A stretch of DNA of 64,000 nucleotides, from contig NC_062229.1 in the NCBI RefSeq assembly GCF_902686445.1, positions 3,001,003 through 3,065,002 of the forward strand. The letters are read 5' to 3'. Each line of letters begins with the position of its first letter. The first letter of the stretch is position 1. The notes beneath the pieces were generated by a model. The model was not told the origin of the DNA, ran no database searches, and saw nothing but the letters and a program-made list of their open reading frames with translations. This document shows positions 1 to 64,000 of the stretch, piece by piece. Source of the stretch: Sciurus carolinensis (taxonomy: Eukaryota > Chordata > Mammalia > Rodentia > Sciuridae). A program made the position numbers and the translations under genes.

Positions 1-2559
1 AGGTATGAGGGAGACCTAGCGCTCACGTCCACCAATTCTAGGGCTTGGGTGCTGGAAATTTAATTTAAAAAGTCATCTGACCCATGAAATGGCTGGAAAG
101 GCCTGGGGTCGGTCAGTGTCCTGAAGACCTTGTGACCGGAGCATCTAGACCATGGCTCCCGCATCCCGTCCCAGCGACCCCACTCAGAACTTGAGGCTCT
201 GTGCGATTATTCCCTTCCCTCTGGCCTCCTCCACAACACTGAAGGCACCTAAGTCCACTGTGGTAGACGTTCTGCCCATGTCCCCAGCTGGCACTGAGAG
301 CCATTAAACAGGGGTCCTGAGTCCCAGGACGCTGTGCTGCTGGACAGGCTGGCACAGACGCCACCGTTAGCTGCCCTGTACCTTCTAGGCCTACAGCTCC
401 ACAGAGGCCAGAACGTGAGCAGAGAGAGCCCCGAGCCCCGCCACCTGTCAGAGCCAGAGAGCACCATCCCTGGGGTTCTGGGGACAGAGCTGCCAGGCAG
501 GACATTTACAAGGGGCCAGGGATTTTTGGTGTTGGCCCTTTGGCAATTTTAGGAGAAGGGCCTGTCTGAATCTCCCACCCTCGGCGCCCAGAGGGAGCTG
601 GAGGGTCAGCCAGGAGTTTGCCTGGGGGGGCCCCTGGGAGCAGGTGGGCGGCAGCAGCGTAAGGACTTATAGCCTTCGGGGCAGAACGGACGGGCAGGTC
701 CGAGGGCTGGCGCTCCCGAGCAGGGCCGCTGGGCATCTGAGCACCCCTTCCAGTGCCAGCTGGAAGAGGGCAGGGGCCCCGGGGCAGCCGCTGGTCCCTG
801 GGGACAGGGCTGGAGCTAGCAGAAGTGAGAGCATGGGACAGGCTCAGAAAGGCACGAGTGAGAAGTAAGATCTGAGCGGTGGATGAGCTTCTGCCCCCAA
901 TGTTCCGGCAGCTTCCCGAACACCCTCCTGTGCACAGGGGGCCTAGGGGCTTGCGGGGCAGCCCGGCAGGGGAGGCGAGCGACTGGAGCCGGGCTCCCCA
1001 GCTCTCTGCTCATCTAGGCTGGGCGTGTTTAGGCTTCATCCTTCGGAGGAGGACAGGGCTGCCCGGGGGTCAGAGGTCCAGCTGAGGGCACACGGCCATG
1101 AGGGGGCAAAGGACTGGAGTCCCGGGCAGCCAGAGTCCTGTGCCCGGAACCTCTGCACAGCTCAGTTCCAGGCCACACTGCCTCCAAGTCCAAGGGGTCT
1201 TCTGACACCCTCCAGCCCCTCAGCTGATATTCACCAGGACCTAGCTTTGGTGGAGGGGCTGGGAGACCTCATTTCCCAGTGTGGCAGCTGTCAGGCTGGC
1301 TGAGTGACATGGGAGAAGCAGATCCCTTCCGCTGCACCTAAGGTCCTCTCGCCAGCTTGGCTTGGGTCTAGTGGCTGGGGGGCTCGAGAAGGCGGGCGAG
1401 GGCAGCAGGGGAAGGAAACCAAGCCCAGCGTCTAAGCTGCGCAGCCAGGGGGCTGGAGGTCGGAAGCCTACAAGGCTTATTAGGGCTGGTCTTTATCTGG
1501 AGTTGGTTTGAGACTCTCAAGGGCTTGCCTTTCTTGGGGAGGGAGCAGGAGAGAGAGGGTCTGCACCTCTGAAGGTCTGTAAATGAGGGGAGAGGGAGAG
1601 AGGGAGGGGCCGAGGGGGGGGGGCGAGAGGGAGGGAGAGAGAGAAGGGAGAGAGGGAGGGAGAGAGAGGGAGACAGCGGGAGAGAGCGAGAGGAGGAAGA
1701 GCCAGGAGACAGAGAAACAGAGTGGGGGAGAGGCTGTGTCCAAAATTCCCCTGGTTTTCTCCAGAATTCCACAGCTCTGATGCTCAGGTAACTCAGAAAG
1801 TGACCGTGCTGTTGTTGGACTAAAGACACCCGTGCTGGGCTCAGAGCCTGAGGGGAGGAGGGGAGCAGCCAACGAGGCCCGGGAGGCGGAGGCGTAGCAG
1901 GCCGGGCAGGCGCCTCTTCCGCACGCAGTCTGCCTGCTGCGTGTTTGCATGAGCAGTTCTGGATCTGTGCCTGGCCGGGACGATAAAGTCATCCCACCAG
2001 CTGCCGTCCCCAGCACCGTGTGCCCAGCCTGAACTGCTGGGGGAGGTACCATTATTCCTCGCTGAGGGTCACCTTTACGTGGACATGCCCAATTCTGATG
2101 CCCCTTCAGCTATACCTCAAATTCTTTTTATTTTATTAATTTATTTTTGGTTATCTGGGGCAGTGGGGTAGCCTCATAGGAGGCAGAATGAGAAAACACC
2201 TGCCTGAGCTCCGTCCAGCATGGCTGCCCTGGAGGGGCTCTGGAGGGGGCTGCTCTCCCCAGGTGCCCTGCCCCAGGCTCTGCCTGCCTGCCATCCATCT
2301 CCACCACCTCCCACCACCCTCACGCCTGGCGGCCACTTTCTGCCCCAGCATCCCAGCTGTGGGACCCTTCTGCCCTCCTGGATGAGGGCTGGGACAGGAA
2401 CACTGGCTTTTAAGTCACAATGCGTTTGGAGAACAACCACAGAACAGCTCAGCCCAAGAAACGGAAACCAAACGGCACAGAAACAAGACAGAACCAAAGA
2501 CAGTCGCTTTGGGGGAGAAGGGGACCAGGTGAAGGGGATGGCAGGGGAAAAAACCAACT
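1..2559. other. PTPRS intron downstream of mini-exon B (left edge of window)
   Basis: No coding exon is visible on either strand. The Ig3 exon (VRRVAPRF-type peptide) was looked for in minus-strand frames and not found, so this intron continues past base 1. It contains a GA-rich simple repeat (1583-1740) and an old AT-rich patch near 2125-2155. The rest is unremarkable GC-rich intron. Confidence 0.7.
1583..1740. repeat. GA-rich simple repeat
   Basis: Almost pure purine on the plus strand (GAGAGGGAGGG-type units), including a run of nine G. On the PTPRS transcript it is a long CU tract, which could bind PTB-like proteins or form triplex DNA. Confidence 0.85.
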
Positions 2560-2750
2560 AGTCGATTTCTCCCCCCAAAATGAAACAAAACTTAAAAAAA
2601 AAAAAAAAAAAGAAAACAAAATGAAACCAAAAAAAAATTAAAAAATTAAAAAATAAACCAAAACAAAACAAAACAAAAAAACGGAACGGAAGACAAGAAA
2701 CACTCCAACAGAGGCTTTGGGAATTCACCAAACCAAACCAACAAGAGTCG

Positions 2751-2785
2751 CATGCAGAGAAGGTCTTACATTCTCCCAGCATGCA
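2751..2785 (-). promoter_or_regulatory. Two RBFOX-type UGCAUG motifs downstream of mini-exon B
   Basis: On the minus strand TGCATG occurs at 2756-2751 and again at 2785-2780, about 379 and 350 nt past the microexon donor. RBFOX proteins bind UGCAUG, and sites downstream of an exon normally promote inclusion in neurons. Two sites within 35 nt, both in the transcribed orientation, are unlikely by chance. Confidence 0.6.
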
Positions 2786-3135
2786 TCAGGCCCAGTTACC
2801 ATGACGACGAGGAGTGCAAAAACTTAGCAACAGCATTACCAACGGATGCAGAGGCGAGCACAATGCAAGCATCGCACGTGTGCGGCCGGCCCGAGCCGGG
2901 CTGGGCGCGGCTGAGGTTTTCGTGTCTTTCTGGGTTTTGCTCTCGCTTGGCGGTTTTTTGTTTGGTTTGCTTTGCGCTAATTGTCCGTATTCCGTGTTTT
3001 GGTTCAGTCTGCTTCTGCCGTGTGCGTGTCTGCGTGTCTGCGTGGCGTCTACGTGTGTTTCGTGTGTGTGCGTGTCATTTTTTCGGAATGTAAAAATGTG
3101 GGTAAAGAAAGTAAAAAAGAAAAAAACACACCAAC

Positions 3136-3147
3136 CTTCTCGAAGCT
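3136..3147 (-). CDS. PTPRS: PTPRS 12-nt microexon (mini-exon B): E-L-R-E between Ig2 and Ig3
   Basis: Twelve bases, AGCTTCGAGAAG, follow acceptor CATCCCTCAG on the minus strand and precede a non-ideal donor GTTGGTGT. In phase 1 they give E-L-R-E and leave a G for V239 of the next exon (VRRVAPRF in other mammals, not in this window). This is mini-exon B of LAR-type receptors. Its insert lengthens the Ig2-Ig3 linker and sets affinity for Slitrk, IL1RAPL1, SALM and related trans-synaptic ligands. The donor is weak, but a U-rich stretch follows at once (transcribed TGTGTTTTTTTCTTTTTTTAC), a TIA1-type enhancer context. The upstream intron is CU-rich. Two UGCAUG motifs lie about 350-380 nt downstream. 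Confidence 0.93.
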
Positions 3148-4477
3148 CTGAGGGATGTAAAGGGGGTTTGATGCGGAACACAATGACATGGGGAGAAGAG
3201 AAAAAATAGGGGAAACACAGAGAGTAAAAAGAGGACTTCCCGAGGCTAACGCTGCAATCGTTTTTTTTTTTTTTTTCTCTTTAAACCAAAAAAAAAATTA
3301 AAATTAAAAAAGAAAAAGAACAGTAATGATCTTCCTTCTTCCCTCCGCTCTGCCTCAACACGCAAGGCCTCCGTCCGCCTCTCTCCACGCTTTCTAAACT
3401 CGGCTCTGGAGTGTCTGAGACCCAGCCAACGATCGGGAGGCTGGACCTGGTCCCTCGGCTGCCCCCGGAGGAAGGAGGCCGGCTGGACCCTGCGCCGGCC
3501 GAGGCCGCTGCGGCCCCTCGGCCTGGCTGAAGCCCCCGCCCGCCTGCCGGCTACGCTGCCTCTCGCCCCGCCAGACTCGCACACCCCATCCCAGGAGTTG
3601 GCAGAGAAGCAACAGGTTAGACGAGGACCCTCACCAGGGTCGCGGAGCGGCGACTCACCGGTGCGCGCGGCTCAGACGTGCCCGCCCGCCCGCACCCTCC
3701 CTCCACCGGCCTCCTCCTGCGGGGGCGCCCAGGGTCCAGGCCCCAGGGCGCTACAGGGCCAGGGCAGCGCTGGCCGCGGGCAGGGGCGGGGTCTGTGGGC
3801 GGGGAGGGCGTGGCCGCCGCCTCTGCGGACGAGCCCAGGGCGGGGCGAGTGCGGGAGGAGGAGGAGGCCGGAACCTGCGGAAGGGCCCCGGGTGGCCGCC
3901 GGGGCAGGGTCGGCAGCCGCGGGGCAGGGCGGCCCCCGCGCCCTCGGGGAGGCACCGGGACGAGGACCCAGGCCTCCGGCGGACCGAGCGGGAGTGGAAA
4001 CCCGGGCCGGCCCAGGGGCCAGCAGGCGCGGTGGTGTGCCTGCCGCGGCCGGTCCTCCCGCTGGCCCGGGCGAGTGCTGTCCTGCGGGTCCTCGGGAGGA
4101 GACCCAGCCGGCTCTGGCCAGCGGGGGCCGCCTGAGACCCCGCCCCACGGGACGAGGGCGCCGGGCTGGGGAAGCGGGAGGGCGGCCACAGTCCGGAGAA
4201 GCGAAGCCAGCACACGACACGGGCACCACACACCACGGAAGCCGGCGGGCGGGGCGGGGCCGCGGCTCCCGGCCCTCCCGCCGCTCGCTGCCCACCGCTG
4301 CCCGGGGGCGCCCGGCACAGGCCCGGGCAGGACCGAGCCGCCCGGTGCCCAGGCCAGGAAGCCGAGGTCCGGAGGCGCCGCCGGTCCCGCGCGCGGAGGC
4401 TCCTGCCGAGGCTGCGGCGGGCGCGCCGGGCGGGGCGGGGCGGGGCCCTGCGGGGACCTGGGCGCCGCGCTCCCTAC

Positions 4478-4588
4478 CTCGCACGTAGAGGTTGGCCGGC
4501 GAGGAGTAGCGCACGCCCGCGCTGTTGGTGGCCACGCACTCGTACTTGCCCTGGTCCGTCTCCTCGCTGCTCTCGATCTGCAGGGCCC
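4478..4588 (-). CDS. PTPRS: PTPRS coding exon: second half of Ig domain 2
   Basis: A 111-nt exon after acceptor CCCCGCAG, ending at a phase-1 donor GTAGGGAG. It encodes G198 then [20 protein letters not shown] and on to SSPANLYVR (residues 198-234 if both site-A microexons are included). GKYEC provides the second Ig2 cysteine. The signature [18 protein letters not shown] and the valine in SAGVRYSS favour PTPRS over PTPRF and PTPRD, which read SAGTRYSA as I recall them. It is very GC-rich with many CpGs, unlike the AT-rich intron around the next microexon. The final codon base G joins either the 12-nt microexon or the Ig3 exon outside the window. Confidence 0.97.
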
Positions 4589-5529
4589 CTGCGGGGAGAA
4601 GGGGGAACCCGGCGTTGAGGGGCCCGGGCACTGCGGAGGCCGTCCCCAGGCCCCGCTGGTCTGCCTCCCACGCCGGCAGAGCTGGAGAGGGCGACCGCGC
4701 CCGAGAGCGAGCCCGAGGTCCGGCTGGACCCCACCCCGGGCCTGGCCCGCACTGCTGGCACATCCCAGGTTGCCTGGCACATCCTCCGCTCCCACTAGAA
4801 GAGGAGCAGGTCACACGGCAGCGGGGTGGCCACGGGTGTGCTGGGGTGGACGTAAGGAAGCACCGAGTGACATCTTGGGGGAGGGGCATTCAACCACAAC
4901 GGCCTCCCAGGAGACCCGGGGTCCCAGGGCCACCAGTGGTGGACTGGATGCAGGGGCTGGGGTGGCTCTGCGGGCCTCAAAGCACAGGAGGCGGACCGCT
5001 GCGCAGAGTCTGAGTGTCTAGGGCCTGCCCACCAGGGTGGGCACAGTGTGTCTGGCGTCAGAGGACGGGACCCAAACCTCCGAGGGACACCGGAAAGGAG
5101 CCAGGGTCGCTCCAACATGTGGAGTCCTCCAAGTCAGCCACTCTGAACACCTGACCTCCAACACCACAGGCCTGGATCCCAGGTTCTGCTGCTCACAAAT
5201 AACTGAAGGGACGCCCGCATCTGGACTCCGGTAATCACAAGGGAATTTTCAACTGTTAGTGACCAGAGTCTGACGGAAGCCTCTTCCACTCACAACTGAA
5301 GCTGAGGCTGACCCAAGCGGCTAGATCACAGGCCCGGCTCAGGTGACTGGCTGACCGTGAAGGAAGGCAGGCGGAGGCGGCCAACTTTAACCACAGCCAC
5401 CCATCCCCGGGATCAGGGCCACAGGCTGCCCACTCAGGGATGAGCCTCCTCACTATGTTTGAAATCCAGGCCCTGAAACCAGACTTCGCTGCCTACGAAC
5501 ATTTTAAATAATCGCTGAAGTCGCGAATT

Positions 5530-5552
5530 AAGTTAATGATACAAGTTAATGA
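5530..5552. promoter_or_regulatory. Direct repeat of a homeodomain/HNF1-like motif
   Basis: AAGTTAATGA occurs twice with a 13-bp period (5530-5539 and 5543-5552) inside an AT-rich patch (5495-5560) of the intron between the 18-nt microexon and the exon at 4588. GTTAATGA resembles homeodomain or HNF1 half-sites. Function is inferred only. Confidence 0.3.
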
Positions 5553-6411
5553 AAACGAGGCCAAGATTTCCCCATGGATGTTGGAGACCTAAGCCTGGAA
5601 TACGTCCCCGTTTCACAAGGAAGCTGAGCGTGTCTGGAGTCACGGGCCTCGGAGAGACACACGTGCTTACCGCGCTTACCAACAAAGCATGAGCAACTCT
5701 CACAAGCAGGCCTGAGATCACAGGCCTGCACGGAAACCTCCACTTTCATAAAAACTACAACCCAGTGCACGCTCACATCACGGGCCTGGCCCACGGGCCT
5801 GCTGGCCTGGTTGAGTCAAGGAAGACCACGACACCCAGCTGGGCCTGACTGCCCGCTTCCATCAGGACCACGGCACCAGGGGTCCAAAGCCAGGTTTGCT
5901 TATGGTTGTCCCACATAAGTGGCATGGACCCCAGACAGGGAGGTCTCTTTGAGGGCAGCAGATAACGGCTCTGCCCCGACAGAACAAGTTCCTATGTTCT
6001 TCCCGACCTCGGTCTGTGGGGTGACGGGCAGGCAGAGACCAGAGAGGGTAGGGAGCATTCTCCCCAGGGCTTCCACCCAGGCCTAGGAGTCACCCTGAGG
6101 CAGCACCAGGCCTTCGGACTGCCCGCCTCTGTTCCCTTGGGCCGCACGCCCAGATCCCAGTGATCCGGAAGGCTGCTCTGCAGCTCAGTTTACGGAGGGA
6201 GAACCGAGGCTGCAGAGGCTGCGGACGGGCATGGGGTCTGCGCGGCCCCAGTGCCCTGGGTGGCATGGGAGGTGCGCCCCTCCCCACAGGAGGTGGTCAC
6301 CCGCCGCCGCACTCGCCCCGGCCACAGACAGACACAGAAACGGATGGACACTGGGCAGAGTGGTGGCAGGGCCCTGGAGCCAGGGGCGGGCGGTGGGAGC
6401 GGGCCTCTTAC

Positions 6412-6429
6412 CTCGGATCGGAGTGCTTT
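6412..6429 (-). CDS. PTPRS: PTPRS 18-nt microexon (site A, part 2): E-S-T-P-I-R
   Basis: Eighteen bases, AAAGCACTCCGATCCGAG, sit between acceptor CCCTTACAG and donor GTAAGAGG. In phase 1 they encode ESTPIR and carry one base of a glycine codon into the exon at 4588. This is the known mini-exon A insert of PTPRS (compare GGTPIR in PTPRD and LAR). The upstream intron holds TCTCTCTGCTTCCC: a CU-rich PTBP-type tract with a UGC about ten bases before the acceptor, the arrangement reported for SRRM4/nSR100-dependent microexons. A plausible branch point is in CCTGACATTC. In LAR-type receptors, site A controls binding to IL1RAPL1/IL1RAP and Slitrk-type partners. Inclusion in this species is inferred, not observed. 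Confidence 0.95.
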
Positions 6430-7904
6430 CTGTAAGGGAAGCAGAGAGACCAGGTGAATGTCAGGAGGCAGGGCGGCCCGGGCGGAGGCCAGCCAGCCAG
6501 GGCCTGAGACCCAGGAGGCCTCGCTGGGGTTGGGGTCTGGCAGGCAGGGCCCCTGCGGGAGGGTGCTGCGGTCTCTGCCCCGCCGCCTCCCTGAGGGGAC
6601 GGGGAGGCTCCTGACCTCCCTCCCCTTTCCTTCTTGGGGGTCCAGCAAGGGGCTGCTTTTAAGTCCAGACTGGGAGGGACAGGAAGCCATGGGGGTCTTG
6701 GGAGTCTTGTTAGAGACAAGGGACAGGAGGGTTAGTGCCCCAGGGCTGGGCTAAGGCAGCGAGGCAAGGTGTCACAGACAAGTTGGGGACAGGGAGGAGC
6801 CCAGGATGGAGGGAGACGTCGCGGCCTGTCCAGCTCCCAGAGGAAAAGAGGAAAGGGCAGGCGGTCCTGGGCTGGGTGACTGGGCCGGGCAGGGGGCGAC
6901 CTGGGGAGCCAGGAAAGGCAGCCCCAGGCCACGGCCCCACAGCTCTGCTCTCCCTGGGGACAGTCCAGCCCTTCTCGTGAGGATGGCTGGCTACTCGATG
7001 GGACAAGAGGACCCCAGGGCCAAGGCACGGCAGTGGTCATCACCAGCAGTCAGGCACAAGCACAGCCCTTTCCGGGCGGCCTGGGCCCGGGCTGCAGGGG
7101 CCCGCGGGGCCCAGGAGGGAGCCCAGGAACCTCAGGTCACCTGGGGCCCAGGTGGTGAGGGCTTCGGACCCTCTGGCCTGAACAGCTGTGCCCCCACCTC
7201 CTCTTGTGAGCATCTCGACCCTTAAGGCCACTCTGCGCCACCCTCGGAGCCCAGGGGATCCGCGAAGGTCCCGCGGCCGGGAGCTGGAAGGCCACCCGGG
7301 CTGCTCTGGTTTCACCGTCTCGCTGCACTTGGATGACGATGTGGAAACCGGGCTGGAGACCAGGCCTCCCAAGATGGCCAAACTGCCCGTGGTCACCACG
7401 CGAGCAGAAGGGTGCGTCCCTTACCACTTAAAGTAGGTCTGCTTCCCGCACTGAGGGGGACAGACGGGACCACTGGAGTCCTGCATGAGCCACTCACATC
7501 TTAGTAAGAACGAGCCCAGACATTCGGGCAAGTGCCAGAGGGTGACAGGCACCAGGACCAGCCCAGCTGGGCAATTTTGAGTCCCTGTCTCCAAACTGCT
7601 GATTCGGTCCTTCTCCATTGGTGCCCAGTGTGCGGCAGGGGTCTCTGGACCGGGGACTCCCCTGCCTGAGGGGCTTGGTGCCCGCTGAGGCCCGCGGGCG
7701 CCTGGCCAGCGAATCCTTTTCCTCTTTTCCTTCTGGGCTCGTCTCTGCGGGTCCTGGCGCCCAGCTGGGAGGGGTGGCCGAGGGGTCGGGTTAGTAAACA
7801 TGCCACGCAGTGGGTCACAGTTACTGTGGCGGTGGCTGTTAGTCTGGGAGGGCGGGAGGGACGCAGAAGGACGTTAGTCGTGGAGTTGGGAGAGGCAGAC
7901 TTAC

Positions 7905-7913
7905 CAAAGGTTT
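7905..7913 (-). CDS. PTPRS: PTPRS 9-nt microexon (site A, part 1): E-T-F
   Basis: Nine bases, AAACCTTTG, lie between the acceptor ACGTCCAG and the strong donor GTAAGTCT on the minus strand. Entered from the phase-1 donor of the exon at 8678, they give codons G/AA ACC TTT and leave one base G, adding E-T-F without shifting frame. Human PTPRS, as I recall it, reads RS-ETF-ESTPIR-GALQ at this point. The paralog PTPRD has the same 9+18 nt layout (ESI + GGTPIR). The upstream intron has an unbroken pyrimidine run (TTCCTCTTCTCTTTTCTTG), the kind of tract PTBP1 uses to repress neural microexons. The exon lies in the Ig2 loop that tunes choice of synaptic partner. It is far below the size that gene callers handle. 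Confidence 0.92.
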
Positions 7914-8677
7914 CTGGACGTTTACGGAGGGACAAGAAAAGAGAAGAGGAACGTTAACGGGCTGCTGGGCAGGCAGCAGGGCGGGTACGGATGATGGCCC
8001 GTGGCCGAACGTTCAGGGGCACGCCAGGCGCGTGGGCGCCTCTCACAGGGAACTGAGGTCGGGAGGGCCCGACCCGGAAAGGCCAGCCTCGGCACAGACG
8101 CGGCAGCACCGCGTCCCCAGGGTGACTCAGGGGCCGGCGCACGTGTCCCCAAGCACGGCACCAGGAGCGCAGGTGGGGCTGCGCCAGGCCACGGCCAGGT
8201 GCCCCGGGGAGGCCAGTGGGAGAGGCCTGCTGGGGAGGGAGGAGGTCGGGCCGGCGCCGGGTGGACGCGGACACCACAGAAGGGTGACGGACAGACACAC
8301 ACAGCCGACGCCACCGCACGGGCACCGAGGGGAGGCTCCGCCGACCCTGCCGCCGCGGTGCCGAGACCACCCGTCCTCCAGCTCCCGCGCCCTCCCCAGC
8401 CCAGCCCTGGAGACGCCCGCGCCGCGCCTCTGCCATGGCAGATCCTCTGCCACCTGCCACGCTGACCTCCAGCCCGTCACGTGTCCTGCGCGGCCGGTCC
8501 CGAGGCTCGCCATCCCCGGCCTGTCTGCCCAGGGCTGGGCGCCGCGTCCCCTCTGGTCCCCGTCACCCAGGATGCTCCGCCTCAGCGCCGCCCTCTTGCC
8601 CACCGGGGCGAGCTGTCCCCACACGAGGGCCTGGTGCCTCTGGTGCCTCCGCCGCCCCGTCCGCAGCCCGCGCTCAC

Positions 8678-8866
8678 CTGACCGCAGCTGCTTGATGCGC
8701 CCGTTGCTGGCGCTGGGGTCCACGGGCAGGAAGTCCTTGAACCAGGCGATCTCGGGGTCGGGGTTGCCGCTGGCGGCACAGAGCATGGTGGCCGTGCGCG
8801 TCCGCTCCACCACCTTCAGCTGGGGGCCCATGTCGATGCTGGGGAAGCCGGGGGGCAGCTGGTCCT
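8678..8866 (-). CDS. PTPRS: PTPRS coding exon 4: first half of Ig domain 2
   Basis: A 189-nt exon. The acceptor is ...CCTCAG before 8866 and the donor is GTGAGCGC after 8678. It completes E126 and encodes residues 127-188, starting [20 protein letters not shown] and ending GRIKQLRS, then one base of the next codon. The first Ig2 cysteine is in TMLCAASG and the Ig tryptophan is in IAWFKDF. The exon ends in phase 1, directly before the alternatively spliced site A of LAR-type receptors. It can therefore join in frame to the 9-nt microexon, the 18-nt microexon or the exon at 4588. Confidence 0.97.
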
Positions 8867-9807
8867 CTGAGGATGGAGACGGGCAGTGAGGGGCGAGGCC
8901 GGGGGGCCACGGGCGGCCACTGTCCTCGGCCGGGGTGGCATGGCTCCCGGGCCCAGCGAGACCACCTGCCCCGGCCTGTGCAGCAGCCAGGCACGACCAC
9001 CCGGCCTGGGCGTCCACACGCCCGGCCGCAAGCCCAGGCTCGGCTGCTCGCAGCTGAAGGCTGCTGCCCTCCTCCTGCCCCGTGCAGGACGGCCAGGTGC
9101 CCCGCACTGCCCGAAGCCATCGAGGGCCCCAGGCCACCTGCTCGGCCACCTGCTCGGCCGCCTGCGCGGTGTGGCCCCTCACAGCAGCCAGGGCCTGGCC
9201 ATGCACTGCCATTCCCCAGCACACCACACCTCAGGGCCTCCGTCCCCCTGGCTGGACAGCAGCACGCGGGGAGGGGGACGAGGAAGGAAATGAACTTGGG
9301 AAACGAACGGTTCCCGCTCTGGTCAGGGCGGGGCCGCGGTCGGGGCCGCCAGCTGACGTGGGTGGCCTCACCCGGGCTCTGCGGACCCCGAGGCGCAGCG
9401 GCCTCCTTCAGCTGGACCTGATGGGGGTGCGGCTGGGGCTCCCAGGCAGCCCGCCCAGGCTCCTGGCCCATGCCTCCCGGGAGACTCCTCAGCGCCCAGC
9501 AGAACCGCTGGCCCTGGACCCTGGACCTCTGGAGGGCTGGGTGGGGACGGCCCTAGAGACGCCTTAGGGTACAGTGGTCACTCCAGCCTGGGCCCTTCCC
9601 TGCAGGGGCCTCATGTGAAGGGGGGACGGGGACAGGGCCGGCAGAGGGACGGCGGCCCCGGCAGGCCTGGGGAGGAGTGGGCCCTGCCTGGCCTCGACCT
9701 TGGGCTTCTCTGGGTGTTCGTGGCGTCAGGAAGCCAAGCAGACTGTCCCCAGAGGACAAGAGACTAAAGTGACAACCAGGTGCTGATGGACTGGGCCGCA
9801 GGCCTGC

Positions 9808-9821
9808 GGGGGGGGGGGGGG
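9808..9821 (+). repeat. G14 homopolymer
   Basis: Fourteen consecutive G on the plus strand (C14 on the PTPRS transcript). It is a likely site of length variation and sequencing error. Confidence 0.9.
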
Positions 9822-10710
9822 TGCTGGTGAGACAACAGAACCAGGGCACAGCGAGGCGCCTTCGACCAGGGACCCCGCCTTGGCTCAGCGGGGCAGCCCC
9901 TGTGCCCGGGCACCCACACGGTGGGCCCGGAGGCGTGGGGACCACCAATGCCTTCAACAGGGACACGGGCCGTCCATGGACGACCCCGCGAGGAGTAGGA
10001 GGGGTGGCTGAACGGAGCCGGGGACAAGGTCCAGGAGGTGCTGCCAAAGCCACCACGTTCAAAGCGAACGACGGCAGCAGCCTGGCCACCAGCCCCGCCG
10101 GAGCTGGAAAGAGTTTCAGTGGCACCAGACGGGTTGCTCTTCCCGTCCCTACAGTGGGTGACCTGCTGGACCGCGGAGCACAGGGCTGGGGCCTGGCTGC
10201 AGGGCAGGCTTCCTCGCAGGGTCTGAAGTGCGAGCAGCAGCCTGCCCCGGGTCCACCATGCTGCTGCCGGCCGCCAGGGACCAGGGTGCCAAGGTGCTGC
10301 GAGTGTCCAGAGGGTACAGCGAAAAGGGTGGTCGGGGACAGAGGCAGGCCGGAAGCCCCTGTCGGGCGGGGACACAGAGGTGGGCAGGGCCGGAGCCCCA
10401 CTCCCCAGGGGAACTGCCAGCTGAAGCCAGGCAGGCCTGTCTGGGTGCTGACCGCGTCCCAGCTGCTGCAGGGCAGAGGGTCCGTGGCCCCTCAAAGGCC
10501 CTGCCATGTCCCAGAGGCCAGGCTGGGCAGGTGTGCACCCAGCCATCCCCAGCCAGGAGGGGACGCAGGCCTGGCTGGGTGCTGCAGGACCTGCTGAGGG
10601 GTCAGGGTCCTGGGGCCCGTGAGCTGGGCCTCCCTGAGGTGGTGCCTGCCCACTCACCTTCCCTGGACCCCAGGCGGGCAGCCTCACAGGCAGCTCTGGG
10701 GGGTTGCTGA

Positions 10711-10718
10711 TGACGTCA
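10711..10718. promoter_or_regulatory. CRE palindrome TGACGTCA in intron
   Basis: A perfect 8-bp CREB/ATF site, identical to two others in the promoter-proximal CpG block at 39407 and 40435. It lies in a CpG-containing stretch. Whether it is used is unknown. Confidence 0.4.
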
Positions 10719-11654
10719 TGGGGCTCAGGCTAAGCAGCGGGGCCGGGACGCTCCCTGTGGGCGTGGCTGCGAGCGCAGCTGCCCTTCTAGGTGCCTTGCA
10801 AGGCACAGGCCACCAGCGCTCTGCTCCCTGGGCGTGGGTGCGTGCGCAAGGCCGCCGTGAGCACCTCCACCCGTGTGCACACCACCCGCTGGGGCCCGGG
10901 AGCGTGTGGGCGCAGTGGCGGGGCAGGGGAGGCGCGGCCACTGTCAGGAGTGCCTGATTAGATAGTTCCTGCCCCACGCGCGGGGGCGGGGCCCTGGCCA
11001 CCCCAGCAGGGGCTCAGGGGGCAGGGTGGGCGGGGCCTGGCCGGAGGCCACGCCCAGGAGGCAGGGCAGCGAGGGCACCAGGGCCCAGGCCCGGAGGCTG
11101 AGGATCCAAAGCGAGGCCTTTCCACTCCCTGGGCACTGGGCAGAGGCGGGCACAGTGGCTGGCAGACCATGTGCCCGGGAAAGGTCAGCACAAAGCCACC
11201 CCCGGGAGGAGCCTGGGTGTGGGAGGAGCCCACCCTGTCGGCCAGCAGCCCCACTAGACAGGGGCAGGATCCAGCTTGGGCCTGGCTGGCCTGGCCTTAA
11301 AAGATGATCAAAACCCTCCAGATGCGACAGCAGAGCACAGAGACCTAAGGTCTCCGCAGCAGCCACTCCGTGAAACCAGCCACCTGCCAGCCTCAGGCAG
11401 TGCCCTGGGGCCACGGGGGCCAGTGGCAAGCCCACCCGGGAGCCGTCCCTCAGCTGAAGGCCGCCTGTGGCTCACGCCCGCAGAGGGATGTACCATGGCT
11501 CAACCCCTGGCTGAACCCCCTGTCTGAGGCTGCAGACAGGCTGGCAGCGACGGTCAAAGGTGACTGACCAGCAGCACCGTCCCCGCGGGCTCCAGGCCTC
11601 CTGCAGCATCCACTCATCCCGGTCAGGGGACTACCTACCACTTGTGAGCGCAGA

Positions 11655-11745
11655 CCTCACCCTACTTGATACACTCGGAAACTGCAGCTCAGAGAGGCTC
11701 GTTAACTTGCCTGAGGTCACACAGCTACAGAGCGGTAGCCTCTTG
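11655..11745 (-). repeat. MIR SINE, antisense
   Basis: Plus strand reads AACTGCAGCTCAGAGAGGCT, then TTAACTTGCCTGAGGTCACACAGCTA-like sequence, the reverse complement of the MIR core region. Typical old mammalian SINE. Confidence 0.75.
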
Positions 11746-12432
11746 GGACATGGACTCTCGAGGCTGGCCCCAGGCTACACCCTGGTGTGGCACAGAAGGG
11801 TGGCCGGCTGAGGGCTGTGGCAAGGCTGCCTGGGTGATGCTGTTTTATGAGAAACCAACTTTTTGGTGGCTTCAAAACCAGTTGAACAAAACCAGGAAGC
11901 CGGCCCATGGGCCCAGTGCCTGCCAAGCAGCACCTGCTGGGCCTTTCTTCTCTAGAGGAGCCACCATCACTAAACCATCTGGGGAAATGTCAGGCCCCTG
12001 TAGTACTGGCTCCTCCTAAGCCATGGTGATTAGCTGGGGGCTGAGACCTAAGTTAACTGGGGTGAGCCGAGTCTCCCAGGGATAAAGTCAGCACGGAAGA
12101 GAACAAGCCAAGGGGCTGAGCCCTGGGAGCCTGGGATGAACCCCTGGATCCAGCTGAACCTGAAGCCAGCCAAACCCTCCGCAGACATAATCTACACAAA
12201 CATGTTAATTCTCTCTTGTGCTTGAGCTGGGGGAGTCGGAGCCGCCTCTTGTCCTCAGAGGAGACTGGGACGTAAGAAGGAGGCCGACTTCTGTCCCCCA
12301 GGGACTTTCTCCCAAAGGGGCTGAACAGACCCTGCGTAGCAGCCCTAGGCCGGCAGTGCCAGGGGCTGGAGGAGGGAGATCCAAGGTCCCCAGAAGGACC
12401 CAGAGCGGCGGCTGGCCCTGCACCCCGCGTAC

Positions 12433-12574
12433 CTCGGAGCACGGTGAGCTTGGCGTGCACGGCGATCTCCCCGACGGGGTTCTGGGCCACACACTCGTAC
12501 ACGTTCTCGTCCCGCGGGGTCCGCAGCGGCTGGATCCTCAGCACGGCGCCCGAGCTCTCGTCAAACTCGATGGT
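12433..12574 (-). CDS. PTPRS: PTPRS coding exon 3: second half of Ig domain 1
   Basis: A 142-nt exon with acceptor CCGCAG before 12574 and donor GTACGCGG after 12433. It encodes residues 79-125 plus one base of codon 126. The peptide runs from [20 protein letters not shown] through [12 protein letters not shown] to AKLTVLR. YEC supplies the second Ig1 cysteine, pairing with the one in SFVCQATG, and the DENVYEC stretch is the usual Ig F-strand motif. Compared with the human protein as I remember it, the differences are conservative ([14 protein letters not shown]). The donor is weaker than its neighbours (GTACGC). The downstream intron is about 3.6 kb. Confidence 0.97.
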
Positions 12575-12834
12575 CTGCGGCGGGCAGTGGGCGCGGGGTG
12601 AGACCAGGCCGGCGCGGGCAGGGCCCGTCCAGGCGCGTGGGCGTGGCTGGCCGGCGAGCGCACGCGGAGCGACATCCCGCCCATGCCAGGAACCTGCTGG
12701 GCGGAGGCTCAGAGGGGGCAGGCGAGCTCGAGGGCACACAGCACAGGGCCCCGCGAGCCCGGCAGGGGCTGCCAGCCAGGTGCCCCCCCACGGTCACACC
12801 TGTGAGGTCCTCTGGGCAGGTGCGGCCCACTCAC

Positions 12835-12980
12835 CTCGAAGCGCTGAGAGTTGACCTTCTTGCCCTTCTTGTTCCAGGTCACCCGGGGCCTGGGGTCGCC
12901 CGTGGCCTGGCACACGAAGGAGGCCACGCCCCCCGACACGCCGATCTGGTCCTTGGGCTCCTTGATGAACCGGGGCGGCT
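12835..12980 (-). CDS. PTPRS: PTPRS coding exon 2: first half of Ig domain 1, with the glycosaminoglycan-binding lysines
   Basis: A 146-nt exon that completes the split codon for residue E30 and ends in phase at GAG (E78). The acceptor is CCCCCAG before 12980 and the donor is GTGAGTGG after 12835. It encodes residues 30-78, starting [14 protein letters not shown], with the Ig1 cysteine in SFVCQATG and the tryptophan in VTWNKK. The segment NKKGKK puts lysines at 67, 68, 70 and 71. In the PTP-sigma literature this cluster binds heparan and chondroitin sulfate, so ligand sensing is intact here. The first Ig domain also contributes to TrkC (NTRK3) binding. The small 260-bp intron that follows is typical of this part of the gene. 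Confidence 0.97.
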
Positions 12981-13741
12981 CTGGGGGTCAGCGAGAGGGG
13001 CGGCTGCGGTGGGTCTGGGCCGCGGGGAGGGCAGGGAGCAGAGCAGCCGGGCGCCTTCCCCTGACCAGGGCGCCGCGCATGGTCCTGTATCCCCAGACTC
13101 CGGCCGCTAGTCGTCGGAAGAGCCCTGAGGCGCTGGGACCCCCGAAGCAGCGCCAGGAGGGCCCAAGGTGCCCAGCCAAACCCCGAAGGCCGAAAGGAGA
13201 GGGGACGGAGGGGACGTGCCTGCCGTGGTGCAGCCAGCCTGGGGCGGCCGGCAAGGTGCGCCCAGGCCAGGCCACCGAGCCGTCCACACAGCAGGGACCC
13301 AGGAAGGCCGGCACCCACCCCAGGGGCCTCACCAGGCGCCCAGCGCACCCTGGCCTCGCCGCCACGCGCTGCCCTGACACTCCGGCAGGGCCTCTCACAC
13401 CCGGGACCTGGATGGCAGCAAAGGAGCCCAAGCTGTGGACGGGCCTCTCGTGCCCCCGCAGGGCGCCTGGCTGCCCTCCACGGTGGTGCCAGCACAGACC
13501 TGAATCGCCCCAGTGACCCTGCCTCAGGAAGTCCCTCGGCCGACCACACGTCCAACCAGAGGGGACCCAGCAGGTCACCCGGGTGGCCATGCGGCAGGAC
13601 CACGTGGCTGCAAGCCCCCCGGGAGCAGCGAGACCAGCCAGAAGACAGAAGAGCCACGGCCGCTGGGCTCGGCCGCGTGAGCGTGTGCTCACTGTGCCCG
13701 GGGACCGGCAGAAATGGGCAGGGCTGTGTCCTCACCCAGCG

Positions 13742-13835
13742 CCCTGTTAGGGTTAAGAACCACTTAAAGGTATTTGCGTTATTTTGCACAATAAAATCGT
13801 CTTTAGAATGAAGCTGACTAAACAAAAAAGTAAGA
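13742..13835. promoter_or_regulatory. AT-rich non-repeat patch in the intron after the signal-peptide exon
   Basis: A short AT-rich stretch in GC-rich intron with CCACTTAA and two C/EBP-like motifs in tandem (TTGCGTTAT and TTGCACAAT). It looks like a small conserved element rather than a repeat, but this is judged by eye. Confidence 0.3.
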
Positions 13836-15599
13836 ACCTCGAGTGAGTCAAAGCCTGGGGCTGGAGGCCAGGCAGGGCCGGAAACCGGCCAGGCCAGGGG
13901 GTGGAGAGACCTCAGGGGCCACACAGGTTCTCCCCGAGGGTTCTGGGAAGTTTCAGAAACAGAGCAGCTCAGAGGCCTCAGGTTCCAACTCTGGGTCCCC
14001 ACAGGCCCAGCTCTTCCCATCCGTGGCTCCAGCAGGACCAGTCTCACCTCCCTCACATAACACCCTGCTTCTGTTGATATCACCATCTGTCTACACTGGC
14101 CATCTCTCCTGAGAAGCAGTAGACTCCGGCATACAGGCACCTGCAGCCTCACTCAGGCTGTGTCCTGGCCTAGTGATTGCTGATCCCACTGCACAGCCTG
14201 GGGGCGCTAAGGGGCTTGTGAAGGTCACAGAGCTGACACGAAGCACCGAGATTTGTGCCTGGGCCTCTGTCTTGGAGCCTGAATCTCAGGTTCCTACCAA
14301 GTCCAGGCCTCCAGGCTGATTAAGGCAGACATTTTGCTCCCCGTCCCTCCCTGGCTGCCTGCCTGGGCCCCCTCCTTCCTGCCTCAGGAATGGTGACCCC
14401 AGGTCACGTGTGCTCAGCCGAGGGCACGGGGAAAGTCACCCCAGAGGGTAAACTGGAAGGAGGGGGCAGTGAGCTGCGCCCAGCTGCCTGGGTGGCCAGG
14501 AGCCAGGACACGCCCCCTGCACCCTCCAACAGACAGCCTGGGGGGACGGGGCCCTCGTCTGGGCTGCTGCTCCCTGGCCCTGGCCCTGGCCCTGACCTGG
14601 CAGCCACCCTGTCCCTGGGGCATGGCCAGCACCATCCTGGGAGCCGCCTGGATTGCTGTGGGCTGGGGGCCTGGGGACCCCGGCAAGGGGCCTCCTTCCC
14701 TGGGACCTTGCCCATCCCTCTGCCTGCTGACCCCGCCCCCGGCCGCAGGCCTGCTCTGCTGAGCGGAGGCCCGACAGGCCCACCTCGGGCAGCTCCGGGC
14801 GCCCCGCCAGCCCCGGCGAGCTGTCGTCGGAAGGCGTCCGGTGGGTTCCTGGAATCTCCTGGGCACAGCCCTCCCGGCCCTCTCTCTGGGCAGAGGGGCT
14901 GAGGCACAGGACAAGCGCCCAGCCTGCGAAGCGGCCAGCCTCTCTGCGCGCCTGAGGCCGCGTGGGGAAATGCCCAGCCCTGGGTCACCCAGCTCACCCC
15001 GGCCAGCGCAGGGTCCGGGCAGCGGGAGAGGAGTTTCAGGCCCGGCCCGACCTGAGCACCCAGGAAGCCCGAGTAGTGACGGCGGTCAGAGCAGAGGCCG
15101 GGGCTGGGGCCCGCCTCCCCCTCCGGGCCGGGCTTGGCCCGGTTTCTGTTTTTCCATTTCGGATTGTGTAGAAAATAACCTGCCTGACAGCAGGTCCAGC
15201 CCCTGCCCCCGACCCGCCAGGCCCAGCCCCACGGCACCCTGGGCAGGTCCCCGGACCGCGATCCCCTCCCTCGGCACCTGCGAAGGCGTCGGCTGCCTGT
15301 CCAGGCCTCCCAGGGGCCAGTGCCCCACCCTGCACGTCCCCAAGGACCCAGGCCACTTCCTGATACTGCCAGCCCGGGTCACATGCCCACAGCCCCTGCT
15401 GGGCACCCTGTGCTCAGTCCCACCAGACAGACCCACTTCCTGGGCCCAGATGCGCCATGCTTGGAGACGCGCCCGGTCTGAGGCTGGGGCAGCGCGGTCC
15501 TGGGCGCACCTGCCTCCTCCCCATGGCCGGAGCCAGCAGGCGCCTGAGCACGGGCGCTGGCCCTCCCGCCGCCGCCTCCTGGCTCCACCTCCCCGCGGG

Positions 15600-15830
15600 C
15601 GCAGGGCCCGGCCTTCCGCCCTCCTGCTCCCGCTCCTGGCTCCGTCCTGCCTCCGGGCCTTTGCACGGCCGCGCCCTCTGCGGGGACTCCTTTCCTCGAC
15701 ACCCAAGGGCTCGTCCCTCAGGTCCTTGAGGCCTCTCCTCAGACGCCACCTCCTCACTGGGGTCCTCGTGGGCCAGTGCACGCCTGCCCTTAATCGTGCA
15801 CCCCTCCCTCCCCGGCTCCCTCCCTGCTCG
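15600..15830 (+). repeat. L2 (LINE2) 3' fragment
   Basis: Contains the L2 hallmarks: CCTCCGGGCCTTTGCACGG, then CGCCCTCTGC, CCTCAGGTCCTTGAGGCC and CGCCACCTCCTCACTGG. One of about fifteen such fragments in the window. Confidence 0.65.
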
Positions 15831-15932
15831 CGGCTGCGGGAGGGGTGGCATGTCCACAGGCCCCGCAAGCGTCCCCTCAGGAGCAAGAGCCGCGCTGGGG
15901 CCCACGGGCCGCCCGCTCCACCCGCCTCTTAC

Positions 15933-16107
15933 CTTCCGCAGCGCAGCCGCCGACCAGCAGGACCAGCAGGAGGCCCGTGGGCGCCACTGCGGACGGGCTG
16001 GGACCCCAGGCAGGTGCCATGCTGGGCAGCGACCTCCGCCCTCCACCGGGCGGGATGGCCTGGGCCCTCAGACGGCGGCCTCCAGCGGAGCGTCAGGCGG
16101 GCAGCGT
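15933..16107 (-). CDS. PTPRS: PTPRS first coding exon: 5'UTR end, start codon and signal peptide (CDS 15933-16020)
   Basis: Read on the minus strand, a pyrimidine tract and acceptor (CTGTCTCTGCAG) end at 16108 and the exon begins at 16107. It has 87 nt of 5'UTR, then ATG at 16020, 29 codons, and a phase-1 donor (GAAG then GTAAGAGG) after 15933. The start is well supported: context AGCATGG is a strong Kozak match, and an in-frame TGA lies 24 codons upstream. The peptide begins MAPAWGPSPS, has a leucine/valine-rich core (GLLLVLLVGG) and ends GCAAE, which is a classic signal peptide with cleavage expected after CAA. This matches the PTPRS N-terminus, as I recall it, apart from a few N-terminal substitutions. 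It directs the receptor to the secretory pathway and the neuronal surface. The following intron is about 2.95 kb. Confidence 0.95.
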
Positions 16108-19100
16108 CTGCAGAGACAGCGGGTGTGAGGGCAGCACGGGACGCGGGCGGGACCCAGACGGCGGAGCTCGCGGGACTGCGCCCGCAGCCCCACGTCCACC
16201 CGCAAACGCCTCCGCGGCTCCCCCGCTGGCCGCCTTCCCCACCCCACGACCCTGAGCTTGGCAGGTGACGCGCTTGCGCCCCACGAGCCGGCAGGCGCGG
16301 CACCGGATCACCCGTCCTCCGGGGCAGAGGGGCCGCCCTGCACCCCAGCTCCAGCGGGCGCTGCCGCCCCCCAGCGACCTCTCCTGCAGAGGTGGGTGGA
16401 GGCCAGGGTGAGGCGGAGGACAGCCCGGTGGCCACCCGCCCTGCACCCACCGGGCCATGCCCCGGGCGGGGCCAGGCCGTGGCCACAGAACCAGAGCCAC
16501 GTAATGACGGGGCAGCCCTGTGATCTGTTCCCAAAATACCCCACTGCGGTCACCATGCCGGCCCCGGCGGCCCCAGGGGAGGGCGCAGAGGGGAGAACAG
16601 GCGGGCGGGGCAGCGGGGTGCTGGGCATGAGCACACTCAGGTCACAGAGGTCACGGGCAGGCACGCAGTCAGACTGCACACGAGGAGAGCCACCGAGATG
16701 GCAAGCAGAGCGGACGCGCATCCGGAGACGCACGCGCACACGCACACCCCACCTGCTGGACTCACAGGCCACAAACACGGGCATGCGCAAGACCAGCCCT
16801 CGGACGCACAGGCCGGGCCAGATTCCCACACTGGGCCGCCTGGGCCGGGCGCCTGACCACCACGCGCACACTGAGACCACAGGCCTGCCAGGTCAGCTGC
16901 ACGGACCACGTGGCCCGCAGGTGCCCAACTCGGCCTGGGCAGACGTGGGCACACGGCAGAGCAGGCGTGCCCAGCAGCACACAGTCAGTCCACAGGCTGC
17001 GCAGCCAGCAGACCTCCCGAGCAGAATCGCAGCCCCGCACATAGTCAGACCACACTTACACCTGGACCCAGCCGGGGGAGAGCCCAGCGCACAGTCCCGG
17101 GTCCCAGGTCCCCACCCGAGGTCCTCGGGGCGACCAGCTGCAGCCAGGCAGCGACCACAGGGCCGCCCCACCCACGGACGCACATCTGCTCAGCTATATC
17201 TGGGAGGGAGGGGTCGGGTGGGACCACAGGGGTCAGGCTTCTGGGACAAGAGAGGGACGCCCGCAGTCAGGGGCATAGCCAGGGCCACCGCCCCCAGCTG
17301 ACCCTGGGGAGCCGGGCAGCTGCCCTCAAGCCCGAGGCGAGTCACTGCCCGGCTCACAGTGCCAACCTGCTGGGCCCATGTCTGGGTGGGGTGGCTGAGC
17401 CCCGCGTGGTGGCACTAGGCCATGGACACCCTGAGGCCCCGGGGCCTTCGAGACACGGGCAGTGGGCAGGAATGGGGGCAGCCGCGGGGGCAGAGCGTCT
17501 TCAAGCGACCAGGAGGAACATCAGCAGCCCCTGGCTCTGCCTGGAGAATCTGTCCCACGTCTGCCTGTTTTACCCTCTTCTTCCGCCTCCAGCTAGACCC
17601 TCTGTCCCCTCTGGCCTGGTGTCTGGGCTCCACATCCCGCTCCCTGTAGTGGCCTGGGGGCACCTGTGAACAACCACATCAGGGTCCCAGCCTCCTCTGC
17701 CCACAGCCCTCTGTGGCTCCCCCTCCTGCTCAGGGTCAAGCCCAAGTCCTCCCTGCCAGCCAGGCCCTGCACAAGCTGCCCCATCCACCCTTGCCCTCCC
17801 CTCCTCCCCCTCTGCTCCAGCCCAGAGGCTCCTAACTGTGCCTCTAACATGCCAGGCTCAGTCGTGCCCCAGGGCCTTTGCACATGAGCCTGGATGGAAT
17901 ATTAATGCTATTAATGGGCCGAGAATTAAAGGATGAATAGGAATCGGGAGCCACAGTGTCTCTGCACGAGGCACGTCACAAGGAAGGATGAGAAACGGCA
18001 CCTACGGGTCCCAGTGGGGGGCAGTGAGGGCCGAGGGTGGGGTGGGACAGGAGCCACAGGGCAGCCAAGCCTTGCGCGGCCCAGGCAGGGAGGGAGATGG
18101 CCAGCTCCATGCTGCGAGGCAGATGCCGCCACCCGCCAGGCTGGGAGGCCCATGGGTAACAAGGAGGGCATGGCCGGGTGGGGGTGCAACAACGAACTGA
18201 CAGGGGTCAGGAGGGGGCCAGGGGCCTGGGGCTCAGGGAGGGTCCCTCCCGTTCACCCGCCAGCACTGAGGGCTCCCGTGACAGGCGCAGAGGTGGGTCC
18301 CACCTCCCCCACAGGGAGGGACAGATTCGGGGCAGCGGGGGCGCCCCAAGGGCTCCAGCTGGGGGGACCTCGTGTGGACAGTGCATCTCTGTGCCCGGCA
18401 TGGCTCCTGGGCCATGCTGGGGTCTCTGTGCTGTGAGGTACAAGTGGGCACCCAATCCACCGGGCTCTGGGTCACGCGGTCGCGGGGCAGGCTTTGTGTG
18501 CCCACGCGGTCCAGGGAGCATGAAAGGGCGATTATGAGCCAGGGCTGGCGGCACACAGGCGCTGCTGTGTCACCCGCACCATGGGTCCCCGGCCTGGGGA
18601 CACACTGGGTGCCCCTCCCAGCGCTGATGCAGCCACCGGCCTCCGTCCCAGGGAGTCCAGGGACTTGCCTGCTCAATGTGGACCCCCAGGGGACCCCCCA
18701 GCCGCAGCCAGAGGAGACCAAGGCAGGCGAGGCTGCCGGTGGCCCAGGCCGGCACTGCCCCCGGCCACCCCCCTCGGACCCGAGGCCTGTCCTTGCTGCC
18801 TGAAATGTCATTTCCAGAACCTCAGAGCCCCTCCAGGGACTTCAGCCTCCTTGGAAGCCTGGGCCACTCAAGGATGAGCCACGCGGGGCCTGGCCACCAG
18901 AACCCTGTGGTCAGCGAGGCCTCCTGTCCCCAAGAGCCCTGCAGCACTGGCGGATGGGGGGCTGGGCCCGGCCCTCCCTCCTGGGCCAACGCCTCCCACT
19001 GGAAATGGACTCAGGGCAGGGCCCACACTTCCCGGCACCAAGGAGCCAGCTCGAGTGATGGTCCTGAAGGCTCAGAGTGCTGTCCCCAAAGTCCCCAGAG

Positions 19101-20532
19101 TCGGGCGTGGGTGGTGGCGCTGGGGGATAAAGCTGCGAGAGGCCTCCTGACAGATGAGGAAGCGGAGGCAGAGGGTGGCAGGTCACCAGGGGCTCAGCGG
19201 AGGACGGGGCTGGCTGGGCCCCCGCCCACCTCAGCCCTGCTGGCCTGTCCCCCCACCAGATCCGGGCAAGCCCCGCTGTCACACGGCCAGGCTCCAGCCC
19301 TCTGCTCCCTTCAGGAGGGGCCCGCGCCCTGCCAGCCTCTGGGCCTCTCCCTGGGCTCCTCCTGAGCCCTCCCCGGCCGGCTCCTCATCCGTAAGCTGCA
19401 GCCCCGAGACTGTGGACAGGGCTGGGCCTGGATCCCCAGGACCCAGCTCAGTTCTAGGAGCCCAGGACGCCCCTCCCGTCGCCAAAGCCCACCTTCCCCT
19501 TCTCAGCCCTGGCCGCCCACTTGGCCTCTGCCCCATTCGCTGCATGTGCCCCGGGGCCCACCACCCAGCCCACGGTGCCTGGTCCCCGCCAAACCCCAGC
19601 CCTCCTGCAGCCCGAAGCCCCCTGCGTGCAGGGCCCCAGGCAGTGTGTGGCGGGGCTGTGATCCCCGGGCACCAGCCCTCTCTCCACCCCAAGAACCCAA
19701 GGCCTCTACACGCCCTGGACGCCTCCTGCATGCCAGCCCCGCCGCGCAGTCCCGGCCACTCCTCCATTTTACAAGGGAAACTGAGACCCAAAGCAAGGCC
19801 CTGACGCAGGTGAGGCCGCCGTGGCCAGCAAGCTCCAGGCGGCAACCTGCGCACACAGCACGGGCGGCGAGCCTAACGCCCGGGTGAGTGGCAGTCAGGC
19901 CAGGGCCAGCGGGGAGCGGCAGAGGCTCGGGGTGCAAGGTCCCCCCGCCAGGCCTCTGGAAGGCTGTGTGCAGGCCTCTGGAGACCTTAGGGGTGCCAGG
20001 CAGGAGCGCTGGCACGGGGGCGAGGGAAGGCGAGGCCCGGTCCTCCCAGGGCCCCCCTCCCCCGTCCTAAAGCCCCCGGGGGGCGGGGGCGCAGGGTCAG
20101 GCCAGGGCCAGGAGCGCAAGGACCCCGAGGGGAGGAAAAGTTTCTGTGGTTTCGAGGGCGACTAAGGGCGGGGATCCCAGCCACACATCCCCGCCCCCAC
20201 CCGTTTGCACGGGGTCCTGCCGCCTCCTTGCTGGTGGGGGATGCCCAGGTCCCCGGGAGGGCGCCCCGCTGCCCCGCTGGGCTCCACCCGGCGATGGGGA
20301 GGGGCGAGCGGGCGGGGCGAGGGGCCTTGGAGCATAACGGTCTGGACTTTTCCAAAGTGCGAGCGAAGGCCCACCGGAATGGGCGGCCCGAGCTGCCCGG
20401 AGGGCGGCTGGCCAGGCCAGGCCCGCGCGCTGGGCGGGGGACACGGGGGTCGCCCCGCTGCGCGGCCTGGCGGGGGGCGAGGAGGGGCACAAAGCCAGGA
20501 GCGGCGAGCCTCGGGCTGGAGGGGTCCCGGCC
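16108..20532. other. Probable PTPRS 5'UTR intron
   Basis: No coding exon on either strand. GC-rich with scattered CA/CG-rich stretches (16690-16760), an L2 fragment at 17690-17890 and an antisense MIR-like patch near 19150-19190. The AT-rich 17888-17945 (ATTAATGCTATTAATGG) at the L2 edge may be repeat tail or a homeodomain-type site cluster. Confidence 0.5.
17690..17890 (+). repeat. L2 3' fragment
   Basis: Reads through the usual L2 order: CTCAGGGTCAAGCCCAAGTC, then CCAGCCAGGCCCTGCACAAG, CTCCAGCCCAGAGGCTCC and GCCCCAGGGCCTTTGCACAT. Confidence 0.7.
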
Positions 20533-20900
20533 ACTCACCCTGGCTCCGAGATCGGCGAGCCCCGCGCTGCCTCGCCGGGCCCTGCACAGCCGGTCCGCGC
20601 GCGTCCCGCGTCCGCCCCGAGCGCGGCGGCGCAGCGAGGACTCCGGGGAGGCCGCGGCCCAGCAAGCTCGGCCTGGGGGCGGGGCCGGGGCGGGCCGGAG
20701 GGGGCGCGGGGGCGGGGCCCCGGCCGGAAGTGGGACGGGGGACCCCGGGAGCCCCCTCCGCGGCCCAGACGCCCCGTGGGGCCCGCGCAGCGCCCCTGCA
20801 GGCACATCGCCCGCCCCCAGCGGGTCCGAGGCAGCCCTGCGCCCTCCCCGCGCGGCCGTGGCCGTGGAGACGCACCGGGCTCCCCAGGCACATCCAGACC
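20533..20900 (-). promoter_or_regulatory. CpG-rich block with candidate PTPRS non-coding 5' exon (donor at 20538)
   Basis: On the minus strand a CpG-dense stretch ends in CGGAGCCAGG followed by GTGAGTGG, a near-consensus splice donor with the exon ending at 20539. No acceptor is obvious upstream, so this could be a TATA-less alternative first exon about 4.4 kb before the coding start. The block is flanked by many GC boxes. The call rests on composition and one splice signal. Full-length cDNA or CAGE would settle it. Confidence 0.35.
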
Positions 20901-22880
20901 AGCTCATCAGAGAAGGGGCAGGGTGCCCTCCCGGCCTGGGGGGGGGGCTGGCGCGCGGCGGGGGCGTCCCCTGGTCCAGTCCCAGGCCAGGGAGGGGGAG
21001 GGGCGCGGCACCGAGAGCCTTCCCGCCCCAGGCCCCCTGGGGACCCGCATGAATGAGGGCCGGTGGCAGAGGCCCCCACCCGAGCCACAACTCTGAGGAG
21101 GGGGCGGAGAGCGCAGGGCAGATTGGAAACAGATGGGGCGGTCGTGCCAGGCCCGCGACACCCGAGCCGGGAGGAGGAGGAGGGGCGCCTGCCGGGCAGC
21201 CAATCCCCGCCCGCGCTGCGCCCAGGGTCCGGGTTTGAAAACCCCACTGGAGAGCAAGGGAACGCAGAGGCCAGTGGTGCGGGGCGCGCACCCAGCGGAG
21301 GCCCAGGGCTCCTCGGGCCGGCGGCCTCGCTCTGCGCCCGGTCTCTTCTGCTCAGGGCGCAGGATGCACCTCTTGGCAACTCCCAAGAGCTGGGCCTGCT
21401 CAGGCCACCCGCGGATGGCCCTGGGAGGCTGGTCTCACCATCACCCCAGCTTCCAAAGAGAGAGGCGGAGAAACAATTCGCTCATGGGCTCTGAGCAGGC
21501 CAGGGACTGAACCCAGGTGGGGCCAGAGGCGGGGCCAGTGCTGAGGCCTGGGGCCCCAGAATGCAGGGCATGTCACTCAAGGTTGAAGCCCTCCATCCAC
21601 CTGGGACAAAGCAGTGCTGGAGACAGCCCCACCCTGCAGAGCCCTCCCAAGTGGGGTGAAGGACCGGCGCTCCGAAGGTGGCCGGACACAGGCTGCTGGG
21701 CCGCCCACCTCTTGGGGGTCCCAGGAGCCTCGCCCTGTCTGTTCCACGTCCCTCCTCTGCAAAAGGCGCGCGGACCCCCAGCCCTGGAGCGCGGGCGCTG
21801 CTCAGCGGGTTCTCTACTGAAGACCCCTCCCGCCCTCCACACCAAGCAGAAGCAGGTACCCGGAGCCCAGGCACCAGCAGGCTCTCCGCTCCCTTGCAGC
21901 CCAACCCCTAGGTGCACAGTAGGAGCTTCATGGAGGCGGGCAATGGGGACCCCGGCAGTGCCATCGCCGCGCAGATCACCCCACCAGGGGCCTGGGGAGG
22001 CGCTGTGTCAGCGTGGCCATGAATCGGGCAGTGCTTACCGCCCTGACTCGGTGGCCACACAGTAGGTGCTCGCCTGCCTGTAGCAAGGCACTGAGCTGCG
22101 CTTGAAGTCAGGCACCCCACATGTGACCCCAAGCCTCAGCCCCCCATCGTAGCATTAGCCAGGCAAGAAGTCTGTGTTGTAAGACCCCAGGCAGCTGGGA
22201 CCGGGACAGATGTGCCCACCTCCGAGCTGACCAGGACCCAGAGGGTGGTAGCCAAAGGCCTGCCACGCCTCCCCAGCCAGCCCTGCCTTCTGGGGACCGC
22301 TGGCCACGTCTCTCCATGGAGACGGCTGCCTGTCCTCATCTGATGGCAGTGACCACAGTGGTCTGGGAACATGTCCATCCCAGTGGGGTGGGGAGATCGG
22401 GACCAGGTGGCCGCTGCCTCCTGCGGGGGGAGACCCCGTCTGCACGAGCCCCGACTGCCACATGGATCTGCCCGTCCAGCAGGGCTGTGTTCTCAGGGCA
22501 GATGGGACATCCGTTTCTGTCCCCAGCTGGGGACCAGGCCCCCAGGAGCCCTGAGCAGTGTCTGCACGGGCGGCCAGGGCTCTTCTTAGCCAGGAGCACC
22601 CCTGACCCAGGTTCCCCGCAGAGCCACGCTGCACAGCCTGGGCACCAGCCCGGATCGGCACATCTGAACCCACCACCAGGCCCAGCCATGGCCGAGACCG
22701 ACGGGGTTCCGCTCACAGAGGGGAGTGTGAAGGAAAGGAGCTGCTGGACCAGGAGGTGGAGCCCGAGAGGCTGAACCAGGAAGGAAGGGGCTTTGCGGGG
22801 GGATGTATGAGAGAAAGACCCCAAGGAGGTCAGGGATGGAAGGAGCAGGGCGACAGAGAGGACGCCACCCAGGCAGCGAG
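20901..22880. other. Intronic or intergenic stretch with no gene seen
   Basis: GC-rich at first, then mixed. Two L2-end-like motifs (GTGCACAGTAGGAGCTTCATGG near 21911, CACAGTAGGTGCTCGCC near 22059). Nothing coding. Confidence 0.5.
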
Positions 22881-22889
22881 CGACTCAGC

Positions 22890-23170
22890 CTGTGCAAGAG
22901 TCCTGGGGCGGGATGGAGCCCGGCCGCCATCAGAGGCACGGCTAGGAGCCTGGGTGGCTGTGGCAGAGTGGAGGGGACAGGGGAGGTGGGAAGGGTCACA
23001 TGGGGCCCTGTGGGCTGCGAGGAGGACCTGGGCTTTGACCCCAGGGAGGTGGGAGCCATGGAGGGCTGCAGGCAGAGGAGGGAGGGGCGGGGCCCAGTGC
23101 TCACAGGCGCCTCTGCGCGGGTGGAGGGCAGGCGCGGGGTGGGGACAGGAGCCAGGACGGGGTGGATGTG
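22890..23170 (-). repeat. L2 fragment, antisense
   Basis: Plus strand carries the reverse of the L2 3' region in order: TGTGCAAGAGTCCTGGGGCG, GGAGCCTGGGTGGCTG, GGGCCCTGTGGGCTGCGAGG, TTTGACCCCAGGGAGG. Confidence 0.65.
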
Positions 23171-23794
23171 CGGCTGGTCCAGGTGGAGGGGCAGGTTCCG
23201 GGGCTGTTCCCCAAAGGGCTGGTTGCTGGGTGTGACTCGAGAATGACCCCAGGGTCTCTGGTCAGCACCCCGGCTCCGGGAGTCTACCAGGTGCCCACCA
23301 GGTGCCCTTGAGAGCCGAACCAGGAGTCCCTGACCTTCAGCTGCAACGTCCTCCCTACACACCAGGAGGCGGCCCTTGGGGAGGGACACAGGGCTGGATC
23401 ACGTCAGCTCCTGCAGCTGGGACTTTGGGGGTAATTTTTTTCAAAATAACTTTTCTTCTAATTATAAAAGAGGCGCGTGCAGCAGCAGAGCAGGGGAATC
23501 AGCAGAGGAGGAAGCGAAACCGCCGCAGTCCGTCCCGGCGCAGAGACCGCGGCCGACGTCACTCTCACTTGCTCTTCCCACAAACGTTTACTGAGCACCT
23601 ACTACATGCCGGGCTGCTGGGACACGGTGGTGTCAGGACAGAACCACCCCCCACCTCGGGGGCTCGCAGACAAGTGGGGGGATGCCCCCAACACAGCCCG
23701 GTGAACCCCACAGCGCCAGGCAGCGCTGAAGCCGAGAAGAGACGGAGCTGGAAGGGGCCGCATCTGCGTCCGACCTGAGATCAGCAACCTGCCA

Positions 23795-23910
23795 GAGCCA
23801 CCCGGGGGGCACACCTGTCACCCAGCTTCCGGGCGGCGGGGGCAGGAGCAGCGCAGCCTGGCAGTTCCAGGCCAGCCTGGGCGACGGAGCCAGACCCTCT
23901 CAAAATGAAG
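23795..23910 (+). mobile_element. B1-type (7SL-derived) SINE, diverged
   Basis: Carries the 7SL-derived order: a degraded GGCACACCTGTCACCCAGC start, GGCAGGAGCAGCGC, TTCCAGGCCAGCCTGGGCGA and CCAGACCCTCTCAAAA. Likely an old B1 or B1-dID copy. Confidence 0.6.
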
Positions 23911-24849
23911 GCAAAAGGACGGGGTGCGGCACGGCAGGCCCTGGCCTCACCCCTGTGGGGACGGAGACCCCGAGGGAACGGCTTCCAGGTAGCAAGACGG
24001 TGAGGGCAAAGGCCCTGGGGCCGCTGCTTCCCACTGGCCTCTGCGTGAGCGAGCGGAACCTCTTCCCCTTCACGGGGGGTGGGGGCCGAGGCCGACCCCA
24101 CTGTCCCCCGCGGGAGCCGCCTGGAAGGCACATCCTCCATCGCATCTCCATCCCCCGTGTCCAGCAAGCTCCCCAGGCAGGGCGGACGCCCCTGGACTGT
24201 GCCCACTTCGGTGGTTTGCCTGATGCAGGACCCCACCCGCCCCGCCCGCCTCCTCCTTTGGGGCCCGAATCATCACGCCAACCACCAGGGCACACGCCCG
24301 GCCTCCTTCCGGAGGGAGAAACTGGTTGGGCAGCTTCCTCCCAGCCGCCCAGCCCCAGGCTGCCGTGCCCATGGGCCCTCCACACCCAGCATGGCATTCG
24401 TGCCCTGGGGCAGCAAGCGTGTGCCAACCGGCCGGGAGCCCGCCCACACTCACTCAGAGCCCGGAGCCGCGTCTGCCTGCCAGATCCAGCGCAGCGGGCT
24501 CACTGCCCGCCAAGGGCACGCCCAGGTCCACGCTGCCCTTTCCACCTGTGGCCCCCACGGGTCCGACTCCTTTCCTCTCCTCCTGGGCAAATGCAGTTGG
24601 CTTCAGGAATGGCTGGATCCAGCAAACCTGCTCCTTCCTTGTCCGCTGCATTTCAGGTGAAGGCAGCTGTGACCTGCAAGGGGCTGAGGCCAGACCTGGG
24701 CACCGACCCCGACTCCCCTCTTCCCTCATCCGTATGGAAAGACTGATTTACTCAGAAGTCTGTCCTCCACGTTCCGTCCCAACATGGCTAGCCCCATTAT
24801 CGCCTCTGTGGGTCAGTGGAGTCATCCCAGCCCGGCCCGGGCTCTTGTC

Positions 24850-25150
24850 TTGGCCCTGCAGACTCCACCCAGCGGCAGCTGGAGGGCCCCCGTGAGCAGC
24901 TGAGTGGGCCTCTCCTCTGCCCACAGCCCTCCACGGCTCCACTTCCCTGAGGGGAGAGCCCGTCTTCCCTGCGGCCCTCCGGACTCTGCACGACCTGCCC
25001 ATCTCCTCCCTGCCTCCCTCCTCTTCCCCTCCGCCGCTGCTGCAGCTACGCAGGCTCCTCACTCTGCCCCAGGGCCTTTGCATGGCTGTGCCTCTGCCTA
25101 GACTGCCCCTCCTCCACGTTTTCACGGTTTCCTTCCCACCTTCAGGCCTC
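24850..25150 (+). repeat. L2 fragment with degraded CTCF-like position
   Basis: Runs from GCGGCAGCTGGAGGGCCCCC through CCACAGCCCTCCACGGCTCC to CCCCAGGGCCTTTGCATGGC and the CTGCCTAGACTGCCCCTCC segment. The first part aligns with the CTCF-like core seen in the copy at 53600. Confidence 0.65.
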
Positions 25151-25234
25151 CACGAAGGTCCTGAGGTGGACAAACACTAGGTGCTGAAGGAAGAGCAGCG
25201 GGCGTGGCGGGAGTAACAGGCACGGGCCTCCCAG

Positions 25235-26860
25235 CCAACCCCAGCATTTACAGAGCACCCACTGTATACCAGGGCCCAGGCTGAACACTTGGGACATGGG
25301 TGGCCCAGGCAGCCCTGCGTCTGCATCACGGAGACCCCTGGCCCGTCAGGGAGGCAGGGAGATGGGCAGGTCCAGATCAGAACCGCGCTGGGGGCCGCGC
25401 CTGGCAGGGCCGCAGGGGAGGCTCAGGCACGAGGACGGGACAGGAGGAATCCTGCTCTCCCCTGCAGGGAGGCCGGGGCCACGGACAGCGCCCCTGAGGC
25501 CAGGGTGGAGGGAGCCGGGAGGGAGGCAGAGGAGAGGGGGACGGCCGGGTGCCTCCCAGCGGAGAGCCAGGGCGGTGGCACGGCCCTCGGGCAGCGTCCT
25601 GGGTGCCCCAGGTCTGCCGGGGGCGCAGCCTGCAGGGGTCTGGGCCTCACCCCGCCTTCCCGAGCACTTAGGCTGGGGAGGTGCTCAGACAGGCGGCACA
25701 CAGCAGGAGCTTAATGAGTGCTCCCGTCCCTGGACCAACTCCAGACCCTGGAGCTGGTACAGGCTGAGCTTCCTGCACCTGAGCGCCCGGAGTTTGCCCT
25801 GGTCCTGAGGCCGGGGGCAGGTGGAGGCCCAGGGCACGAGACCTGACAGTCCTGGGGCCTGGAGACGCGCCCCCCACACCCGCGAGCGCATCCGCCCCAA
25901 GTCCCCCAGGACGCGCACAAGCTGCTCCCTGGGCTCCTCAGACCCCGTGTCTCCGGACGCAGCCCGCGGTGAGCGCTTCCGCTGCAGGGCTCTGCCCGGC
26001 CGAGGCCCGCGGGTGGGCACCTCCATGGCCCCGCGCTACCCTCGCCCGGCACGTGGGCAGTCTCGCCGGCCGGCTCTGGTCCCTGGAGAAGCTGTTCCTT
26101 TCCTGCTGATGCCCAAGGGCGGCCGGCGAGGGACAGGCAGGCCCCACCCGCACGACCGGGCACCCGGCTGCCCACAGGGCCCGGCGGATGGTCCGCCGTC
26201 CTGAAGGCCGCAGGTCCCCGCTACGGCGCACCAGCTCAGGCGGCCCTCGGAGGGACGGGTCACAGAACAGCCGGCGCCCACCAGAGCAGGAGGGCGGGGC
26301 TGCGGGCCTGGCCGCCGCTCAGCCTGCCCACGTCCAGGTGACGTCCAGGTGACCCCGCGGTCCCAGGGCCCTCGCAAGGCCCCGGCCGGCCTGGGGAGTG
26401 GGTCACGAGCACCTGGCGCTAAGGTGGCGCTGCGGGGCTGGCACAGCGCTGTGGCGATACCTCCGGCTCAGGCACCGAGGGACCCGCGGAGGCGCTGGGC
26501 CCGCGAGGCTGGAGGGCTGTGCAGGCCCTTCCGAGGCGCAGAATCGCCCGGGGGCGTCAGGAAGAGCACGCTGCCCAGCGCGATGCCCGCCGGCCCTCCC
26601 GGCGACAGGGCAGGGACAAAGGCTTCCCACCGTCCACTGGCCCAGGCGACGGCCCTGCGCCCACTGGGGGCCAAGCAAACAGTCAGAACCCCATAAGTGC
26701 AGAGAGCAGGAGATTCGGAGATGGGGCACCACCCAGGCCAGGCCGCAGGGCCACTGGGACCGCGGGTCGCCGGGCACTGACCGCCACGCCCGGCTTATCC
26801 AGGTGGTGCCCAGGAGTCCGCGGGCCTCATTCCTTCAGCTGCTCTTGGCCAGGAAGAAGG
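25235..26860. other. GC-rich stretch, no gene seen
   Basis: MIR/L2-like motifs near 25245-25285 (TTTACAGAGCACCCACTGTA) and 25685-25715 (CAGGAGCTTAATGAGTGC). A 12-bp duplication GACGTCCAGGTG lies near 26327-26352. No exon or splice pair stands out. Confidence 0.5.
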
Positions 26861-27552
26861 CAGGGACCAGGGACCAGGGACCAGGGCTCAGGGACCAGGG
26901 ACCAGGGTTCAGGGCTCAGGGACCAGGGACCAGGGAACAGGGCTCAGGGACCAGGGCTCAGGGACCAGGGAACAGGGCTCAGGGCTCAGGGCTCAGGGAC
27001 CAGGGACCAGGGACCAGGGACCAGGGAACAGGGCTCAGGGACCAGGGCTCAGGGCTCAGGGACCAGGGACCAGGGACCAGGGACCAGGGACCAGGGACCA
27101 GGGCTCAGGGACCAGGGACCAGGGACCAGGGCTCAGGGACCAGGGACCTGGGCTCAGGGCTCAGGGACCAGGGACCAGGGAACAGGGCTCAGGGACCAGG
27201 GACCAGGGAACAGGGCTCAGGGACCAGGGACCAGGGACCAGGACTCAGGGACCAGGGACCAGGGACCAGGGACCAGGGCTCAGGGACCAGGGCTCAGGGA
27301 CCAGGGACCAGGGCTCAGGGCTCAGGGACCAGGGACCAGGGACCAGGGACCAGGGACCAGGGCTCAGGGACCAGGGACCAGGGACCAGGGCTCAGGGACC
27401 AGGGCTCAGGGCTCAGGGACCAGGGACCAGGGCTCAGGGACCAGGGCTCAGGGCTCAGGGACCAGGGACCAGGGCTCAGGGCTCAGGGCTCAGGGCTCAG
27501 GGCTCAGGGACCAGGGCTCAGGGCTCAGGGACCAGGGACCAGGGCTCAGGGA
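26861..27552 (+). repeat. Heptamer minisatellite (GGGACCA / GGGCTCA / GGGAACA), about 99 units
   Basis: An essentially perfect 7-bp register runs for about 692 bp. Every unit is GGG followed by ACCA, CTCA or, less often, AACA, with rare variants (GGGACCT near 27146, GGACTCA near 27239). The order of the two main units is irregular. The period is not a multiple of three, so all three plus frames repeat the same 7-residue peptide pattern and stay open; that open frame is not evidence of a gene. G3 runs every 7 bp with 4-nt loops meet the G-quadruplex rule throughout, on the strand opposite to PTPRS coding sense. Expect strong length polymorphism and assembly error. Confidence 0.95.
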
Positions 27553-27555
27553 GGC

Positions 27556-27725
27556 CGATGACAGATTCACCAGAATCTTAAATCGAGCCGGCGGCCGCCA
27601 GCCCAATGGCTTTATGGTAATCAGCGATGAATTACCCACAATGCTTGGCCAAGCGCAAGTGGCTCTTGGCCCGGGTCCTAAACTAATTCCTACACGTCCC
27701 TGTGTATATAATTTTGCCGCCTCCC
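27556..27725. promoter_or_regulatory. Candidate conserved non-coding element next to the minisatellite
   Basis: About 170 bp of moderately AT-rich, repeat-free sequence with dense transcription-factor-like motifs. There is an inverted pair GGTAAT (27616-27621) and ATTACC (27631-27636) nine bases apart, plus TTTATGG, CAAGTGG (NKX2-like), TTGGCCAAG (NFI-like), CTAATT and TATATAATT. The boundaries to GC-rich DNA are abrupt. Enhancer function is an inference from appearance. Confidence 0.4.
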
Positions 27726-27934
27726 TCCCGCCTTCCCTCCCTCCGGGGAGCCAAGCGGGGAGGGAGAGGAGCCCTGGGGTAAGGTGGGGGCACTCAAGCC
27801 CACCCGGCCTCAGACCCTGGGCACAGAGTGCACTGAGGTGGGAGCTGAGCGCCAAGCCAGAGCCAACAGGGAGCCTGGAAACCGCCAAGAGCTAAAGCCA
27901 GCAGCTCTGGGGGTGGGAAACCACAGAAGGGAGG

Positions 27935-28030
27935 GGCTTGACTGGTGCCAGTGGTGCTGTGTGTCCGTGGGCAGGTGTCTAACCCTCTCTGGGCTTCGGT
28001 CTGCAAACCAGACCCTCTGCTGCCCATCCT
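27935..28030 (+). repeat. MIR SINE fragment
   Basis: CTGTGTGTCCGTGGGCAGGT followed by CTAACCCTCTCTGGGCTTCG matches the MIR core in sense orientation. Confidence 0.7.
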
Positions 28031-28097
28031 GGCGTTAGGTGTGCGGCCTGCAGGTCCTCCAGGTCCTGTGCAGGCCTGGGGTTTCCAGGTGACTCTT

Positions 28098-28285
28098 CCC
28101 CTAGTACTGGGGACAGGCCAGGTCCTGGGAACACGCTGGCTACCACTGAGCCACCCCAGTCCTTTTGACTTTGTTTGGAGTCAGGGCCTTGCCGAGTTGT
28201 TAAGGGTCTTGAACTTGGCATTCTCCTGCCTCAGCCTCCCCAGGTGCTGGTATGACAGGTGCACACCACTGCGCCTGGCCCGGGT
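28098..28285 (-). mobile_element. B1-dID SINE, antisense
   Basis: Plus strand reads the reverse complement in order: CTAGTACTGGGGACAG and CACTGAGCCACCCCAG (ID part), then GTCAGGGCCTTGCCGAGTTG, TCTCCTGCCTCAGCCTCCC, GGTATGACAGGTGCACACCA and GCGCCTGGCC (B1 part). This B1+ID fusion is the sciurid hallmark. Confidence 0.8.
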
Positions 28286-28439
28286 TTTGTTCTAAGTACT
28301 TCCATCATCACCCATGCCTAGCGCGGGGCAGCTCCTGTGGGCTCAGCCAGTCGCCCCCCAGCCGCTGGGCACATCCGGGAGGGCCACACCCCTGGGCCCA
28401 CGCCAGCCCCTCTCACCCTCTTCATTTCAGTTCATACGT

Positions 28440-28805
28440 CTCTGCAAGGCTCAAACAAGGGAGCTGGGGTCCCCTCGAGCCCACCCTGCTCCCTCTTCCG
28501 CTCCAACTCACGGGCCTCAACACGCAGGCCACCTGCCCCGGGGCCTTTGCACGGCTGCACCACTGCACCTCCCCAGTACGCTCTCCCACTTCACGGTCCT
28601 TTCTCGGGGTGCCTATCCCGGGAGGCCTTCCTGACTCTGCTGCTGCGCCAGCACCCCCGCCCCCGCCCCCGAGCCCCGTTCCTGAACAGCTGACGTGGCG
28701 CAGACACTGGGAAAGGTCTCGTACCCCTGGGGCTCCCTCCGTCCCCCTCATCACTCTCTCCCAGCACCTTGCCCACGCCCACACAGAGCAGGTGCTCAAT
28801 GAACG
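28440..28805 (+). repeat. L2 3' fragment reaching the L2 tail
   Basis: CCCCGGGGCCTTTGCACGGC and GGAGGCCTTCCTGACTCTGC, ending near GCAGGTGCTCAATGAACGCC, follow the L2 3' order. Confidence 0.7.
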
Positions 28806-29408
28806 CCCACGTGGCTCCCTGGACCCCGGCAGGCCCTGGGCCCGGAAGGCCCGAGACTGCTTTCCACGCGCGCTCTCCCCAGGGCGGGAGGACCCCGGCC
28901 AGCGAGGCCTCCTGGGCGGGCGGCCACAGACACTGGGCGGGGGACGCAGGGGGGACGCTAAATGCCCCCAAGTGCGCCAAGCACCCGGTCGAACGGGCAC
29001 TGCGCTCAATGGCGCGCAGGCGAGGGGCACAGCCCTGAGGCGGCCGGGACTCTTCCAGCCCGGCTGGTTCCGTCCCCGAAAACCCCGGGCGCAGCAGGGC
29101 TGCCGGGGCAGGAAGGGGGCCGGGCAGGGCTGCGTCTGCCAGCGCACGGCTGCCCGCTGGCACCAGAGCCTCCCCACTCAGAGGCGGAGACCGGGTCTCA
29201 GAGAGGTCAGGCCCTTGTCCGAGACCCGCGGCGTGGCAGGAACACAGGAAGGCAGATGTGAATGCAGGACTCCTGTCCCCAGATCTGGCCCGGGATGTGG
29301 TCACCATGCCACCTCGCATGGTATACAGCAGGTGACCTATAAGGGCCGTGGAGAAGCCCAGGAACAAGGTGAGCGGAGACAGGGCCGAGTGCGCACAGCG
29401 CAGGCAGG

Positions 29409-29478
29409 GGCTGGGTGGGCGGGGCCTGCGGGAGGCCAGGGCTGGGTGGGCGGGGCCTGCGGGAGGCCAGGGCTGGGT
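29409..29478. repeat. 31-bp tandem duplication, 2.3 copies
   Basis: The unit beginning GGCTGGGTGGGCGGGGCCTG repeats exactly at 29409 and 29440, with a partial third copy at 29471. Each unit contains a GGGCGGGGC Sp1-type box. Probably a small minisatellite seed. Confidence 0.85.
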
Positions 29479-30179
29479 CTTGGGCGCACAGCGAACTGCC
29501 TTCGGGGAGCAAGGTGGTGGGGGACGGCCACCGCTGGCCACGGTTTCCGAGGGCGCCCGGAGCCGCACACAAGGGAGCCCGAGGGAAGCCCGGCTGCGTC
29601 TTCTGCGAGACCCTCCCGGCGCCAGGTCCGGCGGTCCGGAGCCGCGCTCTGCTCCAGAGGCCGACTGGGGCTTTTGCACACGGCACCGTGGAGCATGGGA
29701 CGCAGCATGGCCCGGGGAGGCCACCTGGCTGCCCCAGGGCCTTCCTCCTGGCCGTGCAGAGGGACCCACGGCAGGGGCTGGCCAGGTGGGCTCCGCTGAC
29801 CCCCGCAGGCCACGTGCCTGCAGACCGTCCCCCTGGGATGCGGTGGACGAGGCAGGATGCGGGGGGCCACCCCTCAGCCCGAGGCGGGGCCCAGTGCAGG
29901 ACAGACACCCTGACAGCCGCGCAGCCCCAGCAGCTGACCTCTCGGGAAATGACGCCCAGAGAGGCTGAGCCACAGCCAGGAGGCCACACAGCCCGGTGGG
30001 AGGTCAGGGCAGAACATGAGCCCAGCCACGGAGCTGCTGACCACACGGGTTTCCCTCAAGTGGGCACCGGGCACCATCTGGAAGGAGAGTCCAGACCCCA
30101 CGGAGCGCGGTCGGCCTGGGGCGGTACCGCTGGGTCCGGCTGTGTGGCCTCAGCCTCCTCTGTCCGGTGGGGACGGGAG

Positions 30180-30420
30180 TCCCCTCCTCATGCGATGCCA
30201 CGAAGCTCGAGCAGAGTGCTGGGCGCCTCAGAGGCCACCCACCAGGCCAGGCTCGCCGGCCCCAGGGCCTTGGCACAGCCACGCCACGGGCACTGGCTTC
30301 CTCCCTCACCTCCGTCAGGCTTTGGCCAACTGTCCCTCCTGGAGGGTGACGTCCTTGGAGTGGCACCCCACCCTCCGCAGGGTCCCCTCTGTGTCCTGCT
30401 GCTGTTGGATGGGCGGCTCT
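30180..30420 (+). repeat. L2 3' fragment
   Basis: GGCCCCAGGGCCTTGGCACA is followed by GCACTGGCTTCCTCCCTCAC and CTCCGTCAGGCTTTGGCC, as in other L2 copies here. Confidence 0.65.
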
Positions 30421-31269
30421 GGTCACTGGCTCTCCCTGACCAGAAGGCTTGCCTTGGCCACCCACGCGGCACCCTGTGGGGCCAGCACAGCAGGTGCCCA
30501 GGCACTGCCCAAGGTGGCCGAGAGCACAGCTCCAGGGCCAGGGCTGCAGCGGAAGTGCCCCCGCCCACCCCAGGCCCTTCCTGTCCCCTGCGAGGGCCAC
30601 ACCTGCTGGGCCAGAGCAGGAAGCAGGGGGCGGTGACAGGTCGGGGCCTTGGCCAGGCTCGTGCCGCGTCCTGACTGCAGGCAGGGGTCAGCTGGGCAGC
30701 AGCCTGCAGACGTCCCCCCTGAGCCCAGCACAGCGACCCCAGGACCCAGGGGCTGGGAGGACGGCGGGCAGGTGGCCAGGGCAGCGGCGAGGGCGGGCAT
30801 GGGTCCCACCAGGACCGGCAGTCCCCAGCACGCGCCAGCCACCTCCGCCAGGTAAACTGAGGCCACCCACCAAGGTCACCAGCTCTGGGTGACGCCCGGG
30901 GCTCCTGACCCCAGCCGGCCAGCCCTGGGGGCGGGGCTCGTTCGAGGAGGCTCCGGGACGCGCCCAGTGCCACCTCGCGGCAGCGTGGGCAGCAGCCGGA
31001 TTCGCGCTATTCTGGAGGGGCTATTTCTGGAGGCTGAGGTGAGAAGGCGGGGGCGCAGGAAGGAGCGCGGGGCGCACGCAGGACCAAGGACGGGCCACCT
31101 GCTCCCTGCGGGGCCCATGCCCACCCACGCAGGGACACAAGCGGAGACGAGGTGGCCCGCAGGCCAGCAGGCGCTGGCCAGGGCTGAGAGGATGGGCAAG
31201 GGCCGGCCGGGAGGAGAGCTGGGCCCCGCGGACACGTGTGGTCAGGGAGGCCCTGCTGCCGCCAGGCCA

Positions 31270-31475
31270 TGCACAGGGCCGTGCAAAGGCCCTGGGGCGG
31301 GACGCCCACCAGCCAGAGGCACAGCTAGGAGCCCGGGTGGCTGCGGCTGGAGGGAGACGGCGACAGGCGGCGCAGGGCGCTGAGGGCTGCGGCTTTGACC
31401 CCACGGAGGCGGGGCCGCGCAGGGCCGGGCGAGGAGGGTCCGCGGGCGCCCTCTGGCGGCTGCAGGGGCCGTGGG
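31270..31475 (-). repeat. L2 fragment, antisense, with CTCF-like core at 31446-31460
   Basis: Plus strand has CCGTGCAAAGGCCCTGGGGC, GGAGCCCGGGTGGCTGCGGC, TTTGACCCCACGGAGGC and finally GCGCCCTCTGGCGGC. The last is, on the minus strand, GCCGCCAGAGGGCGC, a good match to the CTCF core. Confidence 0.65.
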
Positions 31476-32084
31476 TGAGGATGGCGCGGTTGCAGTGGGG
31501 CTGCGCCATGGGGAGGCAGGACCCCCACGAGCCCACCCCTGGGTTGGGCCGCGGCCTGGCTCACAGTAGGTGCTCCCGTGAGGGCTTGGGTGGGACATGC
31601 TCTGTGGGTCGAGGGCAGATGTGGCTTCAGGCTGCAGGAGGCAGACAGACCGGAGGCAGACCTGGTGGTGGTGCCGGAGGTGAGGCTGGGGACAGGCTCC
31701 CAAAAGCATCAGGATGGGGCCGCGCAGAGTGGGGTCGGCCCGTCCTGGCTCACTCTGCTTGCTGTGCGACTCCTGCCCTCTCTGATGCCCTCCCCTGCAA
31801 GGGGGCGGCAGCTGCACATTCCCCACAGGATGGTGCACAAAGCCCTCAGCCGGGAGCCTGGAGGACCATCGGTGTCCCCACGCTGGGCCTCATCTTCACC
31901 TCCACTGGGGGACTCCGAGCTGGGAGCCTGGGGCAGAGGCAAGAGCAGCCACACTGCCAGAGAGCGATGTGTGCCACGTTCATGTAGTGCCACTGATAGC
32001 ACCAGACTGGCCTGCAAGTGCCAGAAAACACACAGAGGAGTGATCCCCCCTTCGCACAAGAGAAGCCCCCATGCTGGTCTTTCA

Positions 32085-32345
32085 GGATGACACTGGGGCC
32101 CTGGTTCTTCCCATCTCTTTAATCCGTCACTCTCATCCATATCAGCTGCCTCGTGGTCCGAAATGGCTGCCAGAGCACCTGCCATCACCTCCATAGTCCA
32201 GATGGGAGTAGAAGGGAGCATGTACCACTCTCTTTAAAGGCATTTCCAGGAAATCCTACTCATTTATCCCAGAATGAACAGATGGTACAGACAGCTGTAA
32301 AAAGAAGGCCAGGAAATGTCTCTTCCCTCCAGGTGACCGTGTGCT
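32085..32345 (+). repeat. Old interspersed repeat, family not named
   Basis: Lower-GC stretch with AAATGGCTGCCAGAGCACCT, CATCACCTCCATAGTCC, CTTTAAAGGCATTTCCAGGA and GGCCAGGAAATGTCTC. The order resembles a common ancient mammalian element, but I cannot name the family with confidence. Confidence 0.45.
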
Positions 32346-32399
32346 CAGGTAAATACGACACCGTTAGCTGTTCCAGGCGGGCACAAAGGGAGCCGGGGA

Positions 32400-34925
32400 G
32401 GCTGGCCGGGCACTGCGCTTAGGCTTCCCACTGTGCCTCAGAGGCGAGCCTGCAGGGTGGAGGGAGTCATCAGGGCCAGCCCCCTGCCTCCACACCACCA
32501 CGGCCTCTGCTCGCCCCAAGTCTCCCACAGCTCCAAGATCCAGCACCCCGACAGAGGCCCTGCTTGCGTGGTCCCCAGGTCCCCCGTGGCCAGCGCTCCA
32601 ACTACCCAGTGAAGAGCCACAGGGAGACCAGCAGAGCTGGTCAGGCTGCTTAACTGGGCCAGGAGGGGTCACCTCCGGGCTGCCTCGGGGGCTTGGGGAC
32701 AGCCGACGTCCAGGGCCTAGGCAGGGGCGGGGCTGCCGACACGCTGGGCCGCACCGTCCAGCTGCAGCTGGCCCGCGCGTCTTGAGCAGGTCGCAGGTCC
32801 CTGCGAGCGTGACGAGGGCACCGGGGCAGCTTCGGCCCGGTGGGCACCCGGAGGCCGACCCCGCCCTGGCCGTCTCCTCGGTGACACCCGCTTACATCAG
32901 GGACGTGCCAGGGTCCCCACGAGGGAGGGGCCCCGTGGGCCGGGCAGGCGGCCACTGGGAGCCCCCGGCCCTTTCCGTCTCCTCCATCTCACGGAGTCAC
33001 CGAGGCCAGCCTGGACCCTGTGGTCCTCCTGTCCCGGCCTCCCCACTCACTCGAGGAGGACAGCCGTGTGCCACCCGCCCAGGCGACCTCGGTCTGGCCG
33101 AGGTCAAAACTGACCCTCCACACTCGAGGGCTCTGGCCATGCGGGCGTGACTCAGTGTCCCCGAGGGGGACCAGGCCTAAGCCGACCCACCTGCACCCAG
33201 CGACCCTGCGGCCTGGTCCCCGCACTCAGCGGCCGGGCCACCCCCGAGGCCCAGCCTGGCTTCCCAAGGGCACTGATCCCCGTCCTGGGAGGCCACAGCC
33301 ACTGGTCACTAACCCCGGCTCAGGGGGCCCCTTCCACTCCACGCAGCTCAGTGCCACCCCACCAACGAGGACACGGAGGCCTGGTCACAGTACAGGACAG
33401 GCTGAGCGAGACCCGAACCCGGCTCTCCGCACGCCCGGAGAAGGCCAGTCACCACTGGCCGCTCCTCGGCCGCTCCTGTCCCCTCTGGTCAGTCACATAG
33501 GGCGTCCAGGGAACATCAGGGCTGGCAGGTCCCCCACTGCTCTGTCCCTGCCACTGCGGATATTTGGGGTCCCCGGGCATTTGGACGTCTCCCCGTCTTC
33601 CCAGGCAGGAAGCCTGGTAGGCTGTTTCTGGGTCCCCGACTCCCTAATGCCTGTCCTTGAGGTCAGCTTGAGGGCGACGGTGGACGCAGCACTCAGGGTG
33701 TCCCCCGCCGCCGTGCGCCACAAGCCGCAGAATCCAGCAGCTCAGAGAGGGCGCGTGTGTGTGGGGGCCACACAGCATCTCCACCCGGGCCTGGGCTCCC
33801 GGCCTCCCTGCAGGGGGACAGCGCCTGGTCACCTCCTGCAACCTTACATGTCCCAGAGCCGTCAGAGCAGAACGCGGTGCTGGCCAGGACCCGCCCGCTG
33901 GGGGTCCCACTGTCCCCTGCCTGATGGGCAGCTGGGGAGCTGCGGCTGAGGCAGGATGGCGGCGGCCGCCTGGGAGAGGCCTGGGGCGGAGGGGCGCGGG
34001 CAGGGGGTGACGGGGGGCCACGGGCAGCAGGGACGCTGGGGGGCAGGGCCACGGTGGACGGGGCAGCAGGGAGAGAAGCAGGCGAGCGGAGCAGGCGAGC
34101 CGTCCAGAGAGGGAAAGCAGCCGCCCCAGGTCACACAGCTCAGCACATGAACGAGGTCCCCGGAGCAGAGGCATCTGGCCGCCACCCAGGCCCGCGGACG
34201 CCACCCTCGCCACGCCCACCGTGGCCACGTCACGGCCACCTCCTCGCCGGGTCGCTGCCGCCCGGCCCCAGTGTGGAGAAGTCCACGGGCTCCCTGTCCA
34301 ACAACCCAGGCTCCTGCGGCCACGGCCGGCGGGCTCAGGGCAGCCCGTGGGGCTCAAGTCGCGGCTGGGCGGCGGGCGCTGGCCGCCTCGCAGGCACAGA
34401 GGGGCTCTCTGAGCCGTCCCTCCGCTCAGCCCTGCCAGGCCTCTGGGTCCCACCTGCAGGACAGGGCGGCTGGTCCCTCCCCACGGCCTCGGCCGCTCAG
34501 GGACAGAGGCCACAGGCCTGGACAGGGGGACGGTGGGTCCTGGTGCTCAGCTGAGCACAAAAGCCCCTCTGGAGGGACACGGGCGGACACGGGGGCCCTT
34601 CCTGGGCTGGCCGGCCGGGGTCTCTGCAGGGCCTCCCCGACCCGGACCCCCCGCTCGGCTCCCGCAGCGCAGAAGTGGGGCAGCCTGATCAGGCCGGGGA
34701 CAGGACACCCACTGCAGGGGCTGAGTCACCCAGCGGCTCTCAGCCTGACCCCACCAAGGGCTGCTGGGGGCTACTGCCGGAGGCCCAGCCGCAGAGCAGG
34801 GAGCCCGTGCGGCCGGGCGTAGCAGGAGGGGCACAGGGGACCCGTCCCCACCGCCCGCGGTCAACGGGTGAGGACCCCCGGCAGCCCCAGCGCCACTCTG
34901 AGGACACCCTCCCTCCAGACGGGCA
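32400..34925. other. GC-rich stretch, no gene seen
   Basis: Long open frames on both strands lack domains, start context or splice structure. No recognisable repeat of length beyond a MIR-like patch near 34110-34140 (CCCAGGTCACACAGCTCAG). Confidence 0.5.
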
Positions 34926-34929
34926 GTGC

Positions 34930-35010
34930 CACTCTCTACTTTACAGATGAGAACCTGGAGACCCAGAGATGTTGAACAACTTGCCTCAGGTCACACAGCA
35001 TTGGCCAGGC
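34930..35010 (-). repeat. MIR SINE, antisense
   Basis: TTTACAGATGAGAACCTGGA is followed by AACTTGCCTCAGGTCACACA, the reverse of the MIR core. A sense MIR-like fragment (GGGCTGTGTGACCTCGGGCC) follows at 35128-35215. Confidence 0.75.
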
Positions 35011-36649
35011 CTTGGCCCAGGGCCCGGGAGTTAGGAGGCTGGGAGCCCTGGAGCCCTTCCCCCGCCGGACAGAGCCCCCCCGAGGGTTAAGGGTCCAGGT
35101 TCTGGCACCCGCCATGCTTGGGCACCCTGTCACCTGTGGGCTGTGTGACCTCGGGCCATCTGGGCCTCACTTTCCGTCCCTGAAGCACAGGGTCTGGTCA
35201 CAGCAACCTGCTGGCAGGATGAGAGAAGGGCGAGGGGCAGCCTCCCCGAGTCAGAGCCGCGGGGATCACGCTGAGGCCACCACGTCTGCGGATCGCGGGT
35301 ACTTACAAGCAGCACTACGTCACACACAGACCGCGACCGAGCTCCCCAGGACCCCCGAATCCCCCGCCAGCCACGGGGCCATCCCACGCCACGGCCACCA
35401 GGCCTCTCCACGCAGCCCGCCTCACCCGGGGCCCGGCTGACACCCACCACCCCGGGGAAGACCCAGGCAGCACAGGACAGGCTGAGAGCCAGGAGGCGCG
35501 GGGCCCACGCCGTCTCTGTCACCGCCCGCCACAGTGCGGGCCGGGGCCGCAGGCTCGGGGACAGGGGACAGAGCGGCCGGGCAACCTGCCCCAGTTCGCA
35601 CAGCGCGAGGTGTGGCTGCGGAGCTGGCAGGTCGGGCGAGGGCATCCGTTGCCCGGGAGACCAGAGGGTCACCTCGTTCGGCGAGCACACGTGCCCCTGG
35701 ACAGAGAAACGCGGGGACGGAGGGGCACCGGGAGGGCGGGAGAGAAGAGCTGGGCCCGGCCCCACGGAGCCGCCGTCCCACAAAGGCCTGGAGCCGAGAT
35801 CAGACGCCAGAACGCGGAGCCTCAGAGACAAGGCGGCCCTTCAGGAAGGGGCGTCTGCGAAGGCGCGGCGGGGGGTCACCGCGACCCAGAAACGGGAGCC
35901 CGGCCGGCCACTCCGTGGGAGGCGGAGGGGCAGGAAAGCCTAGGCTGCCGCCTCAGGTGTGGAATCCCTCGGCCTCCGCGGGGCTCCCAGGAGGCGGCCT
36001 CCTCTGTTTGGGGGAACAGAAGAGGAGATTCTGCTGGCCCAGAATAGCCGCAGCCCCCAGGCCCAGTCTGGCCAGGCTGGGTGGAGGGGCGACCAGTGGC
36101 GGGCGGAGGAGGAGAAGGGAGGAGGGAAGGACAGAAATAAAGCGGGCGCAAGTCTGGGGCCTGCCCGTGAGTCACCGTGCCTGTGCAGCCTGCAAGCGGC
36201 GGGCTCCGGTCCCCACACACAGCCCCAGGCGCCTCTGAAACGCCAGCCAGAGACGAGGCAGGACGGGCAGGACGGGCGCGGGAACCCTCTCCTGACTCCT
36301 CTCTCCTGGCAGAGCTGGGGCTGGGGCTCGGGACCCCGGTGTGCCGGCCACCGGCTGCAGCTCAGCCCTGGTTTGTTGTCCCGGGGGGCAACAAATGCCC
36401 ACTTCAACTTGCCACCCCCTTAACGTCTTTTCCTCTCCAAAGCCGGAGGGTGGGGCTACACTCCGCAGCCTGGAACCTCAGGGCCGGGACCCCGGCTGTC
36501 ACCTACTTCCTGTGCATCTCACTGGGCCATCATTTTCAAAGACAGGTGCAATCTTCGCGCCTCCATTCATCAGGGCTCCTTCCTGTCCCCACCGGCCCTA
36601 ATTCAGCATGTCAAAGTGCCCCCTGGGGACTGAGCCGGCGGAGCCTGGC

Positions 36650-37124
36650 CTCCCACCCTGCCTGCATTCGGGAGGGAAGAGGGAACTGCACTCGGCGGCG
36701 CTGCCCCTCGCTCCCGGCGCGGGCCTTTGTTCGCTGGACCCCGTCTCCGCAGCTCGCGCGCGGCCGCGAACTTCCCCTCCGTCCGCAGCAGGGCCGGGGC
36801 GCTCTGCCTGCGGAGCGGCCGGGGTCTCTTCCAGACCCCCGCCGGCATCTTTTGCCGCAGGGAAGGGCAGCGGAAGGGCACCCGGGAAGGCATGGCGAGG
36901 GGCGTCCTCGGGGCCTGGGCGGTGGCGTGCGCGCCCCTGGGAGCGCGAGCAGGAGGGTCCCGGGCGGAGGAAGCCCCGCCGCGCCTCAGGTCTCCCCTGG
37001 CTGCGCCCAACTCCACGAGCGAGCGCAGCGACGATGGGGAGGCGGAGTCGCTCTCAGCCGAAACACAGCTTTGTCGATTATCCCCAGAGCCTCGGGGTTT
37101 ATAAATATCCGCCTTTATTTTTAG
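36650..37124 (-). promoter_or_regulatory. CpG-rich block with TATA-like and MEF2-like sites: candidate alternative promoter
   Basis: Reading on the minus strand, a perfect MEF2 pattern CTAAAAATAA (37124-37115) and a TATA-like ATATTTATAAAC (37108-37097) are followed by about 400 bp of CpG-dense sequence. That is the layout of a TATA promoter driving transcription toward PTPRS. No strong donor was found downstream by eye, so a first exon is not defined. Confidence 0.35.
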
Positions 37125-38476
37125 GGTGCCTTGCTCGCCCCCGCCCCAGCTCTCGACGCCCCCGCCTCCCCCCACGCGGCGGCTGCTGCCGTCGCAGCCA
37201 CCAGGTTAACCCGGGGCCACGAGCGCCCGGCCGCGCTGCGCCACGGCCACATTACCTCCGCCCATGCCTCCCGTGTCACCTCGCTGACCACGGTTGCGTC
37301 CAGGCAGTCACTGGGAGAACCGGTGAAGCCACAGGTCTCCCTGGGCCCCGCCCTGAGCGGGGCTGGAGGAACCCGTTGCTCCCGCCTCTTCGAGGCCCAA
37401 AGGCAAGAGGGAAACCAAGTCACTCCAGGAAGACTGTGCACAGGGGACCCCAGGCCGCCAGGTGCTCTGGGCCACCCCGAGAAGAAAGCCAACCGTGGCC
37501 GGCCGGCTCCCCACGGCGCTGCCACTACCGAATTCCTGATTTCCACCAGCATTCCCTCCGTCCAGTGTCCCAGCGTTGGGGGAAGAGGCCTGTGTCTCCT
37601 AGAGGGACAGACAGACACGAAGATGCCTCGGGAAGCAGAGAGAATTAAAGAACTCAGAGGTCACGCAGCAGGAGGAACAGGCGACGGCAGGGAGGGCTGA
37701 GCCTGCTCGGGACGTCCAGCGGCTGGGGACGAGCGCCCCTCTCCTGCACCCACCACACACCAAGGTCAGAGGCCTGCCAGGGACCCTGGGAGGGGCATTC
37801 TGGGGGGGGGGCAGCCTGCACCCAGCAGTATCCTCCAAGGCTACACCTAGCCACACCAGAATCACCTGTCACCAGCTCCCGCAGAAAGGGGGCTTCAGGC
37901 GGGGACATCTCCTCCTGGGACAGCATCTCCGGATGGCCACTGACAGTGCCAGCCTCTGTCACCCCCTGGGGGGCCTATGTCACCAGCCCAGCCGGAATGG
38001 CAGGAATAGAAAAGCCATGAGCTCACCAGGCAGGCTGGGTCCCCCGCGACGTTTTGTTTGCCTCAGCCCAATTATACCAACTCTCAGGGCAACCGCGTAT
38101 AGCGGTTGGTGGTCCCCAGGGGGCTGGTGGGGCTCTCCTCCCTCAGAAGTGCACCGTCATGGTGCAGGTGCCCCCCAGCTATGGGGGACAGGGCAGGACA
38201 GGCTTTCTGGAGGGGAAGACGGCAGAGCCAGTGGAAGCAAGGCGGAAGAGATGCGGGAGGGGCACAGTGGAGGGGAAGGGGTCCAGCGGGGAGACCCAGG
38301 CCCAAACTGGAGGTGCTGGCACGGGCGGGCGGGAAGCAGCCTCCCCCGGCCCCAGCTGCCTGCCTGCCTCCGCCAAAGTATCAGCTGGCAGGAGAGGAGC
38401 AGGGACAGAAGGCAGGCGAGATTGGCAGGGGGAGGGGGCACAAAGGCAGGGGGACCCTGGGAGGGGGAGGGGAACT

Positions 38477-38484
38477 ATGCAAAT
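38477..38484 (+). promoter_or_regulatory. Octamer ATGCAAAT
   Basis: A perfect POU-factor octamer in otherwise GC-rich sequence, about 1.8 kb inside the gene from the candidate main promoter. A single short site, so low weight. Confidence 0.25.
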
Positions 38485-39117
38485 GGCAGAATGGACTGAG
38501 TCCCCAGCCATTAGTAAAAGCTCCGGCAGCGGCAGCTGGAGTCACAGGCGCAGAGGCAAAGCCCACTCTTCTGGCGCGGAGGCAGCATCACTGATGGGAA
38601 AGAGGGCACCCCAAACAGGGGTCCCCACCTCACACCCCAGGGGCAGTAGAGATGGGGGACGTGAAGAAGGCTGGGACTCTGGCAGCCAAAGTCTGGGTGC
38701 AGGCAGGGGGGCCCAGAGCAGTGAGTCGCTGTCCTTGGGACACTGGGGACCCTCTGGCTTTGTCCCAGCTTCTCGAGTCCCTAGCGCACAGCCTGGACAG
38801 GGCGCCTCGGCCACCCCCCTGCACCAGCAGCCTTGGCCAGGCTGGCTCTGCAGGGTCTGGCCCCAGGCAGAAGGGCCCCACGCTGGGGACGGCGCACGCT
38901 CCCAGGCCGATTTGGGGGGACAGGGGAATCCCAGCTGAGTCTGGAAGGGGGAGGGAGCCCCAGAAGTGCTGAGGGGGCTGAATTCCAGGAAGAACTGCAG
39001 AGGAAGGGGCATCCTCCAAGGTGGGCGTTAGGGGTGTGGGAGGAGGAGCCGACGGAGGGGAAACCGAGGAGGGAGGTTCCAGATTTGGGGGGGTGTGGCT
39101 GAGAAAGATTCCAGTTT

Positions 39118-39135
39118 GTGGTGGTGGTGGTGGTG
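39118..39135 (+). repeat. (GTG)6 microsatellite
   Basis: Six GTG units, then GGG. Short trinucleotide repeat. Confidence 0.85.
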
Positions 39136-39279
39136 GGGTTCCCTGATTTGAGAATTCTGTTGAGAAAGCAGCTAAAGGGGAGTTCCCCAAATTAGGAGGA
39201 GGGGTTGGTGTCCCGGCTTTGTGTGCCGGGGGGCTGGGAAAGGGGATCCTAAATTCAGCCGGGACTCCCATAAAGAGCA

Positions 39280-40640
39280 GGGAACTTGTGCGCAGCCCGG
39301 CCGATCCTTCGCAGCCCGCTGCCGGTGCCGGTGCTCTAACCCAAAGGGGCTCCCCTCCCGGCACGCCCGAGCCCCCTGCGACCCGCTCTCACGGCCCCGC
39401 CCCCGGTGACGTCACCACCCCTCCCCCCCAGAGCCCCGAGGGGGCTCCCGGGGCGTGCTGTACCCGCGGGGCTGGCGGCTGGCTCAAGGAGTGGCTTCCC
39501 CTCTCCCGGGATCCCCACGGAGCCCCCAGCGCGAAGGGGAGGTCTGGGTGCCTGGCGCGCGCTCCCGTGCGCCAGCGTCCCTGGGGCTGGGGGCCGAGGC
39601 TCGCCCTGCCTGGGATGCTGGGAGGGGGTGCCCGGGCCGCAGGAGGGAGGGGCGAGGCCCGGGTGCCGGAGGGACGCCCCCTCCCCGTGAGGGGGCGCCA
39701 GGGCCCGGAGGGTGCAGGGGAGAGGCGGCGTTGAAACGGGGGTCTCCCGGGGAGGGGGATCGGGAGAGAGAAGGTGGCTCCGCGCTCACCGGCCGGAGTC
39801 CCGGGTCCGGGCTCGCCTCCACTCCGGGCGCCCGCGCGCCCCCACCCCAGGGCCCGCCCGGGGACCCGGGCCGAGGCCAACACCCCCGCGGTACACACGC
39901 GCGTCCCCGCCCGCAGCCCGGGTGGTGCAGCCGGCGGCGCTGGGCAGCTTCCAACGCCGCGCTCGGGGCGATGGCAGCCCAGCCCCCTCCCCGCCGCGGC
40001 GCGGCCCCCGCCCGCCGACCCGGCGCCTCTGCCCTGGCGGCGCAGCCCCCGGGGCTTTGTTCGGACGCAGTCTCGGGCTGGGCGGCGGGGCGTGCAGCCG
40101 GTGCGGCGGAGCATCCTCCAGCACAATGGCCGTGCGGCTCCCCGGCACAAAGCCGGCGCGCTGCCCACTCCGCGGCTCCGAGACCCCCGCGGAGCGCCGG
40201 GGCTTTTGTCGGTGGAACGCGGACTCTCCTCTCCGTTACCTGGAGGCTGGCTGGGCTGGGCTCCCCCGGCTCTGCCCCGCTTCACATCCTGGCTGTTGCA
40301 TGGGATCCGAGCGGAGCCCGAGCGCCAGCGGCTCGCGGCGTGCGCGCGCCGGCCGGGCTGCCGGGCGGGCGGCGCGAGGACACTCACTGCGGCTCGCGCT
40401 CCCCTCGCGCCGGCTCGCGCGCCCCCCCAGTCGGTGACGTCATCCCTTCCGCCGCCGCCGCCGGCCGGGGGCGGGGCCGGGGAGGGGCCGGCCCGCGCGC
40501 GTCACTGCGCAGCCGCGCCGCCGCCACGCCTTCCCGCCAATGAGGCAGCGCGACGCGGTCACGTGCCCCAGGGGCATTTAAAGGGCCGCGGGAGCACGTG
40601 GGGCGCCGGGAGCCCGACTTCGCGGGACACGTGGGCTGCG
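39280..40640. promoter_or_regulatory. Large CpG-rich block: best candidate for the main PTPRS promoter, possibly bidirectional
   Basis: The longest CpG-dense stretch in the window, about 24 kb upstream of the PTPRS start codon in gene orientation. It contains many GC boxes, CRE palindromes TGACGTCA at 39407-39414 and 40435-40442, an NRF1-like TGCGCAGCCGCGC at 40505, CCAAT at 40537, three CACGTG boxes (40560, 40595, 40628) and a TATA-like ATTTAAA at 40576-40582 oriented to the right. Human PTPRS also has non-coding 5' exons far upstream of the coding start. Assigning this as that promoter is an inference from position and composition. Confidence 0.5.
40240..40435 (-). other. Candidate first (non-coding) exon of PTPRS ending at a strong donor
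   Basis: On the minus strand, downstream of the CRE at 40442-40435, the sequence runs to CAGCCTCCAG followed by GTAACGGAG. This is a good donor, giving an exon end at 40240. An alternative donor, GCAGTGAGTG, lies near 40385. The start is not fixed; 40435 is only the promoter-side limit. It contains no convincing coding frame, as expected for a 5'UTR exon. Confidence 0.35.
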
Positions 40641-40849
40641 GCGTTAGTTCGAAGAGCCCCTCCTGCCACTATCGGCAGAGAAACCCCAGGACGCTTGGAG
40701 CGGAGCAAAGGCCGTGGCACTTGCCATACGCCGCTCTAGACTCTGCTGTGACTCCCCGGTGCCCTTCCAATGAGATCCGGCCTCCTCTGGGCGCCTGGCC
40801 TGCTAGCTGTCGCTCTCCCCGCCGGCCCCGACCCTGCCCCGGACGAACC

Positions 40850-41060
40850 AGCTGCATCCAGCCTGCCCAGTCCTCACGCAGCGCCTTGCCTTTGCAGTTC
40901 CTTGGTCCAAAATGCTCTTCCCTTGAGGTCTTTTTTCCGGTCATCTTTCCAATTTCTGCTCAAATATCCAGCGCCTGGGAGAAGCTGCCCCAGTCCCACC
41001 AGCAGTCTCCCACGCCCCTCTCTGTCCCATCGACCTCTTGGTTCTGGTCACACTAAGAGT
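40850..41060 (+). repeat. L2 3' fragment
   Basis: GCGCCTTGCCTTTGCAGTTC, CCAAAATGCTCTTCCCTTGA and TTTCTGCTCAAATATCCAGC match the L2 3' order. An AAGAGTGAGTAA donor-like motif at its end is noted but not used. Confidence 0.65.
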
Positions 41061-43270
41061 GAGTAAGAGCGCGGTTGGGCAGCGACCCCTGCAGGATCCG
41101 GGCTTTAGGCCTCATCGCCATCCCTACCGCCCGCCAGGACAGACCAAGGGGCGGGTTGCGTGGGGCCCTGGGTTTGCCCTTTCCCACCTGTGTAGTGGGT
41201 GGAGCTCCCAGGTCTCTGCTCCCCTCTGAGAATGGAGCCAGGCGGCGGGTGCTCACAGAGACCGTCTCTAGGTGAACTGCCCGTGCGCCTGCTCCGCTTG
41301 CAGTCGACGCTTGAAAATGAACGAAAGAAAGGGGGCAGAAGGGGCGAGGGGGAGCCGAACACCCACAGCTGGGTTGCACGCGTGTGGGCAGCCGTTTAGC
41401 TCTTGGAGGTGTGACAGGGAGAGGCTTTGTGCCCTGAGGTTCACCTTCAGAATACGGGGCTTTTCTTCAAAATCGTCAATTCATTTATTCCAGGCCAAAG
41501 ATATGGAAAAACAGGAAGCATTGACCCAGGGAGCCAGGCAACAGGCGGAAGTCACAACAGGGAGGAGAGAGAGGAGAGGATGAATAATTAACAAGAACCT
41601 ATATTAAGCTCCGAGGTTCCCAGAGGCCAGTGCAGTGGCTAGGCTGTCCAAGCAGTTTGTCCTCCTTGTGGCTGGGTGACCCTGCCCTGGCCCTTGACAG
41701 TAGCCTCAGTTTTCTCATCCAAGCAATGGGGACACAGCCCCATCTTCATGAACCTGAGGCCTATGTGCAAACAGTGTGGTTTCTCTTATACAGTAGGTGC
41801 TCAAGCCTTGCATACCCTGAAAGGCAGAGTAAAGTGGGAGGGCTGGCTTGGTGTGAGCCCCGTCAGGAGAGGAAGCTGCTGGCACACTGAGCCCAGGGGG
41901 CCGACTGTAAAGGAGGGCTGACCCCTTCAGACTCAGGGTTTCTTGTGAGCAGCAGGAAAACCTGTCAAATCCGGTGCAGCGTGGCCAGGGGACCGCCAAT
42001 CCGTCTGTGAGCCAGGTGGTTACATACTCCGGACACAGACGCAGACAGCCAGCCTCCGAAATAGAGGCCTGGAGTCAGCGGCGGGCAAAGGCCTGCAGCC
42101 CGCGCCCCCGACCCCGCCGCACGGGCTCCTGGCTGTGCCCGCCCCGCGGCGCCCGTGCCTGGCTGGTGTTCTCTGGCTCTTCCCCGCCAGTCCTCTCCCT
42201 GCGGGGGCTCTCCGCCCACACCAGAGCACCCTCACAGTTTGGGTGGTTTCATTTCCGGGGCCCTTTGCTGCTGCCTGTCTCTCGACTCTGGCTGTGCCTC
42301 GGTTTCCCTGCCTGTTAGTGGGGGTGACAACAGTCTGTTCCGAGGGTCTCGGGAGAGCGAGAACTACGTGTCAACACCTGGCACCGGTAGAGGGACAAGC
42401 AGGGGTTGCCAGCGGAGTGGCCACTGTCATGGGGAATCCAGGAAAGGCAGGGTGACCAGGGGCAGCGCCCCAAGCGGGTGGGCGCGGCCGGGGGAGGCCC
42501 CACAGGGCGGAACGTTCTGGTCTGGCAGGGTGGCAGCCTCAGGTCCCCAGGCTGACAGCTGCCGGGAGGTGCCGAGGACGCCGAGGTTCCAGTGGCTCCA
42601 GCGGCGGCCGCCCGCGAGCCCGGGCCTGAGGACGGTGGAGGAGGGGAGGCGGACGCGTGGCCTGAGCCCCGAGCCGCACGCCGAGGTGGGTGGGAGGCCG
42701 GTCCCGACGGGCGTCTGCACTGCGGTGCCCGCGGTGCCAGCGCTGAGCTCTGACTCACCGCTGGGTGAGAAGTTCAGTCAGCGAACATGCCCGACTTCTG
42801 CAGGTGGCGGGGGTGTCGCTCCCGCCGCCCACCCCCGCTTCCCGCTGCCAGTGCCACCTCTGCCCCGGCGTCCAGGACCTGGTAATTAGCGCCATTGTGT
42901 TTTGGTTGAGCCGGCTCCAGGGGCGCCATCAGCCGCCGTCACTGCACACAAACAGGCGTCCTCACGCCAAGTTCAGGACCGCCTGCGCCCAGCCCAGCCT
43001 TAGATCCCGGAGCCCCCCGACGCTGCCGTGCCAGACCCCCCATCGTCCACGTTACCCCAAAGTCACGCCTCACTTCACGTCTGTTCCCTCCATTTCTCGG
43101 CTCCTCCCTCCCCACCCTGCCGTCCTCCTCCTCTTCCTCTCCTGCTCTCCTTGTAAATGAATTTCTGCTGTCAAAGACTAAGGGAAGACAGGGGCACCCC
43201 TCTCTTGAGTGTCTGCCGTGTACTGACCTCCATGTGGACTCCTTTGAGGATCCATGCATTTAGCCTGTTG
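41061..43270. other. Stretch without a gene
   Basis: Mixed composition. One L2-end-like motif (CAGTAGGTGCTCAAGCC near 41791) and several MIR-like patches. No coding potential that I can support. Confidence 0.5.
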
Positions 43271-43274
43271 GGTC

Positions 43275-43340
43275 ATCATCCGGGGCTCTGGAATCAGAGA
43301 CATGAGTTCAAATCCTGGCCACGACATTGGCAAAATTCAG
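43275..43340 (+). repeat. MIR SINE fragment
   Basis: GGGCTCTGGAATCAGAGACA followed by GAGTTCAAATCCTGGCCACG is the MIR 5' tRNA-like part, including a degraded B box. Confidence 0.8.
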
Positions 43341-43379
43341 CTTTCCTTCATAATAAAACACGCAAGACATCAGGAAGAG

Positions 43380-44015
43380 AACTTCCCCTGATAAAGGGCG
43401 TCTTCGGCCAGTGTCATACTTAGGAGTGAAAGACGAATGTCCCCCCTGAGATCGGGAGATTGTACTGGATGGAGGTTATAACCAGGAAACCGGCGAGAAA
43501 ACGAACCAAACGGCACCTTCAATGGAAAGCAAGAAGCCCGCCTATCTCTGCTTGTGCCTGACATCATCTTATACATAGAAAATCCCCAGGGAGCCTCTAA
43601 AAACATTGAAGTGGTAAATGAATTCAGAAAGGCTGCAGGGTAGGAGATCGATGCACAAAAATCCACTGTATTTCCTACAGTGGCAACAAACAAGCAAAAT
43701 GAAATTAAGAAACCAATTCCATTTGCAATTGATCAAAAAGAATAAAATATTTAGGAATTCACTTACCAAAAAAGTGCAAAACCTGTGCTAGAAAACAACA
43801 GAACACTGTGGACAGACACTAATGAAAATCCGAGAAAACGGAAAGGCATCCCATGTTCATGGACTAGAAAGGTAATATCGTTAAGATGGCAGGGCCTTCC
43901 AAATTTACCTACAGGATCAATGCAACCCCTATCAAAGTCCCCATTAGCTTCTGTGCAGAACTTGACAAGTGGATCCTAAAATGCAAATTTGTCACAATCG
44001 AGAATGGCCCATTTT
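43380..44015 (+). mobile_element. L1 ORF2 fossil (3' part), degenerate
   Basis: AT-rich block with the familiar L1 ORF2 order: ATAAAGGGCGTC, GTTATAACCAGGAAACC, CTACAGTGGCAACAAACAAG, TTGCAATTGATCAAAAAGAA, ATTCACTTACCAAAAAAGTG, TTCATGGACTAGAAAGGTAA, CAATGCAACCCCTATCAAAG. Many stops in every frame, so it is dead. The flanking DNA has much higher GC. Confidence 0.85.
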
Positions 44016-46025
44016 CCTCTGGTTACAGAACCCGTGCCTTGGTGGGTGGACCCTGCCCCGTTCCCCGAGGGCCTTCTGTGGTTCCGCTCCGCTTCTCCTG
44101 CAGAAATGTCCCCCGAGCAGGGTGGGCGGGTGGTTCACACGGTCCTTTGAAAATGGCTTCTTTATGCCAAGCAGCACAGCCTGTCCCTTGGGGTGGTGGC
44201 TACACAGCCCTGGATGAGTGACGCATGGATGAGTGGGGGGCCAGGCGCCTCTGGACAGGTCGGCGGATGGACATGTGGACTCTGTATTTCTGCGGTTTCA
44301 CTCGCCTGGAAGACCTGGCCCGGGGGACGGGACCCCATCTGGACGACTTTGCCATTTCCCGGGAGCCTGGGATCGTTTCTGGCAGCTGGGACTGAACCCG
44401 AGCTGCCCCCGCCCACGGAAGCAGGAGACTGTGAAGGAAGCTCGGCCGGAGCCGCAGGGGGTCCTGCGGGGCTTCCAGGGGCCATGCTGGCCAAGTCGCT
44501 GCGGCCTTTCCAAAGCCTCCCTCGGCCAGGGCCGAGGCCTGCTCCAGCCTCTGGGCAGCCGGACGTGCACTTGCCACTTCATTTCCTGTGGACCAGGAAG
44601 AACCGGGCAGCACCGCCCCTGCTGCGCCTGGAGCTCCGGGGACCCCGTGTCGGCCTCCGGGGCGGCGGCCGGGCGCAGATGGCGCTTCTCCCTGTGTCTC
44701 CACATCGCCCCCTCGGGGTCTCTCTGCGTAAAGACCCAGTCACGTGGGACCAGGCCTCGTTTTAGCCGCTGGCCTCTGAAGACCAGCCTCCACCGAAGGC
44801 GGCATTCTGGGGCTAAGGGCCCCAGCGCACCTCCTCTGGCGACACCACTGGACACAATAGGTCTTTCCCTGGACGGGGCTGAGCGGATGCGACCCAGGAC
44901 CCCAAGTGCTCCTGGAAACGGGGCTTGGAGTCCCCAAGACGCACTGCTGGAGATGCTGGGCCTGCCCTGCCCCGGCCAGCGGACCAGAGGCTCCTGCACC
45001 TCCCTGGGGACCCAGTGGCAGCTCAAGTCGGATCTCTGTCACCTCCTGCCAGCTGGTGTTGCAAGCAGGGTCTGAGGCGCACGCGGGCCTGGCCATCAGG
45101 ACCCACACGCAGGGACTCCAGTGGCCATCACCGAGGGCCTCAAGCCTGCCACCAGGAGGCCAGCTGACCTCAAGCACTGCGCACTGGGCCAGCTGGGCGT
45201 CACTGTCCACCCGAGCTGTTTCTCTCTCCATTTGTTTCAGGCAACGTCACCAGGTGGACACGCCCAGGGTCCTGAGCAGCTGGCCACCAGCACCACGGAC
45301 GTTTCCACCAGGCGAGAGACACTCCTGGTGGGAGGGCCGGCGGGCGCTGGGCTTGTCGCCTGGGCGTCGCCCGGGTGTTGGGTGGACGTGGCCACCCCGA
45401 TCTGCTCCTCCCGCGGTGGTGCGCTTGCTGAGCCCTGGGCCTCGGCTGGAGTCAGACAGGTGCAAGGCCGGCCTGAGGCAGCCCTGGTGCCCAGCAGGGT
45501 GGTGTCCCTGGGCCGAGGTCTCACACAGGTTCCGTGACTGCGACCCTCTCACAGAACAAGCTCCAGAGGTGGGGTCACTGCTGGCCAGGGGACACGTTTG
45601 GGATAAAGTTCAGCTGGCTGCAAAACGGCCTGTCCTGCCTCTGTGCCCACCGCCTGCCCGTCCCTGCAGGATGAGCTCCTGTCTCTTGCAGCCCTTGGTC
45701 TCACGACCCTGAGAGCGGGCCTGGGGCAGGCGGGGGCCAGCCACCCTCGGAGTGGGCGCAGGCGGGCGGGCGCTGGGGCCGCTCCCCGCGGGTCTGCAGG
45801 GGTTAACTCCCCGTTTGCGCTTCTCGCCCAGATGCATCTTGGGAATAGGCTGCTGCACCATCCGAGGGGGAGGGGCTTCGCGAAGCCCCTGGAAGCGCAG
45901 CTGAAGGGAGCAGGTGGGGCAGGAGGGGGGTGCCGGGCTGGGGGCTGTGAGGGTCCGGTCACCCTGCGCGCTGTGGGCCAGCCCCCCGGCACCCCCTCCC
46001 CGGACAGCCTGGGGCCCCCAGGATT
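44016..46025. other. GC-rich intergenic stretch, no gene seen
   Basis: No domain or splice structure supports any of the long frames here. A 10-bp palindrome AGATGCATCT sits at about 45831. Otherwise nothing notable. Confidence 0.5.
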
Positions 46026-46029
46026 CTAG

Positions 46030-46172
46030 AGCTGGCCTCAGTTTACCCATCTGCAGTCCGGGCAGGGCTGGGCAGCCTGTCCTCACAGCATGGTGGCCGG
46101 AGGGTGGGTGGGCAGACCCTGTGCGGCAGCAGCCCTCAGAATAGCACTTGGCACATAGTAGGCACCTCGTGT
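46030..46172 (+). repeat. MIR SINE, 3' half
   Basis: CTGGCCTCAGTTTACCCATC through AATAGCACTTGGCACATAGT and AGGCACCTC follows the MIR 3' order. Confidence 0.75.
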
Positions 46173-46889
46173 CTGGGAGCTGCACATCTCCAAAAGGAGG
46201 AGGAATACCCAGCGCCTCCGACATTAGCCACCGCTGTGCCACAGGCTTGAACCTGCCCTCCCCTGCCGCCCGCGCTGGCTCCCGCCTGCCCCAGGCACAA
46301 GGAACCCGGAGACCTGGAGGGCGTGAGTGGGTGGGTCTGTCCTGGCCCTGGCGCTGTCTCCCGGGACAAAACCTAAGTGCCAAACAAATCCACCCGTGAT
46401 GAGCCCCATTAGAGGACCGCGTCCCCTCCTGTGCCCGGCTGCTGGGCCCTCCAGGGCGTGTCCCCCGCCACGGGCAGAGGTGCTCCGACCTGCCGCCCCG
46501 CCTGGTCCTGCGCACCGAGGCCGCCGTGCCTGCTTTAGGAACAGGCTTGTTTGCGAGCTCGGATGAGGAGGCTGAGAAAAGCAGGGAGGCCCCTGGCAGA
46601 TCACGGGGATCCCCCGCTGCAGGCTGGGGAGAGTGCCCCCCACAACCCAGCAGGACAGCAGAGCCACCGGGCTCAGGGAGGGGGCTGGGCTCAGGCCCCG
46701 TGTCCGCCAGGTAGGGGGACCTGCCAGGGCCACGTGCTGTTCTAGGCAGTCTGGGGACAAACTGCCACATGGGCCATTTTAAGAGGCGAGGCAGATGGAA
46801 CCAGGTGAATCGATACATCACGGAGGTCTGACAGAGAGGGCAGAGGAGGACGAGGGGCCAGGGCTGGGGTCGAGGTGGTGGGTTCCAGG

Positions 46890-47095
46890 CAGAGACGAGG
46901 CCATGCAAAGGCCCTGGGGCAGAACCCAGCCTGGAGGCACAAGAAGCCCAGAGACTGGAGCAGCGTGGGGAGGGGGAGGGAGTGGAGGCAGGGAGGGCGG
47001 GTCAGGCCTGCAGGTCCTGGGGCCACAGGGGGACCAGGCCTTGACCCCAGGGAGGCTGCGGGCAGAGGGAGGGCCTGGCCAGGCCCTCCCTCTGT
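46890..47095 (-). repeat. L2 fragment, antisense
   Basis: CCATGCAAAGGCCCTGGGGC, GGTCCTGGGGCCACAGGGGG and CTTGACCCCAGGGAGGCTGC on the plus strand are the reverse of the L2 3' region. Confidence 0.65.
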
Positions 47096-47584
47096 GTGGA
47101 CAGGCTGGGGTGAGGGTGGACGCGGGAACCAGGTGGAGGGGCCCTGTGGCCAGACTGGGGACCCACAGGAGACCGAGTGGCCCCTAGGGCCTTTGGGACA
47201 GCGCAGCCTGCAGGGGGCACATTCGCACGTTAACCAGGGGGTGGTGGCCCAGGCCACTGCTGCCCCGCTGGGCTCTGACCCCTGGGGGTGCATTGGCCGG
47301 GGCCGGGGGCCTCTAGGGTCTTCTGGGACCCGAATGCTGCCCCAGGTGCTGCCGCAGGGCCACAGCTGGGTCCCCCACTCAGGCAGTGACTCGGCGCTGG
47401 CACCTGCCACACGGAGCAGTGGGGCAGGCGTCCCCAGGGTGACCAGGGCCAGCCACGCCCGGGAGCGCCAGAAGCCGGGTGACCAGGCTGCAGCAGGCTC
47501 CAGAGCGCGGCTCCCTGGGCGCAGCCTCAGCTCCACACGCCACTCCTGCCGCCCCTGGTGACCCCGCAGTCCTGGGAGCTCTGT

Positions 47585-48095
47585 GCTGTTGCCGCCTGTT
47601 TTACAGGAGAGCACAGAGAGGCTGAGGGCCAGCCCAGGGCCACACAGCACAGCCGGGACGGGAAACACCGTCTCTGGGTGCTGGATAGAGCTGGGCCCAG
47701 GCTGCCCTGTCCCTTGTGCCTGGAGTCACGGGCTCTTGGAAGGCAGAGGCCCCTGGGAAGTGGCGGATTTCTCGGAGCAGAAACCCCTCTGATCCCGACT
47801 GGCCGGGATGGGACCTCAGCCCAGTGCCAGAGCCTTCGCTGGGCATTGCCAGGGGCTCTGCCACCTTCCTCCTGTCCGCTGGCCCTCTCCTCCCTTTATT
47901 CCTGCTTGGCGTCGCCCTCGCTCGGAAGGGCCTCCCTGCCCTTCTTCCGTCGCTCTGAGGACCGGAATTCGGTGGAACAGACGAACCCCTGGGTTTGGGG
48001 ACAGACACCAAAGCTCGGCAGCTCTGCGGCCCTGGGCCAGCTGTTCTGTGCCTCTGAGCCTCGGCTTCCTTGTCTGGAAAAGGTGGGGACAGGTT
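47585..48095. repeat. MIR fragments in both orientations
   Basis: 47590-47660 is antisense MIR (TTTTACAGGAGAGCACAGAG, then CCAGGGCCACACAGCAC). 48015-48090 is sense MIR (CGGCCCTGGGCCAGCTGTTC, then CTCTGAGCCTCGGCTTCC). Confidence 0.65.
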
Positions 48096-48269
48096 CCCTT
48101 CCGTGGCTGCCCCGTGGCCCCTGCCCAGCTCAGGACACAGCGCGCAGCACTTTAATAGATCTGTGCCAATGTGTGGATGCTCGTCCTTCCTCTCTCCTTT
48201 GCTTTGGGCCCTTGGTTGTTCCTTGTGTGCCGCCAGTTTGGCCCTGCTCCAGGGTCCTCAGGACCGACC

Positions 48270-48400
48270 CCACAAGGCCCAGTGTGGGAAGAGCATTCTG
48301 GGCAAAGGGAACAGCATGTGCAAGGGCCCTGAGGCAGGAGGGCACCAGCGCAGCAGAGAACAGAGAGGTTGGCTGCACTGTGTGTCCAGCATGTGGCTGA
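48270..48400 (-). repeat. L2 fragment, antisense
   Basis: GAAGAGCATTCTGGGCAAAG, GGAACAGCATGTGCAAGGGC and CCTGAGGCAGGAGGGCACC are a clean reverse match to the L2 3' region. Confidence 0.75.
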
Positions 48401-48489
48401 GAAGCTAGCCGGAGTCCTTCTCAGGCTGTCTCCTTGCTGAGTAGCTTGTGCTAAAATTGGTGACCATCACTGTTGGTCATGTCACTAAC

Positions 48490-48635
48490 TGGAACGCTGA
48501 TCTCCCCACACAATCTCTCCGTGCCACAAGGGCAGGGTTTTCACCTGCTTCCCTCAAGCTTGTGGCTTCAGCACCTTGGACAGCGCCCAATACACATTCG
48601 GTGCTCAATAAATGCTTGTGAATGAAAACAAAACA
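48490..48635 (+). repeat. L2 3' terminal fragment containing an RE1
   Basis: Reads CTCTCCGTGCCACAAGGGCA, then the RE1-like block, then ACACATTCGGTGCTCAATAA and ATGCTTGTGAATGAA, the standard L2 3' end. Confidence 0.8.
48567..48587 (+). promoter_or_regulatory. RE1/NRSF (REST) site, full match to consensus
   Basis: TTCAGCACC, two bases (TT), then GGACAGCGCC. Both half-sites are identical to the canonical RE1 and the spacing is correct; only the two unconstrained central bases differ from the usual AC. It lies inside the L2 3' end, about 8 kb upstream of the candidate PTPRS promoter. REST represses neuronal genes in non-neural cells, and L2-derived RE1s are known. PTPRS as the target is an inference. 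Confidence 0.8.
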
Positions 48636-48739
48636 AATGGCATGTGTTACATGTGATATCCTACTCCGAACGCTCCTTCCTACATTTCAGCTTATCAGAG
48701 GTTTAGAATTGAACACCGTCCTCCTAGTGAGGCTGTAAG

Positions 48740-49035
48740 CAGAGATAGCATGACAATCACCTCCTCTTTTTGGCTTCTCATACTCCTGTTAATACAATCA
48801 TTTTTCCCATTTTCTTTTTCTTTTCTGCTTTTCTCTTTCAGGAAAGGAAAATGTTAAAATGTGTCGATGTAGCCAGAAACGCTTTAAGGCTTCAGACAAT
48901 TCAGACTTGGGAATCAAGTGATGGCGGAAGAGCTAAAAAAAATACATTCTTGGTTATTAGGAGGAGAAAGAAAATGCCATTTCAATAAGAGCAAGGCTCG
49001 TTAATGCCGGAATATAAAGATAGACACTTCCTGTC
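48740..49035 (+). promoter_or_regulatory. AT-rich non-repeat island with a strong 3' splice-site-like sequence
   Basis: About 300 bp of AT-rich DNA with no repeat that I recognise, in GC-rich surroundings. It has a branch-point-like TTAATAC, a long pyrimidine tract, and TTTTCTCTTTCAG ending at 48841, then a purine-rich stretch (GAAAGGAAAATG). It reads like an acceptor plus exonic enhancer, but no good donor follows within it. It may be an enhancer or part of an unannotated lncRNA. Confidence 0.35.
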
Positions 49036-50690
49036 CTCGACACGCAGACTTTGCCCACAGCTGTGAGCGCCAGGCCCTCGGGAGCGGCTGGGGCCAGAGA
49101 GCCACAAAGAGAGTGTGATTGCTCCGGAGCTGAGCCCAGCACGTGGAGGGAGCGGTGCCAAGACGGAGCCGAGGTCACATCAAGGTCACAGGCTGTGCGG
49201 TGGGGGGACATCCCACGGCTTTGCCAGCACGGGGTCCGTCGCTGCCCGGGCCGGGTCCTGCCTGCCTGTCCTCCCGGCAGGGACGCTCCCAGGCAGCGCC
49301 CAGCGCTCCCTGCCCCACCTGGAGGCGAAGGTCCTCCCGGCCCCGTTCCCCGCGGCCACCGGCTGTCCTGTGTCCCGGCCCTTCCTGGGCTCGCCCTCTG
49401 TCCCCCTCTGGCAGGCCAGGCGCTGCTTTACCCGCGGGAGAGGCGGTCACCACAGCCACGGAGGCCGCACGGGGCAGACCAGAGGACCGGGGCCAGCGGG
49501 GCCAGGAGCCCAGCCAGAGCTCTTCCGGGAGCACAGGGGTCAGCAGGCAGCGCCCGGCCCGCAGTGGGCAGGGGCCGGGGTCCCTGAGAGCGGAGGAGGG
49601 TCGGGGTGTCCGGTGCGCAGCGCCCACCCCCGGGGCAGCCCTTGGGTCGTGGCCTGGATTCCGCAGGGAAAGGACAGGCTCCCTGGGTGGAGCTGTCACC
49701 AGCGAGGGATGCCGGTCATGGCCGCCGCGGGCCGTGCTCTGTGTGGGACGCCTGTCCCTGGGCTCTCCCGCCGGCCGGCGGAGGCTGGTTCCTGGACTTG
49801 GACGGGCTGGGCCTCCGGCGGCCTCCCTGCGCCCTGGTGCTGGGCACGGTGCTCCCGTCTCCTCTCCTTCGGGGCGTTGTCCTGGGGTCCCCGGGCGTAG
49901 CTGCGGCAGCCTGGTGGCTGGGGACCCTGCTGTGCTCAGCTGCGGCCAGTCGAGAGCCGCTCCAGGCCTCCAGCTCTGCCCTCCAGACCTGGCCGTGCCC
50001 TGCTGGCTCCTCCCAGCTGGCTCTGTCCCCGGGCCACCTCGCAGTGCGTGGATACAAAGGGGCACAGGGACAGCGTGGCCGGGGACCGGCGGGCGGGGCT
50101 GTCCCCACACCTGGCCCCGCTGTCCTCCCTCCGCCAAGCCTGGGGCCATCCCGCTGCCCTGGCGCCCCTCCAGCCTGGTGCCAGTCGCAGGTGGCTGGGC
50201 CACTCTGTCCCTTGGCATGCACTGGAGGGACCCTGGCGAGCCAGAGGAAGAGGGGACACTTCCAACGCGCCAGGCCGGTGCTGGACGCGAGGTGACTGGA
50301 AAGTGATGCCCGCCCTGCACCTGCTGGCCTGGGCCTCCTGCCCTGGCCCCTCGGCTGCCGGCGGCCCCGAGTCCAGTGGCCTCACGTCCTCCCTGGCCAG
50401 GCCACCCTGCATCTCGGGCCTCCGCTCACCAGCACCTCTCCGGGGACGCCCTGGAGGGCTGAGGTCCTGCCGGGCAAGGCCTGGCTCCGGGGCTGCTCAG
50501 GGGGAGCTGCGCAGCGGGCAGGGCTGGCCAGGACCAGAGCCGGGCCGCCTGCAGGGCCTGGGCTCAAGCCCAGGGACCCCAGGCAGGGGTGCCAAGCCCC
50601 CCACGCCCTTTCCTCTGCTGCGGACAGGGCTGTCTGGCCAGGAACCAAGAGGGCTGCCAGGGACTCCCCTTGAAACTGGAATCAGAGCTG
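49036..50690. other. GC-rich stretch, no gene seen
   Basis: Several frames above 200 codons exist on both strands, all composition-driven and mutually overlapping. No repeat or motif that I can support. Confidence 0.5.
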
Positions 50691-50691
50691 C

Positions 50692-50875
50692 CCCCTGGCC
50701 ACACCTGTAAGCCCAGCGGCTCTGGAGGCCGAGGCAGGAGGATCATGAGTTCAAGGCCAGCCTCAGCAACTCAGCGAGGCCCTGAGCAACTCAGTGAGAC
50801 CCTGTCTCCAAATAAATATAAAAAGGGCTGGGGTGTGGCCCAGTGGTGGCCGCCGGGTCTCAGGCCCCAGGCCCC
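50692..50875 (+). mobile_element. B1-dID SINE, near-complete
   Basis: Order: CACACCTGTAAGCCCAGCGG, TGGAGGCCGAGGCAGGAGGA, TTCAAGGCCAGCCTCAGCAA, a repeated GAGCAACTCAGTGAGACCCT, CAAATAAATATAAAAAGGGC, then the ID part GGGGTGTGGCCCAGTGGTGG. This composite structure is typical of squirrels (Sciuridae) and is the best species clue in the window. Confidence 0.85.
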
Positions 50876-50984
50876 AAACGCTTTATTCAAAGCGAAGCCT
50901 TCTGGAATCGGGTCGGGCAGGACTCTCCCTCTCCCGCCTGGCTCCGCCCCTCCCCAGCCCCTGCTGGATGCCCCCACTCACCAC

Positions 50985-51060
50985 CCCCAGCCTGCGACAG
51001 CCCTGCCTGGCACGCGGTAGGCGCCTAATGCTTGAATGGAGGAACCAACAGGAGCCGCTA
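50985..51060 (+). repeat. L2 or MIR tail fragment
   Basis: CTGCCTGGCACGCGGTAGGC and GCCTAATGCTTGAATGGA match the shared tail. A further fragment, GAGCACTTACTGTGCGCTGG, is at 51152. Confidence 0.6.
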
Positions 51061-53595
51061 AATGACAACCCAGGCCCCGCCCGCGCCGGCAGCCAGCTCC
51101 TCCCTCAGGCGGGAAGGCGGGCGACGGTCTTCCCGGGAGGCCTCGTTAGCTGAGCACTTACTGTGCGCTGGGCCCTGCCAGCCTCGTCCGAGCCGCCCTC
51201 CTGCTATCTGCCCTCTCTGTGGTGGGAAACCGAGGCACGGGGAGACCGCGGGGCTCGCCGCAGGCACAGAGGCTCCCGAAGCATTGTCTGCAACAGCAGA
51301 GAGAAGAGGGAGCCGCCCTGTCCATCCGCGGGGGTCACTTGAGGCCGTCGGGTTTACCATCGGGGATGGCGAGCAGGCCCTCCGGCAAACCCGCCCACCG
51401 ACCCACAGCAGCGCGCTCGCGATCACCGAGGGCTGGGGACGCCGAGCCCCGCTGGACCCGCGGATGGACTAACAAAATGCGCCGCCCACGCCCCCCGACA
51501 GCTCGGCCGTCAAAATGCCCGAGGCCCGACAGACTGCGCAGCCGCGGACCCTCATCCTCACGCCCAGCGCAGGAAGCACCCGGAGGGACACGTGGGGCCT
51601 GATGGCGCCCAGCACAGCGGGAGACCTCGGACCCCAACCTCCAAGGCAGAAGCCCCTGGGGTCGCGGGGCTGGGGCGGGCCGTGCGGGGGCGGGGCTTGG
51701 GAACCACGTGGCAACCCGCTGGGGGCCGCCGGAGGGGCCTTCAGAGGTTAAAGTGCCACAATTCGGTATCATGTCCCTTTTCTCACACGTGCGCCGAAGG
51801 TGCGGCTCTTCCTGCAGCCAGGAGGTGGGCTGGGCTCCAGGCGCCTTGTCCCCTGAGATCGTGAGGACCGGAAGGCGGGAACACACCGTGCGCATGGTGA
51901 CCTCACACTGGAGCTGCCTGTGCCAGCTGTCCCTAGAGGGTTCAGGACTGCAGCAGTGGCCACCTTGGGGCAGGGGCGGGGGGGTGGGGCGGGTGGGGAG
52001 GGACCAGGTGATTTCTACCTGTGACCCTTTTGAACCTCAAAAGGCAAAAAAGCATGTGGTAGTTGAAAGTCCTGCTCCGCCTTTGGCTGTGTGGCCTGCG
52101 CCAGCCACTTCACCTCTCTGTGCTTTAGTGTCCTCGCAGGGGTGGTGACAGCTCAGGCGGCCGGGGTGCAGCTGCAGTCCCGAAATGCTGACTGACCGCT
52201 GGTGGAAACGGGCATGCCGGGCGGGCCTTCCAAGAACCGCTGGATTCCAAGGCCGGTTCTGCCTTCAGCCGCCGGGGAAATGCCCAGGCCGCTGTTCTCC
52301 AGGGTGGAGTGACCCGTTCTGCACGGGGTGCCTGGGCCCTGGCGGCCAGCCTGGAGGGCGGACATCCGCCGTCGCCAAGCTGGTGAGCTCACCCGGGCCC
52401 CAGGGCCCAGGCTCAGCGCGAGTGACGCAACCCAGGGAAACGGAGTCCCTCTGGCCAGGGCTCCTGCCGTGCCAGCCCCGCACCCTCCTCCCGCCTCAGC
52501 TGGCATCTCCCACCGGCTGCCGAGGTCGGGAGGAAGTCACTGGGGCAGAGCCCAGGAGCCCTGAGGGACCCACCTGGCCTCCAGGCTGACCCACTCTGGG
52601 GGCGTCCGCGCCCACCCTCGCTGCTTCCTGGGGACGCCACGTCCCAGCCCACTCCTACCTCGCTGGGGGAGTGGGGGCCTCGGTGCCCGCCCCAGGCCCG
52701 GGAAGGGGCCCCAGCGTGTCTGGGGCTGGCAGCATGAGTGACAGTGACATCTCAGCCATGCGGTCCCCCTGATGACTCCGGGCAGGGCGGGCACAGCTCA
52801 CTGCACCGAGGGGACCCTGAGGCTGGGAGGGAAGCCGGCTGGGCAGAGCCCGGCTTGGAAACCAGGCGGCCAACTCCAGGGGGCTCCAGCCCCAGGGGAG
52901 GGCGGCGGGTGGACAGAGGTGTGGACAGCTGGGCGGGCCCTGCACACCTGAGCTCTGCTCCGCCAGCAGAGTGCTGCTGGTCACCGGGCCTGGCCGGCTC
53001 TGGTGGCCACCACAGCCCTCCCCAGTCCCGGGTGCCGAGCAGGAGGGCCAAGCCCACCGCAGGCCTCAGTGGGGCCCACCCAGCCAGCCGCTCAGGAAGC
53101 CTTGGGGAGGGGCCCCAGCTCCAGGTGCAGTGGCCACTTCTCAGTCCCTTTCCCTGGACACCCTGTAGGGCCGCCCCGGCTGGCACCTCCTCCTGGGAAC
53201 ACTGCCCTCACGTGGCCCCTGCTGCCCCTGCTGCCCCTCGAGGCCTGGCCTTCTGCCTAAAGGCAGGCCATCCTGGGCGGCTTTGTCCTCAGGGATTCGA
53301 GTGCCTGCCAACATGGCTGCGGTCAGGCCTCTCAGGACCACCTCTCCCGGACACTCCCTCCGGAGCCCAAGGCTGCTCACCTGACCCCCAGGCCCAATGG
53401 CAACCCAGCCACAACGCTGCCCCTCCGTCTTGCGGCAGCGCCCACCTCAGGGTGCTCCAGCCAGGAGCCTCGAGTCCCCGCGTGCCCAGCCCCACGGTCC
53501 TCTACCTGCACGCCTGCCCAGGGTCTGCTCACGTCTTCTGTGTGCCCTGGTCTCGCCCACTGCTCACCTGGACCAGCTCAGTCACCTCCACCTGG
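51061..53595. other. GC-rich stretch, no gene seen
   Basis: Apart from the MIR at 52075-52155, nothing recognisable. An AT-richer patch near 51755-51785 is short. Confidence 0.5.
52075..52155 (+). repeat. MIR SINE fragment
   Basis: TTGGCTGTGTGGCCTGCGCC, then AGCCACTTCACCTCTCTGTG and CTTTAGTGTCCTCGCAGG, match the sense MIR core. Confidence 0.75.
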
Positions 53596-53599
53596 TGCC

Positions 53600-53960
53600 C
53601 CAGGGCCTGTCTCCCTGCAGCAGCCACCGGAGGGCGCCCGTGAGCCGCTGTCGGGTGGGGGCCCTCCTGTGCCCACAGTCCCCCAAGCTCCCACCTGCTG
53701 AGGGTGGGAGCTCAAGTCCTCCCTGCAGCCCACAAGGTCCTGCAGGACCTGCCCGGTCCCCTCCCTCCCTCCCTGCACCTCCTGTCTTCCCCCTGCTCCA
53801 GCCACACTCGCTCCTTGATGCTCCAACATGCTGGGCTGTTCTGCCCCAGGGCCTTTGCACAGCTGTGCCCTCTGCCTCGCTCCTCAAGTCTCCTTTGTCT
53901 CCACTTGGATGTGCTCCTCCCCGGGCCTGTTCTGCCTGCCTCCCCACCAACTCCCCTTCT
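53600..53960 (+). repeat. L2 3' fragment with CTCF-like core at 53624-53638
   Basis: Begins CAGCAGCCACCGGAGGGCGC (CTCF-type core CCACCGGAGGGCGCC) and proceeds through AAGTCCTCCCTGCAGCCCAC, CTGCTCCAGCCACACTCGCT and GCCCCAGGGCCTTTGCACAG to a CTCCACTTGGATGTGCTCC segment. The longest L2 copy here. Confidence 0.75.
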
Positions 53961-54424
53961 CTCCGCGGCTGTTTTCCTCTCAGCTCTCGCGGCCCTCTGA
54001 TCTCGGTAGATCTGACTCCTGCAGTATTGAACACACGTTGCTGGCTCCTGAACACATCCTCACTCTCTTGTTCAGCACCCAGGACGGTGGCCGGAGGCGC
54101 GGGCAGTATCTGTGGAGGAGTTCAACATCTAGAGGTGAGTCCGCCTCCCCCAGGTCCTGCAAAACTGTGCCGCCAGAGGCCACGCCCAGGCCACTGCCGA
54201 CGGGGTATCCCCGCAGCGAGCCTCAGCCAAGGCTGCCTGCCTCTGTCGTCGGCGCCTCCCGCTGGGACCGCACCTCCTCGGGCTCCCTGAGGCCCACACT
54301 GGCCTACACTGGCCTCCTGGGCCCTGGGCCTCTGCTTTCTCCCTGGCCCCCGAGATCCTGGCTTGAGGACGCCTCTCCTCGGAGAAGGTTCACGCCAGCC
54401 TTTCGCACGCACCCCGGCCCAGCG

Positions 54425-54520
54425 ACAGTGAGCCTGGAAAAAAAACTTAAAGGTCAATGTCTATAATTGAATTTTCCTCTAGATAAAAATAGCATCTTTG
54501 TAATCGTTTAAATGGTTCTG
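54425..54520. promoter_or_regulatory. AT-rich non-repeat element (candidate conserved)
   Basis: Sharp AT-rich patch: AACTTAAAGGTCAATGTCTA (AAAGGTCA nuclear-receptor half-site), ATAATTGAATTTTCCTC, AGATAAAAATAGC, GTAATCGTTTAAATGG. It is followed at once by a GGGA-type simple repeat (54524-54545). No repeat family recognised. Confidence 0.3.
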
Positions 54521-54599
54521 AAGGGGGGGAGGGAGGGAGGGAGGCAGAGCCGGCGGAGGGAGGGGCGGGAGGCGCCGGGACTCTCGGGTCTCCTGCGCA

Positions 54600-54790
54600 G
54601 GTGTGCGTGCAAGGGCGTTGGTGCGCGCGTGTGTGCGGGTGTGCTTACGTGTGCCGGCAAGCGCGAGCCCGCGTGCTGCCTGCGTGGGCGTGAGCGCCTC
54701 CGGTGCTCGTGTTCGTGCGTGCACACGTTGTGTACTGAGTGAGCATGCGTGCGTGTGCCTGAGTGTGTGCACACGCGTGTGCCCGGACCT
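54600..54790. repeat. TG/CG-rich alternating purine-pyrimidine stretch
   Basis: Dense GTGTGC, GTGCGCGCGTGTGT and ACACGCGTGTG blocks over about 190 bp. This composition favours left-handed (Z) DNA. The multiple long open frames here are produced by the repeat. Confidence 0.7.
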
Positions 54791-55656
54791 GCCTCCACGA
54801 GGCACACGCCCACTGCAGGGCCGCCGCCCCTGGGGTCCTGCGCCGGCCTGGCTGCAGCCCTGCTCCACGTGCCGCCCACCCTGAGGCCCAGGGGCTGCCC
54901 TGTGCGCGCCGGGGCAGTGACCCCAGCCCCTGGGCTCCCGCTGGGCGCGGACCACACGGTGAGATGGAGTCGGGGCTGGGGTGGCAGCGGGACTGATGGG
55001 CGGTGCCCCTGGGCGGGGGAGGTGGGCGGCCTCCTCCCGGGGCCTCGGCTTCCCACTCTGCGCCCATGGCTGCATCCGGGTGCCCCGCCCCATTCCCACT
55101 CCCACTCCATCCTGCGTGTGGCCGTGAGGGGACAGGGACCTTCTCTGGGCCTCAGTGTTCCTCCTCTGCAGAATGGGCGAGGGGTAGCAGTCCTCCGACC
55201 CTCGGACCCCCAGCCGACCCTGCAGCTGCGACGTGGAGCCCTGCGCAGCCCGTCCCTCCCGCCACACGGCCCTAGGGGGCCACCCGCTAGGCGCAGGAGA
55301 CCCGGCGAGGGCAGTGGGAAGGCAGCGAGGAAACGCACTTGTCACCCAAGTTTGTGGGTTGCTCTCTGTTGCCCGTGGACCTCCGCTGGTCTCGGTAAGT
55401 GGAACCGCAGAAACCAAGACAGGAAGAGAGGGAACGGTCGCACCGACCCGTCGGAGGTGCCGTGGGGCGGTCGCGCCTGCGCGTGGGTGCTCAGCAAATG
55501 CGCAGGAAATGACTGGCTGCGACCACCTTGCCCGGCCCGGCCTGCACTGCCGCTGTCCAGGGCCTCAGATGAGGGGCGGCCATCAGCAGGGCTCCTGATG
55601 ATCCCAAGTCCCAGCGCCACGTCACCCCGTCGGGGTCACCAGCACCACACTTTTCC

Positions 55657-55800
55657 TTTGGTTCCTGGATTGACCCCGGGGGCGCTTACCCACACCCCCA
55701 GCCCTTTCCAGTTTTCATTTAGGGACAAGACCTTGCTGAGTTGCTGAGGCTGCTTTGAACCCGCGAGCCGCCGGGATGGCAGGTGTCACCATGCTTGAAG
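55657..55800 (-). mobile_element. B1-dID SINE, antisense, diverged
   Basis: TTTGGTTCCTGGATTGACCC, CCACACCCCCAGCCCTTTCC, TTTAGGGACAAGACCTTGCT, GAGTTGCTGAGGCTGC and CGCCGGGATGGCAGGTGTCA are the reverse-complement order of ID part then B1 part. Confidence 0.75.
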
Positions 55801-56334
55801 GAGAGGAGGCCTCGCTTGTCGTTTTGCAGCATTTCTTTGGACCGGGTGTGTTCCCTGTCTGGCCCGCGCTTCCCCAGCTGCAATGGAGGAGGTAGATGAG
55901 ATGGTTCTGGAGGACTGTCCCCTCTGCCGCCTCACCGTCGTGACACCCTGACTTTCCACCAGGCACAGGTGACAGCAGGGGACCAGGCTTTCTTGGCCAG
56001 CAACTCCTACCCACTCCCACAGGCTGGCCAAAGGGTCCCGTGACCTCCGCGTGCTGCCGGGAAGGGCTGAGACGTGCTGCCCGGGAAGCCCCCTGCCGCG
56101 CATGCGTCCAGCGCCTTCTGTGCGCCGGGCTGTGCCCAGCAGAGGGACAGAGCGCAGGCCCTTGTCCTCACATTGGCGATTAACGGAATTAAACTTGCAA
56201 TGAGGGAGACACGAGGCAGATTTGGAGAGGGGCTGCCGGGAGGCGCAGGGGGCGGGAGGGACGCCAAAAGTGAGAGCGGTCGCGGGGCGGCGGGGTGCGG
56301 AAGAGCATCCCACGTCACCCGAACGTCCTGACCA

Positions 56335-56455
56335 CCCGCTCAGGGATGCTGCCCACCCAGCTGCTCCGGAGGCCGAGGCGCTGGGCCGCTGGAGCCCGGG
56401 GGTCCGAGCAGGCCTGGGTGACATCCAGAGATCCTGCCCTCAAAAAAACCTTGAA
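56335..56455 (+). mobile_element. B1-type SINE, diverged
   Basis: CCCACCCAGCTGCTCCGGAG and GCCGAGGCGCTGGGCC, then CAGGCCTGGGTGACATCCAG and ATCCTGCCCTCAAAAAAACC, keep the 7SL-derived order. Confidence 0.6.
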
Positions 56456-56482
56456 TCCGGAGAGCGAGCAGCCCGAGGCCCA

Positions 56483-56512
56483 GGGCGGTGCTGGGCGGTG
56501 CTGGGCGGTGCT
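56483..56512 (+). repeat. 10-bp tandem repeat, three copies
   Basis: GGGCGGTGCT repeated three times. Confidence 0.85.
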
Positions 56513-57303
56513 GGGATGGCCCCCTTTGGGCAGTTTTGATTTCCGTGGGTTCAGTTCCCCGTGGGGGAACGCTGCCCAAAATCTGAAGTGGAAGATTCCA
56601 GAACAAGTCATTCCTAAACTGTTGAGTGCTGCTCTGGGTGGCAGGACATCCTGAGCTCCCCGTCCCAGCCAGGGTGTGAACCGGCCCTTCGTGCAGTGTC
56701 CACCGCGTAGATGCCTCCCGCCCAGCAGTCCTCGGTAGCCAGCTCGGCTGACATCAGGTCAGCTGTCACAGTGCTGCGCGGCTGTTCAAGAGACCCTCGG
56801 TGTTGGTGCTGGCCGTTGTCACACGCCAGAGAGAAGCTGCAAAGAGCTCCTTCAAGTGAAGAGACGAAAAGTGCAGGAGAGAGAGAGAGAGGTGGAGTCG
56901 AGGCCACGTCCCGTCACTCTCATTACGCATCATGTCCTAATTGTTCTAGTCTCATGTTCCTCGTGGTTCTTAGTCTCTTGCCCCGTTTATGAACCGGCCT
57001 TTACCAAGGCCAGTGCGGACAGGAGAACGGCCTGGTAGGGCTGAGTCCTCCTGTGCCTTCTGACCCCCGGGCCTTGGCCGTCCCTGTGGTGATGGCAGGA
57101 GACTTCGTGGAGGAGGATTCACCCGGGAATCATCCAGGAACAGCACGTTTCCAAGGATGACAGGGAAAGAGCTTGTCCACCCTGTGGGCACTGAGACCCC
57201 AGGGCCCCTGCTCACAAAGGGGACAGGTGTCAGCGCACTGCTTGGGCATCAAGGGGCCCTTCACACAGGGAGGTCCCACCAAATCTCTAAGAACCTGTTT
57301 TAA

Positions 57304-57600
57304 ATGAAGGAAGGAAGGAAGGAAGGAAGGAAGGAAGGAAGGAGAGGGAGGAGGAGGAGGAAGGAGAGGGAGGAGGAGGGGGAAGGAGAGGGAGGAGGAG
57401 GGGGGAGGAGGAGGGGGAGGGGGAGGGGGAGGACCAAGGGAGGAGGAGGGGCGGGGAGGAGGAGGAGAACCGAGGGGGGGGGAGGGAAGGGGGGAGGGGA
57501 GGGAAGGCAGAGGGAAGGGGAGGACGGGGGGAGGGGGGGAGGGAAGGGAGGGGGGAGGACCGAGGGAGGGGGAGGGGCGGGGAGGAGGGGCGGGGAGGGG
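57304..57600 (+). repeat. Long purine tract: (GGAA)n grading into GGGGAGGAGG
   Basis: About 300 bp of near-pure purine on the plus strand. It starts with about ten AAGG units and ends G-rich. Such tracts can form triplex (H-DNA) or G-quadruplexes. GGAA arrays are also ETS-factor landing sites. Expect length variation. Confidence 0.9.
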
Positions 57601-58329
57601 CTTGTGGTCCCCGGGGGCTGGAGGAGTCACCGTGGATCCCCAGAGAGTAATTAGAGAGGCGGCTGCTTCCCATTGTAATAGCGACAGGGCAGACACGACC
57701 CAAATGCTTAACGATAGAGGGTCAGTTACAAAAAACTTCACCCGTAGCCTCGCCGGGAAGCCCAAGGGGGCGCCAGGGAAATGGCCCCCAGCTTGCTCTT
57801 CTTTCTGGGTGCGTCGGGACGCTCCCAATTTTCTGCAGCCAAGGGCTCGCTCTGGGGCCAGAGGTGGGGTGTGTCCGCGATCTCGTTCCCGAGGCGGGAA
57901 GGAGGCCCGGAGAGGCGCAGGCAGGACCCGACTGCCCTGCTGTCACTAGGTTCTGGCCTGCGCTTGGGGAGGGCAGGGCCTGTACCCGCCGCCTGGGCCG
58001 CGGCCCGCGTGGGCTTTGCCGACCCTCCGCAGAAGCCGTTGCCTCCCACCCGGACGGCCTCCGCAAGGTCGCCAAAGGCCCCTGTTGGAGGTTTGGTCCT
58101 CGGGGAGGAGCCTTTAAGAGGCGGGGCCTGCCGGGAGGCCTTTGGGTGTTGTGGGCGGGGCCTCACGGAGGGCGGGGCCCGGAGCTTCCCGGCGCTGAGC
58201 AGCGTCCAGTGCGTCTGCTGCCCCGCTGCCTCCCACAGGCCCAGGGCCACCAGCCAGCTGACCGCGCACTGGAATCCCAACACCGCCGCCCAAACAAGAC
58301 TTCCCTCTTTAGAAGTGGAGTTCCTGCAG

Positions 58330-58510
58330 GGCCCGGTGGCGCCCGTCCCAAGTCCCAGCCACGTGGGTGACTGAGGCAGGAGGACTGCAGGTTCCAGGTC
58401 GTCTGTGCGACGTAGACTCTGAAATCAGATGAAAAGGCCCGCGAGAGGTTCAGGGCGGAGGCCCGCCTAGCACGTGCGAGCCCTGGGCTTCAGCCCCGCA
58501 CCGCAAGAGC
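58330..58510 (+). mobile_element. B1-dID SINE, diverged
   Basis: B1-like CCGGTGGCGCCCGTCCCAAG and GACTGAGGCAGGAGGACTGC, then the ID-like GCCCGCCTAGCACGTGCGAG, CCCTGGGCTTCAGCCCCGCA and CCGCAAG. Confidence 0.7.
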
Positions 58511-58639
58511 CGCGATAGCTCGGGAGTCTCAGTAACAGGCACCCCGCAGATCCGCCCAGCAGAAGTGGCATAGGGCGGCGTGGGGGGCCGATCGCCGGAG
58601 CGGGGTGTCCAGCGGGCCTCGCTGTGGCATCTGGAATAA

Positions 58640-58945
58640 CGATAAGGCGTTGGCACGACGACACCTGGAGGAAGGGTGTCCCAGCAGAGTGCAGCCGTTC
58701 AAAGGCCCTGGGGCAGGGGGAGCCCAGCGTGTTGGGAGCCCCTGTGACTGGAGCAGAGAGGGGGAGAGGGGGAGCGAGGCGGGCAGGGGACGGAAGGTCG
58801 CGCAGGGCCTCCTGGGCTGTGGGGGGACCTGGGCTTGACCCCGAGGGAGGAGCGAGCCAAGGAGGAGCCGCGCAGGGCTGTGGGCCGAGGAGGGAGGGAC
58901 CCGACTCAGCCGCTCAAGGTGCCCTCTGGTGGCGGCTGCGAGGAG
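58640..58945 (-). repeat. L2 fragment, antisense, with CTCF-like core at 58920-58934
   Basis: GTTCAAAGGCCCTGGGGCAG, CCTGTGACTGGAGCAGAGAG and GGGGACCTGGGCTTGACCCC lead to TGCCCTCTGGTGGC. On the minus strand this is GCCACCAGAGGGCA, a close CTCF core match at the homologous place to the copies at 31446 and 53624. Confidence 0.7.
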
Positions 58946-59879
58946 GACCAACGTGGGCGAGCGGGGCCAGGGGCCAGGGGCCAGGGTGCAGGCGCCTGGC
59001 CGGCGCGGGGGCAGAGGTGGCGCTGGACGGGGCCAGGCGGAGGGGGCTGGCCCGGCGGGTGGCACGCCCCCAGCCCTCCCCGCAGAACCGTCGCTTGGTC
59101 TGCTGTGGCCAGTCGCCCTGCGGCTCAGAGATTCCTAACGTGGCCCCGGGTGGCACAGCGCGCCGCCTCCTGCCTTCAGATACGGGCTGTTTGCTGACGT
59201 CATTTTCAGCGATTTCTTTACCCAGGCTCGGCAGGGCCATGCACCGGGCAGCCCTGGAGGGGTGGCCGCCTGCAGGTCCCCGCAGCCGGCCAACCCGGGG
59301 GCCCCGGTGCTTTCCTGGTTTGAGTGCTAGATGTCCCTTGTCTCTGGGAACTCCTCAGCCCCAACCAAACCCAGAGGGCTGGTCACTTTGCTGTCACCAG
59401 GAAACCCAGGTCCATGCCCTGTGGGGTCCTCAAAAGGGGTCCAGGTCCACAGGTGGCAGTGAAGGGGAATCACGGCCATGTGGCCATGACCGCGCTGGCT
59501 CTTGCAGACCAGGCCAGAGACCCGGGGCTTCTCTGAGGGCACCTGTTGGCAGGAAGGGTCTTGGGGCCCCTTTAGACCCTAACAAGCCAACGGGACCCTG
59601 GTGATTCTGCCCGGGCTGGAGCACGTTTGTGCTGGGTCCCCGCCCATGTCTGGAGGCGGTGACACCCTCTGACTGCCTCTGCCCGGTGGCGTCAGCTCAC
59701 CTCCCCGCACAGACGCTGAGGCCCCTTCACTCCAGAACCCCCTCTGGCACGAGGTTCCTGACTCCAGCCTCTGAACAGTTTTCCCTTCCTGGAATATTCT
59801 TCCTTGTCCACCCTGAGGACTCTCCTTCCCTCCAGGAATCCCTCTCACCACAGGACAAGTATTCCTGGGGCACATACCA

Positions 59880-60055
59880 CAGGGTCAGCACACTGGCCCA
59901 TGGGCTACATCTGGCCCCCAGTTTGTGTGTGTGAATAAAGTTTTATCGGCACACAGCTCTGTCGGCTTGCAAGCTGCTTCCTTCTGCAGTGGTTAGGGTG
60001 GACACTATATTTCCAACACGGCCCTTTGCAGAGAGTGTTTGCAGATCCCTGGCCT
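59880..60055 (+). mobile_element. DNA-transposon fossil (hAT/MER-type), family uncertain
   Basis: GGCCCATGGGCTACATCTGG, GTGTGAATAAAGTTTTATCG, GCACACAGCTCTG, TTCCAACACGGCCCTTTGCA and GAGTGTTTGCAGATCCCTGG match a very common non-autonomous mammalian DNA element. The exact family name is not certain from memory. Confidence 0.6.
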
Positions 60056-60399
60056 CCTAGATGCCTGACCCTGTCCAGACACTCGGGAGCCATGGACAGG
60101 GAGACAGACCTGTCCTGAGGACCACTGTCCAGCGGGAGGCATGGCTTTGGGGTCATTGCACAAGCCCAGCTTCACAGGTCATATGGCTGCTTTGTTTCCT
60201 ATAGTTCAGCTTAATTTAGGGTTTGGAGACTCCCATCCCAGAATTGGTTCCTCTTGGGAATCTACCTCCATGGAAGCCAGGGCTGGGGAGGGCCCGAGGG
60301 GGACAGAGGTTGGAAGGGATAGAGGTTTGGTTTGGAAGAAGAGAAAGTTCTGGAGATGGAAGGTGGGAACAGCTGCATGGCCAAGTGACAGATTCTACG

Positions 60400-60780
60400 C
60401 TACACATTTTTTATTTTATGTATTTTACATTTCACAACGAAAAAGAAGCCCCGCTTCTCTTAGAGAACTGGGGAAAGACAAATGCCACACATAAAACAAA
60501 GGGTGTGATCCCAGAATATGTAAAGAGTGCTTACAAGTCAATAAGAAGAAACTAGAAAAATGGGCATGGGGTATAGAGCAGGCAGTTCTTCAAAAGTGGA
60601 AATATGAAATCAGGTGGCCATATATAACATAAAAGAAGCCCAGTCTCATAGTAAAATAAGAATGTAAACGGCAAGATACATTTTACAAATTTTAGGAAGT
60701 TTTTTTTCAGTGCATCAGGTGGGAAAACATTTCATTCAGACAAGAGGCACTTGGTGAGGTTGTGGGACGTGGATCCGACT
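60400..60780 (+). mobile_element. Old L1/HAL1-type LINE fossil
   Basis: AATATGTAAAGAGTGCTTAC, AAGTCAATAAGAAGAAACTA, GAAAAATGGGCATGGGGTAT, CAGGCAGTTCTTCAAAAGTG and GGTGAGGTTGTGGGACGTGG follow the well-known order of this LINE region. Heavily mutated, no intact frame. Confidence 0.7.
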
Positions 60781-60784
60781 GGCT

Positions 60785-61120
60785 AAGGAATGAACAGCTC
60801 ACCCAGGTCCAACACCACCCGCAGGCAGCCCCTCCGTGACTGTCGCCCACGGCCTCAGCCCCAAGCCCTGAAGACATCTTTGAGTCCTTCCTCCATCACT
60901 TCGTCCAGCCGGATCCCAGCCCAGCCCCTCTCTGCTGTCTCGCTGATACTGCACGCGTCCCAGCCTAAGTCACCTTTCGCCCTGATAACTGCACCCCGTC
61001 CTCACGTGCCCCAGGCCGAGCCAGCAGTGGCAGCTGCTGTCAGAACAAGTCCTGCTGTCTTGCCACAGGCACAGACCTCCCAGGGTCTCCCTGTCCCCTC
61101 AAGACCCCTTCTCTGTGGTA
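60785..61120. other. Non-repeat stretch between two LINE fossils, nothing seen
   Basis: An open frame of 139 codons (60790-61209) has no domain and runs into LINE sequence. Rejected as a gene. Confidence 0.45.
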
Positions 61121-61124
61121 TTGT

Positions 61125-61610
61125 TATTTTTAAGCTTTGTTTATTAATTATAGCAGTAAATTATGCACAACATGAATGGATCATTTTAACCATTGTTAGT
61201 GATCATTGATGTTGCTAGGTCCATACACAATAGCATGTAGCTCTAACTGTTCTTTCCAGAACTTTCCACCTTCCCAGACCAGCTCTGCCCCTGGGACATG
61301 GACTCTGCTCCCTTCCTGCCCTGCACCCACCATGCTGCTTCCTGACTGTGACCTTGAGGACTCCGGGACCTCCTGAGGGTGGACCCTGCAGCACAGCCTC
61401 TGTGTCTGGCTCATCTCCCTGCACACGACATCCTCAAGTCAAAGTGATGCGGCAGGTGTTGGGGTGCCCTTCCTGTTCATGGTTGTGTGATATTCCACTT
61501 GCTGATGTGTGCCCATTCATCTGTGGTGGGCACTTGGGCTGCTCCTGCCTTAGGTGGTGTGAACATGGGTGCACAGCATGCTCGGGCCTCCTGCTTTTAA
61601 TCCTGTGGGT
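61125..61610 (+). mobile_element. L1 3'UTR-type fragment
   Basis: AT-rich start, then TTCATGGTTGTGTGATATTC, GTGCCCATTCATCTGTGGTG, GGCACTTGGGCTGCTCCTGC and GTGTGAACATGGGTGCACAG. This is the familiar L1 3' region, diverged. Confidence 0.75.
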
Positions 61611-61619
61611 TGGGAAGCC

Positions 61620-61745
61620 TCACTCTGACTCTACCTGCATGGTCCTACCCCAGGGCCTTTGCACTGGCCATGCCCTCTGCCTGGAGCACTTTCTTCCAGA
61701 TCCTTCCATGAACAGGTCCTTCTGATCAACTTGGGTGACCTTAGG
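61620..61745 (+). repeat. L2 3' fragment
   Basis: ACCCCAGGGCCTTTGCACTG, GCCATGCCCTCTGCCTGGAG and ACTTTCTTCCAGATCCTTCC. Very close to the L2 pattern. Confidence 0.75.
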
Positions 61746-63245
61746 CTGACAGAGCCATCTCTGTCCCCCAAGTCCATGGACACCTGCTTCCCATGGCCAC
61801 TGCCCCTGACTCAGAGCAGCCCCCCGGGATCTGGGCACGATGGCCCACCCTGGAACCCCCTGCCTGGGAGACAGCCACCCTCGGCTTCTGCTTGGGGCTG
61901 GGCTCAGTGCCGAGGGCTCCACCTGTGGCCTGGGGTCTGGAGGCAGGGAGGCCGCTGCCCCGACTCCCAGGGAGGAAATGGGGCTCCTGGGAGCCGACCC
62001 TGCTGGACCCACAGAACCAGGACTCGGGCTCGAACCCCGCTCTGCGTGCCCGTCACTGCCAGGCACACCCCCGCCCGGGGAGAGCTGCCACTCGGGGGTC
62101 CCAGCCGGCAGGGCTGGCGGTGGGGTCAGCTCCCTGGCGGGTGGGAAGGGCCAGCCAAGTGGGGCGGCCTCTTCTTCGAGGTCTTGGAGGGTTGGCGCCG
62201 GGTGGCACCCTGGCACGTGCCGCGGCTGGTGGCAGGTCGTTTTGTTGGTCCCCAGGTGCCTGTTAATGGCCGCCCCGAGCAACAGGCACGTCCTTCCTCT
62301 GGTCCGGTGGCCAGCGGCCCAGCGCGAGGACCCAGCGACCTGGACCTCCCTCCTGGTTGTCCTCCACACACGCAGGGCCTCGCAGGCAGGCTCTGTGCCA
62401 CCTGCTCTCCACGGGCGTCCCTGTACTCGCCTGGGCCCTGCTGCGGGGCCGCGGGCCAGCGGTGTCCAGGAGGGTGAGGCGGCCCCGGCCCTCGGGGTCA
62501 CCGGGCAGCTGGGCGGACAGAATCCAGCCGTGTTCCCGTGTCCCCGGGAGCCACAGAATCCCAGCTGGAGCGCGGGACGCAGAGCAAGGGCCCTCACAGG
62601 GCGCGTAGGAGTGCGTGAGCTGGAAGAGCATCTGAGCAGGGACGGCGCGGCAGAGGCTGGAGCGCGGCGCCCCTGGACGGCGGGCAGCAGGGCAGAGAGG
62701 CCGCCAGGACGCGCCGAGGACCTGGAAGACCACATCAAAGGACTTGGACTTTGCCGGTGGTGGACGGTTCCCGGGAATCCTCTGGCTGCTGCAGGGCGAG
62801 CGAGCGGCAGGGCGGGTGGAGAAGGCCAGGAAGCAGTGGAGCCTGCCGTCCAGCCGAGACCCAGCTGGCCCGGTCGGAGGCCGGGGTGCAGAGGGGCAGC
62901 AGGCTGGACAGACGCTCCGGGCTGAGGCGGCGGGACAGGCGCGGCAGGGACGCCCCGTCCCCCCAAGGCCTGCTGCCCGGCTCGGGGAAGGGAAGCCAGC
63001 CGGGCATGGGCACAGGTGGCGCCCACTGCCAAGCTCTGGGCGCCCGGGAGGAAGCCCCCGCTGTCCTCAGCATGGCCACTGCCTGTGGCTCGGTCAGCAG
63101 GGCTGCTTCCCAGGCGGCTCCTCTGACCACCACGGGGGAGGCTGGACGTCCCTGCGTCTCAGCACCTGCCGCCAGGCGTGGGCTCCGCAGCGGCCCCGGG
63201 TTGAAGAGCTCGGCTCCGGCAGGTTCTGCGGTAAATTGCCAGGAG
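61746..63245. other. GC-rich intergenic stretch, no gene seen
   Basis: Long frames on both strands but no domain, splice structure or repeat that I recognise, except an antisense L2-like patch near 62715-62760. Confidence 0.45.
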
Positions 63246-63248
63246 AGC

Positions 63249-63320
63249 TTCCCCTCCCCCCCCCTCCCCCTCCCCCTCCCCCCTTCCCCTTCCCCTCCCT
63301 CCCTCTCCTCCTCCCTCTGC
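63249..63320 (+). repeat. Pyrimidine (C-rich) tract
   Basis: About 70 bp of almost pure CCCCT/CCCTC on the plus strand. Potential i-motif, and G-quadruplex on the other strand. Confidence 0.9.
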
Positions 63321-63539
63321 TGACCCCCAGGCAGCCGGGAGACCTCCGGTGGCTCTCTTTCCTGTTTTCTCCTCCTGGGGGCTTCCCCGTCTCTGGGATG
63401 CGGAAAGGCCAGGTTGTTCCTGTGTGTCTGTGGGGGGGGCCTTGCCCTCTCTGAACTTTTGGCAAAGATGCTTCATAGACCTGCTCTGATCTGTTCCTGT
63501 CTGTAGAAAATCCTCCCTCACCAGGTCCCGCACTCCACA

Positions 63540-63998
63540 CGCAGTGGAACCTGCGCCCCCCCAGGATGCTCCGTATGCGCGGCCCGTCCCCTTCCTGCCT
63601 CCGTCCTCCCACCCAGCCACGGGGCTGCTCTCTGTGCTTCCCAGGCCACCAGGTACATCCTGCCCCAGGACCTTTGCACAGCTGCACCTCCACCCAGAAA
63701 ACCACCCTTTCCTCCCGCGGCTGCCTCCTCTTCTGCTTCAGCTCTCAGCCAAATTTGCAGCTCCCTGGACAGGCTGCCCCTGGGCTCTGCAGCCTCCCCG
63801 TCACCTCCCAGGTCTGTGTTGTCGGGGCCCACGGTGCCTTTATCCACCGGTAGTTAGACCTCTGCCCCTCACGGTGGGAGGGGCCTCCTGAGCTCAGGGA
63901 CTGTCGCTAGGACGATCTGCTCGATTTTTGTCTGCTGCTAACTTCCTGGACCAAGGACAGTCCCCGGCACCCAGCAGGGGCTCAGTGCACCCTTGCCA
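63540..63998 (+). repeat. L2 3' fragment, nearly to the tail
   Basis: CCCCAGGACCTTTGCACAGC, CTCAGGGACTGTCGCTAGGA, GGCACCCAGCAGGGGCTCAG. It reaches the right edge of the window. Confidence 0.7.
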
Positions 63999-64000
63999 AG

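Follow-up and report, generated by a model that had tools for sequence, protein, structure and literature searches.

The window analysed here, a stretch of 64,000 nt from Sciurus carolinensis (contig NC_062229.1, 3001003-3065002), carries on its minus strand the 5' part of PTPRS, with the start codon at position 16020. All features of the gene described below lie on that strand, and its exons were mapped by tblastn with a human PTPRS query. The Ig1 exons were located near 12981-12835 and 12574-12434. The first part of Ig2 (EDQLPPGF...KQLRS) is encoded at 8678..8866 (95% identity over 63 aa), by an exon that ends at the donor CAG/GTGAGC and is the upstream neighbour of a 9-nt exon, and the second part (GALQIESS...NLYVR) at 4478..4588 (100% over 37 aa). 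The Ig3 exon lies outside the window and starts at contig position 2996212. The identity of the gene was borne out by the structure matches, as solved PTPRS chains topped the table. Among the best 60 of the 76 matches, six solved PTPRS/CRYPalpha1 chains had matched stretches nine residues shorter than the query; the corresponding meA gap was seen directly in three of them and inferred from the lengths in the other three. An Rfam search gave no matches at the gathering thresholds, and the two open frames at 43373-43975 showed no Pfam family above the cut-off.

Three microexons belong to this part of the gene. The 9-nt exon meA3 (AAACCTTTG, E-T-F) occupies 7905..7913 and the 18-nt exon meA6 (AAAGCACTCCGATCCGAG, ESTPIR) 6412..6429, at a distance of 1,475 nt from each other, while the 12-nt exon meB (AGCTTCGAGAAG, ELRE) is found at 3136..3147. 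Each is preceded by AG; the first two are followed by GT and meB by the donor GTTGGT, and all three match the nine-base donor consensus in seven positions. The initial annotation had given these coordinates, sizes and GT/AG ends together with the junction positions 8678, 7913/7905, 6429/6412, 4588/4478 and 3147, and all of them proved correct on the minus strand. Its assignment of the exons to phase 1, with lengths in multiples of three, was confirmed as well: the upstream exon ends in ...TCA G, and the insert completes that codon. In silico joins through the Ig3 exon contained no stop in any of the eight combinations and read QLRS-(ETF)-(ESTPIR)-GALQ and NLYVR-(ELRE)-VRRV. These joins began at 8867, where the acceptor G stood in for the first base of the codon, the exon proper being 8678-8866.

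To gauge chance, the window was scanned blind for cassettes of 6-27 nt that stay open in phase 1 and have a YAG, at least 14 pyrimidines in 20 positions and a GTRAG donor. Ten cassettes were found on both strands of the whole window (seven minus, three plus; two of them overlapping), and the 4,089-nt Ig2 intron held exactly two, namely the 9-nt and the 18-nt exon. The 12-nt exon is absent from the scan because its donor reads GTTGG rather than GTRAG. Applied to the readable sequence of the PTPRF Ig2 intron (8,644 nt) from the same genome, the scan, which demands a GTRAG donor, returned no cassette, and no TPIR pattern was present there.

In their sites (behind the QLRS codon and NLYVR), phase (1) and lengths (9, 18 and 12 nt), the inserts agree with those of the LAR-RPTP family, and their peptides are identical to human PTPRS. 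A paper from 2025, citing Pulido et al. 1995, places the human mini-exons ETFESTPIR and ELRE behind S189 and R226, respectively (PMC12643511). Squirrel and human thus share both the peptides and their sites next to QLRS and NLYVR, without any difference in the inserts, and the gene and peptides named in the initial annotation stand on the sequence together with this printed record. The paper treats human mini-exon A as one 9-aa unit, whereas in the squirrel it consists of two exons. PTPRS has the same three-exon layout as Ptprd with its meA3, meA6 and meB (PMC13080001). In mouse Ptprd, three such exons yield eight variants (PMC13080001), which together with the eight open joins agrees with the proposed maximum of eight ectodomain isoforms. 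A review describes meA3, meA6 and meB of the family and how they influence the binding of ligands (PMC8711739); as it states that meA and meB control this binding, the claim that the inserts decide on the trans-synaptic partner holds at the family level. Judged from the sequence, the three exons are the meA3, meA6 and meB of PTPRS, frame-preserving cassettes that are correctly identified but ordinary as exons. Microexons of PTPRS are already known and not new.

With regards to expression, hardly any mouse Ptprs meA was seen in the brain regions studied, and meB+ variants were high in the thalamus and moderate elsewhere (PMC10883964). In the same work, mass spectrometry did not detect the meA peptide of PTPsigma.

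Downstream of the 9-nt exon, three ACTAAC motifs, predicted to be QKI sites, span 89 nt (7790..7878). Their first bases are at 7878, 7843 and 7795, equivalent to +27, +62 and +110 from the exon, with spacings of 29 and 42 nt. ACTAAY occurs nine times on the minus strand of the window, three of them in this cluster, and five times on the plus strand, where no two copies lie within 120 nt. In 2000 dinucleotide shuffles, the first 200 nt downstream never reached three ACTAAY in 120 nt, nor did a 120-nt stretch with three arise in any of 100 shuffles of the complete minus strand. The cluster had been spotted by eye before counting, and 54 looks (nine motifs, three exons, two sides) were made. Genome-wide, a triple at about this spacing gave 328 matches (167 and 161 on the two strands of 2.8 Gb), among which the matches listed include many tandem repeats but not the window's own triple, although its 29/42-nt spacing fits the pattern. 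By our own arithmetic, this genome rate multiplied by approximately 120 positions and the 54 looks amounts to roughly 4 in 10,000. The reversed-pattern control reached 1222 matches (659 and 563) compared with the 328 of the triple, and the arrangement is therefore not generally enriched. The other motifs around the three exons (TGC, GCATG, YGCY, YCAY, TCTT/CTCT, TAAY, TGTGT and TTTTT) were none as clear. Upstream of the 9-nt exon, five TCTT/CTCT matches are found at -35 to -24, and UCUCU occurs at -31. This UCUU-rich tract, through which PTBP1 could repress the exon in QKI-rich cells, and the missing general enrichment of the triple count against a QKI reading of meA3.

QKI recognises ACUAAC, and its binding downstream of cassette exons leads to more inclusion (PMC6429586). 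The 9-nt exon carries this motif close by in its downstream intron, an agreement that concerns the presence of the motif. In the same work, the ACUAAC downstream of Nin exon 18 figures as a site that promotes inclusion, and Ptprs and Ptprf appear, at the gene level only, in the table of splicing changes in the Qk-cKO mouse cortex at E14.5 (PMC6429586). The likeness between Nin and PTPRS comprises the ACUAAC in the downstream intron and the listing of Ptprs in that paper, but Nin exon 18 measures 2.1 kb and meA3 9 nt. Another paper speaks against a QKI reading: UACUAAY downstream goes along with inclusion in muscle and with the opposite pattern in the brain, and ACUAA may also be a branch site where QKI represses and competes with SF1 (PMC13004596). 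In the open-access literature, covered largely at the level of listings and passages, no paper linking QKI to a PTPRS microexon was found, and QKI, microexon and PTPRS were mentioned together in one paper only, in unrelated places. From the cluster, we infer that meA3 may be the QKI-dependent exon of PTPRS.

The 18-nt exon is marked on its upstream side. Here, TCTCTCTGC at 6441..6449, covering -20 to -12, is a predicted SRSF11/SRRM4 enhancer of the class UCUCU/UGC, through which Srsf11 and Srrm4 are brought to microexons (PMC13080001). Of the exons examined, only the 18-nt exon has this composite close to its 3' splice site; it was absent from the 120 nt preceding each of the other four, and the 9-nt and 12-nt exons have UCUCU without an adjacent UGC. 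With up to 6 nt between its halves, the composite has 25 copies on one strand of the window and 17 on the other, so that its presence alone means little and it is the position at the 18-nt exon that counts.

The surroundings of meB were compared with PTPRD of the same genome. The two genes have a block around the exon in common (3049..3247; 200 columns, 76% identity, E 1.7e-31). In PTPRD, AGCTGCGAGAAG is followed by the same 15 bases, and the meB exon and its GTTGGT donor are common to both genes. The 200 nt upstream of meB scored 60.3 between PTPRS and PTPRD, a value that none of 500 shuffles approached (highest 20.4), and the 100 nt downstream scored 24.8, against a shuffle maximum of 15.5; these shuffles dealt two-base blocks and are cruder than the dinucleotide shuffles used for ACTAAC. 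PTPRS and PTPRD are paralogues that parted early in vertebrates, and a noncoding identity of 76% after such a time speaks for regulation. Within the block, PTPRS has TCTCT at -76 and -54 of meB, and the -76 copy (3219..3223) is aligned with that of PTPRD at -75/-73. In mouse Ptprd, for which experiments on the meB enhancer and an activity-dependent silencer are reported, inclusion of meB depends in part on the UCUCU closest to it (PMC13080001). PTPRS meB thus has a proximal block with UCUCU of the Ptprd type, and the -76 TCTCT is a likely counterpart of the mouse meB enhancer UCUCU and probably the same element.

For the silencer, no such likeness was found. At its distance in Ptprd, the interval from -1204 to -785, PTPRS and PTPRD scored 9.0, with a shuffle mean of 8.7 and a maximum of 14.1 in 200 shuffles, and the GC content was 80% in PTPRS as opposed to 35%. 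A distal silencer of the Ptprd type at about -1204 to -785 was thus not found in this one species and the readable PTPRD parts. A blastn comparison of window positions 2001-9000 with the readable PTPRD stretch returned the meB block, the Ig2 exon and otherwise weak matches only. Downstream of meB, a CA-rich stretch is present in PTPRS but not in PTPRD.

Taken from these flanks, the reading we favour, to which we give about even chances, is that each microexon is switched by an intronic signal of its own: QKI for meA3, SRRM4 for meA6 and an enhancer shared with PTPRD for meB. In the known layout of the family, the meA3 and meA6 inserts would enter a loop of Ig2 and meB the joint between Ig2 and Ig3. 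Where QKI is present, meA3 would be included via the three downstream ACUAAC, by analogy with published QKI cases, and where SRRM4/SRSF11 are active, meA6 would be included via UCUCUCUGC beside its 3' splice site. Inclusion of meB would follow the enhancer block common to PTPRD, in which the role of UCUCU was shown for mouse Ptprd and is presumed for PTPRS, and meB would escape PTPRD's activity-dependent silencer, in line with the missing similarity at the silencer's distance. The inserts are then predicted to alter which postsynaptic partners dock, as is established for the family. A sharper version, which we consider unlikely, treats meA as a switch with two keys. The 9-nt half would be turned on by QKI and the 18-nt half by SRRM4, the full nine-residue insert would appear only in cells in the transition from progenitor to neuron, and meB would keep the developmental enhancer of PTPRD without the activity-dependent silencer.

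Other explanations have to be weighed against individual signals. It is possible, albeit somewhat doubtful, that all three exons form one neuronal set of the SRRM4 type, as the comparison of brain with liver suggested in the initial annotation presupposes, and that the ACTAAC cluster is incidental. UCUCU does lie at most 80 nt upstream of each of the three, and a developmental network names Ptprs among its microexon-containing synaptic genes (PMC7821500). Moreover, meA1+meA2- is the predominant Ptprs form in mouse neurons that project to the mPFC from the cortex, hippocampus or striatum (PMC10883964). This form has the 9-nt exon but lacks the 18-nt one, and its predominance in neurons is the opposite of a QKI-only/SRRM4-only split and counts against it, as it counts in favour of a common neuronal set. 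Such a set is at odds with the ACTAAC triple, very improbable at this place, and with the scarcity of mouse Ptprs meA in the examined brain regions.

The triple itself could be read differently. The ACTAAC copies would then be branch points in tandem, serving decoy 3' splice sites in competition with the 9-nt exon, and the occupancy by QKI or SF1 would set whether the exon is skipped or a pseudo-exon arises. YAG follows 30, 15 and 26 nt past the branch A, the first and third spacers are pyrimidine-rich, and SF1 and QKI are described as competitors at ACUAA branch sites (PMC13004596). However, a pseudo-exon beginning at +62 would meet a stop at its very start when read in phase 1, and we regard this explanation as improbable. 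That the microexon-like sequences are chance occurrences, unspliced in this species, is hardly credible in view of the exact peptides and phase, the published human counterparts (PMC12643511) and the conserved intron flanks at meB, where the PTPRD block lies.

If the reading with one intronic signal per exon holds, it would help to explain the scarcity of PTPRS meA in bulk brain and name regulators for meA, which the passages of two papers leave open (PMC10883964, PMC13080001). It would also separate the control of PTPRD meB into a part that is shared between the paralogues and one that is not. Overall, this is ordinary biology with one testable lead, since microexons as such are well known for the LAR-RPTP family. 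As a minor observation, two PTPRD chains among the best 60 of the 76 structure matches contain ESIGGTPIR and ELRE.

The start of the intron past the 9-nt exon meA3 (minus strand, 7905-7913) has, from a reading of the motifs, the look of several decoy 3' splice sites in succession, because each of the three ACTAAC motifs found there is followed by a YAG, with the YAGs ending at +61, +81 and +140 downstream of the exon (motifs and YAGs together in 7765-7878, minus strand).

The 12-nt exon meB (3136-3147, minus strand) lies in a compositional island, with a GC content of 44-45% in the 120 nt on each side (3016-3267) versus 78-86% in the 120-nt flanks of the neighbouring Ig2 exon (4478-4588), and such an island might aid the detection of exons of this kind. 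Downstream of meB, at about +60 to +118, a CA-rich stretch is found (3018-3076, minus strand), which resembles an hnRNP L motif. The meB exon of the paralogue PTPRD in the same genome, AGCTGCGAGAAG (G000, contig C14, 61639631-61639642), is followed by GTTGGTGTGTTTTTT, as is PTPRS meB. At the place corresponding to the CA-rich stretch, PTPRD has no such sequence.

At the protein level, the PTPRS meB exon encodes ELRE, whereas PMC10883964 gives VAQLR or EAR for the meB peptides of mouse PTPsigma, and ELR for that of PTPdelta. Among the structure matches listed, the meA insert (meA3 and the 18-nt meA6) was apparently absent from all six solved chains of PTPRS or CRYPalpha1, and inspection of the alignments revealed two solved PTPRD chains with it.

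Elsewhere in the window, neither of two open frames (70 and 120 codons; 43373-43975, minus strand) matched a Pfam family above the cut-off. With regard to disease, a review citing Muise et al. 2007 (PMC5602094) reports that exon 9 of PTPRS is skipped in ulcerative colitis.
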